A stretch of DNA of 64,000 nt, taken from the NCBI RefSeq assembly GCF_008271655.1, contig NZ_VKKX01000052.1, forward strand, positions 1 through 64,000, read 5' to 3'. Each line of letters opens with the position of its first letter. Positions within the stretch are counted from its first letter, which is position 1. This DNA is from Gemmobacter caeruleus (GTDB lineage Bacteria; Pseudomonadota; Alphaproteobacteria; Rhodobacterales; Rhodobacteraceae). Below the pieces are notes generated by a model. The model searched no databases and was not told the DNA's origin. It worked only from the letters and a program-made list of their open reading frames with translations. Below are positions 1-64,000 of the stretch, in pieces. Made by a program: the position numbers and the translations under genes.

Positions 1-213
1 TCTTCACCCACTCGTTCAGCGTATGGGCCGAACAACCGATCTTCGCCGAAATCGACACGATCGCCTGCCAGCGCGACCCATGCTGACCTTCGTTGTCGAA
101 GACCAGCCGCACCGCCCGCTCGCGCACTTCAGGGGAAAACTTGTTCGTCGTCTTGCTCATGATGCTCCATCCTACTCAGGAGTTGGAGCCTCCGGCAAAC
201 CCGGCGCGGTTCA
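1..213 (-). mobile_element. Right-hand visible end of an IS3-family insertion sequence (partial)
   Basis: The first 213 bases hold the 5' part of a transposase OrfA on the minus strand, preceded by a terminus. On the minus strand the terminus starts TGAACCGCGCCGGGTTTGCC (194-213), which is the usual look of an IS3-family inverted repeat. The rest of the element lies outside the window, so neither the second end nor a target duplication can be seen. Base 213 is inferred as the outer edge from the TGA start of the repeat. Confidence 0.75.
2..160 (-). CDS. IS3-family transposase OrfA, N-terminal 53 codons (partial)
   Basis: The reading frame starts [20 protein letters not shown] and continues through a helix-turn-helix ending in [10 protein letters not shown]. 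This is the N-terminus of IS3-family OrfA proteins, which bind the terminal repeats and are joined to the catalytic OrfB by programmed -1 frameshifting. The start is the ATG at 158-160, followed by the typical [10 protein letters not shown] motif. The frame is open to the window edge, so it cannot be judged whether the element is intact. Its 5' end faces the rplU promoter region about 210 bases away. Confidence 0.8.
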
Positions 214-555
214 GGGCAGGTCAGTCGCGCGCCATTACGCGGTCTCCTTTAACGACGCGGCCCAAACGACTTCGTTTCCGCCCCGGCTGTCGCTACGACG
301 ATCATCTTCTGGCTATGACCCGAGAACGAGCAGCGACCATAGCGCTTCCGCCTCGGAGCGCGCGGCGGCGCTTGACAGGGGCGGGGGGATCGCGGATAAG
401 CGCGCATCCCGGCGACTCCCCTGAGTCTGTCCGGGATTTTCTGTTGATCATCGTCCCGGCGACGGGGCGCGCTGTTCGAGGCGGGGCAACCCATGAACGC
501 CGACCCGGCAACGGGAAGGGGCCGCAGGACGCGGAAAACCTGGAAGGAAAGACCC
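214..555 (+). other. 342-base gap between IS end and rplU; promoter and long leader
   Basis: No convincing gene is seen here. The stretch contains the rplU promoter (372-400) and then an untranslated leader of about 150 bases. The leader holds small inverted repeats, for example CCCG-gcaa-CGGG at about 514-525 and a CGTCCCGG/GGGGCG pair near 453-472. A fold cannot be established by eye. The reading frames that cross it lack ribosome sites and family resemblance. Confidence 0.5.
372..400 (+). promoter_or_regulatory. Sigma70-type promoter of rplU-rpmA
   Basis: A perfect -35 hexamer TTGACA (372-377) is followed after 17 bases by GATAAG (395-400), a good -10. Transcription would start near 407 and leave a leader of about 150 bases before rplU. 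This is the best consensus promoter noticed in the window and fits a ribosomal protein operon. It is inferred from sequence only. Confidence 0.6.
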
Positions 556-948
556 ATGTTCGCGGTCCTCAAAACCGGCGGCAAGCAATACAAGGTGCAG
601 GCAGGCGATATCCTGCGTGTCGAAAAGCTTGCGGCCAATGCTGGCGACAAAGTCCAGTTCAATGAAATCCTGATGGTGGGTGGCGACAGCGTCACCGTCG
701 GCGCGCCCACCGTGGCCGGCGCCGCCGTGCAGGCCGAAGTGATCGCCCAGATCAAGGGCGAGAAGGTCATCCACTACGTCAAGCGCCGCCGCAAGCACAG
801 CTCGCAGCGCACCAAGGGCCATCGCCAGCAGCTGACCCTGCTGCGCGTGACCGACGTGCTGGCCGCCGGCGCCGAGAAATCGGGTGTCATGGCTGCCACC
901 GGCACCGCCGACGCCCGCCGCGCCGCGCATAACGCCCCGGCGAAATAA
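556..948 (+). CDS. rplU: 50S ribosomal protein L21
   Basis: L21 binds 23S rRNA in the large subunit with L20. The protein begins MFAVLKTGGKQYKVQAGD, the highly conserved L21 start, and has the core HYVKRRRKHSSQRTKGHRQQ near residues 73-92. The ATG at 556 was chosen over an upstream in-frame ATG at 493 because the family begins there and GGAAGG precedes it. At 130 residues it is longer than the usual ~103. The extra C-terminal part is Ala-rich and low in complexity, a tail common in alphaproteobacteria. It is followed by rpmA after 13 bases, forming the standard L21-L27 operon. Confidence 0.97.
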   Translation: MFAVLKTGGKQYKVQAGDILRVEKLAANAGDKVQFNEILMVGGDSVTVGAPTVAGAAVQAEVIAQIKGEKVIHYVKRRRKHSSQRTKGHRQQLTLLRVTDVLAAGAEKSGVMAATGTADARRAAHNAPAK

Positions 949-961
949 GGAGTAACACCCC

Positions 962-1231
962 ATGGCACACAAGAAAGCAGGCGGTTCGTCGCGCAACGGT
1001 CGTGACTCGGCCGGTCGTCGTCTGGGCGTGAAGCTCTATGGCGGTCAGGCTGCCATCCCCGGCAATATCATCGTGCGTCAGCGCGGCACCACCTGGTTCC
1101 CGGGTGAAGGTGTCGGCATGGGCACCGATCATACGATCTTTGCCACCGTCGAAGGCAAGGTGAGCTTCCGGAAGGGCCTCAAGGGCCGGACCTTCATCTC
1201 GGTCCTGCCAGTCGCGGAAGCCGCGGAATAA
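962..1231 (+). CDS. rpmA: 50S ribosomal protein L27
   Basis: L27 lies next to the peptidyl transferase centre of the large subunit. The sequence starts [20 protein letters not shown], which is diagnostic, and contains the conserved IVRQRGT and GTDHTIFA segments. Its 89 residues match the family. It directly follows rplU and is co-transcribed with it. A strong GC-rich hairpin lies just downstream (1261-1290). Confidence 0.98.
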
Positions 1232-1260
1232 GCCGAAGAACCCGCAGGGCAACCTGCCGC

Positions 1261-1290
1261 AGGGGGATCGGCTGAAAGGCCGGTCCCCCT
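1261..1290 (+). terminator. GC-rich hairpin after rpmA
   Basis: Bases 1261-1273 pair with 1278-1290 around a GAAA loop, giving about 13 pairs (AGGGGGAT... with ...GTCCCCCT, including two G-T pairs). No clear T tract follows, so it may act as a weak terminator or an RNA stability element between the ribosomal operon and the next gene. Confidence 0.5.
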
Positions 1291-1373
1291 CAGCGTTTCA
1301 GGGTCATCCGATGACCCGGACGCCACAAGGGGCCGGTGAAGGGGGCAAGTCCCCGGTTCATCAGGAAGACCCC

Positions 1374-2792
1374 ATGTCCAGCCCCATCCTTACCGGAAAA
1401 GACCTGATCGCGCTTGGCTTTCCGCCCGGACCCGCCCTTGGGGCGGCGCTGAAAGAGGCGCGCGCGCGTGATCTGCAAGGCGCGGCGCTGGCCGATTTCG
1501 TGGCCGCGCGCAAACCCGCGCCGCAATTGCCGTTGCAGGCGGCGCCCGCGCCCTTTGCCCTGCATCTGGAGGCCGAAACTGCCGAGGAGGCCGCCAACCT
1601 GGCCGCCGTGACCGCCGCGATGGCGGCGCTGATGTGCACCCCTACGCTGCGGGCGGGGGCGGTGATGCCCGATGCCTGCCCCTCTGGCCCCGGTGCGACC
1701 ATCCCGGTGGGCGGCGTGGCCGTGGCCGAAGGCGCGATCCATCCCGGCATGCATTCCGCCGATATCTGCTGTTCCGTCATGCTGTCGGGCTGGGACGGCG
1801 TCCCGCCCGCCTATGTGCTGGAGGCTGCGCATCGCGTCACCCATTTCGGGCCGGGCGGCCGGGCCGAGGGCGACCGTTTCGCGCTGCCCGCCGATCTGGC
1901 GGCCGCGTTCCGCGCCAACCCGTTCCTCAATGCACCCGCGATTCTGGCGGCGGCCGAGGCGCATCTGGGCACTCAGGGCGATGGCAACCACTTCGCCTTT
2001 GCCGGGCGTTCCCGTGCCACGGGGCAGGCGACGCTGGTCACGCATCACGGCTCGCGCGGGCCGGGGGCCTTGCTGTTCAAGGCCGGCATGAAGGTGGCGG
2101 AGCGGTTTCGCAAGACGCTGTCGCCGGCGACCGATCCGGTCAATGCCTGGATCCCGGCCGACTGCGACGAGGGGCGCGCCTATTGGCAGGCGCTGCTGGT
2201 GATCCGCGCCTGGACGCAACTGAACCACGAGCTGATCCATGCCGGTGTCGCGGCGCGTCTGTGCCGGCCGGTGGTGCGCCGCCTGTGGAACGAACACAAC
2301 TTTGTCTTCCGCGACGGCGATCTGTTCTACCACGCCAAAGGCGCGACCCCGGTCGCCCCGGCTTTCGTGCCGGACGGGGTGCAGATCGTGCCGCTGAACA
2401 TGGCCGGGCCGGTCCTCTTGATCCGCGCGCCCGAGGGTGGCCCGCCGCTGCCGCTGCCGGACGGGCGCCGCCTGGGTTTCGCGCCGCATGGCGCGGGGCG
2501 CAACCTGTCGCGCCGCGCCCATCTGCGCAAGCTGGGCGAGGTGACCGAGGCCGAGGTTCTGGCGCGCGAGGTGGCGGGGCTGGATGTGCGGTTCTTCTCG
2601 GGCCATCCCGACCTGTCGGAACTGCCCTCGGCCTATAAATCCGCGGCCACGCTGCGCGCGCAGATGCAGCGGCATGGCCTGGCCGAGGTGGTGGACGAGA
2701 TCGCGCCGCATGGCTCCATCATGGCGGGCGACTGGGAGCGTGACGCCCCCTGGCGCCGACGTCTGGCGGCACGGGAAAGGCAGGCGGGCTGA
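1374..2792 (+). CDS. rtcB: RtcB-family RNA 3'-phosphate ligase
   Basis: RtcB ligases join RNA 2',3'-cyclic phosphate or 3'-phosphate ends to 5'-OH ends through a GMP-histidine intermediate with Mn2+. The 472-residue protein shows the family motifs in order: HSADICCSVM (Asp/Cys metal site), GDGNHF, HHGSRGPG, EHNF and YHAKGATP, whose His is the expected guanylylated residue, then HGAGRNLSR near the end. The ATG at 1374 has AGGAAG just upstream; an earlier in-frame ATG at 1311 lacks a site. No RtcA or archease gene lies beside it. The metal-site sequence reads DICC rather than the common DIGC, so it belongs to a divergent RtcB group. Its biological RNA target is unknown. Confidence 0.85.
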   Translation: MSSPILTGKDLIALGFPPGPALGAALKEARARDLQGAALADFVAARKPAPQLPLQAAPAPFALHLEAETAEEAANLAAVTAAMAALMCTPTLRAGAVMPDACPSGPGATIPVGGVAVAEGAIHPGMHSADICCSVMLSGWDGVPPAYVLEAAHRVTHFGPGGRAEGDRFALPADLAAAFRANPFLNAPAILAAAEAHLGTQGDGNHFAFAGRSRATGQATLVTHHGSRGPGALLFKAGMKVAERFRKTLSPATDPVNAWIPADCDEGRAYWQALLVIRAWTQLNHELIHAGVAARLCRPVVRRLWNEHNFVFRDGDLFYHAKGATPVAPAFVPDGVQIVPLNMAGPVLLIRAPEGGPPLPLPDGRRLGFAPHGAGRNLSRRAHLRKLGEVTEAEVLAREVAGLDVRFFSGHPDLSELPSAYKSAATLRAQMQRHGLAEVVDEIAPHGSIMAGDWERDAPWRRRLAARERQAG

Positions 2793-2953
2793 CCGCCCGC
2801 GTGCAATTTGGGGATGAATGTGCCATCCCTGTCATTCTTCTGCCGCAAGCGTCTGGCAGAAGGTCTGTTCAGGCCCCATCTTGGATGTTCGGGGCCAGTT
2901 GGGGGGGCAGGTGGCCTGACCGCCTGTGCCCCACGCTTCGAAGGAGGGAAGCG

Positions 2954-3550
2954 ATGAAGTTGGATGTGATTGCGAAGGATCAGGATTTTTCCGGTGTGGC
3001 GGGCTTTGGCCAGATGGTCGATGGCGTCATCGCGGCGGGCCGTTTCGTGCTGCGCCCGGTCCGAAAATCCGATGCGGGGCTGTTTGCCATGTATGCGGGG
3101 GACCGCCGCGTGGCCGAGGCGACCCGCTCGATCCCGCATCCGCTTCCGCCCGGGGCGGCCGAGAATTTCGTGACCCGCGCCATGGCCCCCAAGGGGGCAA
3201 AGGATGTCTGGGTGCTGGATGGCAGCGCCACGGGCCTGGCCGAGGTGCTGGGCGTCATCAGTCTCAAGCGCATGGACGAGGAAAAGTTCAACCGCGACCA
3301 GAGCGAGATCGGCTATTGGGTCGCGCCGGCCTTCTGGAACACCGGCTTCGGTTCCGAGGCGGTGCGCGCGCTGGTCGCCGCCAACCCGCAGAAGAACCGC
3401 ACCATCTTTGCCGAGGTGTTTCAGGACAATCCGGGTTCCGCCCGCGTCCTGACCAATGCGGGGTTTCAGTATCTGGGCGACGCCGAGACCTTTTCGGTGG
3501 CGCGCAATGCAAGGGTGCCGACCTGGACCTATATCCGCAAGCTGGACTGA
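2954..3550 (+). CDS. GNAT acetyltransferase, RimJ/RimL type
   Basis: This 198-residue protein has the RimJ/RimL pattern: an N-terminal substrate part beginning RFVLRPVRKSDAGLFAMYAG, the central IGYWVAPAFWNTGFGSEAVR acetyl-CoA binding stretch, and the NPGSARVLTNAGF helix near the C-terminus. Such enzymes transfer acetyl groups to N-terminal amines of ribosomal proteins or to small amines; the substrate here cannot be read. The ATG at 2954 has a perfect AAGGAGG (2941-2947). It is followed by a second, unrelated GNAT gene. Confidence 0.85.
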   Translation: MKLDVIAKDQDFSGVAGFGQMVDGVIAAGRFVLRPVRKSDAGLFAMYAGDRRVAEATRSIPHPLPPGAAENFVTRAMAPKGAKDVWVLDGSATGLAEVLGVISLKRMDEEKFNRDQSEIGYWVAPAFWNTGFGSEAVRALVAANPQKNRTIFAEVFQDNPGSARVLTNAGFQYLGDAETFSVARNARVPTWTYIRKLD

Positions 3551-3601
3551 CCGCATGCCCTGCCGCAGGAACGGGCGGCAGGGCAGCCAATTTCGGGGCC
3601 G

Positions 3602-4111
3602 ATGATGGTGATACGGGACGCCAGACCCGCCGATGCGGCGGGGATTGCCGCGATCTATAACGATGCCGTGCGCACCACCACCGCCATCCTGATGGAGGGC
3701 GAGGTGGATGCGGCGAACCGCGTGGCCTGGATGCAGGCGCGCGCCGCGGCGGGCTATCCGGTGCTGGTGGCCGAGGCGGCGGGCAGGGTTCTGGGCTATG
3801 CCAGTTTCGGCGACTGGCGCCCGTTCGACGGCTTTCGTGCGACGGTGGAAAACTCGGTCTATGTGGACCCGCAGGCGCGGGGGCGGGGGATCGCGGGCGC
3901 GCTGCTGGCGGCGCTGATCCCGCGCGCGCGGGCCTGCGGCAAGCATGTCATCGTCGCCGCCATCACCGCCGAAAACGACGCCTCGATCCGGCTGCATGCG
4001 AAGGCGGGCTTTGTCGAAACCGCCCGGATGCGCGAGGTCGGGCAGAAATTCGGCCGCTGGCTGGATGTCGTCTTCATGGAATTGCGGCTGGACGACCGAC
4101 CGTCGCCGTAA
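3602..4111 (+). CDS. GNAT acetyltransferase, phosphinothricin/methionine sulfoximine type
   Basis: The 169-residue protein starts with IRDARPADAAGIAAIYNDAV and contains NSVYVDPQARGRGIAGALL, the acetyl-CoA loop, and NDASIRLHAKAGFVETARM. This pattern is typical of the Pat/Bar subgroup, which acetylates phosphinothricin, methionine sulfoximine or sulfone and related glutamate analogues. ATG codons stand at 3602 and 3605; either may be used. It lies 51 bases after the RimJ-type gene and before obgE, a frequent arrangement in this family of bacteria. Confidence 0.8.
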   Translation: MMVIRDARPADAAGIAAIYNDAVRTTTAILMEGEVDAANRVAWMQARAAAGYPVLVAEAAGRVLGYASFGDWRPFDGFRATVENSVYVDPQARGRGIAGALLAALIPRARACGKHVIVAAITAENDASIRLHAKAGFVETARMREVGQKFGRWLDVVFMELRLDDRPSP

Positions 4112-4207
4112 AGTCGCGGGAAATAAGGGCCCAAAGGCCCGCCCCGCGCTTGCGCCCGGACCGTTCCGGGGCTATCGCCATGGATCAATCCGCTGCCGCC
4201 TGTCTGA

Positions 4208-6372
<2,165 letters not shown>

Positions 6373-6382
6373 GCGGGAAGCC

Positions 6383-6436
6383 CCGGGGGTTTTGCACCCC
6401 CGGACCCCCGCAGAGTATTTCTGCAAGAAGCAAAGG
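6383..6436 (+). repeat. Hairpin plus degenerate copy of a dispersed GGATATTT-type element between proB and proA
   Basis: CCGGGGGT (6383-6390) pairs with ACCCCCGG around TTTGC, followed by CCCCCGCAGAGTATTT and AGAAGCAAAGG. The same order (C-rich run, AG-x-ATATTT, A-rich tail) recurs at 36304-36355 and as an inverted pair at 50422-50501. Inside this operon the hairpin may modulate read-through into proA. Confidence 0.45.
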
Positions 6437-6444
6437 GGCAGAGC

Positions 6445-7701
6445 ATGGAAGACGTGGGCAAGCTGATGCAGGAGATCGGGGCCAAGGCCCGAGAGGCTGC
6501 GGCGGAGCTTGCCTTCGCGCCAGCCGAGACCAAACGCGCGGCGCTGCTGGCGGCGGCCGAGGCGGTGGAGGGCGCGGTGCCTGCTATTCTGGCCGCCAAT
6601 GCGCAGGATCTGGAATTCGGTCGTGCCAAGGGGCTGTCGGCCGCGATGCTGGACCGGCTGGTGCTGGACGAAGGCCGGATCGGCGGCATCGTCGCGGGCC
6701 TGCGCGCCATTGCGGACCAGCCCGACCCGGTGGGGCGGGTGCTGGCGGAATGGGACCGGCCGACGGGGCTGCATATCCAACGGGTTGCGACGCCGCTGGG
6801 CGTGGTGGGGGTGATCTATGAAAGCCGGCCCAACGTGACCGCCGATGCCGGGGCGCTCTGTCTCAAGGCCGGGAATGCGGTGATCCTGCGCGGCGGGTCG
6901 GAGAGCTTTCATTCCTCGCAGGCCATTCACGCCTGCATGGTGGCGGGCCTGCGCGCCGCCGGCCTGCCCGAGACCGCGATCCAGCTGGTGCCGACGCGCG
7001 ACCGCGCGGCGGTCAGCGCCATGTTGCAGGCGGTCGGCCTGATCGACGTGATCGTGCCGCGCGGGGGCAAGGGGCTGGTGGGCCTTGTGCAGACCGAGGC
7101 GCGGGTGCCGGTCTTTGCCCATCTGGAGGGCATCTGCCATGTCTATGCCGATGCCGATGCCGATCTGGAAAAGGCGCGCCGGGTGGTGTTGAACGCCAAG
7201 ACCCGACGCACCGGCATCTGCGGTTCCGCGGAATGTCTGCTGATCGACCGGGGGTTTTACGCGCGTCATGGCGCGGTGCTGATCGAGGATCTGCTGAAGG
7301 CCGGGGTCGAGGTGCGGGCCGAGGGCGACCTTGCGCAGGTGCCGGGCACCGTGCCCGCCACGCCCGAGGATTTCGGGCGCGAATTTCTGGACATGATCAT
7401 CGCGGCGAAGCTGGTCGATGGGGTGGACGGGGCGATTGCCCATATCCGCCGCTATGGCTCCAGCCATACCGAAAGCATCCTGACCGAGAATGACGCGACC
7501 GCCGCGCGGTTCTTCCAGCGGCTCGACAGTGCGATCCTGATGCGCAACGCCTCCACCCAGTTTGCCGATGGCGGCGAGTTCGGCATGGGAGCCGAGATCG
7601 GCATCGCCACCGGCAAGATGCATGCGCGCGGGCCGGTCGGGGCCGAGCAACTGACCAGTTTCAAATATCTGGTCACCGGCGACGGCACCTGCCGGGCCTG
7701 A
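6445..7701 (+). CDS. proA: Gamma-glutamyl phosphate reductase
   Basis: ProA reduces gamma-glutamyl phosphate to glutamate semialdehyde with NADPH, the second step in proline synthesis. The 418-residue protein is an aldehyde-dehydrogenase-fold enzyme with [20 protein letters not shown], the VPRGGKGLV segment and the active-site stretch [14 protein letters not shown], in which the first Cys is the expected nucleophile. The C-terminal region GRYGS-like '[11 protein letters not shown]' and '[20 protein letters not shown]' are family signatures. The stop codon at 7699-7701 abuts the convergent TetR gene. Confidence 0.97.
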
Positions 7702-8289
7702 TCAGCGCGTCAGCGGCCCGAGGAGATCGCGCACCAGTCGCGGGATGTCTTCGGGCGCCGGCAGGTCGTCGGTCAGCAGGCGGAACCACAGCAGCGCGAT
7801 GATGCGCTGTTCGGCATGGTGGGGCGACAGGCCGGCGGCCAGTTCGCCGCGCGCGGCGGCCCGCGCCACCATGTCGTCCAGATGATGCCAGCGGCTTTCG
7901 CGTTCCTGCCGCATCGCCCGGCGCACCGTCTCGTCCTGTTGCGCCTCGGCGATCAGCAGCCGCAGCAGCGGCCCCAGCCCGCCCCGCCATTGCACCAGCA
8001 TGGCCGTCAGATAGCTTTCCAGATCGCCGCGCAGGCTGCCGGTATCGGGGGCGGGCAGACCCTGCTTGGCACGGGAATACAGTGCCAGCAGCAGATGCCC
8101 GCGCGAGGGCCACCAGCGATAGACCGTGGCCTTGCCGGCCCGCGCCCGGCGGGCCACCGCCTCCATCGTCAGGCGGGCGAAGCCGTCTTCGGCGATGATC
8201 GCGGCGGCGGCGTCCAGCACCGCGGTTTCGGTATCGGGGTTGCGCCGGGCGCCGGTCGAGGCACGCGGTTCTGAAAGCGGGTCGGCCAT
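7702..8289 (-). CDS. TetR/AcrR-family transcriptional regulator
   Basis: The 195-residue protein has an N-terminal helix-turn-helix (about residues 18-65) with FARLTMEAVARRARAGKATV and YRWWPSRGHLL, the TetR hallmark, and an all-helical C-terminal ligand domain. TetR proteins are dimeric repressors released by small molecules. The ATG at 8287-8289 has AGAGGAGT upstream. It is divergent from a small membrane protein; two operator-like repeats occupy the 70-base gap, so self-regulation and control of the neighbour are likely. The ligand is unknown. Confidence 0.88.
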   Translation of the reverse strand: MADPLSEPRASTGARRNPDTETAVLDAAAAIIAEDGFARLTMEAVARRARAGKATVYRWWPSRGHLLLALYSRAKQGLPAPDTGSLRGDLESYLTAMLVQWRGGLGPLLRLLIAEAQQDETVRRAMRQERESRWHHLDDMVARAAARGELAAGLSPHHAEQRIIALLWFRLLTDDLPAPEDIPRLVRDLLGPLTR

Positions 8290-8307
8290 CACACTCCTCT
8301 TGCGATA

Positions 8308-8345
8308 CGATACGTTCCGTTTTGCAGAAACGATACGTCTCGTTT
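8308..8345. promoter_or_regulatory. Twin operator-like repeats in the tetR/membrane protein gap
   Basis: CGATACGTTCCGTTT (8308-8322) and CGATACGTCTCGTTT (8331-8345) are direct repeats 23 bases apart. The second is also part of an imperfect palindrome AAACGATACG-TCTCGTTT (8328-8345). Repeats about two helical turns apart in a divergent gap next to a TetR gene are the expected form of its binding sites. Confidence 0.55.
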
Positions 8346-8359
8346 CAACGGAGTCTGCC

Positions 8360-8599
8360 ATGTCCGCCACGTCTGCACAAGCCACAGCGCCCGCGCGCAG
8401 CCCGTCCCGCCTGCGTTTCGCGATCTTTGTCTTTCTGGGGGTCTATCCGCTGGTCACGCTGGGCATGATGGTGGTGCAGCCGCTGACCGCGGACTGGCCG
8501 CTGCCGGCGCGCACGCTGCTGCTGGTGCCGGTGATCGTGGTCTGCATGGTCTGGGGCATCATCCCCTTCATCCAGACGCGGCTGCGGCGCTTTCTGTAA
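8360..8599 (+). CDS. Small membrane protein, two transmembrane segments
   Basis: The 79-residue protein begins MSATSAQATAPARSPSRLRF and has two hydrophobic segments, roughly residues 20-40 (FAIFVFLGVYPLVTLGMMVV) and 50-70 (TLLLVPVIVVCMVWGIIPF), followed by a basic end TRLRRFL. No known function is recognised. The ATG at 8360 was chosen because it follows the divergent promoter gap. Its position opposite the TetR gene with shared repeats suggests that it is the regulator's target. Small two-TM proteins of this kind next to TetR genes are widespread in this group. Confidence 0.7.
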   Translation: MSATSAQATAPARSPSRLRFAIFVFLGVYPLVTLGMMVVQPLTADWPLPARTLLLVPVIVVCMVWGIIPFIQTRLRRFL

Positions 8600-8620
8600 A
8601 AAGCGCCGCAGGGCAGGGGG

Positions 8621-9946
8621 TCAGAGCAGGAAGGCCCCGGCGCCCAGGCTTTGTGCGCTGGCCAGCATCAGCGCGAAATCCGCCGCGCCGTCGCCATCGG
8701 TATCGCCCTCGATCAGGGTGCGGCCGCCGGTCTGCACGCTGCGCAGCTGGCCGGCGATTTCGCTGAAGGCGCGGGTGCCGATGAAGGTCAAGGCCTGGTC
8801 ACCGCCGACCGCCTCGCGCGCGTCGATGGCGCGCAGGTCGATCCGGTCGCCCTGGGCGCGCGAGAAATCCACGATCAGATCGGTCAGCCCGTCATCGCCG
8901 GTGCTGTGATCGACGTCCGAGAAGACGAACCTGTCAGCCGCCGCGCCGCCCACCAGCGTATCGGCGCCCGCGCGCCCCTCCAGCACGTCCCGGCCACCGC
9001 CGCCTTGCAGGCGGTTGTCCTCGCCGTCGCCGCGCAGGATGTCGCCTGCCGCGCCGCCGACCAGGTTCTCGATGTCGCGCAGGATGAAATGGCCCTGGCT
9101 GTTCTGCACGACCGTCGTCCGCTCACCAAGGTCGATGTTCAGCCGCACCGAAAAGGCGCGGAAGATCGCGGTGTCGCTGTCGCGGTCCTGATCGGTGGAG
9201 ACATTGCCGCCGCCATTGATGGTGACGGGCGACTCGGCATCGGGCTGGCGTTGCAGGATCACCCGGTCGGCATCGCGGCCAAGCGCGAGGAAGCTGACGC
9301 CGCCGCGCCCGACCGTCACCAGATCCGCGCCGCGCCCGGCGTCGATCAGGCCCACCCATTCGCCCTGGGTGATGATGCGGTCATTGCCACGGCCCGAGCC
9401 GATATAGTCGATCTCACCGATGGCGGTGATCGTGTCATTGCCCTCGCCCGAGGTGACGGTGCCGGCGCTGCCCGCGCCGATGGTGACGGCATTGTTGCCA
9501 TTGCCCAGTTCGATCGTGTTGACCCAGCCCCGGCCGGTCCTGACCACGTCATTGCCTTCATGGGTGCTGACCGCCTCGATCGAGATCCCGCCCAGCGTCA
9601 CGCGGTCATTGCCGATGCCGGTCGAAATCAGGCTGGTGCCGGTATTGACCAGGGTCACCACGTTGTTGCCCGCGCTGTGCAGCAGGATCGCGTCGATGAA
9701 GCGGCTGCCGCCGGTCGTCGTGTCGCTCATGACGGTGGCGGTGTTGCCGGTATTGCGGATCACGCCGACGCCCCAGTTGCTGCCGGTCATGGTGATCGAC
9801 ACGGCGCGCATCGGATCATCTTCCGGTGCCCAGAGAAAAAGCCCCTCGATGAAGCGGACGCCGAACCAGCTTGTGTCAAAGCCGGCAAGTTTGAAATCGG
9901 TGACGCCGTTCAGGCGATAAGAAGTGTTACCCGTCAAGGTCGGCAT
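8621..9946 (-). CDS. RTX (haemolysin-type Ca2+-binding repeat) protein
   Basis: The 441-residue protein has no classical signal peptide. An N-terminal part of about 290 residues is rich in short Gly/Asn/Thr turns such as GNGNNAVTIGAGSAGTVTSG, suggesting a beta-roll or beta-helix. It is followed by RTX nonapeptides (GGAAGDILRGDGEDNRL, LQGGGGRDVLEGRAGADTL) and a serralysin-type C-terminal region with DLIVDFSRAQGDRIDLRAID. Such proteins bind calcium and usually leave the cell by a type I secretion system using a C-terminal signal. No T1SS gene is nearby. The start at 9944-9946 has GGAGAT upstream. Confidence 0.8.
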   Translation of the reverse strand: MPTLTGNTSYRLNGVTDFKLAGFDTSWFGVRFIEGLFLWAPEDDPMRAVSITMTGSNWGVGVIRNTGNTATVMSDTTTGGSRFIDAILLHSAGNNVVTLVNTGTSLISTGIGNDRVTLGGISIEAVSTHEGNDVVRTGRGWVNTIELGNGNNAVTIGAGSAGTVTSGEGNDTITAIGEIDYIGSGRGNDRIITQGEWVGLIDAGRGADLVTVGRGGVSFLALGRDADRVILQRQPDAESPVTINGGGNVSTDQDRDSDTAIFRAFSVRLNIDLGERTTVVQNSQGHFILRDIENLVGGAAGDILRGDGEDNRLQGGGGRDVLEGRAGADTLVGGAAADRFVFSDVDHSTGDDGLTDLIVDFSRAQGDRIDLRAIDAREAVGGDQALTFIGTRAFSEIAGQLRSVQTGGRTLIEGDTDGDGAADFALMLASAQSLGAGAFLL

Positions 9947-10039
9947 GAAATATCTCCGGAAATCTGGTCCTGTCGCGCGCTGAATCCTTGCACTTCGGAC
10001 GGGCTGGCGCAATAGCTGTGCGCCAATGCGCAGAATTTC

Positions 10040-10636
10040 TCAGAAGGTCAGCCGGATCTCGCCTTCCTGGATGCCCACGGCCAGCTTGCGGTTCAGTCTG
10101 GCGACCTCATCGGGGACAAGGGCGAAATGCACCTGGGCGGGGGTCAGATCAAAGGGCGCGCCGGGGTTCGACAGCACCTCCCACAGGGCAGGGTTGACGC
10201 GCAGCTTGGGGGCGCGGCCGATCAGCGTCCAGCGATTGTCGCCGCGTTCGACGGTGATCTGGCCGCCATAGGCCATTGCCGTTTCAAGACACATGAGCAG
10301 CAGGAAAGCGAGCTTCACCTCATGCCGGGGCAGGTCGGCAGGGCCTTCCCAGAGGATTTCCAGCCGCCCGCCGCGCGTCAGATCGGCCAGGATATTCGCG
10401 ACCTCGGGGCGGCCGATCCGCTGATCGCCCCCCACGGCGCCAAAGGCGATGCGAAAGAACCGGATGCGCGCATTGGCGCTGGCCACACTTTCGGAAATCA
10501 GCGCCATTTCCGGGCCGCGCGCGGCGCCGTCCATGATCAGCAATTCCACCCCATTGCCGATGGCGCCGATGGGGCTGATAAGGTCATGGCAGATTCGCGA
10601 GCCCAGCAGGGCAGTGAGGTCGGGGCGGTCGGTCAT
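10040..10636 (-). CDS. chpT: Histidine phosphotransferase ChpT
   Basis: ChpT passes phosphate from the hybrid kinase CckA to CtrA and CpdR in the alphaproteobacterial cell-cycle or motility/gene-transfer relay. The 198-residue protein has the H-box RICHDLISPIGAIGNGVELL with the phospho-acceptor His17 near the N-terminus, followed by a degenerate HATPase-like half. The ATG at 10634-10636 was chosen because the family begins just before the H-box; the longer upstream frame lacks similarity. In Rhodobacteraceae this relay controls flagella and gene transfer agents rather than viability. It is divergent from the DUF3553 gene. Confidence 0.88.
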   Translation of the reverse strand: MTDRPDLTALLGSRICHDLISPIGAIGNGVELLIMDGAARGPEMALISESVASANARIRFFRIAFGAVGGDQRIGRPEVANILADLTRGGRLEILWEGPADLPRHEVKLAFLLLMCLETAMAYGGQITVERGDNRWTLIGRAPKLRVNPALWEVLSNPGAPFDLTPAQVHFALVPDEVARLNRKLAVGIQEGEIRLTF

Positions 10637-10672
10637 GGATCTCTGCGGCAGGTTGACGGAAGGGACACAGCA

Positions 10673-10858
10673 ATGAGCCTCGGGTTGAACGCCCTGCTGG
10701 AGCCGGGCATGATCGTGCGCCACCCGCAAGAGGCCGATTGGGGGCTGGGCCAGGTGCAGTCGAACATCGGCAATCGCATCACGGTGAATTTCGAACATCG
10801 CGGCAAGGTGGTGATCGACGGCAGCCAGATCGCCCTGCAACGGGTCTTCGATACCTGA
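10673..10858 (+). CDS. DUF3553 family small protein
   Basis: The 61-residue protein begins MSLGLNALLEPGMIVRHPQE and contains DWGLGQVQSNIGNRITVNFE, typical of DUF3553: a small SH3-like beta barrel also found at the ends of UvrD/PcrA helicases and CarD-like proteins. Its molecular role is not known. The ATG is preceded by GGGACACAGCA, a weak ribosome site. It is divergent from chpT across a gap of only 36 bases, so promoters must overlap the coding starts. Confidence 0.75.
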   Translation: MSLGLNALLEPGMIVRHPQEADWGLGQVQSNIGNRITVNFEHRGKVVIDGSQIALQRVFDT

Positions 10859-10989
10859 CCTAAGGTATTGTATTTTGCGGGATACGCAACCCCGGATTGC
10901 GCCCGCGCCGCGGCATGGCCGGTGAGGGCGGGCTTGTCACTGGCGGCGCGATCCGTCTATCTGCGTCAAGGCAAGGGGGCAGAGGGGAT

Positions 10990-11775
10990 ATGAGGGCCGA
11001 TCCGACCGTGTTTGAAACCCGGCTGGCACGCGATGCGCGCGACCTGCGCGCGGCGCAACGTCTGCGCTATGCGGTCTTCGTGGGCGAGATGGGCTCGGAC
11101 GGGCCGCTGGTCGATCACGCCGAGCGGCTGGAGCGGGACGATTTCGACGCGATCTGCGACCATCTGCTGCTGATCGACCGTCGCCGCGACCCCGACCTTC
11201 TGGAAGATGTGGTGGGCGTCTACCGCCTGTTGCCGGGCGACCGGCTGCCGCCGGGCGGGCGCTTCTATTCCGAAACCGAATTCGACCTGGCGCCGCTCCA
11301 CGCCAGCGGCCGCCGTCTGCTGGAACTGGGCCGGTCCTGCGTGCATCCCGATCACCGGGGGGGCGCGGCGATGATGCTGATCTGGAACCGGCTGGCGGAA
11401 TATGTGCTGGAACGCGGGATCGAACTGATGTTCGGCACCGCCTCGTTTCCCGGCACCGATCTGGCGGCGCTGGCCGGGCCGCTGGCGCATCTGTGGCAGA
11501 ACCATCTGGCGCCGCCGGGCCTGTGCCCGCGCGCCATCGGGGCGGGGCGGGTCGGGCTGGCCGACCTGCCGGCGCAGCCTGCCGACCGACGCGCGGCCAT
11601 GCAGGCGACGCCCGCGCTGATCAAGGCCTATCTGCGGCTGGGCGGCATGGTGGGCGAGGGCGCCTATCTTGATACCGCCTTTCGCACCACCGATGTTCTG
11701 ATGCTGATGGACACGGTCGCCATGTCGCCGCGCCACCGCGATTATTACGTCCGCCGCCATGACGAGGGCACATGA
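10990..11775 (+). CDS. olsB: L-ornithine N-alpha-acyltransferase (OlsB)
   Basis: OlsB transfers a 3-hydroxyacyl chain from acyl carrier protein to ornithine, the first step of ornithine lipid synthesis at the inner membrane. The 261-residue protein is of the GNAT-like acyl-ACP acyltransferase type, with LRYAVFVGEMG near residue 23, the ELGRSCVHPDHRGGAAMMLI core and a long C-terminal part ending in DTVAMSPRHRDYY. The ATG has GAGGGGAT just before it. It overlaps olsA by four bases, forming the usual olsBA operon. Ornithine lipids replace phospholipids under phosphate limitation; no Pho box was recognised. Confidence 0.88.
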   Translation: MRADPTVFETRLARDARDLRAAQRLRYAVFVGEMGSDGPLVDHAERLERDDFDAICDHLLLIDRRRDPDLLEDVVGVYRLLPGDRLPPGGRFYSETEFDLAPLHASGRRLLELGRSCVHPDHRGGAAMMLIWNRLAEYVLERGIELMFGTASFPGTDLAALAGPLAHLWQNHLAPPGLCPRAIGAGRVGLADLPAQPADRRAAMQATPALIKAYLRLGGMVGEGAYLDTAFRTTDVLMLMDTVAMSPRHRDYYVRRHDEGT

Positions 11776-12650
11776 GACAAGCGCCGTTCCCCCCCGTGGC
11801 CGACTGGCAGGCCGAACGCATGGCGCCCCTGCGCATCGGCCCCTTTGGCTATGCGCTGGCCGCCTTGCGCGGGGTGGCGCTGGCGGGGCTGACCTATGGC
11901 TGTCTGCTGGTCTTTCTGCTGCTGCGCCTGCCCGAACGTGCCTTCTTTGGCCTGCACCGGCCCTGGACGCCGTTTCTGACGCAATTCGTCTGCCGCAATG
12001 CGCTGCGGATCATGGGGTTCCGCTATCGCCGCAAGGGCAAGCCTATGGCGGGGCAGGGCGCCATCGTGGCCAATCATGCCGGCTGGATCGACATCTTTTC
12101 GCTCAATGCCGCGGACCGGGTCTATTTCGTGTCCAAGGATGATGTGGCGGGCTGGCCCGGCATCGGCATCCTCGCGCGGGCCACCGGCACCATGTTCATC
12201 GCCCGCAAGGGCACCGAGGCGAAACGCCAGCAAGAGATGATGGAGGAACGCCTGCGCGCCGGCCATCGTCTGCTGTTCTTTCCCGAAGGCACCTCGACTG
12301 ACACGCTGCATGTGCTGCCCTTCAAGGCGCCGCTGTTTCAGGCATTCTTCACGCATGGCATGGACCGGGTCTTGCAGATCCAGCCGGTGACGGTGGTCTA
12401 TCACGCGCCCCGGGGCCGCGATCCGCGCTATTACGGCTGGTGGGCCGATATGGGCTTTGCCGCGCATCTGATGCAGGTTCTGGCCACGCCGCGTCAGGGC
12501 CGGATCGAGGTGATCTTTCATCCGCCGGTGCCGGTCGATGCCTTTGAGGGGCGCAAGGCGCTGGCCGCCTATTGCGAGCGCGTGATCCGCACCGCGCATC
12601 CGCTGGCCGCCGCGCCCGAGAGCGCCGCCGCCCCGGTGCCCGAAGCCTGA
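11772..12650 (+). CDS. olsA: Lyso-ornithine lipid O-acyltransferase (OlsA), PlsC family
   Basis: OlsA adds the second fatty acyl chain to lyso-ornithine lipid from acyl-ACP. The 292-residue protein has an N-terminal membrane segment (about residues 27-52), the acyltransferase motif NHAGWID with His102 and Asp107 (HX4D), and the FPEGTST motif III. The start ATG overlaps the olsB stop in an ATGA, indicating coupling. PlsC paralogues for phosphatidic acid share the motifs, but the pairing with olsB supports this assignment. Confidence 0.88.
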   Translation: MRQAPFPPVADWQAERMAPLRIGPFGYALAALRGVALAGLTYGCLLVFLLLRLPERAFFGLHRPWTPFLTQFVCRNALRIMGFRYRRKGKPMAGQGAIVANHAGWIDIFSLNAADRVYFVSKDDVAGWPGIGILARATGTMFIARKGTEAKRQQEMMEERLRAGHRLLFFPEGTSTDTLHVLPFKAPLFQAFFTHGMDRVLQIQPVTVVYHAPRGRDPRYYGWWADMGFAAHLMQVLATPRQGRIEVIFHPPVPVDAFEGRKALAAYCERVIRTAHPLAAAPESAAAPVPEA

Positions 12651-12658
12651 CTGCGGGA

Positions 12659-12670
12659 TCTTGATCAAAT
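12659..12670. promoter_or_regulatory. Operator-like palindrome upstream of the GntR gene
   Basis: TCTTGATCAAAT shares TTGATCAAAT exactly with a full palindrome ATTTGATCAAAT in front of the aminotransferase gene (13414-13425). Its position 42 bases before the GntR start suggests autoregulation. Confidence 0.5.
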
Positions 12671-12711
12671 CCCGCCGCTCTGCCTATTCTGCGCCAAAGG
12701 CGGAGGCAGGC

Positions 12712-13389
12712 ATGGACGACACGGCGCAGCAGGCGGCGGAAACCCGGAAGGTTCCGACGCATGAGACTACCTATTTGCGCCTGCGCGACATGGTGCTTTT
12801 TGGCGTGCTGGCGCCGGGACAGCCCGTCACTATTCAGGGGCTGATCCGCGATCTGGATGCCGGCATGACCCCGGTGCGCGAGGCGATCCGCCGGCTGACC
12901 GCCGAAGGCGCGCTGGTGCTGCACGACAATCGCCGCGTCTCGGTGCCGAAAATGACGCCTGCCTTGCTGGATCAACTGGTTCATGTGCGCGAGGCGGTGG
13001 AGCCAAAGCTGGCCGAGCTGGCCTGCCCGCATGTCACGCCCGCGCTGATCGACCGGCTGGTCGCCATCGACGCCGGCATCGAACCCGCGATCCGCGCCGC
13101 CGATGTGACCACCTATCTGCGGCTCAACCACGCCTTTCACTTTGCGCTCTATGAGGCGGCGGGTGCGACCGTGCTGGAGGATATCGCGCGGTCGGTCTGG
13201 CTGCGCTTTGGCCCGTCATTGCGGGTGATCCTGTCGCGCTACATCGCGCTTGGCCTGCCCGACCGCCATCTAGAGGCGCTGGCGGCGCTACGCGCGGGCG
13301 ATGCGGCGGCGCTGGCGACCGCGATCCGCGAGGATATCGCGCAAGGGGTCGATCAGGTCCGCGCCGCCCTGGCCGAAGAGGCGATCTGA
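12712..13389 (+). CDS. GntR-family regulator with FCD domain
   Basis: The 225-residue protein has an N-terminal winged helix with ATPGQPV-like 'APGQPVTIQGLIRDLDAGMT' and PVREAIRRLTAEGAL (about residues 30-65) and a C-terminal helical FCD domain with VHVREAVEPKLAELA, the LNHAFHFALYEAAG metal-site helix and a terminal IREDIAQGVDQV helix. FCD regulators sense organic acids or amino-acid breakdown products. The ATG at 12712 has GGAGGCAGG before it. The identical palindromes at 12659 and 13414 suggest that it controls itself and the downstream aminotransferase, and perhaps the ABC importer. Confidence 0.87.
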   Translation: MDDTAQQAAETRKVPTHETTYLRLRDMVLFGVLAPGQPVTIQGLIRDLDAGMTPVREAIRRLTAEGALVLHDNRRVSVPKMTPALLDQLVHVREAVEPKLAELACPHVTPALIDRLVAIDAGIEPAIRAADVTTYLRLNHAFHFALYEAAGATVLEDIARSVWLRFGPSLRVILSRYIALGLPDRHLEALAALRAGDAAALATAIREDIAQGVDQVRAALAEEAI

Positions 13390-13413
13390 GCGGCGCTCAT
13401 CCGCCTTTCCGTA

Positions 13414-13425
13414 ATTTGATCAAAT
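13414..13425. promoter_or_regulatory. Palindromic operator before the class III aminotransferase
   Basis: ATTTGATCAAAT is a perfect 12-base palindrome, 86 bases upstream of the aminotransferase start and sharing ten bases with the site before the GntR gene. Probable binding site of that regulator. Confidence 0.55.
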
Positions 13426-13510
13426 CTTGCGCCCCGGCGCGGAACGCCGTAAGCTGGGCGGCAAGCGGGCGATTCCGATCCCGGAATCGCGCAAGGAATG
13501 TGAGGCCAGA

Positions 13511-14908
13511 ATGAACAAGATCACCAACCACCTGCCCACGGCAGAGCTTCAGGCGCTCGATGCCGCGCATCACATGCACCCCTTCACCTCGGATGCGCAG
13601 CTGGCCAAGCGCGGCGTGCGGGTGATCACCGGCGGCGAAGGCGTCTGGCTGAAGGACAGCGAGGGCAACCGCATCATCGACGGCATGGCGGGGCTGTGGT
13701 GCGTCAATATCGGCTATGGCCGGGGCGAGCTGGCCGATGTGGCCGCGCGCCAGATCCGCGAGCTGAGCTATTACAACACCTTCTTCATGACCACCCATGT
13801 GCCTGCCATCGCGCTGGCGGCCAAGCTGGCGGAACTGGCGCCGGGCGATCTGAACCATGTGTTCTTCGCCTCCTCCGGCTCCGAGGCCAATGACACCAAT
13901 ATCCGCCTCGTGCGGCGCTATTGGGATATCAAGGGCCAGCCGGAACGCCGCGTGATCATCGCGCGCAAGAACGGCTATCACGGCTCCACCATGGGCGGCG
14001 GCAGCCTGGGCGGCATGCCCTATATCCATGCGGCGGGCGGCAAGATCGACGGGATCGAACATATCGGCCAGCCGAACTGGTGGGCCGAGGGCGGCGACAT
14101 GACGCCCGAAGATTTCGGCCTGATGCGCGCGCGCGAACTGGAGGAAAAGATCCTCGAGATCGGCGCAGACAAGGTGGGCGCCTTCATCGGCGAGGCGGTG
14201 CAGGGCGCGGGCGGGGTGATCGTGCCCCCCAGCACCTACTGGCCGGAAATTCAGCGCATCTGCGACAAATACGGCATCCTGCTGATCGTGGACGAGGTCA
14301 TCACCGGCTTTGGCCGCACCGGCAACTGGTTCGGCAGCCAGACCTTTGGCATCCGCCCGCATATCATGACCATCGCCAAGGGCCTGTCCTCGGGCTATCA
14401 GCCGATCGGCGGGTCGATCGTCTGCGACGAGATCGCGCATGTCATCGGCAGCGCGGATGATGATTTCAACCACGGCTATACCTATTCGGGCCATCCCGTC
14501 GCCTCGGCCGTGGCGTTGGAAAACCTGCGCATCCTGGAGGAGGAGGGCATCGTCGATCATGTGCGCGACGTGGCCCATCCCTATCTGGCCGAACGCTGGC
14601 ACGCGCTGGCCGATCACCCGATGGTGGGCGAGACCAGCCTGGTGGGCCTGATGGGCAGCCTGCAACTGACGCCGAACAAGGCCACCCGCGCCAAATTCGC
14701 CGCCAAGCCGGGCCGCATCGGCTATATGACGCGCGAGCGCTGCTTTGCGAACAACCTGATCATGCGCCATGTCTATGAACGCATGATCATCTCGCCGCCG
14801 CTGGTCATCACGCCCGAGGAAATCGACGTGCTGATCGCCCGCGCCACGCAATCGCTGGATGAGGCCTACAAGCAGGTCAAGGCCGAGGGTCTGTGGCAGG
14901 AAGCGTGA
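13511..14908 (+). CDS. Class III aminotransferase, putrescine/omega-amine:pyruvate type
   Basis: The 465-residue PLP enzyme has HHMHPFTSDAQLAKRG at the N-terminus (a hallmark of the SpuC-type group), GSEANDTNIRLVRRYW, the DEVITGFGRTG motif with Asp261, and IAKGLSSGYQPIGGS with the PLP lysine K290. This subgroup moves amino groups from putrescine, beta-alanine or similar omega-amines to pyruvate. The ATG at 13511 follows AAGGAATGTGAGG. It stands between a GntR regulator and a polyamine-like ABC importer, so uptake and deamination of an amine is likely, though the substrate is not proved. Confidence 0.85.
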   Translation: MNKITNHLPTAELQALDAAHHMHPFTSDAQLAKRGVRVITGGEGVWLKDSEGNRIIDGMAGLWCVNIGYGRGELADVAARQIRELSYYNTFFMTTHVPAIALAAKLAELAPGDLNHVFFASSGSEANDTNIRLVRRYWDIKGQPERRVIIARKNGYHGSTMGGGSLGGMPYIHAAGGKIDGIEHIGQPNWWAEGGDMTPEDFGLMRARELEEKILEIGADKVGAFIGEAVQGAGGVIVPPSTYWPEIQRICDKYGILLIVDEVITGFGRTGNWFGSQTFGIRPHIMTIAKGLSSGYQPIGGSIVCDEIAHVIGSADDDFNHGYTYSGHPVASAVALENLRILEEEGIVDHVRDVAHPYLAERWHALADHPMVGETSLVGLMGSLQLTPNKATRAKFAAKPGRIGYMTRERCFANNLIMRHVYERMIISPPLVITPEEIDVLIARATQSLDEAYKQVKAEGLWQEA

Positions 14909-14937
14909 TTCGCGCTTGACCGAAGGTAAAGGAACCC

Positions 14938-14974
14938 AAAAACGGGCGCGCATTGTCGCGCCCGTTTTCGTTTT
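14938..14974 (+). terminator. Rho-independent terminator after the aminotransferase
   Basis: AAAACGGGCGCG (14939-14950) pairs with CGCGCCCGTTTT (14957-14968) around CATTGT, followed by CGTTTT. A strong stem with T runs, 30 bases after the stop codon. It separates the aminotransferase from the ABC operon. Confidence 0.85.
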
Positions 14975-15170
14975 ACGCGAAATCTCCCCGGAAACATCTG
15001 TTCTGCGGCGGTGTTCGTGAAGAAAATGTAACGGAACAGTGACAGACTCGTTGCGTGACCGATTTTTCCGCGCTTAGATCAGACCATAACGCGCATGGCA
15101 CAAAACTGTCACACGACCAGCATAAGACGCGATTGTCACCAACGGGGCACAAGCCCAAGGGAGATGAGAC

Positions 15171-16271
15171 ATGATGAAGAAAACCACCGCAGCCGTCACG
15201 CTGGCGGCGCTGCTGGCCTCGACCGGCATGGTCTCGGCGCAGTCGCTGGCCGAGATCGAGGCCGCCGCCAAGGCCGAAGGCATGCTGACCACCATCGCCC
15301 TGCCGCATAGCTGGTGCGGCTATGGCGCCGTGATCGAAGGCTTCAAGGCCAAATACCCGGAAATCCAGGTGAACGAGCTGAACCCCGATGCCGGTTCCGC
15401 CGATGAGGTGGAGGCCGTGAAGGCCAACAAGGACAACAAGGGCCCGCAGGCGCCCGACGTGGTCGATGTGGGTCTGGCCTATGGCCCGTCGATGAAGGCC
15501 GAAGGCCTGCTGCAACCCTACAAGGTTTCGACCTGGGACGAGATCCCCGACAATATCAAGGATGCCGAAGGCTATTGGTATGGCGACTATTACGGCGTCA
15601 TGTCCTTCATCGTGAACAAGGATCTGGTCGCCAATGCCCCGGCCGACTGGGCCGATCTGCTCAAGCCCGAATATGCGGGCCAGGTCGCGCTGGCGGGCGA
15701 TCCGCGCGCCTCGAACCAGGCGATCCTGGGCGTTCTGGCGGCGGGCCTGTCGAAAGGCGCCAAGGCTGGCGAAGAGGCCGGCAAGGCCGGGCTCGACTAT
15801 TTCGCCGAAATGAACAAGGCGGGCAATTTCGTGCCGGTCATCGGCAAGGCCGGCACCATCGCCCAGGGCGCGACTCCGATCGTCGTCGCCTGGGACTATA
15901 ACGCGCTGGCCTGGAAGGACGAACTGGCCGGCAACCCGCCGGTGGAAATCGTCGTGCCCTCGACCGGCGTGCTGGCCGGCGTCTATGTGCAGGGCATCTC
16001 GGCCTATGCGCCGCATCCGAACGCCGCGAAACTGTGGATGGAATACATCTACAGCGACGAAGGCCAGAACCTCTGGCTCAAGGGCTACTGCCACCCGGCG
16101 CGCTTCAACGCCATGGTCAAGGCCGGCAAGGTGCCGCAAGAGCTGATCGACGCGCTGCCGCCCGCCGCCAGCTATGAGGCCGCCTATTTCCCGACGCTGG
16201 AAGAGGTGGACGGCAACAAGGCGGCCGTGACCGGCGGCTGGGATGCCGTCGTGGGCGCCAACGTCCAGTAA
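15171..16271 (+). CDS. ABC transporter periplasmic substrate-binding protein
   Basis: The 366-residue protein has a signal peptide (MMKKTTAAVTLAALLASTG... with cleavage after VSAQ) and then a family 1 solute-binding fold: GYGAVIEGFKAKYPEIQVNE, the hinge segment DVVDVGLAYGPSMKAEGL and a C-terminal WMEYIYSDEGQNLWLKGYC. It resembles binding proteins of the spermidine/putrescine and ferric-iron cluster; the ligand is not readable. ATG codons at 15171 and 15174 follow AGGGAGATGAG. It leads an operon with two permeases and an ATPase, and a hairpin after it may keep its expression above that of the others. Confidence 0.87.
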   Translation: MMKKTTAAVTLAALLASTGMVSAQSLAEIEAAAKAEGMLTTIALPHSWCGYGAVIEGFKAKYPEIQVNELNPDAGSADEVEAVKANKDNKGPQAPDVVDVGLAYGPSMKAEGLLQPYKVSTWDEIPDNIKDAEGYWYGDYYGVMSFIVNKDLVANAPADWADLLKPEYAGQVALAGDPRASNQAILGVLAAGLSKGAKAGEEAGKAGLDYFAEMNKAGNFVPVIGKAGTIAQGATPIVVAWDYNALAWKDELAGNPPVEIVVPSTGVLAGVYVQGISAYAPHPNAAKLWMEYIYSDEGQNLWLKGYCHPARFNAMVKAGKVPQELIDALPPAASYEAAYFPTLEEVDGNKAAVTGGWDAVVGANVQ

Positions 16272-16291
16272 CCCTGCGCTGAACCCGTCGG

Positions 16292-16317
16292 CCCCGGCCC
16301 GATCCTTCGGGCCGGGG
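16292..16317 (+). terminator. Hairpin between binding protein and permease genes
   Basis: CCCCGGCCCG (16292-16301) pairs perfectly with CGGGCCGGGG (16308-16317) around ATCCTT. There is no long T tract. In ABC operons such a hairpin after the binding protein gene usually protects its mRNA and lowers read-through into the permease genes. Confidence 0.7.
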
Positions 16318-16358
16318 TTCGCAATAAGACCAAGAACCGACAGGGGGCGAGCCGCGCC

Positions 16359-17228
16359 ATGAGTTCCGTGCCGATCATCCGGCGCCTGCCGTTGACATGG
16401 GTCGGGCTGCTGCCCTTCCTGATCTTCATCACGCTGTTCCTGATCCTGCCCACGATGCATATCGTCATCGGTGCCTTTCAGGATCGCGACGGCGCCTTCA
16501 CCTTCCAGAACCTTGCCAATCTCAACACTGGCACGATTCCGGCAAGCTACTGGATCTCCATCAAGATCTCGGCCGCCTCGGCGGCGCTTGGCTGCCTGAT
16601 CGGCTTTGCCATGGCGGCGGCGGTTACCTTTGGCGCAGTGCCGCGCTGGATCAAGGCGCCCTTGATGACCTTTTCGGGCGTGGCGTCGAACTTTGCCGGC
16701 GTGCCGCTGGCCTTTGCCTTTCTGGCGACCTTTGGCCCGGTGGGGCTGGTCACGCTGTTCCTGCGCAACAATTTCGGCATCGTGTTGCAGCGCGATCTGG
16801 GCTTCAACATCCTCAGCTTCTGGGGGCTGACCGTCACCTATCTGTTCTTCCAGATCCCCCTGATGATCCTGATCATCGCCCCCGCGCTGGAGGGCCTGCG
16901 CCGCGAATGGCGTGAGGCGGCCGAGGTGCTGGGCGCCACGACCGCGCAATATTGGCGCATGGTCGCGCTGCCAATCCTGTTCCCCTCGCTGCTGGGCACC
17001 TTCGCGCTGCTGTTCGCCAATGCTTTCGGGGCGGTGGCTACGGCCATAGCGCTGACCGGATCGGCGCTGAACATCGTGCCGATCCAGTTGTTCGCGCAGA
17101 TCCGGGGCGATGTGCTGGGCGACCCCAATCTGGGCTATGCCATGGCCTTTGGCATGATCCTGGTCACGGCGGTGGCCAATATCCTGTATATCTGGCTGCG
17201 CATCCGCGCGGAACGGTGGCTGAAATGA
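16359..17228 (+). CDS. ABC transporter permease, first subunit
   Basis: The 289-residue inner-membrane protein has about six hydrophobic segments and the EAA loop EWREAAEVLGATTAQYWRMV that contacts the ATPase. It matches permeases of the polyamine/iron (BPD_transp_1) class, the PotB-like partner. The start ATG lies 87 bases after the binding protein gene, beyond a hairpin. Its stop overlaps the next permease start in an ATGA. Confidence 0.87.
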   Translation: MSSVPIIRRLPLTWVGLLPFLIFITLFLILPTMHIVIGAFQDRDGAFTFQNLANLNTGTIPASYWISIKISAASAALGCLIGFAMAAAVTFGAVPRWIKAPLMTFSGVASNFAGVPLAFAFLATFGPVGLVTLFLRNNFGIVLQRDLGFNILSFWGLTVTYLFFQIPLMILIIAPALEGLRREWREAAEVLGATTAQYWRMVALPILFPSLLGTFALLFANAFGAVATAIALTGSALNIVPIQLFAQIRGDVLGDPNLGYAMAFGMILVTAVANILYIWLRIRAERWLK

Positions 17229-18016
17229 GCATCTGGGCACGCATCGCGGGCTGGGCCGCGCTGATCTTTGGCCTGCTCTATTTCTTCGTGCCGCTGGCCG
17301 GGCTGACCGAGTTTTCGCTCAAGGCCGAACGCGGGGTCTATGGCTTCAAGGCCTATCGCGATGTGCTGGGCGATCCGCAGTTTCAGGCGACCTTCGGCTT
17401 TTCGGTCATCATGGCGCTGGTCACCATCGTCATCGGTGTGCTGATCGTGGTGCCGACGGCCTTCTGGGTACGGCTCAAGATGCCCTGGGCACGGCCCTAT
17501 GTGGAATTCATCACCCTGATGCCGCTGGTCATTCCGGCCATCGTCATCGTCTTTGGCTATATCCGGCTCTACAATACCTCAAGCTGGCTGCCGCTGACCG
17601 GCTCGATCATGGGCACCAACCTTCTGCTTGCCATGGGCTATACGGTGCTGGCGCTGCCTTACATGTATCGCGCCGTCGATACCGGGCTGCGCACCATCGA
17701 CGTGGCGACCCTGACCGAGGCCGCGCAAAGCCTGGGCGCCGGCTGGGTCACCATTCTGGGCCGGGTGATCCTGCCCAATGTCATTCCGGCAGTGCTGTCG
17801 GGGGCGTTTCTCACCTTTGCCATCGTGATCGGTGAATTCACCCTGGCCGCGCTGCTCGACCGTCCGGCCTTCGGGCCCTATCTGCAACGCATCGGCGCCA
17901 ACAAGGCCTATGCCCCCTTCGCCCTGTCGGTGATCGCCTTTGGCATCACCTGGGCCTGCATGGGGCTGATTCAGCTTGTGACCCGTTTCTCCAGACATAC
18001 GAAGGCCGCGCAATGA
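17225..18016 (+). CDS. ABC transporter permease, second subunit
   Basis: The 263-residue protein has six predicted membrane segments and the EAA-type loop TLTEAAQSLGAGWVTILGRV. It is the PotC-like partner of the previous permease. The ATG at 17225 was chosen because it overlaps the previous stop by four bases; the longer frame upstream lies inside the preceding gene. Its own stop overlaps the ATPase start in the same way, so the three genes are coupled. Confidence 0.88.
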   Translation: MSIWARIAGWAALIFGLLYFFVPLAGLTEFSLKAERGVYGFKAYRDVLGDPQFQATFGFSVIMALVTIVIGVLIVVPTAFWVRLKMPWARPYVEFITLMPLVIPAIVIVFGYIRLYNTSSWLPLTGSIMGTNLLLAMGYTVLALPYMYRAVDTGLRTIDVATLTEAAQSLGAGWVTILGRVILPNVIPAVLSGAFLTFAIVIGEFTLAALLDRPAFGPYLQRIGANKAYAPFALSVIAFGITWACMGLIQLVTRFSRHTKAAQ

Positions 18017-19020
18017 GCTTCCTGAACATCACTCATCTGGAAAAGAGCTTTGGCGCGAACCGCGTGGTCAAGGATTTCTCGCTGGCGGTGGAAAAAGGCG
18101 AATTCATCTCGCTGCTTGGGCCGTCGGGCTGCGGCAAGACCACCGTGCTGCGCATGGTGGCGGGGTTTGAACAGCCCTCGTCCGGCGATATCACCATTGG
18201 CGGCACCAGCGTGGTGGGCAAGCGCCCGAACCAGCGCAATATCGGCATGGTGTTCCAGGCCTATGCGCTGTTTCCCAACCTGACGGTCGCCGGCAATGTG
18301 GGGTTCGGCCTGCGCATCAAGGGCACCCCCAAGGCCGAGATCGACGCCCGCGTGGCCGAGATGCTGGCCCTGATCGGCCTGCCCGATCTGGGCGCGCGCT
18401 ATCCGTTCCAGCTTTCGGGCGGCCAGCAGCAGCGCGTGGCGCTGGCCCGCGCGCTGGCCCCCAAGCCCGAGGTTCTGTTGCTGGACGAACCGCTTTCGGC
18501 ACTGGATGCCAAGGTGCGGGTCAGCTTGCGCAACGAGATCCGCGCCATTCAGCGCGAGTTGGGCATCACCACCATCTTCGTGACCCATGATCAGGAAGAG
18601 GCGTTGTCGATTTCCGACCGGATCGTCGTCATGAATGGCGGTATCGCCGATCAGGTCGGCACCCCGTTCGAGATCTATAATCGCCCCGCCACCCGCTTTG
18701 CCGCGAATTTCGTGGGGCAACTCAATGTATTCCGCGCCGATGCGGCGGGGCAGATCGGTGGTGTGCAGGTGGGGCAGGGCGATTTCGCCGCCCGCCCCGA
18801 GGCGCTGCGCCTGGGCCGGATCGAGGGGGCGGAGATCGTGATGCCCGCCACCGTGGCCGAGGTGCATTTCCTGGGCTCGGTCATCCGCCTGACGGCCGAG
18901 GTTGCGGGCAATCGCGTCTCGCTTGACACGTTCAACCGCGCCGACATGCCGCCCCCGGCCATCGGCGCGCCGATTGAACTGAGCCTCGCGCTGCGCGATC
19001 TGATCCCGCTGGCGGGCTGA
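18013..19020 (+). CDS. ABC transporter ATP-binding protein, PotA-like
   Basis: The 335-residue ATPase has Walker A GPSGCGKTT (about residues 37-45), the signature LSGGQQQRVALARAL, Walker B VLLLDEPLSALD and the switch His in FVTHDQEEALS, then a C-terminal TOBE domain (about 250-330). This architecture is standard for polyamine, iron or sugar importers. It energises the two permeases encoded just upstream and completes the operon. Confidence 0.92.
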   Translation: MSFLNITHLEKSFGANRVVKDFSLAVEKGEFISLLGPSGCGKTTVLRMVAGFEQPSSGDITIGGTSVVGKRPNQRNIGMVFQAYALFPNLTVAGNVGFGLRIKGTPKAEIDARVAEMLALIGLPDLGARYPFQLSGGQQQRVALARALAPKPEVLLLDEPLSALDAKVRVSLRNEIRAIQRELGITTIFVTHDQEEALSISDRIVVMNGGIADQVGTPFEIYNRPATRFAANFVGQLNVFRADAAGQIGGVQVGQGDFAARPEALRLGRIEGAEIVMPATVAEVHFLGSVIRLTAEVAGNRVSLDTFNRADMPPPAIGAPIELSLALRDLIPLAG

Positions 19021-19029
19021 CCCGCCGGG

Positions 19030-20208
19030 TCAGTCCAGCAGCTCGACCGCCAGAGCGGTGGCCTCGCCGCCGCCCAGGCAGATGCCGGCCATGCCGCGCT
19101 TCAGCCCGTGATGGCGCAGGGCATGCAGCAGCGTGACCAGGATCCGCGCGCCCGAGGCGCCGATCGGATGGCCAAGCGCGCAGGCGCCGCCATGGATGTT
19201 CACCTTGTCGGCCGGCAGATCAAGATCGCGCATCGCGGCCATGGTCACCACGGCAAAGGCCTCGTTGATCTCGAACAGATCGACATCGGCCAGCCGCCAG
19301 CCGGTCTTGTCGGCCAGCTTGCGCAGCGCCCCCACAGGCGCGGTGGCAAAAAGCTGCGGCGCTTGGGCATGGGTCGCATGCCCCGCAATCCGCGCCAGCG
19401 GCGTCAGCCCGCGCGCCTCGGCCTCGGCCCGGGTCATCAGCGTCAGCGCCGCCGCCCCGTCGGAGATGGACGAGGAATTGGCCGGCGTCACCGTTCCCTC
19501 CTTGCGGAAGGCGGGTTTCAGGGTGGGTATTTTCGCCGGGTCGGCCTTGCCGGGCTGTTCGTCATCGCGCACCAGACGCGGCGCGCGGCCGCCGGTTTCC
19601 ACCGGGGCGATTTCGGGCGCGAAACTGCCCGATTGCACCGCCTTCAGCGCCCGGCTGAGCGAGGTCAGCGCCCAGTCATCCTGCGCCGCGCGGGTGAATT
19701 GATAGGCTTCGGCGCAATCTTCGGCATAGGTGCCCATCAGGCGACCCTTTTCATAGGCGTCTTCCAGCCCGTCGAGGAACATGTGGTCCAGCACCTGCCC
19801 ATGGCCCAACCGCATGCCGCCGCGCGCCTTGGGCAGCAGATAGGGGGCGTTCGACATGCTCTCCATCCCGCCCGCCACCATGACCCGGGCCGAGCCTGCG
19901 CGCAAAAGATCATGCGCCAGCATCACCGCCTTCATGCCTGAGCCGCACATCTTGTTCACCGTCACCGCGCCGGTGCTGTCGGCCAGCCCCGCGCCAAGTG
20001 CCGCCTGCCGCGCCGGGGCCTGCCCCTGGCCGGCGGGCAGCACGCAGCCCATGATGACCTCCTCTACCGCTTCGGGGGCAAGGCCCGCCCGCGCCACCGC
20101 TTCGCGAATGGCCGTGGCGCCCAGTTGCGCGGCGTTCAGCCCGGCGAAATCGCCCTGAAAGCCGCCCATCGGGCTGCGGCAGGCCGAGGTGATGACAATC
20201 TCGTCCAT
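19030..20208 (-). CDS. Acetyl-CoA acetyltransferase (thiolase)
   Basis: The 392-residue thiolase has the nucleophile Cys88 in NKMCGSGMKA, the GHPIGASGAR His motif and the second catalytic Cys377 in GICLGGGEATAL. It either condenses two acetyl-CoA or cleaves a 3-ketoacyl-CoA. It is transcribed with an SDR gene lying directly upstream on the same strand and of the 3-hydroxyacyl-CoA dehydrogenase type, so degradation of a short or branched acyl-CoA is more likely than polyhydroxybutyrate synthesis. The divergent AraC regulator probably controls the pair. Confidence 0.9.
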   Translation of the reverse strand: MDEIVITSACRSPMGGFQGDFAGLNAAQLGATAIREAVARAGLAPEAVEEVIMGCVLPAGQGQAPARQAALGAGLADSTGAVTVNKMCGSGMKAVMLAHDLLRAGSARVMVAGGMESMSNAPYLLPKARGGMRLGHGQVLDHMFLDGLEDAYEKGRLMGTYAEDCAEAYQFTRAAQDDWALTSLSRALKAVQSGSFAPEIAPVETGGRAPRLVRDDEQPGKADPAKIPTLKPAFRKEGTVTPANSSSISDGAAALTLMTRAEAEARGLTPLARIAGHATHAQAPQLFATAPVGALRKLADKTGWRLADVDLFEINEAFAVVTMAAMRDLDLPADKVNIHGGACALGHPIGASGARILVTLLHALRHHGLKRGMAGICLGGGEATALAVELLD

Positions 20209-20221
20209 GATCTGCTCCTTT

Positions 20222-20986
20222 TCAGCGGGGGGCCATGCGCAGGGCGCCGTCGAGGCGGATCACCTCGCCGTTCAGCATCGGATTCTCCACGACATGACGC
20301 AAGAGCGCGGCATATTCGCCCGGTTGCCCCAGCCGCGAAGGGAAGGGGACGGTCGCGCCCAGGCTGTCCTGCACCGCCTGCGGCAGGCCCGCCATCATCG
20401 GCGTGGCAAAGATGCCCGGCGCGATGGTGACGCAGCGGATGCCCTGCCGCGCCATTTCGCGCGCGACCGGCAGGGTCAGCGCCGCCACCCCGCCCTTGGA
20501 GGCCGCATAGGCCGCCTGGCCGATCTGCCCGTCAAAGGCCGCGATGGAGGCGGTGTTGACGATCACGCCCCGTTCGCCGCCCGCATCGGCATCGTTCCGC
20601 GCCATGGCCTCGGCGCTCAGGCGCAGCATGTTGAAGGTGCCGATCAGGTTGATCTGGATCGCGCGCGCAAAGGTTTCAAGCGCATGGGGGCCTTCCTTGC
20701 CCAGCACCTTTTCGCCCGGCGCGATGCCGGCGCAACTGGCCAGCACATCAAGCCGGCCAAAGGCATCCACCGCCAGCGCCACCGCCGCGCGCGCCTCGGC
20801 GTCAGAGGTGACGTCGCAGCGGGCAAAGCGCGCCTGCGGGCCAAGCGCCGCGGCCGCCTCGGCGCCGGCGGGGTTCACATCGGCGATCACCACCCGCGCG
20901 CCATTGGCCACCGCCATGGCGGCCACCGCCGCCCCCAGGCCCGAGGCCCCCCCGGTCACCAGAAAAACCTTGCCCTCGATCTGCAT
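20222..20986 (-). CDS. SDR oxidoreductase, type-2 3-hydroxyacyl-CoA dehydrogenase-like
   Basis: The 254-residue Rossmann enzyme has the cofactor motif TGGASGLG (11-18), Ser147, and the YAASK motif with Tyr160 and Lys164. The segments [17 protein letters not shown] and [17 protein letters not shown] are typical of the HSD10-like group, which oxidises 3-hydroxy-2-methylacyl-CoA or related substrates with NAD. The ATG at 20984-20986 was chosen over an earlier one at 21004 because the family begins [10 protein letters not shown]. It precedes the thiolase by 13 bases. Confidence 0.87.
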
Positions 20987-21104
20987 CCGCGCGCGCCCTC
21001 CCATGCCGGTTTCGCGCGCAGTCTAGCGCGGGATACATGGCATGGAATGACCATATGGCTTGAATTTTCGGCCGGTTTTGCCATGTTTTGCGCAGGGAGG
21101 AGCC

Positions 21105-22127
21105 ATGGACCGCCGGATGATCGCCCCCACCTTCACCGCCGAGGCGCTGGAGCCGCTGCGCGCGCGCGGCATCGACCCCGCCCCGCTGTTGCAGGCGGCA
21201 GGCATCCCGCGCCCCGAGGCGCCCGTGGGCGCCGAAGCCTTCGGTGCGCTCTGGCGGGGGGTGGCGGCGGCGATCGGCGACGAATTCTTTGGCCTGGGCG
21301 CACGGCCCATGCCGCCGGGCGGTTTCGCGCTGGTGGCCCATGCGGTGCGCGATGTGACGGTGCTGGATCAGGGGCTGCGCCGCGCGCTGCATTTTCTGGG
21401 GGTGCTGCTGGGCGCGCCGGTCGGGCATCTGGCCGTGGAGGGGGGCGTCGCCTCGATCCGGCTGAGCGGCGCGACCACGGCCTTTGCGCAGCGCAGCTAC
21501 TGGATTCTGCTGCACGGTCTGGTCTGCTGGCTGGCGGGGCGGCGGCTGCCCCTGCGCGCGGTCGCCTTTGCCGGCGCCGCGCCGCACGGTCAGGCGGATT
21601 ACCGACAGTTCTTTGGCACCCGCGTCGATTTCGGCGCCGAGATCGGGCGACTGGATTTGGACGCGGGCTTTCTGCGCCTGCCGGTGGCGCGCAGCCCGGC
21701 TCAGTTGCAGGCCTTTCTGCGCGGGGCGCCGGCCAATCTGCTGGTACGCTATCGCGCCGATGGCGGGATGGCGGCGGCGGTGCGGCGGCAGTTCGGCCCC
21801 GGCCATTGGCCCGATGGCCCCACGGTCGCGGCGCGGCTGGGCCTTGCGCCCTCGACCCTGCGGCACCGGCTGGGCGCCGAGGGGACGAGCCTGCATCTCT
21901 TGCGCGATGCGGTGCGGCGCGGGCTGGCGCTGGAGGCATTGGCGCGCGGGCAGGGCGTGGCCGATCTGGCCGCCGATCTGGGCTATACCGAGCCTTCGGC
22001 CTTTCACCGCGCCTTTCGCAAATGGACGGGCGAAAGCCCCGGCCAATGGGCGCGCGCCCGTCGGCTTGACCCCGGGGGCGGGTCGTCTAGTCTGGCGCGC
22101 GTCGGGCAAGGGGGGCAGGCGGGATGA
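21105..22127 (+). CDS. AraC-family regulator (OruR/ArgR-like)
   Basis: The 340-residue protein has an N-terminal effector domain of the Arabinose_bd type and a C-terminal AraC helix-turn-helix pair (about 235-325) with TVAARLGLAPSTLRHRLGAE and VADLAADLGYTEPSAFHRAF, then FRKWTGESPGQW. The ATG at 21105 has AGGGAGGAGCC directly before it. It is divergent from the thiolase/SDR genes and is the likely activator of that pair. It overlaps the next gene by four bases, which may only reflect compact packing. Confidence 0.85.
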   Translation: MDRRMIAPTFTAEALEPLRARGIDPAPLLQAAGIPRPEAPVGAEAFGALWRGVAAAIGDEFFGLGARPMPPGGFALVAHAVRDVTVLDQGLRRALHFLGVLLGAPVGHLAVEGGVASIRLSGATTAFAQRSYWILLHGLVCWLAGRRLPLRAVAFAGAAPHGQADYRQFFGTRVDFGAEIGRLDLDAGFLRLPVARSPAQLQAFLRGAPANLLVRYRADGGMAAAVRRQFGPGHWPDGPTVAARLGLAPSTLRHRLGAEGTSLHLLRDAVRRGLALEALARGQGVADLAADLGYTEPSAFHRAFRKWTGESPGQWARARRLDPGGGSSSLARVGQGGQAG

Positions 22128-22780
22128 TGCGACAGGCGGGCATGGCGCTGGCCCTGACATTCGTTGCGGCGGCGCCCGCGCAGGCCCATCCGCATGTCTG
22201 GGTGGATACCGGGATCGAGGTCATCCTGGACGCCGAGGGACGCGCCGCGGCGCTGCGCATCCGCTGGGATTACGACGAATTCTATTCGCTGCTGATCGTG
22301 GAGGAACGCGGGCTGGATGCCGATCACGACGGCACGGCGACGCCCGCCGAAAAACGCGCGCTGAACGGCTTTGACATGAAATGGCAGGAAGGCTTCGCCG
22401 GCGATACCTATGCACTGTCGGGCGACATGCCCCTTGTGCTGTCGCCGCCGCAGGACTGGACGGCGGATTACCAGGGGGGGCGGCTGCAATCGACCCATCT
22501 GCGCCGCATCGACCCGCCCGTCGCGCTGGACAGGCCGCTGACCGTGCAGATCTACGATCCGGGCTTTTACACCGATTACGATATCAGCTTTGCGCCGGTC
22601 TTTACCCCGATTCTGCCCGAGGGCTGCCGGGCCGAGGTGCTGGCCCCCGATCCGGCAACGGTGGACCGGCAATTGCTGGACGCGCTGGCCGAATATGGCG
22701 CGGATCAGGATGTGGAGGCGGATTTCCCCGCCGTCGGCGCCCAGTTCGCCGAGGAGCTGCGCCTCACATGCGCCCGCTGA
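22124..22780 (+). CDS. DUF1007 periplasmic protein (ZevA-like)
   Basis: The 218-residue protein has a signal peptide (to about AQAHPH) and the HPHVWVDT start of the mature DUF1007 domain, whose two His residues probably bind metal. A DADHDGTATPAEKRA segment resembles an EF-hand. In Haemophilus the DUF1007 protein ZevA works with the NicO-type ZevB in zinc uptake, and here the NicO gene overlaps the stop codon. The name is therefore by analogy; nickel or cobalt are alternatives. Confidence 0.8.
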   Translation: MMRQAGMALALTFVAAAPAQAHPHVWVDTGIEVILDAEGRAAALRIRWDYDEFYSLLIVEERGLDADHDGTATPAEKRALNGFDMKWQEGFAGDTYALSGDMPLVLSPPQDWTADYQGGRLQSTHLRRIDPPVALDRPLTVQIYDPGFYTDYDISFAPVFTPILPEGCRAEVLAPDPATVDRQLLDALAEYGADQDVEADFPAVGAQFAEELRLTCAR

Positions 22781-23721
22781 TCCGCCCCCTTGTGCTGGCG
22801 GGGCTGGTGGTCGCGCTCGGGTTGGTGGTGCTCTGGGCGTCCGGCGGGCTGACGGCGCTGCGGCTTTGGGCCGAGGCGGGGGCGCGGTCGGTGCAGCGCG
22901 ATCTGGCGGGCGCGGTGCGCGGCATCGCGGCGGGGCAGCCCGGGGCGGTGGCGGGCCTTCTGGGCATCGCCTTTGCCTACGGGTTTTTTCATGCGGTCGG
23001 GCCGGGCCATGGCAAGCTGCTGATCGGCGGCTACGGTCTGGCGCGGCGGGTGCCGATCCTGCGGCTGGCGGGGCTGGCACTGGCAGCAAGCCTTGCGCAG
23101 GCCACGGTCGCGGTGCTGATGGTCTATGGCCTTGTGCTGGGCCTGGGCTGGGCCCGCACGCGGGTTGAGGGGCTGGCGCAGGATCTGTTTCTGCCGCTGA
23201 GCCATGCGGCGATCCTCGCGCTGGCGCTCTGGCTGGTCTGGCGCGGGCTGCGCGGATTGCGCGCGGCAACGCTGGCGGCGCCCGCCGGGGGGCTTCTGGG
23301 CGGGCGACAGGTCGGCGGGGCGCGGCTCTTGGGCCATGGCGCGACCTGCGCCACCGATTGCGCCTGTGGCGCCGGCCATGGCGTGACGCTGGCCCAGGCC
23401 GCGACGGTGACCACCTGGCGCGAGGCGGCGGCACTGGTCGCGGGCGTGGCATTCCGGCCCTGTTCGGGCGCGCTGTTCCTGCTGATCGTCAGTTGGCAGA
23501 TGGGCATTGCGGCCGCCGGTATCGCCGGGGTCTATGCCATGGGCCTGGGCACCGCGCTGGTCAGCATCGCGGTCGCCCTGCTGGCGGTCTGGTCACGCGA
23601 AGGCGCGCTGGCCGCGCTGCCCCCGGGTCTTGCCCGGGCGGTGCCGCTGCTGGAATTCACCGCCGGCCTGGTGATCGCCGCAGTGGCCGCGCCGCTGTTA
23701 TGGCAAAGCCTCGGGTATTGA
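22768..23721 (+). CDS. NicO/RcnA-family metal transporter (ZevB-like)
   Basis: The 317-residue membrane protein has several hydrophobic helices, the conserved HAVGPGHGKLLIGGY motif in helix 2 and a central Cys/His loop LGHGATCATDCACGAGHG that can bind metal. The second family motif FRPCSGALFLLIV follows. NicO proteins move nickel or cobalt; ZevB homologues beside DUF1007 serve zinc. The ATG at 22768 overlaps the DUF1007 gene by 13 bases. No Zur or NikR site was recognised. Confidence 0.85.
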   Translation: MRPLIRPLVLAGLVVALGLVVLWASGGLTALRLWAEAGARSVQRDLAGAVRGIAAGQPGAVAGLLGIAFAYGFFHAVGPGHGKLLIGGYGLARRVPILRLAGLALAASLAQATVAVLMVYGLVLGLGWARTRVEGLAQDLFLPLSHAAILALALWLVWRGLRGLRAATLAAPAGGLLGGRQVGGARLLGHGATCATDCACGAGHGVTLAQAATVTTWREAAALVAGVAFRPCSGALFLLIVSWQMGIAAAGIAGVYAMGLGTALVSIAVALLAVWSREGALAALPPGLARAVPLLEFTAGLVIAAVAAPLLWQSLGY

Positions 23722-23731
23722 GCGGCCTTCG

Positions 23732-23754
23732 TCCGCGACATGTTCTGTCGCGGA
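23732..23754. promoter_or_regulatory. Perfect inverted repeat before the MATE gene
   Basis: TCCGCGACA (23732-23740) and TGTCGCGGA (23746-23754) form a 9-base perfect inverted repeat around TGTTC. There is no T tract, so an operator or a weak terminator of the metal operon are both possible. A TATAGA (23781-23786) lies 9 bases before the MATE start codon, compatible with a very short or absent leader. Confidence 0.4.
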
Positions 23755-23794
23755 TCGACTTGCTGACCGTTTGGACAAAATATAGACAGGCGGG

Positions 23795-25147
23795 ATGTCT
23801 GATCTCCTGTCCCGTTCCGCCCATCTGCGCGCGCTGCTCGCGCTTGGTCTGCCTTTGGTGGGCAGCCATGTGGCGCAAATGGCGCTGCATGTCGTCGATA
23901 CGATCGTGCTGGGCTGGTATGGCGTGCCGGAACTGGCGGCGGTGGTGCTGGGCGGATCATGCTTTTTCGTGGTCTTCGTGCTGGGATCGGGCTTTGCCCA
24001 TGCGGTGATGCCGATGGTCGCGCAGGCGCTGGGCCGGGGCGATGAAACCGAGGTGCGGCGCGCTACGCGGATGGGGATGTGGTGGTCGATCCTGTTCGGC
24101 ATCCTCTGCTATCCGCTGTTCTGGTTTTCCGGGCCGCTACTGCTGGCGGCCGGGCAAAAGCCCGATGTCGCAGCGCTGGCCGCCGAGTTCCTGCGCATCG
24201 CCGGGCTGGGGGTCATTCCGGCATTGCTGGTCATGGCGCTGAAAAGCTATCTGGCGGCGCTGGAGCGCACGCAGGTCGTGCTGTGGGTCACGGTGGCGGC
24301 GGTGGGGGTGAACGCCGCGCTGTGCTATCCGCTGGTCTTTGGTCGCTGGGGCCTGCCAGAACTGGGCTTGGCCGGGTCGGCGCTGGCGACGCTGATCATC
24401 CAGATTCTCACGCTGGTGGTGATGGCACTTTATGCGGGCTATTTGCCGGCGCTGCGGCGGTTCCACCTGTTTCAGCGCTTCTGGCGGCCGGATTGGCCGG
24501 CGCTGGGCCGGGTGTTCCGGCTGGGCATGCCGATCGGGCTGACCGGGCTGGCCGAAAGCGGGCTGTTCCAGGCGGCGGCGCTGATGATGGGCTGGGTCGG
24601 CACGGTGGAACTGGCGGCGCATGGCATCGCGATGCAGGTCACCGCCATCGGCTTCATGGTGCATGTGGGCCTGTCGAATGCCGCCACCGTGCGCACCGGC
24701 CGCTTTGCCGGCCAGGGCGACTGGGCCAATCTGCGGCGCGGCGGCGTCATGGCAATCGCGGTTTCGGGCGGGGTCGGACTGATCCAGATCGCGCTCTATC
24801 TGACCTTTGCCCAACAGATCGTCGGCCTGTTCATCGACCGCAGCAGCCCGGATGCGGCGCAGATCCTGATGTTCGGCAGCCTGTTTCTGGCCTATGCGGC
24901 GGCGTTTCAGATGATGGATGCCGGGCAGGTTCTGGCGCTTGGCCTGTTGCGCGGGGTGCAGGATACGCGGGTGCCGATGATCATCGCCGCCGTGGCCTAT
25001 TGGCTGATCGGCATCCCGGCCGCCTGGGCACTGGCCTTTCCGGCCGGCTGGGCGGGGGCGGGGCTCTGGATGGGGCTGGTGATCGGGCTGGCCTGCGCCG
25101 CGAGCGCGCTGATGTGGCGGTTCTGGACCCGGGTGCCGCGCGGCTGA
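23795..25147 (+). CDS. MATE-family efflux transporter
   Basis: The 450-residue protein has about 12 hydrophobic segments and the two-fold repeat of MATE exporters, with LPLVGSHVAQMALHVVDTIV at the start and GLAESGLFQAAALMMGWVGT in the second half. Such proteins export cationic drugs or metabolites using Na+ or H+ gradients. The ATG at 23795 follows a GACAGGCGGG stretch. The downstream palindrome at 25175 lies between this gene and the convergent neighbour. Substrate unknown. Confidence 0.9.
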   Translation: MSDLLSRSAHLRALLALGLPLVGSHVAQMALHVVDTIVLGWYGVPELAAVVLGGSCFFVVFVLGSGFAHAVMPMVAQALGRGDETEVRRATRMGMWWSILFGILCYPLFWFSGPLLLAAGQKPDVAALAAEFLRIAGLGVIPALLVMALKSYLAALERTQVVLWVTVAAVGVNAALCYPLVFGRWGLPELGLAGSALATLIIQILTLVVMALYAGYLPALRRFHLFQRFWRPDWPALGRVFRLGMPIGLTGLAESGLFQAAALMMGWVGTVELAAHGIAMQVTAIGFMVHVGLSNAATVRTGRFAGQGDWANLRRGGVMAIAVSGGVGLIQIALYLTFAQQIVGLFIDRSSPDAAQILMFGSLFLAYAAAFQMMDAGQVLALGLLRGVQDTRVPMIIAAVAYWLIGIPAAWALAFPAGWAGAGLWMGLVIGLACAASALMWRFWTRVPRG

Positions 25148-25174
25148 GGCGGCGCGCGCGTTCCGGGCACAGGG

Positions 25175-25197
25175 GCGATTTTTCGACGAAAAATCGC
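25175..25197. repeat. Palindrome of the TTTTCG-W-CGAAAA family (copy 1)
   Basis: GCGATTTTTCG (25175-25185), a central A, and CGAAAAATCGC (25187-25197) are perfect 11-base arms between two convergent genes. The core recurs at 32600, 35677 and 42946 with different but self-complementary flanks. As RNA it would form a long stem only with a loop opened at the centre, and it may act as a two-way terminator. Confidence 0.65.
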
Positions 25198-25202
25198 GGC
25201 GC

Positions 25203-25625
25203 TCATTCCTCGTCTTCGTCGCCGGCGGCTTTCAGCAGCCGTTCGGCCTTTTTGCGCACCAGCACGCTGCGCAGGTCATGCATCGCCATCAGCAACGCAT
25301 CCGTCACCTCTTCCAGCTGGTCGTCGCTGGCGCGGGCCTGCACCCATTGCGTCGTGGTATTGAGGTAATCGACCGCGCGGTGGATATCGTCGATATCGCG
25401 CCGCGCCAGCAAGGCGACCCGTGCCTGGGTCCAGTCGCGGATCAGCGCGATTTCCGCGCCGGTCAGCGCGCGATCGCCATGCGGCTTGATATTGCCGTTC
25501 TTCACATTGACGGTTGCGATTTCTTCCATGTCGATGCGGCGCTGCCGGTTCTCGGTATCGACCTTGAACACGACGGCGCCGTTCTCGCGGATGCGGAAAT
25601 AATAATCCGGCAGATCGCCCGCCAT
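25203..25625 (-). CDS. Conserved hypothetical protein of Rhodobacteraceae
   Basis: The 140-residue protein begins MAGDLPDYYFRIRENGAVVF and continues with KVDTENRQRRIDMEEIATVN, giving an N-terminal beta part, then a helical part with LTGAEIALIRDWTQARVALL and a C-terminal charged tail ending in DEDEE. No signal peptide or membrane segment is seen, so it is probably cytosolic. No family with known function is recognised. It lies just downstream of the aspartate aminotransferase on the same strand (8-base gap), so the two may be co-transcribed. Confidence 0.7.
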   Translation of the reverse strand: MAGDLPDYYFRIRENGAVVFKVDTENRQRRIDMEEIATVNVKNGNIKPHGDRALTGAEIALIRDWTQARVALLARRDIDDIHRAVDYLNTTTQWVQARASDDQLEEVTDALLMAMHDLRSVLVRKKAERLLKAAGDEDEE

Positions 25626-25633
25626 GGTGCCCC

Positions 25634-27606
<1,973 letters not shown>

Positions 27607-27612
27607 GGCCAA

Positions 27613-27644
27613 TTCGGGCAGCTATTTGTCTAAAGTTGCCCGAA
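27613..27644. promoter_or_regulatory. Inverted repeat between sdhE and the MarR gene
   Basis: TTCGGGCA (27613-27620) and TGCCCGAA (27637-27644) are perfect arms separated by 16 bases. The spacing favours a protein-binding site or a loose terminator of sdhE rather than a tight hairpin. A regulator gene starts 77 bases further on. Confidence 0.4.
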
Positions 27645-27720
27645 AATTCCCCATCAGTTTACGGGATGTTTTCTATTTGTGCCGAATCTGCCGTGAACGG
27701 ACCGAACGGTGGAGAAAGGT

Positions 27721-28218
27721 ATGTCAGTTCATCAACCGCTGCTGGATGGCTCTCACAAGGCCTTCATGCTGGGCTATCTGGAAAATCTGTCGCTGATCGA
27801 ACGATTGCACCGTCTGTTGCTGGATGTGGTGAAGGACGAGTTCGAGCGGCTGGCGATCCTGGAAATCAACCCGGTTCAGGCGCTCTTGCTGTTCAATATC
27901 GGCGAGAATGAGGTGACCGCGGGCGAATTGAAATCGCGCGGCTACTATCAGGGCTCGAATGTCAGCTATAACCTGAAAAAGCTGGTCGAACTGGGCTATA
28001 TGCACCATCAGCGGTCCGAGATCGACCGCCGGTCGGTGCGGGTGCGGCTGACCGAAAAGGGGCGCCGCACGCGCGGCCAGATCCACGATCTGTTCTCGCG
28101 TCATGCCGAGGGGCTGGAGAAACGCGGCATCACCGGCCCGGCGGGGATGGAGGAGGTGAACCAGTTGCTCAAGCGGCTGGAGCGTTACTGGACCGAACAG
28201 ATCCGCTATATCTACTGA
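27721..28218 (+). CDS. MarR-type winged-helix regulator (LdtR-like)
   Basis: The 165-residue protein has a long N-terminal helix pair (LLDGSHKAFMLGYLENLSLI) and a winged helix with FNIGENEVTAGELKSRGYYQ, GSNVSYNLKKLVELGYMHHQ and the wing RSEIDRRSVRVRLTEKG. This pattern matches LdtR/winged-DNA-binding proteins of alphaproteobacteria, which regulate L,D-transpeptidase and envelope genes in Rhizobiales. The ATG at 27721 has GGAGAAAGG. The stop overlaps the end of the convergent kpsC by seven bases. Targets here are not known. Confidence 0.8.
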   Translation: MSVHQPLLDGSHKAFMLGYLENLSLIERLHRLLLDVVKDEFERLAILEINPVQALLLFNIGENEVTAGELKSRGYYQGSNVSYNLKKLVELGYMHHQRSEIDRRSVRVRLTEKGRRTRGQIHDLFSRHAEGLEKRGITGPAGMEEVNQLLKRLERYWTEQIRYIY

Positions 28219-30287
28219 CGCCGCCAGATCCAGCTTTGGCTTGCCAGCGCGCCCTGCGCCTTGGCCAGCAGCCGGTTCGTCAGGCCGGGATGCGGTAGGC
28301 GGCCCTCGGCTAGACGCTCCACGATCACCTCGGGCGGGCAGGGGCGGCGGCTGATCGGGTCGTGATAGCGCGGATAGGCGATGAGCGCGGCATAGGCCAG
28401 CTGCGTCAGGGTGACGCGCGGCAGCGGATGGCCATCGGGCGCGCGCAGGCGGCGTTCCGGCATCGGGCCCAGATCGGTGGTCAGGCCCCAGCCGGCATAA
28501 AACGGCGCGCCGAGGCAGGTGACGGCTTTGCCTCGCAACAGCGCCTCAAAGCCCAGAAGCGAGGTCAGCGTCCAGATCTCGTCGGCCTGTTCGATCAGCG
28601 CGATCGGATCGGCATGACGGGCGACGAAATCGGCGCACCCCTCCAGATCGGTGGCGGCGACAGCACCGGGGCGGAGGCCCGCCTCGACATCGGGATGCGG
28701 CTTGTAGACGATCAGCGCGCCGGGATGGGCCGCGCGCGCCGCCTGCAACAGCGCGCGATTGCTGCGCGTGGCGCCACAGCCCAGCCGGATGGAGGCGTCA
28801 TCCTCCACCTGTCCCGGCACCAGGATCACTTGGCGCCCGTCGCGGGGCAGTTCGGGCAGGGCGCCGCCCAGATTGTATTTGCTGATCCGCGCCCCGGTCA
28901 GCGAAGCGATCAGCCGTTCGGCCCTTGCGGCACCGCCGGCGGGCAGGGGCGCGCGGATCAGCCGTTCCAGCCGGCTTTCGCGGCTCGGGTCGTAATAGAT
29001 GCCCAGATCGTCGGTCACCAGGCTGAGCGGCGGCACCAGTTCGGCCCCCAGCCCGCGCGACCGCAGAAAGCCATCCTCGACCCGTCTGAGCGGCACCGGG
29101 GGGGCAAATCCCTCGGGCTCTTGCCCCGCCCAGATCAGCAGCGGCCGGTCGCGCCGCGCGGCCAGCGCCGCAGCGCGGTCGGGCGGGTCGCGAAACCGCA
29201 GCGGCACGGACTGGCCAAAGAAGCCTTGCAGCGCGCCGCGCTTCCACAGCCGCATCCCGGTCGCGACATGGCCGCGCCGGTCCTCGCGCCAGGCGCGGGT
29301 CTCGGCCTCCAGCTGATCCAGCACCGTCTCGAAACGGCACAACCGGTCGCGGCAGGGGTCATACCAGACCGGCGCCAGGATCATCGCCGCGGCGAAAAGC
29401 TGCGCCGGCGTCAGCTTGCGCCGCCGCCGCACAAGCGGCTGGCGGTCGGCGGTCAGACCCCAGCCGGCATAGAAGGGCTGACCAAAGACCTGCGGCCGGT
29501 GCCCCGCCAGGATCGCCTCGAACCCGAGCTGCGAGCTGACGGTATAGACCGCGATCGCCCCATCCAGCAGATCATGCGGCGAGACCGGGTCATTGAACAG
29601 CCGCGTGCGCGCATCGCAATCCTGCGGCCCGAAATGCCCCGGCCGCAGCCCCAGCCGGGTCTCGGGATGGATCTTGATCAGGATCGGCGCCTGCGGGTGA
29701 TCCAGTCGCGCGGCGGTCAGCATCTCGGCAAAGGTCGTGGCGCTGGCCCCGCCATGGCGGATCGAGGCATCGCCCTGCGTCTGGTCCACCACCAGCACAT
29801 AGCCCGCCGGCGGGGGCGGCAGCTCTGGGTCGTGGATGTTGTATTTTGACAGGTGAGAGCCGCGAAGCCGGGCAATTCCATCCCGTGCGCGCATCAAAAG
29901 GTTCGAATCGTCCAGGCCATGCGTGGCCAGCAGATGCTCCAGCCGCGAGGGGGATCCGGCGTCGAAATGCACGCCCATATCGTCCAGCAGCAGCCCCAGC
30001 GGCGCATCGCCCGCCCGCCCGGGCCGCAGCGAGCGCAGAAAGGCATCCTCGACCCGCAGGATCGGCAACCCCTGCGCCGAAGCCGCCGCCTCGCCCCGCG
30101 CCGCATAGGGCGACCGGCCCCAGACCGCGACGGCGTCCGCCCCCGCCGCCCGCCCGGCCACCAGCTCATGCCCCGCCAGATGCAGGATGCGCCGCAGCCG
30201 CCGGTCGCACAGAAAGCCCGCGTTGAAATAACAAAGCCGCCGGGGAAGGCCCCCGGCGGTCTGATGGCTGTCTTGCGCCGCGTCCAC
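28212..30287 (-). CDS. kpsC: Capsular polysaccharide beta-Kdo transferase KpsC
   Basis: KpsC and KpsS build the short poly-Kdo linker on lyso-phosphatidylglycerol to which group 2 capsules are attached. The 691-residue protein contains two related glycosyltransferase halves (about 15-330 and 350-680), each with the pattern VEDAFLRS/VEDGFLRS, SKYN, DASIR, and 'QPFYAGWGLT'/'APFYAGWGLTTD'. This duplicated layout is characteristic of KpsC. The start is a GTG (30285-30287) placed directly after the stop of the export gene. It acts at the cytoplasmic membrane face. Confidence 0.92.
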   Translation of the reverse strand: MDAAQDSHQTAGGLPRRLCYFNAGFLCDRRLRRILHLAGHELVAGRAAGADAVAVWGRSPYAARGEAAASAQGLPILRVEDAFLRSLRPGRAGDAPLGLLLDDMGVHFDAGSPSRLEHLLATHGLDDSNLLMRARDGIARLRGSHLSKYNIHDPELPPPPAGYVLVVDQTQGDASIRHGGASATTFAEMLTAARLDHPQAPILIKIHPETRLGLRPGHFGPQDCDARTRLFNDPVSPHDLLDGAIAVYTVSSQLGFEAILAGHRPQVFGQPFYAGWGLTADRQPLVRRRRKLTPAQLFAAAMILAPVWYDPCRDRLCRFETVLDQLEAETRAWREDRRGHVATGMRLWKRGALQGFFGQSVPLRFRDPPDRAAALAARRDRPLLIWAGQEPEGFAPPVPLRRVEDGFLRSRGLGAELVPPLSLVTDDLGIYYDPSRESRLERLIRAPLPAGGAARAERLIASLTGARISKYNLGGALPELPRDGRQVILVPGQVEDDASIRLGCGATRSNRALLQAARAAHPGALIVYKPHPDVEAGLRPGAVAATDLEGCADFVARHADPIALIEQADEIWTLTSLLGFEALLRGKAVTCLGAPFYAGWGLTTDLGPMPERRLRAPDGHPLPRVTLTQLAYAALIAYPRYHDPISRRPCPPEVIVERLAEGRLPHPGLTNRLLAKAQGALASQSWIWRRQ

Positions 30288-31436
30288 TCAGTTGCTCGAG
30301 GACGATCCGCCCACGCTGGCCAGCGAATTGGCCGCGCCGGCGGTGCCGGTGATGGCGCTGATCGTCTTGCTCCACTGGGTGAAGGGCGCCTCGGTCACAT
30401 AGAGCGTGTCGCCGTCGCGGATCAGGAAATCCCGCGCCTCGAACATGCCGGTGGGCTGGGTCAGGTCCAGCACATAGACCATGCGCTGATCGCCGCGCAG
30501 GTCGTTGCGGCCCAGAACGGCATTGGCAATCTCGCCCGGTTCGTTGCGGAAGACGAAGACCCCCTTGGGATCGGCGATGGAGGTGTTCAACCCGCCGACC
30601 TGGGCGATGGCCTCGATCGCCGACAGGGTCTGGCTTTCAAACGGCACGAGGTTCTGCGCCCCGGTCGCGCCAAGCGCGGTGAAGGCGCGCTGGTCGCGTT
30701 CCACCACGATGCGGTCGCCGCCGCGCAGGGCAATGTCGAGGCCCGGGTTTTCAAACAGATCCTGCATCCAGACCTGGCCGGTCTGGCTGCCGCGCGTGAC
30801 GCGGATCACCGCGACGGCGGGTTCGATCGCCACGCCGCCCGCCTTGGCGATCATCGCCGAAAGGGTGCGCGTCGGCCGTTCGATCGGATAGACGCCCTGG
30901 CCGCCCACGGCGCCCGAGACCGAGACGGTCTGCCCGTCGCCGGCCACGCGCTGCACCGTCACCTGCGGGTCCGGGGTCTGGCTGTCAAGCTTGCGGGTGA
31001 TGATCTGGCGCAGCCCGTCCGGCGTCTGGCCTGCGGCCTTGATCTTGCCGGCATAGGGCACGAAGATATAGCCGGAGCCATCGACCTGCACCTCGTCCAG
31101 CACCGAAACGCGCTGGCCGGTATTGCCCAGCAGCGGATCGTCCTTCACGTTCTCGAACACGGTCAGGCCCAGCACATCGCCCGGGTTGATCGTGTCGGAG
31201 CCGACCTTGCCGGCGCCGCGGAAACTGTCGGAAAAGCCGAGGGCCGGCGTGACCGAGGTCGCGCGCGTCACCCTGGGGTTCACGGTGACGATGAAGGCAT
31301 CACCCTCGCGCAGCACGGAGCCGGCATAAATCTCACGCTTGTTGGGACCGGAGCGGGGCAAGCCGCAGGCGGCCACCGTGGCCGCAAGCGCCAAAAGGGC
31401 CAGAGTTCTGGCCCCGCGGGTCATGGTCATCGTCAC
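30288..31436 (-). CDS. Outer-membrane polysaccharide export lipoprotein (Wza/KpsD-like)
   Basis: The protein begins with a lipoprotein signal ending in the lipobox VAAC (Cys24) and contains the polysaccharide export domain (NPGDVLGLTVFENV) followed by two or three SLBB-type segments (VSGAVGGQGVYPIERPTRTL, IALRGGDRIVVERD). Such proteins form the outer-membrane channel for capsule. A GTG at 31434-31436 has AAGGAGCC eight bases upstream; an ATG two codons later is less well spaced. Length is about 382 residues. It lies between kpsS and kpsC on the same strand. Confidence 0.88.
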   Translation of the reverse strand: MTMTMTRGARTLALLALAATVAACGLPRSGPNKREIYAGSVLREGDAFIVTVNPRVTRATSVTPALGFSDSFRGAGKVGSDTINPGDVLGLTVFENVKDDPLLGNTGQRVSVLDEVQVDGSGYIFVPYAGKIKAAGQTPDGLRQIITRKLDSQTPDPQVTVQRVAGDGQTVSVSGAVGGQGVYPIERPTRTLSAMIAKAGGVAIEPAVAVIRVTRGSQTGQVWMQDLFENPGLDIALRGGDRIVVERDQRAFTALGATGAQNLVPFESQTLSAIEAIAQVGGLNTSIADPKGVFVFRNEPGEIANAVLGRNDLRGDQRMVYVLDLTQPTGMFEARDFLIRDGDTLYVTEAPFTQWSKTISAITGTAGAANSLASVGGSSSSN

Positions 31437-31492
31437 TGCTCGGGCTCCTTTTATGGAACATGCCTCAAGTTTTTTGTGCAAGGCTACAGAAT

Positions 31493-31512
31493 GACTGGCG
31501 AATTGGCCAGTC
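31493..31512. promoter_or_regulatory. Inverted repeat in the kpsS/export gene gap
   Basis: GACTGGC (31493-31499) and GCCAGTC (31506-31512) flank GAATTG in the 101-base gap between kpsS and the export gene. It may be an operator or an attenuating hairpin; there is no T tract on either side. Confidence 0.35.
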
Positions 31513-31537
31513 TGTCCTTGCATTGGGGGCAAAACAC

Positions 31538-32860
31538 CTAGTTGACAAGCCGCAGATGTTGCCGTGGTGCCGCGTTGCCCGAGGTCAGCGCGTCATAGGG
31601 GTCTTCGGCGGCCAGCATCATGTCCACCACCTGCCGCAGCAGCGCGCGACGGCCGCGGGCGGAGTAGAACCCGCCGGGCACCTGGCTGGTTTCCAGCAGG
31701 TAATGGCGGTAATCGCGATAGGCGCGGCTGTCGGGCCGGCTGGGCTGGCGAAAGAAATCGGCCACCGACTGCATGGAGACGAATTCCGGCTTGGCATAGA
31801 CCGCCGCGCCAAAGGTCTTGAGCGGCAGCCCGCGCCACAGCACCTGCTGCCCGGCGGTGGAATTCACCGTGACAGCCGAACGCGCATCGTTGAGCAGCCG
31901 CGCCAGCTTGCCGCCGCGCACGAAATGCACCCGGTCGGCCACGCCCAGATCGCGGGCAAGCCGCGCGATTTCCGGCGCCAGGGCCACGCGGCCATCCTCC
32001 AGCGGATGTGCCTTGAACACCAGATGGTGATGGGCGGGGGCGCCGCGGGCAAAGCCCTCCAGCACCACCGACAGGAATTCGGTCATCGTGGCAAAGGGCG
32101 AATGGGTGCGAAAGCTCGCGTCATGTTCCAGCTGCAACAGCGCCAGATGATAGGGAAAACCGCCATGACGGATGCGCCAGGTCGCGGCCATCCGCTCCAG
32201 CGCGTGCCAGGGCAATGCGGCGAGGCGCTTGAGATAAAGCCGGAATTCCTGCGTTACGCTGAGCGCGCGATGCGGGCGAAAGCGCGGAAAGCGCCGGCGC
32301 CCGGTCATGACGAACCAGTGATAGAGCGCGCCGTAGAACATGTGCTGGCGCATGTCCCCCCAACGGGCTGGGGCGTCGGGCAGATCCATGTCGAGATTGG
32401 CCAGCGCCGCCTGCATCTGCGCGACGCTGAGCGACATCAGCCGCGAATGCCCGTTGGCGCCGCCGCGTTCATAGGTCACCCAATGCGGCCGCAGATAACC
32501 CTCTTCGAAGACATGCACCGTCAGCCCGCGCGCCCGCGCCAGCGCCACCGCCTGCGCATGGATCGGGCGGGTATCGCCATAGAGCACGATGTCGGTGATC
32601 GCTTTTTCGTCGAAAAAGCGGGCGCAGGTCTCGGGCCATTGCTCGGGGGGGGCATCAAAGGGCAGAAAGCTGGCCCGGTCGCGCCAGAAGACTTCGTCCC
32701 CGCGATTGAACCCCACGCGCCAGACCGCGGCGCCGGTTGCGCGCAGCATCCGGCCCAGCTGATCGAACCAGGGGCCATGCGGCCCTTGCAGGAACAGGAA
32801 ATTCCGCCCGCGTCCGGTGGCGCGGGGGGGGCTGGTCTCGGGGTCGCTGATACGCATCAT
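31538..32860 (-). CDS. kpsS: Capsule polysaccharide beta-Kdo transferase KpsS
   Basis: KpsS adds the first Kdo to lyso-phosphatidylglycerol before KpsC extends it. The 440-residue protein starts with FLFLQGPHGPWFDQLGRML and contains VFEEGYLRPHWVTYERGG, LVFKAHPLEDGR and VTVNSTAGQQVLWRGLPLKT, all typical of KpsS. Adjacent ATG codons at 32858-32860 and 32855-32857 are possible starts. It is the first gene of the kps group on the minus strand. A TTTTCG-T-CGAAAA palindrome (32600-32620) lies inside the coding sequence at the FFDEKAI residues. Confidence 0.9.
   Translation of the reverse strand: MMRISDPETSPPRATGRGRNFLFLQGPHGPWFDQLGRMLRATGAAVWRVGFNRGDEVFWRDRASFLPFDAPPEQWPETCARFFDEKAITDIVLYGDTRPIHAQAVALARARGLTVHVFEEGYLRPHWVTYERGGANGHSRLMSLSVAQMQAALANLDMDLPDAPARWGDMRQHMFYGALYHWFVMTGRRRFPRFRPHRALSVTQEFRLYLKRLAALPWHALERMAATWRIRHGGFPYHLALLQLEHDASFRTHSPFATMTEFLSVVLEGFARGAPAHHHLVFKAHPLEDGRVALAPEIARLARDLGVADRVHFVRGGKLARLLNDARSAVTVNSTAGQQVLWRGLPLKTFGAAVYAKPEFVSMQSVADFFRQPSRPDSRAYRDYRHYLLETSQVPGGFYSARGRRALLRQVVDMMLAAEDPYDALTSGNAAPRQHLRLVN
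32600..32620. repeat. Palindrome of the TTTTCG-W-CGAAAA family (copy 2, inside kpsS)
   Basis: CGCTTTTTCG, a central T and CGAAAAAGCG form a 21-base perfect palindrome inside a coding sequence. Its presence in a gene argues against a pure terminator role for the family, or it may be a chance match. Confidence 0.5.
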
Positions 32861-33033
32861 ACTGGTCTGCCGGTTTTACATCCGCTTAGCATGGAGTGGC
32901 GCGGCGTGAAGGGGGAAAAGTCAAGGCGCCCAGCCTGTCATGCGAAAGCGGCGGAACTGTGGCCGGTCCAACGGGGGGCTTGATGCGCCGGGGGGCTGGG
33001 CGTAGGTCTGGGGCAACAGCAAGGAGAAGGCGC

Positions 33034-33630
33034 ATGTTCACCGGCATCGTGACGGATATGGGAGAGGTGCTGGCGCTGGAGCAGCGCGGCGATCTGCGGG
33101 CGCGCATCGGCACCGGCTATGACGTGGCAGGCATCGACATCGGGGCCTCCATCGCCTGTGACGGGGTGTGCCTGACCGTGATCGCCCTGGGCCGTGAGCC
33201 GCGCAACTGGTTCGATGTGGAAATCAGCGCCGAGAGCGTCGCCAAGACCAATATCGGCGCCTGGACGCCGGGCAAGCGGCTCAATCTGGAGCGCGCGCTG
33301 AAGGTCGGGGACGAGCTGGGCGGGCATATCGTTTCGGGCCATGTCGATGGCGTGGCCGAGGTGGTGGGCCTGCGCCCCGAGGGCGACAGCCTGCGCGTGA
33401 CCTTCCGCGCGCCCGAGGCGCTGGCGCGTTTCATCGCGCCCAAGGGGTCGGTCGCGCTGAACGGCACCTCGCTGACCGTGAACGAGGTTGAGGGCCGCGA
33501 TTTCGGCATCAACTTCATCCCGCATACCCGTCAGGTGACGACCTGGGGCGAGGTGGCCCTGGGCCAGCAGATCAATCTGGAGGTCGATACCATGGCGCGC
33601 TATGTGGCGCGGCTGCGGGAATTCGGCTGA
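33034..33630 (+). CDS. ribE: Riboflavin synthase alpha chain
   Basis: The enzyme converts two molecules of 6,7-dimethyl-8-ribityllumazine to riboflavin. The 198-residue protein begins MFTGIVTDMGEVLALEQRGD, contains IACDGVCLTVIALG and the repeated second half with GSVALNGTSLTVNEVEG, and NFIPHTRQVTTW. The two similar lumazine-binding halves are as expected. The ATG at 33034 follows AAGGAGAAGG. The other rib genes of the window (ribB, ribH) lie 5 kb away. Confidence 0.96.
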   Translation: MFTGIVTDMGEVLALEQRGDLRARIGTGYDVAGIDIGASIACDGVCLTVIALGREPRNWFDVEISAESVAKTNIGAWTPGKRLNLERALKVGDELGGHIVSGHVDGVAEVVGLRPEGDSLRVTFRAPEALARFIAPKGSVALNGTSLTVNEVEGRDFGINFIPHTRQVTTWGEVALGQQINLEVDTMARYVARLREFG

Positions 33631-34184
33631 TGGCCGCGGGGATCGGCCATAATGGCGGGCCGGATCTGACCGGCACCGGCTGGCGCACCCATTGCTGGCG
33701 TGTCGCGCGCGAGGCGCTGTTGCCGCATCTGCCGATCGAGGTCTTGCGCGGCCGGGTCCGGCGGGCGCAGGAACTGGGCCTGGACTACCGGACCTATGCC
33801 GGGGTGCGGGCGGCCTCGGGGCATGATGTCGTGGCGTTTCTGTTTTCCTCCAATGCCTTGCGCGTGACTGTTCAGGCGCCGCTTGTGCCGGCCGAACGTC
33901 TGGCACGGCTGGAGGCCATGGCGCGCTGTGGCCGTCTTGCGCTGGCGGTGGCGCCGCTTCAGCCGGGGGCGGTGCTGTCGGCGGGCGTGGGCCTGATCGA
34001 CGCCGCCCATGCCGCGCCGCGCCCCTATGGCAGCTTTGCCGAGGCTCGGGCCGCGATCCGGGCCGCGCATGGCGGTTTCAAGGCGGGTGGCGTGGTGCTG
34101 GTCGGCGATGCGCCCTTTGAGACGGAATGGTGCGCCGCCGGCAAGCTGGGCTATTACCTGCCGGCCGAGCGGATCTTCGGCTGA
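33630..34184 (+). CDS. Conserved hypothetical protein
   Basis: The 184-residue protein begins MAAGIGHNGGPDLTGTGWRT, with a motif (IGHNGGP) often seen at the start of small alphaproteobacterial proteins, followed by HCWRVAREALLPHLPIEVLR and RTYAGVRAASGHDVVAFLFS. No membrane segment or known catalytic motif is seen. The ATG overlaps the ribE stop by one base, so it is translationally coupled to riboflavin synthase. I do not recognise a function. Confidence 0.7.
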   Translation: MAAGIGHNGGPDLTGTGWRTHCWRVAREALLPHLPIEVLRGRVRRAQELGLDYRTYAGVRAASGHDVVAFLFSSNALRVTVQAPLVPAERLARLEAMARCGRLALAVAPLQPGAVLSAGVGLIDAAHAAPRPYGSFAEARAAIRAAHGGFKAGGVVLVGDAPFETEWCAAGKLGYYLPAERIFG

Positions 34185-34242
34185 ACTTGTTGCCCGGGCC
34201 TTGCGGGCCATATCTTCAGGGCAAGTGGCGGAGGGCGCGCGG

Positions 34243-35676
34243 ATGGACTGGCATTTCGACAACAGCTATGTGCGCGATCTTCCGGGCACCTATGTGGCGC
34301 AGGCCCCGGCTCGGGTGCCGGCGCCAAAGCTCTTGATCCTGAACGAGGATCTGGCGCGCGAACTGCGGCTTGATCCGGTGGCGCTGCGCGAAAGCGCGGC
34401 CGAGGTGCTGTCGGGCAACCGCCCGCCGCCGGGTGCGGAGCCGGTGGCCCAGGCCTATGCCGGGCATCAGTTCGGCGGCTTTTCCCCGCAACTGGGCGAC
34501 GGGCGCGCGCTGTTGCTGGGCGAGCTGATCGACCGCCACGGCCAGCGGCGCGACATTGCGCTGAAAGGGTCGGGCCCCACGCCGTTTTCGCGGCGGGGCG
34601 ACGGGCTGGCGGCCATCGGGCCGGTCTTGCGCGAATATCTGATGGGCGAGGCGATGGCGGCGCTGCGGGTGCCGACCAGCCGCGCGCTGGCCGCCGTGGC
34701 GACGGGGCGGCAGGTCTTGCGCGATCGCGCAGTGCCCGGCGCGGTGCTGACCCGCGTCGCCGCCAGCCATCTGCGCATCGGCACCTTCGAATTCTTTGCC
34801 GCGCGCGGCCAGTCGGATCAGGTCAGGGCGCTGGCCGATTACGCCATTGCCCGCCATCACCCGCAGGCGGCAGGCGCGGAAAATCGCTATCTCGCGCTGT
34901 TTGACGCGGTGATCGCGGTGCAGGCGCGCCTGGTGGCGCAATGGATGGGGCTTGGCTTCATCCATGGCGTGATGAACACCGACAACATGACGATCTCGGG
35001 CGAGACCATCGACTATGGCCCCTGTGCTTTCATGGAAGGCTATAGCCCCGGCACGGTGTTTTCCTCGATCGACCATCAGGGCCGCTATGCCTATGGCAAT
35101 CAGCCGCTGATCCTGGGCTGGAACCTTGCACGGCTGGCCGAGACGCTGGTGCCGCTGTTCGACACCTCGGAGGCGCGGGCGATCGAGCTGGCGAATGAAC
35201 GGCTGGCCGGGATCGCAGGGTGCTATCGGGCGGAATGGCTGGCGGTGATGCGGGCCAAGCTCGGGCTGGCGGAGGCGGCCGAGGGGGATGCCGCGCTGGT
35301 CGAGGAGTTCCTGGCCGCGCTGACCGGCACGGACTGGACGCTGGGCTTTCGCAGGCTGGCGCGGGCCGAGGGGCCGGATAGCCTGCGCGGGCTGTGGGCC
35401 GAGCCGGAGGCGCTGGCGCGCTGGTGGCCGGGCTGGCTGGCCCGGCGCGCGCCGGATGCCGCGGCGCGGATGGAGACGGCGAACCCGATCTACATCCCGC
35501 GCAACCAGCGGGTCGAGGAGGCGCTGGCAGCGGCGGAGGCGGGCCAGATGGCGCCGTTCCTGCGGCTGCTGGAGGTGCTGGCCGACCCTTATGTGGAGCG
35601 TCCGGGGCTGGAGGCCTGGGCCCTGCCGGCGCCACAGGAATTCGCCGGCCAGTTCCGCACATTTTGCGGGACATAG
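34243..35676 (+). CDS. selO: Protein AMPylase SelO (YdiU family)
   Basis: SelO is a pseudokinase-fold enzyme that transfers AMP from ATP to Ser, Thr or Tyr of proteins involved in redox balance. The 477-residue protein has YAGHQFGGFSPQLGDGRALL (72-91), LKGSGPTPFSRRGDG (107-121) and the metal-site block HGVMNTDN (241-248) with Asp247, Asn248 and Asp257 in DYGP. A Cys occupies the third position from the C-terminus (FCGT), where eukaryotic SelO has selenocysteine. The ATG at 34243 follows GAGGGCGC. A palindrome of the window's family lies right after the stop. Confidence 0.92.
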   Translation: MDWHFDNSYVRDLPGTYVAQAPARVPAPKLLILNEDLARELRLDPVALRESAAEVLSGNRPPPGAEPVAQAYAGHQFGGFSPQLGDGRALLLGELIDRHGQRRDIALKGSGPTPFSRRGDGLAAIGPVLREYLMGEAMAALRVPTSRALAAVATGRQVLRDRAVPGAVLTRVAASHLRIGTFEFFAARGQSDQVRALADYAIARHHPQAAGAENRYLALFDAVIAVQARLVAQWMGLGFIHGVMNTDNMTISGETIDYGPCAFMEGYSPGTVFSSIDHQGRYAYGNQPLILGWNLARLAETLVPLFDTSEARAIELANERLAGIAGCYRAEWLAVMRAKLGLAEAAEGDAALVEEFLAALTGTDWTLGFRRLARAEGPDSLRGLWAEPEALARWWPGWLARRAPDAAARMETANPIYIPRNQRVEEALAAAEAGQMAPFLRLLEVLADPYVERPGLEAWALPAPQEFAGQFRTFCGT

Positions 35677-35699
35677 GCAAATTTTCGACGAAAATTTGC
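35677..35699. repeat. Palindrome of the TTTTCG-W-CGAAAA family (copy 3)
   Basis: GCAAATTTTCG (35677-35687), a central A and CGAAAATTTGC (35689-35699) form perfect 11-base arms starting one base after the selO stop codon and 37 bases before the XRE-cupin gene. Confidence 0.65.
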
Positions 35700-35736
35700 A
35701 GCTTGCGGCGCGGCGGCGGGCGCGTGAGAATGGCGC

Positions 35737-36294
35737 ATGAACCCGCGATCCGAAATCCATGACCGGCTGGCCACGCGGCTGCGCGATGCGCGGCGGGCGC
35801 GCGGGTTGAGCCTTGATGCGGTGGCCAAGCTGTCGGGCGTCTCGCGCTCGATGGTGAGCCAGATCGAGCGGGGGGAAAGTTCGCCCACCGTGGCGACGCT
35901 GTGGAACCTGACCCAGGCCTTGCAGGTGGATTTCGCGGGGCTGCTGGAGGGGCGGCCCCGGCCGGGGATCGAGGTGATCCGCGCCGAGGCGGCGCCGGTC
36001 ATTGCGGGCCGCGGCGACGGCGTGCGGATCCGCATCCTCTCGGCCCCGGAAAGTGTGGGCGAGCATGAGGTCTATGAGCTGGATTTCGCGCCGGGCGGTG
36101 CCCTGGTCTCGGACCCGCATCGCCCGGGATGCCGCGAGCATCTGGCGGTGATCGAGGGGCGATTGACGGTGGAGAGCGGGGAGGAGGCGGAGCGCCTGGG
36201 CCCCGGGGATACCGCGCGCTATGCGGCGGATCGGGCACATGCGATCCGGGCGGAGGGGGCGGCGCGCGCCATTCTGATCGTGCAGGACAGCTGA
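35737..36294 (+). CDS. XRE-family regulator with C-terminal cupin domain
   Basis: The 185-residue protein has an N-terminal HTH (about residues 12-66) with LSLDAVAKLSGVSRSMVSQI and ERGESSPTVATLWNLTQAL, then a cupin barrel (about 75-183) with HEVYELDFAPGG and REHLAVIEGRLTVESG. Such regulators sense small metabolites, often amino acids or polyamines. It lies directly upstream of kbl-tdh, in whose promoter region two copies of a 15-base dyad repeat occur, so control of threonine breakdown is the simplest idea. Confidence 0.88.
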   Translation: MNPRSEIHDRLATRLRDARRARGLSLDAVAKLSGVSRSMVSQIERGESSPTVATLWNLTQALQVDFAGLLEGRPRPGIEVIRAEAAPVIAGRGDGVRIRILSAPESVGEHEVYELDFAPGGALVSDPHRPGCREHLAVIEGRLTVESGEEAERLGPGDTARYAADRAHAIRAEGAARAILIVQDS

Positions 36295-36300
36295 GGGTGC

Positions 36301-36355
36301 GGGCCGGGGGTTTTGCCCGCCGGCCCCCGCAGGATATTTTTGAGAATAAAGACGG
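36301..36355 (+). repeat. Hairpin plus dispersed GGATATTT element after the XRE-cupin gene
   Basis: GGGCCGG (36301-36307) pairs with CCGGCCC (36320-36326). It is followed by CCCCCGCAGGATATTTTTGA and an A-rich tail. The arrangement matches the element after proB (6383-6436) and one arm of the inverted repeat at 50422-50501. It probably ends transcription of the regulator gene. Confidence 0.5.
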
Positions 36356-36356
36356 C

Positions 36357-36428
36357 ATCCGTTTTTGCGGAGGTGATCCGCTATATTGACGGATCGGTTG
36401 GTTTCGGGCATGTATCCGTTATTGCGGA
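36357..36428. promoter_or_regulatory. Paired operator-like repeats in the kbl promoter region
   Basis: ATCCGTTTTTGCGGA (36357-36371) and ATCCGTTATTGCGGA (36414-36428) differ at one base and each has TCCG/CGGA dyad ends. A third, looser dyad ATCCG...CGGAT (36376-36394) lies between. A possible -35 TTGACG (36386-36391) and a TGTATC (36411-36416) fall between and on the repeats, and the second copy ends 12 bases before the kbl start. Confidence 0.6.
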
Positions 36429-36440
36429 ATGGAGGGTATC

Positions 36441-37640
36441 ATGACGGAAGTCGGGCGGGCGGCGTTTCTGGCGCATCTGGGCGAGGTATTGGCGGGGATC
36501 GAGGCCGAAGGGCTGATGAAGCGCGAGCGGCTGATCCATGGGCCGCAGGGGGCGCATGTGGAGGTGGCGGGGCGGCTGCTCTTGAACCTTTGCGCCAATA
36601 ATTACCTCGGGCTGGCGGATGATCCGCGCCTGGTCGCGGCGGCGGCGGCAGCGATGGAGGGGCAAGGCTATGGCATGGCCTCGGTCCGGTTCATCTGCGG
36701 CACGCAGGACATGCACCGGGCGCTTGAGACGCGGATCGCGGGTTTTCTGGGGATGGAGGACGCGATCCTCTTTGCGGCCTGTTTCGACGCCAATGGCGGC
36801 CTGTTCGAGCCGCTGCTGGGGCCGGAAGATGCGGTGATCTCGGACGCGCTGAACCATGCCAGCATCATTGACGGGATCCGTCTGTGCAAGGCCAAGCGCT
36901 ATCGCTATGCCAATTCCGACATGGCGGATCTGGAGGCGCAATTGCAGGCGGCCCGGGCTGACGGCGCGCGGTTCATTCTGGTGGCCACCGATGGTGTCTT
37001 CTCGATGGATGGCTATCTGGCGAAGCTGGGCGAGATCCGCGCGCTGGCGGACCGTTACGGCGCGATGGTCATGGTGGATGACTGCCATGCCACGGGCTTC
37101 ATGGGTCCGCAGGGGCGCGGCACGCCGGCGCATGCCGGGGTTGCGGCCGATATCCTGACCGGCACGCTGGGCAAGGCTTTGGGCGGCGCCCTGGGCGGCT
37201 ATATCGCCGGGCCGCAGCCGGTGATTGATCTGCTGCGGCAGCGCGCGCGGCCCTATCTGTTTTCCAATGCCTTGCCGCCCGCCGTGGTGGCGGCGGGTCT
37301 TGCCGCGCTCGATATTGTCGAGGCGGCGGACGATCTGCGGGCGCAGCTTTTCGACAATGCCCGCTATTGGCGCGCGGGGCTGGAGGCGGCGGGGTTCCGG
37401 CTGTTGCCGGGCGAACATCCGATCGTGCCGGTCATGCTGGGCGAGGCGCGGCTGGCACAGGACATGGCCGCGGCGCTCTATGATCGCGGCGTCTATGTGG
37501 CGGGGTTCTTCTTTCCGGTGGTGCCGAAGGGGCAGGCGCGGATCCGCACGCAGATGAATGCGCGGCTGACGCGGGAGGATCTGGATTTCGCGCTGGAGGC
37601 CTTTCGCGCGGCGGGCAAGGCAGTGGGGGCATTGGCATGA
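36441..37640 (+). CDS. kbl: Glycine C-acetyltransferase (2-amino-3-ketobutyrate CoA ligase)
   Basis: Kbl splits 2-amino-3-ketobutyrate, the product of threonine dehydrogenase, with CoA into glycine and acetyl-CoA. The 399-residue PLP enzyme has [13 protein letters not shown] (51-63), [22 protein letters not shown] with Asp213 and His216, and [19 protein letters not shown] with the PLP lysine K245. The ATG at 36441 follows GGAGGGTATC. The stop overlaps tdh in an ATGA. Confidence 0.96.
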
Positions 37641-38674
37641 CGAACGAGATGAAAGCGCTGGTAAAGGCCAGACCCGAGGTCGGGCTTTGGGCCGAGACGC
37701 GGCCTGTGCCGGAAATCGGGCCGGATGACGTGTTGATCCGCATCCGCAAGACCGGCATTTGCGGCACTGATATCCATATCTGGAACTGGGATGAATGGGC
37801 GGCGCGCACCGTGCCGCTGGGGCTGGTCACCGGCCATGAATTCGCGGGCGAGATCGTGGAGATCGGGCGCAATGTGACCGATCTGGCGATTGGCCAGCGC
37901 TGTTCGGGCGAGGGGCATCTGATCGGCCGCCATTCGCGGCAATCGCGCGCCGGCAAGTTCCATCTCGACCCGGAGACGCGCGGCATCGGCGTGAATGAAC
38001 ACGGCGCCTTTGCCACCTATCTGCGCCTGCCGGCCTTTAATGTGGTGCCCCTGCCGGATGCGATTGATGACGAGATCGGCGCCATCCTCGATCCGCTGGG
38101 CAATGCGGTCCATACCGCGCTCAGCTTCGATCTGGTGGGCGAGGATGTGCTGATCACCGGCGCGGGGCCGATCGGCATCATGGCGGCGGCGGTGGCGCGG
38201 CATGTGGGCGCGCGCCATGTCGTCATTACCGATGTGAACCCCACGCGGCTGGAGCTGGCCGGGCAGGTGGCCGATGTGGTGCCGGTCAATGTGGCGACCG
38301 AGGATCTGAAATCCGTGCAGGCGCGGTTGAAGATGACCCAGGGCTTTGACGTGGGCATGGAGATGAGCGGCAATCAGGCCGCGCTGGACCAGATGGTCGA
38401 ACAACTGGTCATGGGCGGGCGCATCGCCATGCTGGGCATCCCGCCGGGCAAATCGCCGGTGGACTGGTCGCGCATCGTCTTCAAGGCGATCACCATCAAG
38501 GGCGTCTACGGCCGCGAGATCTTTGAAACCTGGTACAAGATGATCGCCATGCTGGAAAACGGGCTCGATATCCGCCGGGTCATCACCCATCGTTTCAAGG
38601 TGGCGGATTTCGCCGAAGGGTTCGAGGTGATGCGGTCGGGCCTGTCGGGCAAGGTGGTGCTGGACTGGGGCTGA
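37637..38674 (+). CDS. tdh: L-threonine 3-dehydrogenase
   Basis: Tdh oxidises threonine to 2-amino-3-ketobutyrate with NAD. The 345-residue medium-chain dehydrogenase keeps the catalytic zinc residues Cys42 ([14 protein letters not shown]), His67 and Glu68 (GHEFAGEI), the [18 protein letters not shown] nucleotide fold and the [15 protein letters not shown] segment. The four structural-zinc cysteines of the E. coli enzyme are replaced by Gly97, Ser100, Ser103 and Asp111. The start overlaps kbl by four bases. The two genes form the threonine-to-glycine operon. Confidence 0.95.
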
Positions 38675-38777
38675 TCGCCGCCGCACAGCGCCTGCGCGGC
38701 GGAAGGGCGCGCGGGCACTGGCCTTTGCCGCCCGCCCGCGCTATTGCACGACAAACAGCACATGAGAGACGCGCCAG

Positions 38778-39872
38778 ATGTCGAGTGACTATTCGGACGC
38801 CATAGCCTCGGTCGAGGAGATCATCGAGGATGCCCGCGCCGGGCGGATGTTCATCCTGGTCGATCACGAGGATCGCGAGAATGAGGGGGATCTGGTGATC
38901 CCGGCCGAGAAATGCGACGCCGCCGCCGTGAATTTCATGGCGACGCATGGGCGGGGGCTGATCTGCCTCACCATGTCGGGCGCGCGGATCGACGCGCTTG
39001 GCCTGCCGCTGATGGCCTCCAAGAATTCTTCGCGCCATGAAACCGCCTTTACCGTCTCGATCGAGGCGCGCGAGGGGGTGGAGACCGGGATTTCCGCCCA
39101 TGACCGCGCGCTGACCATCGCGGTGGCGATTGATGACGCCAAGGGGCCGCAGGATATCGCGACGCCGGGCCACATCTTTCCGCTGCGGGCGCGTGAGGGT
39201 GGCGTTCTGGTGCGCGCCGGCCATACCGAGGCCGCGACCGATATCGCGCGGCTGGCCGGGCTGAAACCGGCCGGCGTGATCTGCGAGATCATGAAGGATG
39301 ATGGCAGCATGGCGCGCCTGCCCGATCTGGTGCAGTTCGCGCAAAAGCACGGGCTGAAGATCGGCACCATTTCCGACCTGATCGCCTATCGCCGGCGGCA
39401 TGACAATCTGGTCAAGGAACGCGCGGTCAAGCGGGTCAGCTCCGCCCATGGCGGCGACTGGGTGATGCGCATCTTTTCGGATGCCGCGCAGGGCGGCGAA
39501 CATGTCGTGCTGACCAAGGGCGATATCGCCACTGCCGACCCGGTTCTGGTGCGGATGCACGCGCTGGATCCGCTGGCGGATGTGCTGGGCATCGGCGATG
39601 CCGGCGCCGTGGGCGAGCTTTCGGGCGCGATGAAGCTGATCGCCGAGGCCGGGCGCGGCGTCGTCGTGCTGCTTCGCGATACCGCGACCCGTCTGGCCGA
39701 TGGCAGCGAGGCCGCGCCGCAGACGCTGCGGCAATACGGGCTGGGCGCGCAGATCCTGGCGGCACTTGGCCTCAGCCAGATCACGCTGGTCACCAATCAT
39801 CAGGCGCCCAAGGTCGTGGGCCTCGATGCCTATGGCCTGACCATTGCCGGCACCCGCGCGATTTCGGAGTAA
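38778..39872 (+). CDS. ribB: 3,4-Dihydroxy-2-butanone 4-phosphate synthase with degenerate GCHII-like domain (RibBX)
   Basis: RibB makes the four-carbon unit of riboflavin from ribulose 5-phosphate. The 364-residue protein has a full RibB domain (about 1-210) with FILVDHEDRENEGDLVIPAE, THGRGLICLTM, FTVSIEA and RAGHTEAATDIARLAG. The C-terminal part (about 220-364) resembles GTP cyclohydrolase II, but the segment RMHALDPLADVLG that should carry the zinc cysteines has none, so that activity is not expected. Such RibBX proteins are known in proteobacteria. No FMN riboswitch was recognised upstream. ribH follows after three bases. Confidence 0.93.
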   Translation: MSSDYSDAIASVEEIIEDARAGRMFILVDHEDRENEGDLVIPAEKCDAAAVNFMATHGRGLICLTMSGARIDALGLPLMASKNSSRHETAFTVSIEAREGVETGISAHDRALTIAVAIDDAKGPQDIATPGHIFPLRAREGGVLVRAGHTEAATDIARLAGLKPAGVICEIMKDDGSMARLPDLVQFAQKHGLKIGTISDLIAYRRRHDNLVKERAVKRVSSAHGGDWVMRIFSDAAQGGEHVVLTKGDIATADPVLVRMHALDPLADVLGIGDAGAVGELSGAMKLIAEAGRGVVVLLRDTATRLADGSEAAPQTLRQYGLGAQILAALGLSQITLVTNHQAPKVVGLDAYGLTIAGTRAISE

Positions 39873-39875
39873 GCC

Positions 39876-40394
39876 ATGGCCGCGAATGAACAGCATTACA
39901 CCCTGCCGCTGCCGGTTTTTGACAAGCCGGTGAAAATCCTGATCGTGGTGGCGCCCTATTACAAGGACATCACCGATCAGCTGGTCGCCGGGGCGCAGGC
40001 CCGCGTCGCCGCCGCGGGCGGCACGAGCGAGGTGATCGAGGTGCCCGGCGCGCTGGAAATCCCGACCGCCATCGCCATGGCCGAGCGGCTGTCGAATTAT
40101 GACGGCCATGTCGCGCTTGGCTGCGTGATCCGGGGCGAGACGACGCATTACGACACGGTCTGCAACGATTCCAGCCGGGCGATCACCCTGCTGGGGCTGC
40201 AAGGCGCCTGTATCGGCAATGGCATCCTGACGGTGGAAAACCGCGCCCAGGCCGAGGTGCGTGCCGAAGTGGCGGGGCAGGACAAGGGCGGTGGCGCCGC
40301 CGCCGCCGCACTGCACCTGATCGCGCTGGCCCGTCGCTGGTCGGGCGCGCGCAAGGGCATCGGCTTTCGCGTCGAGGAAGGGGTGCGGGTATGA
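39876..40394 (+). CDS. ribH: 6,7-Dimethyl-8-ribityllumazine synthase
   Basis: RibH condenses the RibB product with the pyrimidine to give lumazine, the substrate of ribE. The 172-residue protein contains VVAPYYKDITDQLVAGAQAR, IEVPGALEIPTAIAMA, GCVIRGETTHYDTVCNDSSR and IGNGILTVEN, the family's active-site loops with the catalytic His in the GETTHYD motif. It is placed between ribB and nusB, a very common order in proteobacteria; the stop overlaps nusB by four bases. Confidence 0.96.
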   Translation: MAANEQHYTLPLPVFDKPVKILIVVAPYYKDITDQLVAGAQARVAAAGGTSEVIEVPGALEIPTAIAMAERLSNYDGHVALGCVIRGETTHYDTVCNDSSRAITLLGLQGACIGNGILTVENRAQAEVRAEVAGQDKGGGAAAAALHLIALARRWSGARKGIGFRVEEGVRV

Positions 40395-40861
40395 GCGGCG
40401 GCTCCGACAAGCGGCAGATGCGGTCCGCCGCGCGGTTCTTTGCCGTGCAGGCGCTGTTCCAGATGGAAAGCTCGGGCCAGACCGTCGAACGTATCGTGCG
40501 CGAATTTTCCGACCACCGCTTTGGCGAGGTCTTCGAGGATGGCGTGGCAATGGCCGAGGGCGATCAGCGTCATTTCCGCGCGCTGGTGGATGGCGCGGTG
40601 AACTGGCAGGCCAAGATCGACCAGATGACCGACCGCGCCCTGGTGGCGAAATGGCCGATCGACCGCATCGACCCGGTCCTGCGCGCGCTGTTCCGCGCCG
40701 CCGGGGCCGAACTGGTGACCATGGACACGCCGCCCAAGGTGGTGATCACCGAATTCGTCGATGTGGCCAAGGCGTTCTTTGAAGACGGCAAGGAGCCGAA
40801 ATTCGTCAACGCCGTGCTCGATCACATGGCGCGCGAGGAAAAGCCCGCAGCCTTTGCCTGA
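40391..40861 (+). CDS. nusB: Transcription antitermination protein NusB
   Basis: NusB with NusE binds boxA in rRNA leaders and prevents early termination. The 156-residue all-helical protein starts with RSAARFFAVQALFQMESSGQ and contains IDRIDPVLRALFRAAGAEL, then KVVITEFVDVAKAFF and KFVNAVLDHMAREE at the C-terminus, all typical. The start overlaps ribH in an ATGA, suggesting co-translation. Confidence 0.95.
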   Translation: MSGGSDKRQMRSAARFFAVQALFQMESSGQTVERIVREFSDHRFGEVFEDGVAMAEGDQRHFRALVDGAVNWQAKIDQMTDRALVAKWPIDRIDPVLRALFRAAGAELVTMDTPPKVVITEFVDVAKAFFEDGKEPKFVNAVLDHMAREEKPAAFA

Positions 40862-40951
40862 AAAGATATCGCGGCGGGGCCAAGGAATGCACTTGCCCGC
40901 CGCGTCTTACTGCCGATGTGCCGGACCGAGGTCCGCTTGACGGAGGCGAAG

Positions 40952-41359
40952 ATGAAAACCCTGACCATTTCCGCGCTGCTGGTGGCGGCTCTGACCGGCC
41001 TTGCGGCCTGCGATCGCGCGGCGGATGCCCCTGCCGACGCGCCTGCGGCGACCGACTGGCATCTGATCGGCGGCAGCCTGCGGCCACTGCCAGCGCCGGC
41101 GACGCTGCGCCTTGAGGGCGGCGGTCAGGTTGGCGGGCAGGGGCCCTGCAACCGCTGGTTCGCGCAACGTGAGGGACAGGGCCGCGCGTTCCGCCTGCCG
41201 CAGATCGGCGCCACCGAAATGGCCTGTCCCGCCCTGCCGCAAGAGGCCGCCTATTTCGCAGCACTTTCCGGTGTGACCGCGATCGAACAGCGGGACGACC
41301 GGCTGATCCTGACCGGGCCTGGCGGCATCGTGCTGGAATTTGCGGCAGAGACCCGCTGA
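40952..41359 (+). CDS. META-domain (HslJ-like) lipoprotein
   Basis: The 135-residue protein begins MKTLTISALLVAALTGLAAC, a lipoprotein signal with lipobox LAAC. The mature part has DWHLIGGSLRPL, GPCNRWFAQREG and the ATEMACPALPQEAAYFAAL motif, which together mark the META domain (HslJ-type). Members are linked to novobiocin resistance in E. coli, but the mechanism is unclear. The ATG at 40952 follows CGGAGGCGAAG. It acts in the periplasm, attached to a membrane. Confidence 0.85.
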   Translation: MKTLTISALLVAALTGLAACDRAADAPADAPAATDWHLIGGSLRPLPAPATLRLEGGGQVGGQGPCNRWFAQREGQGRAFRLPQIGATEMACPALPQEAAYFAALSGVTAIEQRDDRLILTGPGGIVLEFAAETR

Positions 41360-41460
41360 TCGGCCCGGCGCCGGCCCCTTGCGACGCTTTGGCACTGGCA
41401 TGCAGGAAATGGAATGTTAGCATGGCCCCATGCCGTCATCCGGCCCAAGGGGGAATCGCC

Positions 41461-41778
41461 ATGCCAAAGCTTGTCAGGCTCTATATCGTCAATGTCGCCA
41501 TCGGCTATGTCCTCTCGGCGATCTTTGTCGCGGCTCTGGTCTGGCTGAATATCGGCGGGCTGGGCCATCTGGTGCTGGAAACCCGGCATGGCTGGATCGG
41601 CGGGCTGATGCTTTTCGTCTCGAACGGGGTGATCTTTGCCGGCGCGCAATTCGCCATCGCGGTGATGCGCCAGGCCGAGACCGAGGACCGGCCCGGCGGC
41701 GGCACCCGGGCGCCCGCCCTGACGCCGGCACCGGTGCGGGTGGCCGAAACCCGCCGCCCGGCGCAGTTGCGGCGCTGA
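41461..41778 (+). CDS. Small membrane protein with two transmembrane segments
   Basis: The 105-residue protein begins MPKLVRLYIVNVAIGYVLSA and has two hydrophobic stretches, about residues 8-30 and 45-67 (GLMLFVSNGVIFAGAQFAIA), then a basic and Pro-rich cytoplasmic-looking tail ending in RRPAQLRR. No function is recognised. It is followed by a strong terminator at 41798-41830 and is likely a single-gene unit. Confidence 0.75.
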   Translation: MPKLVRLYIVNVAIGYVLSAIFVAALVWLNIGGLGHLVLETRHGWIGGLMLFVSNGVIFAGAQFAIAVMRQAETEDRPGGGTRAPALTPAPVRVAETRRPAQLRR

Positions 41779-41797
41779 GGCGCGCGACTCAGGACGC

Positions 41798-41830
41798 AAA
41801 GCCCGGGGTGACCCGGGCTTTTTCGTTTTT
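41798..41830 (+). terminator. Strong rho-independent terminator
   Basis: AAAGCCCGGG (41798-41807) pairs with CCCGGGCTTT (41812-41821) around GTGA, followed by TTCGTTTTT. A textbook terminator 20 bases after the small membrane protein gene. Confidence 0.93.
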
Positions 41831-41933
41831 GGGCAATGTGTTGCCCGGCGCGCACGCGGTTTGCGTGACCTAGCGTAAGCCTGTGAAACGAAGGTGATTC
41901 TGGCTGTGAACCGCGGGTTCCGGTCGGGCAAAT

Positions 41934-41955
41934 CCGCGGCCTTCCGCGGGTTTTT
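41934..41955 (+). terminator. Second rho-independent-type hairpin before the DUF481 gene
   Basis: CCGCGG (41934-41939) pairs with CCGCGG (41944-41949) and is followed by GTTTTT; preceding A residues extend the stem. It is 109 bases before the next gene and could end a short transcript starting after the first terminator. Confidence 0.5.
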
Positions 41956-42063
41956 CGCCTGTGCAAACCGGTGGCTTGAATGGGGCCGGATCATGGTCAA
42001 GTCCTCGCCACAGCCCGGCGTCAGGACCGCCGGACGCATCCGCAACTGAAAGGATACGGGATC

Positions 42064-42894
42064 ATGAAACAGACCCTCCGCCTTGCCGGCGCCTCGACCC
42101 TCGTGCTGCTGCTGGCCGCCCCCGCCTTCGCCCAGGGCGAACTGGTGGGCACCAATGCGCTGGATGACCGCATCGACGACGTGACCGATGCGGTCAATGA
42201 CGATCTGGCCCGCGCCGAGGATGCCGCGCGCTTTGGCAACCCGGAATACCGCCAGGGCCTGTCGGGCTCGGCCTCGCTGGGCTATTCCGGCAAGACCGGC
42301 AACAATGAAAGCCAGGAATTCTCGGCCGGCGCGCGTCTGCGCTATGCCTCGGGCAACTGGGTGCAGAATGTCGGCATCGCGCTCGACTTTGCCGAGGACA
42401 ACAACGCGAAGACCAAGGAAGATGTGCTGGGCGTCTATGACGCCAACTATTACTTCAACGACAATTTCTACGCCTTTGCCCTGGGCCGCGTGGAAACCGA
42501 TGGCCTGGCCTCGACCGCGGCCGATACCCAGACCGACGCCTTCCTCGGCTTCGGCCCCGGCTACCGCGTGGTGAACACCCCCGACATGACCTGGCGTGTG
42601 CAGGCGGGTATCGGGGTGAGCTATCTCAAGGATGGCACCGGCGCCAGCGAGACGGAAACCGGCTACATCGCCTCGTCGCGGTTCTTCTACAAGTTCAACG
42701 ACAACGTCTTTGCCACCAATGACACCGATGTCCTCTATTCCGACACGGCGCTGCGGGTGAACAACGATCTGGGCGTGAACTTCAAGATGTCCGACGCCTT
42801 TGCGACCCGGGTCAGCTATCTGACCGAATATAACGAGGCGCGCGCGATCCGCACCGACAACAAGCTGGGCGTGTCGCTGGTCATGGGGTTCTGA
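42064..42894 (+). CDS. DUF481 outer-membrane beta-barrel protein
   Basis: The 276-residue protein has a signal peptide (MKQTLRLAGASTLVLLLAAP, cleavage after AFAQ), a short helical region and then many alternating beta strands such as GLSGSASLGYSGKTGNNESQ, ending with LGVSLVMGF; a C-terminal Phe is usual for outer-membrane barrels. DUF481 (YdiY-type, salt-induced) proteins have no firm function. The ATG at 42064 was chosen because the signal peptide begins there. It is followed by a strong terminator and a structured gap. Confidence 0.85.
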   Translation: MKQTLRLAGASTLVLLLAAPAFAQGELVGTNALDDRIDDVTDAVNDDLARAEDAARFGNPEYRQGLSGSASLGYSGKTGNNESQEFSAGARLRYASGNWVQNVGIALDFAEDNNAKTKEDVLGVYDANYYFNDNFYAFALGRVETDGLASTAADTQTDAFLGFGPGYRVVNTPDMTWRVQAGIGVSYLKDGTGASETETGYIASSRFFYKFNDNVFATNDTDVLYSDTALRVNNDLGVNFKMSDAFATRVSYLTEYNEARAIRTDNKLGVSLVMGF

Positions 42895-42928
42895 CCCCCG
42901 GCGATCCCCGACTTTTTCATCGCACTTC

Positions 42929-42954
42929 GGGGCAGGGAAACCTGCCCCCTTTTT
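42929..42954 (+). terminator. Rho-independent terminator after the DUF481 gene
   Basis: GGGGCAGG (42929-42936) pairs with CCTGCCCC (42941-42948) around a GAAA tetraloop, followed by CTTTTTC. Its right arm overlaps the palindrome at 42946-42968, so the two hairpins exclude each other. Confidence 0.85.
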
Positions 42955-42968
42955 CGTCGAAAAAGGGG
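42946..42968. repeat. Palindrome of the TTTTCG-W-CGAAAA family (copy 4)
   Basis: CCCCTTTTTCG (42946-42956), a central T and CGAAAAAGGGG (42958-42968) form perfect 11-base arms. It overlaps the DUF481 terminator and ends four bases before the structured region at 42972. Confidence 0.65.
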
Positions 42969-42971
42969 CAT

Positions 42972-43154
42972 GTGGCGGGCCCGCAGCAACCGTGGGCGAC
43001 GGTGTTTTCCCGAGAGCCAGAGGTCTCAGGTGGGAACCAGGTAGCAGGACCAGGATCCTGCCAGAGCCAGCCCCCGTTCGCTTGCTTATCGGCCACTGGA
43101 AAAGTGTCCCGCACGCGAGGAGCAGCACCCGCCACGCCCAGAGATAGGCGTGGC
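42972..43154 (+). ncRNA. Candidate structured non-coding RNA, possibly 6S RNA
   Basis: No protein is encoded in this 183-base stretch, yet it has ordered long-range pairing: GTGGCGGG (42972-42979) with CCCGCCAC (43128-43135), CGTG (42991-42994) with CACG (43112-43115), TTTTCC (43005-43010) with GGAAAA (43098-43103), and an apical GCAGGA/TCCTGC hairpin (43044-43061). A long rod closed by its two ends with a central bubble and about 165-180 bases in length is the 6S RNA plan. An alternative 8-base hairpin GCCACGCC/GGCGTGGC (43131-43154) competes with the closing stem. Strand and identity are inferred; no promoter is obvious. Confidence 0.4.
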
Positions 43155-43188
43155 GCGGCCTCGGGGCAAGGGGGCATCGCCGCCGCGG

Positions 43189-43869
43189 TCAGTCGGCGGT
43201 CTTGCGCACGCGGTTGGTGACCGACCAGGTGCAGGGCCCGGCATCGTTCACCGCCTGCATGTCCCAATCCATGCGAAAGCTGCGCGGCGTCAGCAGCACC
43301 ATGCGATAGCTGCTGGTCATGCCGGGCAGCCGGTCGGCCCCGGTCAGTTCCACCTCCGAGACACGGGTCCAGGTCGGGCGCGTCGCCTCCGGGTCGGGGT
43401 TGGCGGCCAGCCAGGCATCGCGCCAGCGGGCGCCGTCAAAGCGACCGCCCCAGGTCACCCGCACCGGCTTTTCGCGGTTCAGGTTGCCTTCGATCATCTG
43501 GCGCATCATCGCGGTGCCCGGCCCGCAGGACAGGGTGTTGAGCGTCGATTGCGTGGTCCAGACGCCGTCTTCGGGCACGAGGGGGCCGGCACAGCTGCCG
43601 TCGCCGCCGGCGGTGATGTCGATATCCTCTGCGCTCAGCGGCGACCAGATGCCGGTGCCATCCTGCACGACAAGGATCATCGCGGCGGCATTGGCGGGCG
43701 TGTCGATCCCCATCACGAGGCTCGCCTCCTCGGGCGAAAGCGGCGTCTCGGCGCAGGTGCAGCCCTGATGGGTGGTGCAATCGGCCACGGTCAGCGCGGC
43801 GGCGGGCAGGGCGGTCAGCACCGCAAAGGCGCAAAGCGGGGCCAGGGCGGCCCGGGTCAGGCAGGTCAT
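43189..43869 (-). CDS. Secreted hypothetical protein
   Basis: The 226-residue protein has a signal peptide (MTCLTRAALAPLCAFAVLTA, cleavage near AAAL). The mature part holds pairs of cysteines (TTHQGCTCAE, GDGSCAG, TLSCGPGT and GPCTWSV) that may form disulfides, and a C-terminal WDMQAVNDAGPCTWSVTNR. It is probably periplasmic. No family is recognised. The ATG at 43867-43869 has GGAGAG upstream and gives the signal peptide, so the earlier frame is not used. It is convergent with the structured region downstream. Confidence 0.7.
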   Translation of the reverse strand: MTCLTRAALAPLCAFAVLTALPAAALTVADCTTHQGCTCAETPLSPEEASLVMGIDTPANAAAMILVVQDGTGIWSPLSAEDIDITAGGDGSCAGPLVPEDGVWTTQSTLNTLSCGPGTAMMRQMIEGNLNREKPVRVTWGGRFDGARWRDAWLAANPDPEATRPTWTRVSEVELTGADRLPGMTSSYRMVLLTPRSFRMDWDMQAVNDAGPCTWSVTNRVRKTAD

Positions 43870-43982
43870 GCAAATCTCTCCGTCTTGAACCGCGGCAGGG
43901 TCGTCGGCGCGGGCGGCGGCTGTCAAGGCCCGCCCCGCCGGCGGGGCTTGCCATGTGTTCATGCTTCGTTCATATTCGTGCC

Positions 43983-44477
43983 ATGGACCAGACCGCCCCC
44001 CCGCCTGCCATGCCCATGCCCGGCCCGTCCCTGACGCCGGGCCAGCGGCTTGCGCGCGGGGTCTGCCGCCATCTGCTGCATCACGGCTTTGTCACGGTGG
44101 AGGAACTGGTGCCCGCGCCGGGGCTGCGGGTCGATGTGATGGCGCTTGGCCCCCGGGGCGAGGTCTGGGTGGTCGAATGTAAATCCGGCCGCGCCGATTT
44201 TGCCGCCGACCGCAAATGGCAGAATTATCTGGAATGGTGCGACCGCTTTTTCTGGGCGGTGGATGCCGATTTCCCGGTGGAGATCCTGCCGGCGGAAAGC
44301 GGTCTCATCATCGGCGACGATTACGATGCCGAGATCCTGCGCATGGCGCCGGAAACGCCGCTGGCGGGGGCGCGGCGCAAGGTCATGATGCAGAAATTCG
44401 CCCGCCATGCCGCGCTGCGCCTGCAAGCGCTGCGCGATCCGGCGGGGGTGGGGCGGCTCAGCGCTTTTTCCCCTTAG
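43983..44477 (+). CDS. mmcB: MmcB-family DNA repair protein
   Basis: MmcB was named in Caulobacter for mitomycin C sensitivity of mutants; it has a PD-(D/E)XK nuclease-like core. The 164-residue protein contains LRVDVMALGPRGEVWVVECK, giving the Asp and the ExK of such a core, and FAADRKWQNYLEWCDRFFWA. The ATG at 43983 lies close to the divergent secreted protein gene. The last 20 bases overlap the end of the convergent DUF6324 gene. No SOS box was recognised. Confidence 0.88.
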   Translation: MDQTAPPPAMPMPGPSLTPGQRLARGVCRHLLHHGFVTVEELVPAPGLRVDVMALGPRGEVWVVECKSGRADFAADRKWQNYLEWCDRFFWAVDADFPVEILPAESGLIIGDDYDAEILRMAPETPLAGARRKVMMQKFARHAALRLQALRDPAGVGRLSAFSP

Positions 44478-44673
44478 GGGCGGGGGCACCCATGGCGCGG
44501 GCGGCCTCGGCGGCGGCGCGCAGCTCCTCGGCGATTTCCTCGGCTTCGTCGGGATCGAAATCCAGCGGCAGGTCTACCCCGCCTTCGGCCTCGACATAGA
44601 TTCGCACCATCCCCTGATCGGTCGGCCCGATTTGCAGATTGGCGGCAATCTCGCTTTGGTTGTTGATGCTCAT
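44458..44673 (-). CDS. DUF6324 family small protein
   Basis: The 71-residue protein begins MSINNQSEIAANLQIGPTDQ and contains VDLPLDFDPDEAEEIAEELR, then an Ala-rich helix and a basic end PAPKGKKR. This pattern fits DUF6324, small proteins of Rhodobacterales of unknown role. The start ATG at 44671-44673 was chosen since the family begins there. Its 3' end overlaps mmcB on the opposite strand by 20 bases. Confidence 0.78.
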   Translation of the reverse strand: MSINNQSEIAANLQIGPTDQGMVRIYVEAEGGVDLPLDFDPDEAEEIAEELRAAAEAARAMGAPAPKGKKR

Positions 44674-44775
44674 GGTGGCCTCCGCTTGCTTCCTGCGGGG
44701 GTAGCGCCGAAAAAGCGCGAAAGCAAGCGCGAGGGGGGCTTGCAATCGCCGGCCCGGGGGGCTAAATCGCCGCCA

Positions 44776-44852
44776 GTGCCGACTTAGCTCAGTAGGTTAG
44801 AGCACCAGATTGTGGATCTGGGGGTCCCCCGTTCGAGCCGGGGAGTCGGTAC
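44776..44852 (+). tRNA. tRNA-His (GTG anticodon)
   Basis: The acceptor stem TGCCGAC (44777-44783) pairs with GTCGGTA (44845-44851). An extra 5' G at 44776 faces C73 at 44852, the hallmark of tRNA-His. The anticodon arm CCAGA-TTGTGGA-TCTGG carries GTG, and the T arm has CCCCG-TTCGAGC-CGGGG. The CCA end is only partly encoded, so it is completed after transcription. A terminator follows at 44861. Confidence 0.96.
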
Positions 44853-44860
44853 CATCTTCC

Positions 44861-44896
44861 AAAGGCCCCGCGGCGACGCGGGGCCTTTTGGCTTTT
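44861..44896 (+). terminator. Rho-independent terminator after tRNA-His
   Basis: AAAGGCCCCGCG (44861-44872) pairs perfectly with CGCGGGGCCTTT (44877-44888) around GCGA, followed by TGGCTTTT. It starts eight bases after the tRNA. Confidence 0.93.
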
Positions 44897-44950
44897 GCAG
44901 CTTTCCATTGCTTTGTGACGCGCCTTGGACGACGAAGGATCAGGCGGCGC

Positions 44951-45982
44951 ATGAGGTGTGCGGTGGCGATGATTGCGAGTCATGCAGGGTTGCGGGGGCT
45001 GGCCGCCTCGGCGGTGGCCATCGGTCATTTCACCGAGATTTTCGCCCCGGGCTGGTTTCTGCCCCATACCCATATCGCGGTGGATTTCTTCTTTCTGCTC
45101 AGCGGGTTCATCCTGACCCATGTCTATGCCGCCGATTTCGCGGGCGGTCTGAGCCTGCGCAATTGCGGCTGTTTCCTGCTGCGGCGGCTGGCGCGGATCT
45201 ATCCGCTGCATCTGGCGACGCTGGTCGCGATTCTGGCGATCCTGCGGTTTCACCTGACACCGGAGGAGGCGGGCCAGCTGGGGCCGCAACTGGTGCTGGC
45301 CCATGCCTGGGGCCTGTCGGAGCGCTATGTGCTGAACGCGCCGAGCTGGTCGATCTCGGTGGAGTTCGGCGCCTATCTGGCCTTTCCGCTTCTGGTGCTG
45401 CTCCTGGGTCGGCGCGGCGGCTGGCTTGTGCTGGCGGGGCTGAGCCTGGCGGGGGTCGCGCTGCTCTGGCCGCTGGGGGCGGGCAGTCTCGATCTGCATG
45501 TGACCGGATCGCGCCATGTCTGGCTGCGCGGGCTGGTGGCCTTTCCGCTGGGCATGCTGCTGGCCGCACTGGCGGCGCGGCACCGTGCCGGTGCGGCGGC
45601 GGGCTGGTGGCAGGGTGGCGCGCTGGCGGCTTTCGTGGCGCTGATCGCGCTTTCCACCCCCGAGATGTGCTGGCTGGTGCCGATGGCGGTGATGGTCTGG
45701 GCCTGTGCCGGCGACCGCGGCCGGATCGCCCGCATCATGGCCAGCCGCCCGATGGTCTGGCTGGGTGAGGTGTCCTATGGCATCTACCTGATCCAGTGGG
45801 TCGTCATCCTGGCGCTTTACAATATCGTGCCGAAGCTGGGGTTCCTGCCGCCCGCCGCGCTGACCCTTGCGACGGGCGTGCTGTATTTCGGCGGGGTGCT
45901 GGGCCTCGCCGCCCTGTCGGCCCGCTGGTATGAGCCGACCTTTACCCGCCTGGCGCATCGCTGTCGTCTGGGGCGCGGCTAG
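44951..45982 (+). CDS. Acyltransferase 3 (OafA/YrhL-type) membrane protein
   Basis: The 343-residue inner-membrane protein has about ten hydrophobic helices, the N-terminal GLRGLAASAVAIGHF motif with the expected His, the VDFFFLLSGFILTHVY segment, and APSWSISVEFGAYLAF later. Such enzymes move acyl groups, often acetyl, onto surface sugars or exported metabolites. The ATG at 44951 was chosen; another at 44966 is possible. Substrate unknown. It stands alone between tRNA-His and tex. Confidence 0.85.
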   Translation: MRCAVAMIASHAGLRGLAASAVAIGHFTEIFAPGWFLPHTHIAVDFFFLLSGFILTHVYAADFAGGLSLRNCGCFLLRRLARIYPLHLATLVAILAILRFHLTPEEAGQLGPQLVLAHAWGLSERYVLNAPSWSISVEFGAYLAFPLLVLLLGRRGGWLVLAGLSLAGVALLWPLGAGSLDLHVTGSRHVWLRGLVAFPLGMLLAALAARHRAGAAAGWWQGGALAAFVALIALSTPEMCWLVPMAVMVWACAGDRGRIARIMASRPMVWLGEVSYGIYLIQWVVILALYNIVPKLGFLPPAALTLATGVLYFGGVLGLAALSARWYEPTFTRLAHRCRLGRG

Positions 45983-46042
45983 GCCGCTTGCACCTGCCAC
46001 CGGGCGGGCTATGGTCGCCCCCCGACCCGAGGAAGGACCATC

Positions 46043-48370
46043 ATGATTCAGGACGCCGCCCGCCGCATTCCCCTTGTCATCGCCCGCGAGATCGGCGCCC
46101 AGCCCGCGCAGGTCGGGGCCGCGATCGAACTGCTGGACGGCGGCGCCACGGTGCCCTTCGTCGCGCGCTATCGCAAGGAGGTGACGGGGGGCCTGGATGA
46201 CACGCAACTGCGGACCCTGGCCGACCGTCTGACCTACCTGCGCGAGATGGAGGCACGGCGCGCGGCGATCCTGGGCTCGATCACCGAACAGGGCAAGCTG
46301 ACCGACGATCTGGCCGCCAGCATCGCCCGGGCCGAAACCAAGGCCGAACTGGAAGACATCTATCTGCCCTACAAGCCCAAGCGCCGCACCCGTGCCATGA
46401 TCGCGCGCGAGAACGGCCTTGGCCCGCTGGCCGAGGCCATTCTGGCCGACCGCCGCGCCGATCCTGCGGCGCTGGCGGCGGGCTACATCTCCGAGGCGGT
46501 GCCCGATGTGAAGGCCGCGCTGGAAGGCGCGCGCGACATCGTGGCCGAGGGTCTGGCCGAAAACGCCGATCTGCTGGGCCGGCTGCGCGGGCATATGAAA
46601 CAGGCGGCCGAGATCGCGGCCGGCGTCGTGGCGGGGAAAGAGGTCGAGGGCGCCAAATTCTCGGATTATTTCGCGCATCGCGAAAAATGGGACACCGCGC
46701 CGTCGCATCGCGTGCTGGCCATGCTGCGTGGCCGGAACGAGGGCGTGCTGTCGCTGGATCTGGAGGTGGACCCTGACGCCCCGCGCGGCCAGTCGCCCTG
46801 CGAACGCATCTGCGGCGCGGCGCTAGAGGCCGGCGGGCAGGGCGCCGGCGACCAATGGCTGCGCGAGGCGGCAAGCTGGGCCTGGCGGGTCAAGCTGAAA
46901 ACCTCGCTCACGCTCGATCTGATGGGCGAATTGCGCGACCGCGCCGAGGAGGAGGCGATCCGCGTCTTTGCGCGCAATCTCAAGGATTTGCTGCTGGCGG
47001 CACCGGCGGGGGGCAAGGCGACGATGGGCCTTGATCCGGGCATCCGCACCGGGGTGAAGGTGGCGGTGGTCGATGCGACCGGCAAGCTGCTGGCGACGGA
47101 TACCGTCTATCCGTTCCAGCCGAAAAACGACCTGCGCGGCGCGCAGGTGGCGATTGCGCAACTGATCGCGAAACACGGGGTCAAGCTGATTGCCATCGGC
47201 AATGGCACCGCCAGCCGCGAGACGGAAAAGATGGTGGCGGAGCTGCTGTCGCATCTGCCGGGCGAAAAGCCGGTCAAGGTGGTGGTCAGCGAGGCCGGCG
47301 CCTCGGTCTATTCCGCCTCTGAACTGGCGGCGAAGGAATTTCCGGGGCTGGACGTGTCGCTGCGCGGTGCGGTGTCCATCGCGCGGCGCCTGCAAGACCC
47401 GCTGGCCGAACTGGTGAAGATCGAGCCGAAATCCATCGGCGTCGGCCAGTATCAACATGATGTGGACCAGCACCGCCTGGCGCGGCAACTGGATGCGGTG
47501 GTGGAAGACGCGGTGAACGCGGTCGGGGTCGATCTCAACACCGCCTCCGCGCCCTTGCTGGCGCGGGTCTCCGGCGTGGGGCCGGGGCTGGCCGAAAGCA
47601 TCGTGGCGCATCGCGACGCGAACGGGCCGTTTGCCACGCGGCGCGAATTGCTCAAGGTCGCGCGGCTGGGGCCGAAGGCCTTTGAACAGGCGGCGGGCTT
47701 TCTGCGCATCTCCGGCGGGAAGGAACCGCTTGACGCCTCCTCTGTCCACCCCGAGGCCTATGACGTGGCGCGCCGCATCGTCGCCGCCTGCGGGCGGGAT
47801 ATCCGCGCCCTGATGGGCGACAGCGCCGCCCTGAAACGCCTGAACCCGCGCGAATTCATCGACGCGAAATTCGGTCTGCCCACCGTGCAGGACATCCTGT
47901 CGGAACTGGAAAAGCCCGGCCGTGACCCGCGCCCCAGCTTCAAGACGGCGACCTTCACCGACGGGGTCGAGGATATCAAGGATCTGAAGCCCGGCATGAT
48001 GCTGGAAGGCACGGTGACCAACGTGGCGGCCTTCGGGGCCTTTGTCGATATCGGCGTGCATCAGGACGGACTTGTCCATGTCAGCCAGCTGGCCGACCGT
48101 TTCGTGAAAGACCCGCATGAGGTGGTGAAGGCCGGCGATGTGGTGCAGGTCCGGGTGGTGGAGGTGGACGTGCCGCGCAAGCGTATCGGCCTGACCATGC
48201 GCAAGGACAGCGCCGATGCCCGCGAAAGCGCGCGCGACCGCGCCGCCGAACGCGGGCCACAGGGGCCGAAGGGCGGCAAGCCCGCGCCGCGCGGGCCGAT
48301 GTCGTCGGGGCCGAAGGGCGGGGCGGGCAACGCCTTTGCCGACGCGCTCAAGGGCAAGTTCGGGCGCTGA
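46043..48370 (+). CDS. tex: Tex-family RNA-binding transcription accessory protein
   Basis: Tex proteins bind nucleic acids and affect transcription and toxin expression; the eukaryotic relative is Spt6. The 775-residue protein has the N-terminal helical Tex domain with [20 protein letters not shown] (about 30-50), a YqgF-like RNase H fold ([20 protein letters not shown], about 330), a helix-hairpin-helix part ([20 protein letters not shown], about 495) and an S1 domain ([20 protein letters not shown], about 655), ending in a Gly/Lys/Pro-rich tail. The length is typical. Confidence 0.95.
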
Positions 48371-48583
48371 TCGGCGGGCGGGCGCTGATCGGGTGGCGGC
48401 GGCTGCGCCAAAGGGCGCCGACGCCGCCGGTGCCGCGCAATGGCGGCTGGCATGGGCGCGGCTTCCGCGCCACAAGGGACGATGATCCGGGGCTGCCCCC
48501 GGCGCCTGTCACGATTTTGCCGCTTTCGGCCGTTTGACTGCGCTTCACCCCTCCCGATCCCGTTTCCCGAGCAAGGGCCCGCC

Positions 48584-49840
48584 ATGCCGCTTTCCGATAT
48601 TCTCACCGCTGTCTCCAGCGATCCCGGCCTGCGCGCCGAAACCCCCGCCGGCCAGATCGACCGTGGCGTGGCCGCTGCGGGCAAGATGAACCGGATCCTG
48701 CTGTCGATGATCGAACAGACCGGCGTCAATGCCGACGGTCTGCTGACGGCGGCGGACATGCAGCGCATCTCCGACGCGCTCTGGCTGCCGCGCAACGCCG
48801 AGCCGTGGCGGCAGTTCTGGCTGGCCCATGGCAATGACAATGGTGATCTGGAAACCGGCTTTCACCTTGTGAAGGATGACGGCGGCACCCGGCAATTCCG
48901 CGGCCGCGATTTCATCGACACCGTGGCCGACGCCTTTTACCATTTCGGCTTTCGCATCGAGGACGGGCGCTATGCCAATGAGGATGGCAACCAGAACGAG
49001 CGCATCGCCGACGCGGCGGGCTGGCTCAACTATTTCCTGAACGGGCGCAGCGTGGTGCTGGGCGGGGGCGGCAATGACATGCTGGCCACCGGCACCTACA
49101 GCGCCTATTTCGCCAATGCCCGGCACGAGACCTTCTATGCCGGTGCCGGCAATGACAGCATCGCCGCAGGGTCGGGGCGCGACCGTATCCTGGGGGGCGC
49201 CGGGGCCGACGAGATCGGCGCGGGGGCGGGCAATGACCGCGCCTGGGGCCAGGCCGGGCGCGACCGCATCTGGGGCGAGACCGGCCATGACACGCTGGAT
49301 GGCGGCGCGGGCAATGATGTGCTGGGCGGCGGCGCCGGGCGCGATCTGCTGCGCGGTGGCACCGGGGCCGACACGCTGTCGGGCGACGATCAGGCCGACC
49401 GGCTGGAGGGCGGGGCAGGGGCTGACCTGCTCTATGGCGGGGCGGCGAATGACCGGCTTCTGGGCGGTGCGGGCAATGACCGGCTGGTCGGCGGCGAGGG
49501 CGGCGATACCCTGCGCGGCGATGCCGGCGCCGACCTGATCCAGCTCTGGGAGGAACGCGCGGCGGCCGATGTCGTCGTGCTGCGCCCCGGCGACAGCGGA
49601 CGCGACGCCAGCAGCATCGACCGCGTCGAGGGATTCGAAAGCGGATCGGACCGTATCGACCTGCGCGCCTTCGGGCCGATGCTGTTCGAGACGCTCGACT
49701 TCCGCGGCGGCGGCACGGCCTCGTGCTATTACGATGGCCATATGCTGCGGATCGACGCCGATGGCGACCGCGGCGCCGACATGCTGGTGGAATTCGCCTG
49801 GGTCGAAACCCTCGTCGCCCGCGATTTCATCTTCGCCTGA
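48584..49840 (+). CDS. RTX (haemolysin-type Ca2+-binding repeat) protein
   Basis: The 418-residue protein has an N-terminal unknown domain of about 160 residues with LPRNAEPWRQFWLAHGNDNG, then about a dozen GGxGxDxLx nonapeptides (for example GGAGADEIGAGAGNDRAW and GGAGNDRLVGGEGGDTLR) that bind calcium in a beta roll, and a C-terminal part with FESGSDRIDLRAFGPMLFET typical of serralysin-type ends. It would leave by type I secretion; no such system is in the window. The ATG at 48584 follows a weak AAGGGCC. The N-terminal domain is not recognised. Confidence 0.82.
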   Translation: MPLSDILTAVSSDPGLRAETPAGQIDRGVAAAGKMNRILLSMIEQTGVNADGLLTAADMQRISDALWLPRNAEPWRQFWLAHGNDNGDLETGFHLVKDDGGTRQFRGRDFIDTVADAFYHFGFRIEDGRYANEDGNQNERIADAAGWLNYFLNGRSVVLGGGGNDMLATGTYSAYFANARHETFYAGAGNDSIAAGSGRDRILGGAGADEIGAGAGNDRAWGQAGRDRIWGETGHDTLDGGAGNDVLGGGAGRDLLRGGTGADTLSGDDQADRLEGGAGADLLYGGAANDRLLGGAGNDRLVGGEGGDTLRGDAGADLIQLWEERAAADVVVLRPGDSGRDASSIDRVEGFESGSDRIDLRAFGPMLFETLDFRGGGTASCYYDGHMLRIDADGDRGADMLVEFAWVETLVARDFIFA

Positions 49841-49891
49841 GCCGGCGGTTCATGGCAATCTGGTCCGGCCCCCAGCCGGAAAGGAAGCGCC

Positions 49892-50371
49892 ATGACTCAG
49901 GCCAAGGCCACGATCTGCCTCTGGTATGACACCGAGGCCCAGGCCGCCGCGGAATTCTACGCGACGGTCTTTCCCGACAGCGCGGTGACCCATATCCATC
50001 GCGCGCCCGCCGATTACCCCTCGGGCAAGGCAGGGGATGTGCTGATGGTGGAATTCACCCTGTGCGGCCTGGCCTGTATCGGGCTGAACGGCGGCCCGGC
50101 CTTTCCGCAATCCGAGGCCTTCTCGATCCAGATCGCGACCGAGGATCAGGCCGAAACCGATCGTTACTGGCAGGCGATCACCGGCAATGGCGGACAGGAA
50201 AGCGCCTGCGGCTGGTGCAAGGACCGCTGGGGCGTGAACTGGCAGATCACCCCGCGCGTGTTGACCGAAGCGATGGCCGCCGGTGGCGACGAGGCTCGGC
50301 GCGCCTTCACCGCCATGCTGGAGATGCGCAAGATCGACATCGCCACGATCGAGGCCGCGCGGCGCGGCTGA
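49892..50371 (+). CDS. VOC-family protein (PhnB/3-demethylubiquinone methyltransferase-like fold)
   Basis: The 159-residue protein starts with ATICLWYDTEAQAAAEFYAT and contains VFPDSAVTHIHRAPADYPSG, GLACIGLNGGPAFPQSEAFS and a C-terminal CGWCKDRWGVNWQITPRVL, which match the PF06983-type group of the vicinal oxygen chelate superfamily. The catalytic role is usually unknown. The ATG at 49892 has GGAAGCGCC in front. Terminator-like hairpins follow. Confidence 0.82.
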   Translation: MTQAKATICLWYDTEAQAAAEFYATVFPDSAVTHIHRAPADYPSGKAGDVLMVEFTLCGLACIGLNGGPAFPQSEAFSIQIATEDQAETDRYWQAITGNGGQESACGWCKDRWGVNWQITPRVLTEAMAAGGDEARRAFTAMLEMRKIDIATIEAARRG

Positions 50372-50379
50372 GGCGGGGA

Positions 50380-50417
50380 AGGGGGCGCTCGCGCCCCCTC
50401 TTGAGCCTGCGGCTCAA
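50380..50417 (+). terminator. Tandem hairpins after the VOC gene
   Basis: AGGGGGCG (50380-50387) pairs with CGCCCCCT (50392-50399), and TTGAGCC (50401-50407) pairs with GGCTCAA (50411-50417). Two short stable stems lie directly after the stop codon and before the larger inverted repeat. Confidence 0.5.
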
Positions 50418-50421
50418 TTCA

Positions 50422-50501
50422 CCCCCTGAGGATATTTAGAAACAGATGAAGGGCAAGGCGCGCTTCCGCCCCTTCATCTGTTCACAAATATCCTCGGGGG
50501 G
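50422..50501. repeat. 80-base inverted repeat carrying GGATATTT between convergent genes
   Basis: The left arm runs CCCCCTGAGGATATTT then AACAGATGAAGGG (50422-50452), and the right arm CCCCTTCATCTGTT then AAATATCCTCGGGGG (50469-50500), with a 16-base loop. It lies between the convergent VOC and tldD genes and could end both transcripts. Single-arm relatives are seen at 6383-6436 and 36301-36355. Confidence 0.7.
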
Positions 50502-50560
50502 AGGCCCGAAGGGCCGTGGGGGGCAGACAGCCCCCCCTGCGCCCCAGCCACGGTGACGTT

Positions 50561-51982
50561 TCAGGCCGCCGCGCCGCCAATGGTCAGCCCGCCGATCAGC
50601 AGGCTGGGCTGGCCCACCCCTACCGGCACCCATTGCCCGGCCTTGCCGCAATTGCCGATGCCGGGGTCCAGCGCCATGTCATTGCCGATCGCGCGGATAT
50701 TACGCAGCGCCGTCGCGCCATCGCCGATCAGCGTGGCGCCCTTGACCGGGGCGATGACCTTGCCGTTCTTCACCCGATAGGCTTCGGTGCAGGAAAAGAC
50801 GAATTTCCCGTTGGTGATATCGACCTGGCCCCCGCCAAAGCCCACGGCCCAGATCCCGTCCTTCAGATCCGCAAGGATCGCGGCGGGATCGGTGTCGCCG
50901 CCCAGCATGTAGGTATTGGTCATGCGCGGCATCGGGATATGGGCAAAGCTCTCGCGCCGGCCGTTGCCGGTGCTGTGCGTGCCCATCAGCCGGGCATTCT
51001 GGCGGTCCTGCATATAGCCCACCAGCACCCCGTCCTCGATCAGCGTGGTGCGGTTCGACGGCGTGCCCTCATCGTCGAAGCTGATGGAGCCGCGCCGGTC
51101 GGGCAGGGTGCCGTCATCCAGCACCGTGACCCCGGGCGCGGCGATGCGCTGGCCCATCAGCCCGGCAAAGGCCGAGGTCTTTTTCCGGTTGAAGTCGCCC
51201 TCCAGCCCGTGCCCGATCGCCTCGTGCAGCAGGATGCCGGGCCAGCCCGGCCCCAGCAGGATATCCATCACCCCCGCCGGCGCCGCTTCGGCATCGAGGT
51301 TGACCAGTGCGATGCGCAGGGCCTCGCGTGCGACGGGTTGCCAATGCGCGGGATCGAGCAGCGCCTTCAGGCCAAAGCGCCCGCCGCCGCCCATGCCGCC
51401 GCTTTCGCGCCGCCCGGACTGTTCCACGATGACCGAGATGTTCAGCCGCGCCATCGGCCGCACATCGCGCAGGCGCAGCCCCTCTGGGCGCAGGATCTCC
51501 ACCTCTTGCAGGCCGGCGCTGATCGTGGCCGAGACCTGCACCACGCGGGGATCGAGGCCGCGGGTGAAGGCGTCGATTTCCTTCAGCACGTCGATCTTGC
51601 CGGCAAAGCTGGCATCCGCCATCGGATCGGCATCGCCATAAAGGTGGCGATTGGTGCCGATGGGCGCCGCGGCCAGGGTGCCGCCGCCATCGCCCACGGC
51701 CAGGCGCGCGGTCTCTACCGCGCGTTTCAGCGCGGCTTCGGAGATCTCGGTCGAATGGGCATAGCCCGCCACCTCGCCGCGCACGGCGCGCAGGCCAAAG
51801 CCCTCGGAGGCGTCGTAAGAGGCGGTGCGGATGCGGCCATCATCCAGCACCAGCGCCTCGGAGCGCTTGCGTTCGAGGAAGATCTCGCCATCTTCCGCCC
51901 CTGCGACAGCCTGTCGCAGCAGGGCCAGCGCCCGCCCCTCATCCAGCAGAGTGTCGAAGGGGCGGAAAGGGTTGTCGGTCAT
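50561..51982 (-). CDS. tldD: Metalloprotease TldD
   Basis: TldD with TldE (PmbA) forms a protease that degrades unfolded peptides and processes toxins such as microcin B17. The 473-residue protein has the zinc motif HEAIGHGLEGD (HExxxH) and the segments TTLIEDGVLVGYMQDRQNAR and FVFSCTEAYRVKNGKVIAPV, with a GNCGKAGQWVPVGVGQPSLL end. The ATG at 51980-51982 has CAAGGACG upstream; an earlier in-frame ATG is less well placed. It is divergent from ctaC, as in related genomes. No tldE partner is in the window. Confidence 0.95.
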   Translation of the reverse strand: MTDNPFRPFDTLLDEGRALALLRQAVAGAEDGEIFLERKRSEALVLDDGRIRTASYDASEGFGLRAVRGEVAGYAHSTEISEAALKRAVETARLAVGDGGGTLAAAPIGTNRHLYGDADPMADASFAGKIDVLKEIDAFTRGLDPRVVQVSATISAGLQEVEILRPEGLRLRDVRPMARLNISVIVEQSGRRESGGMGGGGRFGLKALLDPAHWQPVAREALRIALVNLDAEAAPAGVMDILLGPGWPGILLHEAIGHGLEGDFNRKKTSAFAGLMGQRIAAPGVTVLDDGTLPDRRGSISFDDEGTPSNRTTLIEDGVLVGYMQDRQNARLMGTHSTGNGRRESFAHIPMPRMTNTYMLGGDTDPAAILADLKDGIWAVGFGGGQVDITNGKFVFSCTEAYRVKNGKVIAPVKGATLIGDGATALRNIRAIGNDMALDPGIGNCGKAGQWVPVGVGQPSLLIGGLTIGGAAA

Positions 51983-52139
51983 CGGGGCGTCCTTGATCCA
52001 TGTCAAATGGCGGCGGATTGTCGCACGGTTTTGCTTGTCGTCCGTTGCCTAATATGGTTTCAAGGCAGCGAGAAACAACGGGATTCTGCCCGGCAAACGG
52101 GCATGGCCGAAAAGCGGACATAAAGCCGCACTGAACGGG

Positions 52140-53033
52140 ATGAGACAGATGCGATTCATGAAGACCCTTTCCGGCGTCGCTCTGACCATGGCTGCGCTGC
52201 CGGCCATGGCGCAGGATTTGCCGGTGATCGGCAAGCCGGTCGATGGCCTGATGGGCTTTCAGCCCGCCGCGACCGAACTGGCACGCGACATTCACTGGCT
52301 GGACGGGGCGCTGAACTGGGTCATCGGGCTGATCGTGCTGTTCGTGCTGGCGCTGATGCTTTACAGCTTTGCCCGCTTCAATCAGCGCGCCAATCCCAAG
52401 CCCGCGACCTTTACCCATAACACGCCGCTGGAAATCACCTGGACCGCGATTCCGATCCTGATCCTGGTCGGCATCTTCACCTTCTCGCTGCCGGTGCTGT
52501 TCAAGCAGCAGGAAATCCCGGAAGGCGATATCGTGGTCAAGGTGACCGGCTACCAGTGGTATTGGGGCTATGAATACACCAAGGACGGCATCACCCCGGA
52601 AAATGACGGGTCGGAGCCGGTCGCCTTTGAAAGCTTCAAGCTGGAGCGTGATCAACTGGCGCAATATGGCTATCAGGACAGCGACTATCTGCTGGCCACC
52701 GATACCGCCATCGTGCTGCCGGTCGGCAAGACCGTCGTGATGCAGGTCACCGGCGCCGACGTGATCCACAGCTGGACCATCCCTGCCTTCGGCGTGAAGC
52801 AGGATGCGGTGCCGGGCCGTCTGGCGCAGCTCTGGTTCAAGCCCGAGATGGAAGGCATCTTCTTCGGCCAGTGTTCGGAGCTGTGCGGCAAGGACCACGC
52901 CTATATGCCGATCACCGTCAAGGTCGTGTCCGAGGCGAAATATGCCGAATGGCTGGCCAAGGCCAAGGCGGGCGACGTGCAACTGTCGTCGGTCGCGGTC
53001 GAGGCGCCGGTGCAACTGGCGGCCAGCAACTGA
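52140..53033 (+). CDS. ctaC: Cytochrome c oxidase subunit II
   Basis: Subunit II accepts electrons from cytochrome c through its CuA centre. The 297-residue protein has a signal peptide (to about AMAQ), two membrane helices (about 57-80 and 100-122) and a periplasmic cupredoxin domain with CuA ligands His210, Cys245, Glu247, Cys249, His253 and Met256 in [13 protein letters not shown]. The QWYWGYEY aromatic patch is present. ATG codons at 52140, 52149 and 52158 all give signal peptides. A TAATAT (52050-52055) may be the -10. Confidence 0.96.
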
Positions 53034-53113
53034 TCAGCGGCCCTGGGGCCGGCACGGAAGGCAGGGGCGGCGCGTTCGGTTGAACGGGCCGCCTGACCCA
53101 CCGGGAGGAACGG

Positions 53114-54070
53114 ATGAGCGACATTCACGCCAATGGAAGCCTGGGCACAGGCACCGCCGCCGGAACCGGCGAGGCGGGCTTTGGCGATTACGTCGCGCTG
53201 CTCAAGCCGCGTGTCATGTCGCTGGTGGTGTTCACCGCGCTGGTGGGCCTGCTGGTCGCGCCGGTGCCGGTCCATCCCTTCATCACCTTCACCTGCATCC
53301 TGTTCATCGCCCTGGGCGGCGGCGCCTCGGGCGCGCTGAACATGTGGTGGGATGCCGATATCGACCAGGTGATGCGCCGCACCAAGGGCCGCCCCATCCC
53401 GGCGGGCCGCGTGCAGGCCGGCGAGGCGCTTGGCCTCGGCCTCGCGCTCTCGGGGCTGAGCGTGATGATGCTGGCGCTGGCGGCGAATGTCGCGGCGGGG
53501 CTGCTGCTGGGCTTTACCATCTTCTTCTACGTCGTGATCTATTCGATGTGGCTCAAGCGGTCCACGCCGCAGAACATCGTGATCGGCGGCGCGGCGGGGG
53601 CCTTTCCGCCCATGATCGGCTGGGTCTGCGCCACCGGGTCGGTCTCGGTCGAGGCGGTGCTGATGTTCCTCTTGATCTTCATGTGGACGCCGCCGCATTT
53701 CTGGGCGCTGGCGCTGTTCATGAACAGCGATTATGAGGCCGCGGGCGTGCCGATGCTGACCGTGACCCATGGCAAGCGCAGCACCCGCAATCACATTCTG
53801 GTCTACACGATCCTGCTGGCGCCGGTCGCGCTGGCGGCGGGGTTCACCTCGATCGGCGGGCCGGTCTATCTGGCGATTTCGGTCCTGCTGAATGCGGGCT
53901 TCCTCTGGGGCGCCTGGCGCATCTGGCGCCGCGATGAGGCGCAGGCCGAGGCGGACAAATACGCCACCGAGAAATCGGTGTTCAAATTCTCGCTGCTCTA
54001 CCTGTTCCTGCATTTCAGCGCCTTCCTGCTGGAGGCGGTGCTGAAATCCTTTGGCATGGGGGGCTGGTAA
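53114..54070 (+). CDS. ctaB: Protohaem IX farnesyltransferase (haem O synthase)
   Basis: CtaB attaches a farnesyl chain to haem b to give haem o, the precursor of haem a in the aa3 oxidase. The 318-residue membrane protein has about nine helices, the LKPRVMSLVVFTALVG start, NMWWDADIDQVMRRTKGRPI with the Asp-rich prenyl diphosphate motif, and the later FMWTPPHFWALALFMNSDY. The ATG at 53114 has GGGAGGAACGG upstream. It lies between ctaC and ctaG. Confidence 0.96.
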   Translation: MSDIHANGSLGTGTAAGTGEAGFGDYVALLKPRVMSLVVFTALVGLLVAPVPVHPFITFTCILFIALGGGASGALNMWWDADIDQVMRRTKGRPIPAGRVQAGEALGLGLALSGLSVMMLALAANVAAGLLLGFTIFFYVVIYSMWLKRSTPQNIVIGGAAGAFPPMIGWVCATGSVSVEAVLMFLLIFMWTPPHFWALALFMNSDYEAAGVPMLTVTHGKRSTRNHILVYTILLAPVALAAGFTSIGGPVYLAISVLLNAGFLWGAWRIWRRDEAQAEADKYATEKSVFKFSLLYLFLHFSAFLLEAVLKSFGMGGW

Positions 54071-54071
54071 G

Positions 54072-54275
54072 ATGGCGCTGCGGACGGAACACGAAATCCA
54101 TCAGCGCCGTCTGGGGCGCAATCTGGGGCTGGGGCTGGTGCTGGCGGCCTTTGTCGTGCTGGTCTTTGGCCTGACCGTGGTCAAGGTCACCCGCGGCGAT
54201 CCGATGCAGGCCTTTGACCATAGCGCGCGGCCCGAGATGGTGCCGGCCGATGCGGCGCAGGGGGCGGGGCAATGA
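54072..54275 (+). CDS. Small single-TM protein of the oxidase cluster (CoxF-like)
   Basis: The 67-residue protein begins MALRTEHEIHQRRLGRNLGL, with one hydrophobic helix (about residues 18-40, LGLVLAAFVVLVFGLTVVKV) and a short hydrophilic end. Similar small proteins sit at this place in Rhodobacteraceae and are annotated as CoxF or as a cytochrome oxidase assembly protein. The role is not proved. The start lies one base after the ctaB stop and the stop overlaps ctaG in an ATGA, so translation is coupled. Confidence 0.75.
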   Translation: MALRTEHEIHQRRLGRNLGLGLVLAAFVVLVFGLTVVKVTRGDPMQAFDHSARPEMVPADAAQGAGQ

Positions 54276-54847
54276 AGCTGTCGCCACAGAACCGCACCGC
54301 GGCCTGGCTGGTGGGCGTCGCCGTCACCATGGGCGCGCTGAGCTTTGCCGCCGTGCCCTTCTATGACTGGTTCTGCCGCGTGACCGGCTTTGCCGGCACC
54401 ACCTCGGTTGCAAGCCAGGGGTCGGATACCGTGCTGGAACAGACCGTGCTGGTGCGCTTTGACGCCTCGAAAGAGGCCGGCATGCCCTGGATCTTCAAGG
54501 CCCAGCAGCATTCGATGCGGGTGCGCATCGGCGAAAACGCCATGGCCTTTTACGAGGCGCATAACCCGACCGACCGCACCGTCGGCGGCACCGCCAGCTA
54601 TAATGTGACGCCCGATGCCGCGGGCGGCTATTTCACCAAGATCGAATGCTTCTGCTTTACCGAACAGGTGCTTGCCCCCGGCGAGACCGCGGTGATGCCG
54701 GTCGTGTTTTTTGTCGATCCCGAGATCGTCACCGATCCCGAGGGCAAGTTCGTGAAGGAGATCACGCTCTCCTACACGTTCCACGAAACCCCGCTGCCGG
54801 AAAACCAGGCGGCGCTGGCGGTCCCGCAAGGCGGGGCGGTCAACTGA
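54272..54847 (+). CDS. ctaG: Cytochrome c oxidase assembly protein CtaG (Cox11)
   Basis: CtaG delivers copper to the CuB site of subunit I. The 191-residue protein has an N-terminal membrane anchor (about 10-28), the conserved [16 protein letters not shown] and the copper-binding IECFCFTEQ with its Cys-x-Cys pair, then [15 protein letters not shown]. It faces the periplasm. It is coupled to the small gene upstream and followed by ctaE after 22 bases. Confidence 0.96.
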
Positions 54848-54869
54848 GATAACAACGAGGGAACCCACC

Positions 54870-55673
54870 ATGGCCCACGCCAAGAATCACGACTATCACG
54901 TCCTTCCGCCGTCGATCTGGCCCTTTGCGGGCGCGGTCGCCGCTTTTGTCATGCTGTTCGGCGCGGTGCTGTGGATGCACGGCTCGGGCCCGTGGATGGG
55001 CCTCGTGGGCTTTGTCGGCGTGCTGTATGTGATGTTCGGCTGGTGGGCCGATGTGGTGCATGAGGGCCAGACCGGCGACCATACCCCGGTCGTGCGGATC
55101 GGCCTGCGCTATGGCTTCATCATGTTCATCATGTCCGAGGTCATGTTCTTTGCCGCCTGGTTCTGGTCGTTCTTCAAGCATGCCATGTATCCGATGGGGC
55201 CGATGTCGCCGCTGGTCGATGGCGTCTTTCCGCCCGAGGGCATCCAGACCTTCGACCCCTGGCACCTGCCGCTGATCAACACGCTGATCCTGCTCTGCTC
55301 GGGCTGTGCCGCGACCTGGGCGCACCACGCCCTTGTGCATGAGAACAACCGCAAGGATCTGGTGAACGGCCTGGCGCTGTCGATCATCCTGGGCCTGTGC
55401 TTCACCGTGCTGCAAGCCTATGAATACAGCCACGCGGCCTTTGGCTTTGCCGGCAATATCTACGGCGCCAACTTCTTCATGGCGACCGGCTTTCACGGTT
55501 TCCACGTCGTGATCGGCACGATCTTCCTGACCGTCTGCCTGATCCGCGCGCTGAAGGGCCATTTCACCCCCGAACAGCATATCGGGCTGGAAGCCGCCGC
55601 CTGGTACTGGCACTTCGTGGACGTGGTCTGGCTGTTCCTGTTCGCCGCCGTCTATGTCTGGGGTCAGGGCTGA
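54870..55673 (+). CDS. ctaE: Cytochrome c oxidase subunit III
   Basis: Subunit III stabilises the aa3 oxidase and supports proton uptake. The 267-residue protein has seven hydrophobic helices with [20 protein letters not shown] at the start, [20 protein letters not shown] with the conserved Glu, and [16 protein letters not shown] and [20 protein letters not shown] at the end. The ATG at 54870 has GAGGGAACC upstream. Subunit I is not in this cluster. A terminator follows at 55718. Confidence 0.97.
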
Positions 55674-55717
55674 CCCTGCGTTCGGGGGCGCCTGCCGCCC
55701 CCGGCATCTTCCCTCGG

Positions 55718-55752
55718 AAGCGCGGGCCCTGTAAGACGGGCGCGCGCTTTTT
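55718..55752 (+). terminator. Terminator between ctaE and surf1
   Basis: AAGCGCGGGCCC (55718-55729) pairs with GGGCGCGCGCTT (55738-55749) with one mismatch, followed by a run of five T including the last paired bases. Another hairpin GGGGGCG/CGCCCCC stands at 55684-55702. Confidence 0.75.
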
Positions 55753-55768
55753 CATTTCAGGGGCCCGC

Positions 55769-56437
55769 ATGCACCGCCGGATGATCCTTCCCTTGCTGTT
55801 CGGCCTGATCGGCGCCGCGATCCTGATCGGGCTGGGCAGTTGGCAGGTGCAGCGTCTGCATTGGAAAGAGGGGCTGATCGCCCGCGCCGAGGCCCGCATC
55901 GCGGAGGCGCCGGTACCGGTGCCCGCGCAGCCCGACCCCGACACCGACCGCTATCTGTCGGTCACCGCCGCGGGGCGGGTCGCGGGGGCGGAGCTGCATG
56001 TGCTGACCTCGATCCAGGGCGAGGGGCCGGGTTTTCTGGTGATCACCGCCTTCGATCTGGCCGATGGGCGGCGCATCCTGCTGGATCGCGGTTTCATCCC
56101 CGAAGCGGCCAAGACCGCCGCGCGCCCCCCGCGCGACCTGACGGTCACCGGCAATCTGAACTGGCCCGATGACGTGAATGCCTCGACCCCTGCGCCGGAT
56201 ACGGGGCGCAATATCTGGTTCGGGCGCGATGTGGCGGCGATGGCGGCGGCGCTTGGCACCGATCCGGTGATGCTGGTCGCGCGCGAAGATACCGGCGACG
56301 GCATCCGCGCCCAAGGCGTCACCGCCACCTTTCGCAACGATCATCTGGGCTATGCGATCACCTGGTTCTCGCTGGCGGTGGCATGGTTGGGGATGACAGC
56401 CGCCTATCTCTGGCGTATCAGGCAACGGACCATATGA
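55769..56437 (+). CDS. SURF1-family cytochrome oxidase assembly protein
   Basis: SURF1 proteins bind haem a and help insert it into the oxidase. The 222-residue protein has an N-terminal and a C-terminal membrane helix (about 7-24 and 192-212), the conserved GSWQVQRLHWKEGLI after the first helix, and GPGFLVITAFDLADGRRILL with LDRGFIPE. The C-terminal helix keeps YAITWFSLAVAWLGM. The start at 55769 follows AGGGGCCCGC. The stop is followed by thrC within eight bases. Confidence 0.93.
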   Translation: MHRRMILPLLFGLIGAAILIGLGSWQVQRLHWKEGLIARAEARIAEAPVPVPAQPDPDTDRYLSVTAAGRVAGAELHVLTSIQGEGPGFLVITAFDLADGRRILLDRGFIPEAAKTAARPPRDLTVTGNLNWPDDVNASTPAPDTGRNIWFGRDVAAMAAALGTDPVMLVAREDTGDGIRAQGVTATFRNDHLGYAITWFSLAVAWLGMTAAYLWRIRQRTI

Positions 56438-56445
56438 GGGCAGAC

Positions 56446-57825
56446 ATGCAGTATATCTCCACCCGTGGGCAGGCGCCCGCGCTGTCTTTCGGCGAAGCGA
56501 TGATGACGGGCCTGGCGCGCGATGGCGGGCTGTATGTGCCGCAGACCATCCCGACCTTCACGCCGGACGAGATCGCCGCCCTGGCCGGCCTGCCCTATGA
56601 AGAGATCGCCTTTCGCGTCATGTCCCCCTTCATGGGCGACACCTTTGCCGAGGCAGAGTTCCGCGGCCTGATCGCGCGCGCCTATGCCGGGTTCGGCCAT
56701 GCCGCGCGGGCGCCGCTGAAGCAGCTTGGCCCCAACCATTTCCTGCTGGAGCTGTTCCACGGCCCGACGCTGGCCTTCAAGGATTTCGCCATGCAGCTCA
56801 TCGGGCAGATGATGCAGGCGGCGCTGGCCCGGACGGGCGAGCGGATCACCATTGTCGGCGCTACGTCGGGCGATACCGGTTCGGCGGCGATCGAGGCGTT
56901 CAAGGGCCTTGCCAATGTCGATGTCTTCATCCTGTTCCCGCATGGCCGGGTCTCCGAGGTGCAGCGCCGCCAGATGACCACCCCGGCCGAGGGCAATGTG
57001 CATGCCCTGGCGATGGATGGCGATTTCGACGATTGCCAGGCCCGCGTGAAGGACATGTTCAACGATTTCGCCTTCCGCGATGGCGTGCGGCTGGCGGGGG
57101 TGAACAGCATCAACTGGGCGCGGGTTCTGGCGCAGGTGGTCTATTACTTCGCGGGCGCGGTCAGCCTGGGCGCGCCGCATCGCAAGGTCAGCTTCACCGT
57201 GCCGACCGGCAATTTCGGCGATATCTTCGCGGGCTATATCGCGCGCAAGATGGGGCTGCCGATCGACCGGCTGGTGATCGCCACCAACCAGAACGACATT
57301 CTGGACCGGGCGCTGCGCTCGGGCGATTACATGACCGACGGGGTGAAACCCTCGATCAGCCCGTCGATGGATATTCAGGTCTCGTCCAATTTCGAACGCG
57401 CGCTGTTCGATGCCTATGGCCGGGACGGCGCTGCCGTGGCCGCGCTGATGTCGGAATTGAAATCGGGCGGTTTCCACATCAGCCAGGGTGCGCTGGAGGC
57501 GCTGCGCGCGCAATTCGACTCGGGCCGCTGCTCCGAGGAGGAGACCCGCGCCACGATCCGCACCATCGCCGCTGCCACGGGTGAGGTTCTGTGCCCGCAC
57601 AGCGCCGTGGGCGTGAAGGTGGCCGAGGAACATCTGGGCGCCGCGCCGATGATCACGCTGGCCACCGCGCATCCGGCCAAGTTCCCCGATGCGGTGGAAC
57701 AGGCGACCGGCCACCGCCCGGCGCTGCCCGCGCGCATGGCCGATCTCTTTGCCCGGCCCGAGCGGGTGACGCGGGTGCCCAACGATCTGGCCGCGATCCA
57801 GGCACTGATCCGCGCGCGGATCTGA
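56446..57825 (+). CDS. thrC: Threonine synthase
   Basis: ThrC converts O-phosphohomoserine to threonine with PLP. The 459-residue protein begins MQYISTRGQAPALSFGEAMM, the usual start of this group, and has HGPTLAFKDFAMQLIGQMMQ with the PLP lysine, GATSGDTGSAAIEAFKG and VPTGNFGDIFAGYIARKMG. The ATG at 56446 was preferred to one at 56434 because GAGGG lies at 56436-56440. A hairpin TGCCCCGG/CCGGGGCA (57839-57860) follows the gene. Confidence 0.95.
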   Translation: MQYISTRGQAPALSFGEAMMTGLARDGGLYVPQTIPTFTPDEIAALAGLPYEEIAFRVMSPFMGDTFAEAEFRGLIARAYAGFGHAARAPLKQLGPNHFLLELFHGPTLAFKDFAMQLIGQMMQAALARTGERITIVGATSGDTGSAAIEAFKGLANVDVFILFPHGRVSEVQRRQMTTPAEGNVHALAMDGDFDDCQARVKDMFNDFAFRDGVRLAGVNSINWARVLAQVVYYFAGAVSLGAPHRKVSFTVPTGNFGDIFAGYIARKMGLPIDRLVIATNQNDILDRALRSGDYMTDGVKPSISPSMDIQVSSNFERALFDAYGRDGAAVAALMSELKSGGFHISQGALEALRAQFDSGRCSEEETRATIRTIAAATGEVLCPHSAVGVKVAEEHLGAAPMITLATAHPAKFPDAVEQATGHRPALPARMADLFARPERVTRVPNDLAAIQALIRARI

Positions 57826-57838
57826 CGCGGCCTTGCCG

Positions 57839-57860
57839 TGCCCCGGGAAATGCCGGGGCA
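57839..57860 (+). terminator. Hairpin after thrC
   Basis: TGCCCCGG (57839-57846) and CCGGGGCA (57853-57860) pair perfectly around GAAATG. No T tract follows, so termination is uncertain. Confidence 0.45.
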
Positions 57861-57972
57861 GGCGCGCGTGGCAGAAACCAACGCAAGCCCGCAAATCGTT
57901 GCGCCGCCCCTTTCGCCAGGGGGGGCCGCGATGTAAGAACGCGGGGTTCACACAAGGTTCACAGGTGTTTCC

Positions 57973-59232
57973 TTGACGCTTCGCATCACCACGCTTCCCA
58001 ACGGCTTTCGCATCGTGACCGAGGATATGCCGGGGCTGAAATCCGCCTCGGTCGGGGTCTGGGTCACGGCGGGCGGGCGGCATGAGCGGGCCGAACAGAA
58101 CGGCATCGCGCATTTCCTCGAACATATGGCCTTCAAGGGCACCGCGACCCGCAGCGCCCTGCGCATCGCCGAGGAGATCGAGGATGTCGGCGGCTATATC
58201 AATGCCTATACTTCCAAGGAAATGACCGCCTATTACGCCCGCGTCCTGTCGGGCGATGTGGCGCTGGCGCTGGACGTGATTTCCGACATCGTGCTGAACC
58301 CGGTATTCGACCCGAAAGAGATCGAGACCGAGCGCCATGTGATCTTGCAGGAAATCGGCCAGTCGCTCGATACGCCTGACGACATCATCTTTGACTGGCT
58401 GCAAGAAGTCAGCTACCCCGACCAGCCCTTTGGCCGCACCATCCTTGGCCCGTCGGAACGGGTCAGCGCCTTTGGCCGCGATGACCTCGTGCGCTTCGTG
58501 CGTGAACATTACGGGCCGGACCAGATGATCCTGTCGGCCTCGGGCGGGCTGGATCATGACGCGATCGTGGCGCAGGCCACGGCGATCTTTGGCGGGCTGA
58601 AACCCGTGGGCAACCCGCTGCTGGAGGGCGCGCGCTTCATGGGCGGCGAACGGCGCGAGGTCAAGGCGCTGGAGCAGGTGCATTTCGCCCTTGCCTTCGA
58701 GGCGCCGGGCTATCGCCACCCCGATGTCTATACCGCGCAGGTCTATTCCACGGCGCTTGGCGGCGGCATGTCCTCGCGGCTCTTTCAGAAAATCCGCGAG
58801 GAGCGGGGGCTTTGCTATTCGATCTTCGCGCAATCGGGCGCCTATGAGGATACCGGCTCGATCACCGTCTATGCCGGCACCTCGGAGGAGGAGATCGGCG
58901 ATCTGACGCTGCTGACGCTGGACGAGATGAAGCGCGCCGCCGATGACATGTCCGAGGCCGAGGTGGCCCGCGCGCGGGCACAACTGAAGGCCGGGTTGCT
59001 GATGGGGCTGGAAAGCCCCTCGGCCCGGGCCGAACGCAATGCGCGGCTCTTGTCGATCTGGGGCCGGGTGCCGGATGTGGACGAGGCCGTGGCGCGGATC
59101 GACGCCGTGGGCACCGCCGATGTGCGGCGCTATGCGGGCGAACTGGCCGGGTCGCAGGCGGCGCTGGCGCTTTATGGTCCGGTGGCCGATGCCCCGGGGC
59201 TGGAGGCCATCCGTCAGCGTCTGGCCGCCTGA
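57973..59232 (+). CDS. M16-family zinc peptidase (processing-peptidase-like)
   Basis: The 419-residue protein has the inverted zinc motif HFLEH (residues 47-51) inside GIAHFLEHMAFKGT and the downstream ETERHVILQEIGQS with the third ligand Glu. The second half has GGGMSSRLFQKIREERGLCY, the Arg/Tyr segment of the family. It resembles mitochondrial processing peptidase beta and is typical beside thrC in alphaproteobacteria. The start is a TTG at 57973, since the family's 'TLPNGFRIVTE' follows closely and no in-frame ATG is at hand. Confidence 0.93.
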   Translation: MTLRITTLPNGFRIVTEDMPGLKSASVGVWVTAGGRHERAEQNGIAHFLEHMAFKGTATRSALRIAEEIEDVGGYINAYTSKEMTAYYARVLSGDVALALDVISDIVLNPVFDPKEIETERHVILQEIGQSLDTPDDIIFDWLQEVSYPDQPFGRTILGPSERVSAFGRDDLVRFVREHYGPDQMILSASGGLDHDAIVAQATAIFGGLKPVGNPLLEGARFMGGERREVKALEQVHFALAFEAPGYRHPDVYTAQVYSTALGGGMSSRLFQKIREERGLCYSIFAQSGAYEDTGSITVYAGTSEEEIGDLTLLTLDEMKRAADDMSEAEVARARAQLKAGLLMGLESPSARAERNARLLSIWGRVPDVDEAVARIDAVGTADVRRYAGELAGSQAALALYGPVADAPGLEAIRQRLAA

Positions 59233-59233
59233 C

Positions 59234-59818
59234 ATGATCGGCCTGCGCCGCAAGGTCCGCATCGAGACCGAGCGCATGACGCTGCGCCTGCCTGCGCATT
59301 CCGACTATCGCGCCTGGGCCGAGTTGCGGGCGGAAAGCGCGGGCTTCCTCGCCCCGTGGGAGCCGGTCTGGTCTTACGACCATCTCTCGCGCAAGGCCTT
59401 TACCAACCGGGTCTATTGGGCCAGCCGGGCCGAGGCGCAGGGCACCGCGCTGCCGGTGCTGATGTTCCGGCGCGAGGATCAGCAGTTGCTGGGGGCGATC
59501 ACGCTGGACAATATCCGCCGTGGTCCGGTGCAGGCCGGGACGCTGGGCTATTGGGTGGGCGAGCGTTTCACCCGGCGCGGCTATATGCGCGAGGCGATTC
59601 TGGCCATGGTGCATCACGCCTTCACGCGGCTCGATCTCAGCCGGATCGAGGCCGCCTGCCTGCCGGAAAACGCCGCCTCGCGCGGGGTGCTGGAAAAGAC
59701 CGGCTTCAAATATGAAGGCGTCGCGCAAAGCTATCTGCAAATCGCCGGGCGCTGGCGCAACCATGTGCTTTACGCCAATCTGCGGGCCGACCGGCGCGGC
59801 CGCACCGATGTCGGCTGA
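59234..59818 (+). CDS. GNAT acetyltransferase, RimJ type
   Basis: The 194-residue protein starts with RIETERMTLRLPAHSDYRAW, then LGAITLDNIRRGPVQAGTLG, the coenzyme loop GYWVGERFTRRGYMREAILA and a terminal LPENAASRGVLEKTGFKYEG. This is the RimJ/RimL pattern for N-terminal acetylation of ribosomal proteins. The gene begins one base after the M16 peptidase stop codon; the two form an operon that recurs in relatives. Confidence 0.88.
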   Translation: MIGLRRKVRIETERMTLRLPAHSDYRAWAELRAESAGFLAPWEPVWSYDHLSRKAFTNRVYWASRAEAQGTALPVLMFRREDQQLLGAITLDNIRRGPVQAGTLGYWVGERFTRRGYMREAILAMVHHAFTRLDLSRIEAACLPENAASRGVLEKTGFKYEGVAQSYLQIAGRWRNHVLYANLRADRRGRTDVG

Positions 59819-59980
59819 TCCCGGATGGGGCGGCGCGTGATCGCGCATCGGCGGAAAGCCGTCGCTGCGCGCGTGCTGACGCGAAGCTGAGCTTTCCGCC
59901 GCGCGGTTTCGTGCTATGCCCTGCGGCATGAGCCAAGACCCCGGGCCATCGCGCCGCAAGAGGGTCGCAGGAGCGGTGCC

Positions 59981-60121
59981 ATGATAGTCGATCTGTTTCC
60001 CGCGCTGATGGGCGCGGTCGCTGCCTTTGCCGCGCATCTGTTCTTTGATGCCGATCCCGTGCCGGAGGATGACCCCGCCGAGACGGGCGGATCCGAGGCC
60101 GACCCTTTCGGACACGGTTAG
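59981..60121 (+). CDS. Possible 46-residue small protein
   Basis: An ATG at 59981 preceded by GCAGGAGCGG opens a 47-codon frame ending at TAG 60119-60121. The product has a hydrophobic N-terminal half (VDLFPALMGAVAAFAAHLFF) and an acidic C-terminal half rich in Asp, Glu and Pro (PEDDPAETGGSEAD). It could be a small membrane-bound protein. It is supported by the ribosome site, by its codon use and by filling most of an otherwise empty gap; similarity to a known family cannot be claimed. Confidence 0.4.
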   Translation: MIVDLFPALMGAVAAFAAHLFFDADPVPEDDPAETGGSEADPFGHG

Positions 60122-60174
60122 GGCTTTGCGCCGGGCGCCGCGCGCGCTAGGTCAGGGGCAAGGAGATGCCCGCC

Positions 60175-61575
60175 ATGACGACGCTCAACCCCGCCGATGA
60201 CGCCTTTCTGGCCCGCCTGCCGGCCGCGCTGCTGCGCCCCGCGACCCCCGCCGATCTGGAGGAGCCGCGCGGCAGATGGACAGGGCAGGGCGCGGCGGTT
60301 GCCCGGCCTGCCTCGGTCGATGAGGTCGCGCTGATCCTGCGGGCCTGCGCGGCGGCAAGGGTGGGGGTGGTGCCGCGCGCCGGCGGCACCGGGCTTGTCG
60401 GTGGGCAAGTGATGCCCGAGGGACCGGCACCGCTGATCCTGTCGCTGGAACGCATGACCGCGCTGCGCGGGAGCTGGCCCGACGAGGGCGTGATCGAGGT
60501 CGAGGCCGGCATGGTGCTGGCCGATGTGCAGGCCGCGGCCGAGGCGGCGGGGCGGCTGTTCCCGCTGACGCTCGCCTCGCAGGGATCGGCGCGGATCGGC
60601 GGGCTGCTGGGCACCAATGCGGGCGGGGTCAACGTGCTGCGCTATGGCAATGCCCGCGATCTGGTGCTGGGGGTCGAGGCCGTGCTGGCCGACGGATCGG
60701 TGCTGCACGGGCTGAAACGGCTGCGCAAGGACAATACCGGCTATGACCTGCGTCATCTGCTGATCGGGTCCGAAGGCACGCTGGGCGTGATCACCGCGGC
60801 CAGCCTGCGGCTGTTCCCGCGCCCGGTGGCCGAAGGGGCGGCGCTGTTCGTGGTGCCGGGCCCCGAGGCCGCGTTGCGCCTGCTGGCGCTGGCCGAAGAC
60901 CGGCTGCCCGGCATGGTTTCCGCCTTTGAGCTGATCCACCGGCAGGGGCTGGATTTCCTGCGCGAGACCATGCCCGACCTGCGCCAGCCCTTTGCCGCGC
61001 CGCCGGAATGGATGGTGCTGGTCGATCTTGGCCTGCCCGCCGGCCTGGACCCGGCCGAGGAACTGGCCACGCTCTATGAGGCCGCGGGCGATCTGGTGAC
61101 CGATGGCGTCATCGCGCAAAACGGCGCGCAGCGCGCGGATTTCTGGGCCTTGCGCGAATCGATCCCGCTGGCCAATCGCCGCATCGGCGCGGTGTCGTCG
61201 CAGGATGTGGCACTGCCGCCGACGCTGTTTCCGGCCTTCATCGCCGAGGCGCGGGCGGCGCTGGCCGAAATCGGCCCGTTCCGCGTCAACTGCTTTGGCC
61301 ATCTCGGCGATGGCAACCTGCATTTCAACGTGTTCCCCCTTGCCGGCCGGCGGCGCGAGGAGGATGCGCCGCTGGCCGGCGCGGTGAAGACCTGCCTGCA
61401 TGACATCGTGCATCGCTTGGGCGGTTCCATCAGCGCCGAACACGGGATCGGCCGCGCCAAGGTGGGCGATCTGGAACGCTATGGCGACCCGGCCAAGCTG
61501 GCGGCGATGCGGGCGATCAAGGCCGCGCTGGACCCGATGGGCATTCTCAACCCCGGGGCGGTGCTGCGCGGCTGA
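60175..61575 (+). CDS. FAD-binding dehydrogenase (GlcD/D-2-hydroxyglutarate dehydrogenase-like)
   Basis: The 466-residue protein has the PCMH-type FAD domain (about 35-215) with GVVPRAGGTGLVGGQVMPEG, GGLLGTNAGGVNVLRYGNAR and LIGSEGTLGVITAASLRLFP, and the C-terminal FAD-oxidase domain with NCFGHLGDGNLHFNVF and SAEHGIGRAKV. This group oxidises D-2-hydroxy acids such as D-lactate, D-2-hydroxyglutarate or glycolate. The start at 60175 has AAGGAG nine bases upstream; an ATG at 60166 overlaps that site. The exact substrate is not readable. Confidence 0.9.
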   Translation: MTTLNPADDAFLARLPAALLRPATPADLEEPRGRWTGQGAAVARPASVDEVALILRACAAARVGVVPRAGGTGLVGGQVMPEGPAPLILSLERMTALRGSWPDEGVIEVEAGMVLADVQAAAEAAGRLFPLTLASQGSARIGGLLGTNAGGVNVLRYGNARDLVLGVEAVLADGSVLHGLKRLRKDNTGYDLRHLLIGSEGTLGVITAASLRLFPRPVAEGAALFVVPGPEAALRLLALAEDRLPGMVSAFELIHRQGLDFLRETMPDLRQPFAAPPEWMVLVDLGLPAGLDPAEELATLYEAAGDLVTDGVIAQNGAQRADFWALRESIPLANRRIGAVSSQDVALPPTLFPAFIAEARAALAEIGPFRVNCFGHLGDGNLHFNVFPLAGRRREEDAPLAGAVKTCLHDIVHRLGGSISAEHGIGRAKVGDLERYGDPAKLAAMRAIKAALDPMGILNPGAVLRG

Positions 61576-61581
61576 TCCGCC

Positions 61582-63825
61582 TCAATCGGTCTGGGTCGCG
61601 AGCCAGTCCATCACCGCCGGGCGCACCGTTTCCACGCCCTGCGCCATGGCGGCAAAGACCACCTCGCGCGCCTCGGCCAGGTTGACCTGGCGCAGCACGG
61701 CCTTGACCGGCCCGATGGAGGCCGGGCGCATCGACAACGTGCTGATCCCGATGGCCGCGAAAACCAGCGCCTCCAGCGGGCGACCCGCATCCTCGCCACA
61801 GAAAGACAGCGCGGTGCCACTGTCGCGGCAACGGTCGGTGATCAGCCGCAGAAAGCGCAGGAACGAGGCATTGAGCGTATCGTAACGCCGGCGCACCCGT
61901 TCATTCTCGCGGTCGGCGGCAAAGAAGAACTGCTTGAGGTCATTGCCGCCGATCGAGACGAAATCGGCCAGATCGAAAAAGGCCTTGGGCGCATAGGCGA
62001 GGCTCGGGGTTTCCAGCATTGCCCCGATGCTCAGATCCGACGGCACCGCATGGCCCATGGCCGCCTCGCGGTCGCGCTGACGCAGCACGCAATCGCGCGC
62101 GGCGGTGAATTCGCTCAGTTCGGTGATGAAGGGGAACATGACCTGAAGCGGCCGCCCGGCCGCCGCCCGGATCAGCGCCTGCGCCTGCATCTGCAACACG
62201 CCCGGCTTGTCCAGCCCCACCCGGATCGCGCGCCAGCCCATTGCGGGGTTCGGCTCGTCCTGCGGCTTCATATAGGGCAAGACCTTGTCCGACCCGATAT
62301 CCAGCGTGCGAAAGGCGACGGGCCGGCCCTTGGCGGCCTCGATCACCCGGGCATAAAGCCGGGCGAGTTCGTCCCGCTTGGGCATCTGGTTGCGGATGAG
62401 GAACTGCAATTCGGTGCGGAACAGGCCCACCCCTTCGGCCCCCGAGCTTTCGATCGAGGGCAGGTCGGCCATCAGCCCGGCATTCATGTTCAGCCGGGTC
62501 ACGGTGCCGCATTTCGATTGCGCCGGCAGGTGGCGCAGCACGGCATAGCGTTCCTGCGCCTTGGCCTGCATCGCCATCTTGTCGCGGAAACTGCGCACGA
62601 CCATTTCGTCGGGCCGCAGATGCACAAAGCCCTGATCGCCATCGACCAGGATATGATCGCCGTTCAGCGCCTCGGCCACGATGCGTTCGGCATGAATCAC
62701 CAGCGGGATCGCCAGCGCCCGCGCCACGATGGCGGCATGGCTGCCGACCGAGCCTTCCTCCAGCACCACCCCGCGCAGCTTCTTGCCATATTCCAGCAAT
62801 TCCGCCGGGCCGATATTGCGCGCGATCAGGATCGGGTCTTCGGGCATCTGCGCGCCGGTATCCTGGCCCTGTCCGGTCAGGATGCGCAAAAGCCGGTTCG
62901 ACAGGTCATCCAGATCGTTCAGCCTTTCGCGCAGATAGGCGTCTTCCACCTGTTGCAGGCGGGCGCGGGCGGCGGATTGTTCCTTTTCCACCGCCGCCTC
63001 GGCCGACAGGCCGCGCGCGATGTCTTCCTCCATCCGCCGCAGCCAGCCGCGGCTGTTGGCGAACATGCGATAGGCCTCCAGCACCTGCCGCTGATCCTTG
63101 TCGAGCGATTCCGCGCGCAGCAGATCGTCGATCGACACGCGCAACTGGCCCACGGCGTCACGGATACGCTCGATCTCGGTCAGCGGATCGTCGGCGACCG
63201 GATTGGTGACGACGACGCGGGGTTCGTGCAGCCAGACATGGCCTTCGGCGCTGCCCTCCTGCGCGATGCCGCCCCGGAACAGCCGGGGCCGGCGATGCAG
63301 CGCGCCCGGCCCGTCGCCTTCGCCCAGAAAGGCGCCCAGTTCGGTCATTTCGGCCAGCACCATGGCCACGACCTCAAGCGCATAGACCTCGTCTTCGGAA
63401 TAAAGCCGCGCGGTCTTTGACTGCACCACCAGCACGCCCAGCTTTTCGCCGACCCGCTGGATCGGCACGCCGAGGAAGCTGGAATAGATCTCCTCGCCCG
63501 TTTCGGGCATGTAGCGGAAACCCTTTTCCGAGGGCGCGTCGGCGGTGTTGATCGGCGCGGCCGAACGTGCGACGCGGCCGACCAGACCTTCGCCCACCTT
63601 CATGCGGGTCTGGTGGACGGCCTCTTTCTTCAGCCCCTCGGTCGCGCAGAGTTCCAGCGTATCCTCGTCGCGGAACAGATAGATCGAACAGACCTCGGTG
63701 CGCATCGAATCCGCGATCAGATGGGTGATGCGGTCCAGACGGTCCTGCCCCTTGCCGGGCAGGGCCAGACTGTCGCGCAGGCGCCGCAGCAATTTGCGGC
63801 TGTCACTCTCGCTGCGTTCGGTCAT
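61582..63825 (-). CDS. ptsP: Phosphoenolpyruvate-protein phosphotransferase PtsP (enzyme I-Ntr)
   Basis: PtsP starts the nitrogen-related phosphotransferase chain (PtsP-NPr-EIIA-Ntr) by taking phosphate from PEP. The 747-residue protein has an N-terminal GAF domain (about 15-155), an HPr-binding helical region, the phosphohistidine domain with GSVGSHAAIVARALAIP whose His is phosphorylated, and a C-terminal PEP-binding barrel with GLFRTELQFLIR, LDIGSDKVLPYM, GAMLETPSLAY and LSFCGEDAGRPLEALV. The ATG at 63823-63825 follows GGGGATC. GAF sensing of glutamine is known in relatives. Confidence 0.95.
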   Translation of the reverse strand: MTERSESDSRKLLRRLRDSLALPGKGQDRLDRITHLIADSMRTEVCSIYLFRDEDTLELCATEGLKKEAVHQTRMKVGEGLVGRVARSAAPINTADAPSEKGFRYMPETGEEIYSSFLGVPIQRVGEKLGVLVVQSKTARLYSEDEVYALEVVAMVLAEMTELGAFLGEGDGPGALHRRPRLFRGGIAQEGSAEGHVWLHEPRVVVTNPVADDPLTEIERIRDAVGQLRVSIDDLLRAESLDKDQRQVLEAYRMFANSRGWLRRMEEDIARGLSAEAAVEKEQSAARARLQQVEDAYLRERLNDLDDLSNRLLRILTGQGQDTGAQMPEDPILIARNIGPAELLEYGKKLRGVVLEEGSVGSHAAIVARALAIPLVIHAERIVAEALNGDHILVDGDQGFVHLRPDEMVVRSFRDKMAMQAKAQERYAVLRHLPAQSKCGTVTRLNMNAGLMADLPSIESSGAEGVGLFRTELQFLIRNQMPKRDELARLYARVIEAAKGRPVAFRTLDIGSDKVLPYMKPQDEPNPAMGWRAIRVGLDKPGVLQMQAQALIRAAAGRPLQVMFPFITELSEFTAARDCVLRQRDREAAMGHAVPSDLSIGAMLETPSLAYAPKAFFDLADFVSIGGNDLKQFFFAADRENERVRRRYDTLNASFLRFLRLITDRCRDSGTALSFCGEDAGRPLEALVFAAIGISTLSMRPASIGPVKAVLRQVNLAEAREVVFAAMAQGVETVRPAVMDWLATQTD

Positions 63826-64000
63826 GATCCCCGGTCGTCGTTCTGAAAGGCTTTCCGCCCTTAGATCATAGCGCAACCGGAAACGGAACGCCCCTGCGAA
63901 CTGCGATTGCGCAGAAATGCGTCACATCGCCCGAAAAACATGCGATCTGGTCGCGGAATGGGCAGGATGCGGCTGGTCAGCCAGAGCCGAGCAGGGGTTT

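Follow-up and report, generated by a model that had tools for sequence, protein, structure and literature searches.

The gap between two genes on contig NZ_VKKX01000052.1 of Gemmobacter caeruleus very probably contains a single-copy 6S RNA gene (ssrS), read from the minus strand at about 43135–42972, as judged from sequence comparison. All coordinates refer to the window, the whole 64,000-nucleotide stretch of DNA that was analysed. The preliminary description had proposed a possible 6S RNA and left the strand open; its reading was borne out by an Rfam match, covariance models, covariation in relatives, gene order and a conserved promoter suitably placed upstream, and the strand is the minus strand. 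The locus is an ordinary 6S RNA gene, a known kind of housekeeping RNA. The gap is bounded by the stop codon of a DUF481 gene, which ends at 42894, and by the end of a minus-strand gene at 43189. The mature RNA is predicted to be about 164 nt long, with its 5ʹ end near 43135 and its 3ʹ end near 42972. The locus is organised as follows:

42064..42894, plus strand: DUF481 protein gene (PF04338, E 1.1e-38), convergent with the 6S gene
42929..42954, plus strand: terminator-like site after the DUF481 gene (stem 42929–42948, then a T run)
42972..43135, minus strand: probable 6S RNA (ssrS) gene, placed by the full-length RF00013 match, models R2 and R3 and the closing stem
43189..43869, minus strand: gene for a protein of about 226 aa, between the 6S gene and an MmcB-like gene

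Rfam match and covariance models

When both strands of the 701 bases at 42700–43400 were searched with all Rfam models, RF00013 (6S) matched over its full length (1–187 of 187) at 43131–42974 on the minus strand, with a score of 36.3 bits and an E value of 1e-5. The two other matches in this interval were weak (E 0.95 and 9.5). Searched against the whole genome (3,989,799 bases), RF00013 gave a single match at E up to 10 (E 1.4e-5). Its score lies below the Rfam gathering cut-off of 46.4 bits, which is a curatorial threshold for automatic annotation and not a biological property. Because of this shortfall, a default Rfam scan of the 64-kb window was blank at the locus, missing the 6S gene and reporting only a tRNA, the tRNA-His at 44778–44854.

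Two further covariance models were built from sequences other than the G. caeruleus locus, although their source sequences had themselves been picked with RF00013. Model R2 comprised the 15 sequences above the Rfam cut-off in 41 genomes, and model R3 the 11 of these that came from other families at class level. At the G. caeruleus locus, R2 scored 96.2 bits (E 5.4e-18; next genome match E 7.4) and R3 scored 76.4 bits (E 2.7e-14; next genome match E 0.14). In our judgement, this membership result outweighs the missed curatorial cut-off.

The second R3 match (G000:C14:10242–10318, plus strand, 21.7 bits) is weak and probably due to chance. The same probably holds for a weak match of R1, a family model that includes the G. 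caeruleus sequence, at 45258–45350 on the minus strand (20.2 bits, E 0.004), which falls within a long open reading frame and was not among the matches listed for R3.

Fold of the RNA and covariation in relatives

Upon re-inspection of the sequence, the nested pairings of the preliminary description were present where it had placed them, and its apical hairpin was found inside 43044–43061. The parts of the fold are:

43128..43135, minus strand: closing stem, 5ʹ arm, pairs with 42972–42979
42972..42979, minus strand: closing stem, 3ʹ arm, pairs with 43128–43135
43112..43115, minus strand: CGUG, pairs with CACG at 42991–42994; 98.4% of cells paired (64 sequences)
43098..43103, minus strand: UUUUCC below the central bubble, pairs with GGAAAA at 43005–43010
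43076..43097, minus strand: 5ʹ side of the central bubble, contains GGCCGAUAA, aligned with the GCCGA region of the Rfam consensus
43032..43075, minus strand: apical stem-loop of the rod, two helices with 90.1% and 93.8% of cells paired
43017..43030, minus strand: small hairpin on the 3ʹ side of the bubble, CCUGAGACCUCUGG; 92.2% of cells paired (64 sequences)

Folding energy was not decisive as evidence for this structure. On the minus strand the z score was −1.94, with 8 of 200 shuffles folding as well, and on the plus strand it was −1.03, with 35 of 200. The unconstrained fold of the 164-nt minus-strand RNA (−77.3 kcal/mol) is not the rod and lacks the UUUUCC/GGAAAA helix; with the stems enforced, the energy was −72.3 kcal/mol.

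The structure was further assessed in two alignments that include the G. caeruleus sequence, A3 with 18 family sequences and A4 with 64, the latter leaving out copies found with R1 for which no locus had been fetched. Compensating changes, on which the preliminary description had proposed to test the structure, were frequent. In A4, 22 of 45 pairs had changed on both sides, against a mean of 11.4 in shuffles that retain the relatedness of the sequences (reached by 0 of 500). Standard pairs were formed by 90.2% of cells in A4, compared with 34.2–50.7% when the partner was slid by 1–3 columns, a control that removes this relatedness but whose structure was drawn from the G. caeruleus sequence. 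A3 gave both-side changes in 13 of 40 pairs, where shuffles gave 7.1 (reached by 0 of 500); of its cells, 90.1% paired, versus 40–55% when slid. Further pair types, one of five measures, did not rise above the shuffles in either alignment (149 of 500 in A4 and 76 of 500 in A3).

The closing stem consists of eight Watson–Crick pairs, of which the inner six were kept in 53–64 of the 64 sequences and the outermost two in 30 and 39, failing in 34 and 25. Both-side changes were found in four of the six pairs of the UUUUCC/GGAAAA helix, with U-A replaced by A-U at one of them in 18 of the 64 sequences; the outermost pair of this helix (43103/43005) failed in 33. In the apical stem-loop, 9 of 18 pairs had changed on both sides (64 sequences). 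One pair of the small hairpin had done so in 31 of 64 sequences, and one pair is mismatched in G. caeruleus and likewise in 24 of 64. Among the other pairs that often failed in A4 were 43072/43035 (49 of 64), 43126/42983 (36 of 64), and 43061/43044 and 43028/43019 (24 of 64 each). It is comparison, and not energy, that lifts the structure above chance, and the covariation argues for a 6S rod with a closing stem, a large central bubble and an apical stem, and for membership in the 6S family.

Promoter and the inverted repeat at 43131–43154

Three elements lie at or upstream of the predicted start:

43164..43169, minus strand: putative −35 element TTGCCC, with T, T, G and C at fixed offsets in 62, 61, 55 and 48 of 68 sequences
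43141..43146, minus strand: putative −10 element TATCTC, 17 bases after the −35 element
43131..43154, minus strand: inverted repeat, 10 of 10 pairs in G. caeruleus, overlapping the −10 element and the predicted start

A sigma-70-like promoter of the form TTGC-N17-TATnT is conserved upstream of the 6S RNA in 68 family sequences (G. caeruleus included, two duplicates removed). In the −10 element, T was found in 54, A in 56, the third-position T in 40 and the fifth-position T in 57. The element is followed by 5 bases and then by 43135, where the closing stem begins. The hexamers bear a weak resemblance to the textbook sigma-70 consensus, and a stock promoter scan did not detect a promoter. The best hexamer pair in the 60 upstream bases had a mean of 6.9 of 12, compared with 5.9 after shuffling; in 36 of the 68 sequences its offset and spacing were identical.

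Instead of 6S, either strand of the gap might encode another structured RNA or a cis-regulatory leader or switch, with competition between the hairpin at 43131–43154 and the closing stem, a competition that the preliminary description had noted as a possible switch. The repeat is indeed present and has bases in common with the closing stem, and Atu_C7 gives a weak overlapping match on the minus strand (13.7 bits, E 0.95; cut-off 45). However, since the conserved −10 element and the predicted start fall within the repeat, most of it lies outside the RNA. At the same register, only 1–7 of its 10 pairs were kept in an alignment of 64 relatives in which one genome appears twice; of 74 family rows, 9 that repeated the core of another had been left out of this count, and L076 was then removed before A4. 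When each arm was shifted by up to 2 bases, 8 or 9 of the 10 pairs formed in 16 of 64 relatives, a figure uncorrected for taking the most favourable of 25 registers in GC-rich sequence. The switch hairpin was rejected as unconserved in register. In addition, every other Rfam family stayed well short of its cut-off in 42700–43400, where the plus strand gave no match at E up to 10. The downstream DUF481 gene is convergent on the opposite strand, so there is no adjoining gene for a leader to control. Taken together, we consider a leader or switch very unlikely.

Within the 6S reading, the repeat could play a part if transcription entered from upstream. The gene at 43189–43869, seen in this reading as an insertion in the lineage, reads toward the 6S gene, with 53 bases from its stop codon to the predicted 6S start, and a terminator scan found no terminator between the two, so that read-through into the 6S gene is conceivable. 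Such read-through could give a longer precursor whose extra 5ʹ hairpin at 43131–43154 competes with the closing stem, delays maturation and ties the 6S supply to the upstream gene; we regard this as very improbable.

Distribution in relatives

At E up to 0.1, RF00013 matched 36 of 41 genomes (that of G. caeruleus and 40 relatives), with 15 above the cut-off; within the family, 23 of 25 genomes were matched and only 4 passed, indicating that low scores characterise the family and do not point to decay. One genome of the family that passes is G020 (50.6 bits), in which DUF481 and MmcB-like genes also stand beside the 6S gene. The curated cut-off thus leaves an annotation gap in most of these 25 family genomes, and the family-specific model R1 found 6S RNA in 144 of 149 family genomes at E up to 0.01 (9 of these genomes had supplied R1 sequences).

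These results bear on whether the locus could be a degenerate 6S relic that has lost its function. Its score under the gathering cut-off would fit such a relic, but the low score is family-wide. With R1, which includes the locus, it reached 183.3 bits, second among the family genomes searched, and its pairs and promoter are intact. We therefore judge a relic to be extremely unlikely. A coding gene has a negligible chance: open reading frames of 82 aa (plus strand), 116 aa (minus strand) and 625 aa (minus strand, 41251–43128) reach into or across the gap, but relatives differ there by one- and two-base lengths that would break a reading frame, sequence change follows the pairing, and the 625-aa frame also crosses the DUF481 gene in antisense.

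No significant 6S match was found in the family genomes G024, G059, G085, G095 and G140 with R1, nor in G004; for G024 (98% complete) and G004 (87%), none fell below E 8 even in a small-set search. These genomes possibly reflect loss or assembly gaps. Two genomes gave more than one match. In G008, a fragmented genome of the same genus, two 6S loci (L092 and L097) each had their own DUF481 and MmcB-like genes, with aligned pieces 76–85% alike, pointing either to mixing in the assembly or to duplication of a block. In G018, the two 6S matches had unlike flanks.

Gene order and neighbouring genes

Loci were compared after being fetched in three ways, with L063, L076, L081 and L082 left out of the counts (same genomes as other loci). 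Among 30 named loci retrieved through DUF481, the 6S gene lay just downstream of DUF481 on the opposite strand in 26, where this neighbourhood is expected from the way of fetching, and a divergent MmcB-like gene adjoined the 6S gene in 24 of these 26. The four loci without 6S were L033 (Gemmobacter caeni), L034 (G. lutimaris), L052 and L060. For L033, L034 and L052, 6S sits elsewhere in the genome, on a contig other than that with DUF481, and the genome of L060 gave no 6S match at E up to 1. In 18 family loci fetched by RF00013 (G. caeruleus and the truncated locus L022 included), DUF481 was downstream in 5 and MmcB upstream within about 1.5 kb in 15. Another 30 loci fetched with R1, including the G. 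caeruleus genome and three others fetched before, had DUF481 in 6 (two at 384 and 914 bases), MmcB in 21 (in the other orientation in L090) and none of these neighbours in 9. Neither gene stood beside 6S in any of 13 loci of other families. DUF481 is thus a less regular neighbour of 6S than the MmcB-like gene.

For DUF481 proteins, the name salt-induced outer membrane proteins is also in use. Searching with the DUF481 gene gave a Gemmobacter metagenome-assembled genome as the nearest named relative (86% identity). The terminator-like site behind the gene would be expected to keep DUF481 transcripts out of the 6S gene. On the other side, the protein of 43189–43869 has a signal-peptide-like start, judged by eye, and matched nothing in Pfam or NCBIfam at E up to 0.001; a relative of its gene was found only in L031 among the compared loci (the same as L100, Gemmobacter caeni genome, 61% identity). 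Beyond the MmcB-like gene and a DUF6324 gene lies a tRNA-His with the anticodon GTG (44778–44854, plus strand).

Bubble motif and proposed function

6S RNA, a well-known small RNA, sequesters RNA polymerase as growth slows down. By analogy with the family, the G. caeruleus RNA would mimic an open promoter, bind the housekeeping sigma-70 RNA polymerase holoenzyme and restrain the polymerase during slow growth. Its release would come with the synthesis of a short product RNA by the polymerase, for which the bubble serves as template. Across 65 family sequences (one genome counted twice), the bubble motif read GGCCGAUAA in 37, GGCCUUAAG in 19, GGCCUAUAA in 8 and GGCCUUAAA in 1. The product RNA is predicted to start opposite a U near 43088, which we take to be the template start by comparison with U44 in E. 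coli and from the Rfam alignment, and would run 5ʹ-AUCGGCCACUGG.

Comparison with known 6S RNAs

A literature search on 6S RNA with Gemmobacter found nothing, and among the papers listed for alphaproteobacterial 6S covariance and secondary structure, for Paracoccus 6S and for DUF481 with salt, none concerned the G. caeruleus 6S gene. The original study of the 6S RNA of Rhodobacter (Cereibacter) sphaeroides is reportedly that of Elkina et al. 2017. PMC8998176 cites this study for slower growth under high salt, and PMC3616915 mentions 6S RNA as already identified in Sinorhizobium meliloti.

According to PMC8414754, a membrane-protein gene lies immediately downstream of the R. sphaeroides 6S gene on the opposite strand. 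The G. caeruleus locus resembles this arrangement in its convergent downstream neighbour, which is DUF481 here and a membrane-protein gene in R. sphaeroides. G. caeruleus has a further gene, at 43189–43869 on the minus strand, between 6S and the MmcB-like gene.

Compared with the RF00013 family, the G. caeruleus RNA differs in its score under the curated cut-off, as in most of its own family, and in the small hairpin on the 3ʹ side of its bubble. It agrees with RF00013 in its length, full-length match, closing stem, central bubble with CCGAU, apical stem and single match in the genome, and the gap is thus resolved as a standard housekeeping RNA.
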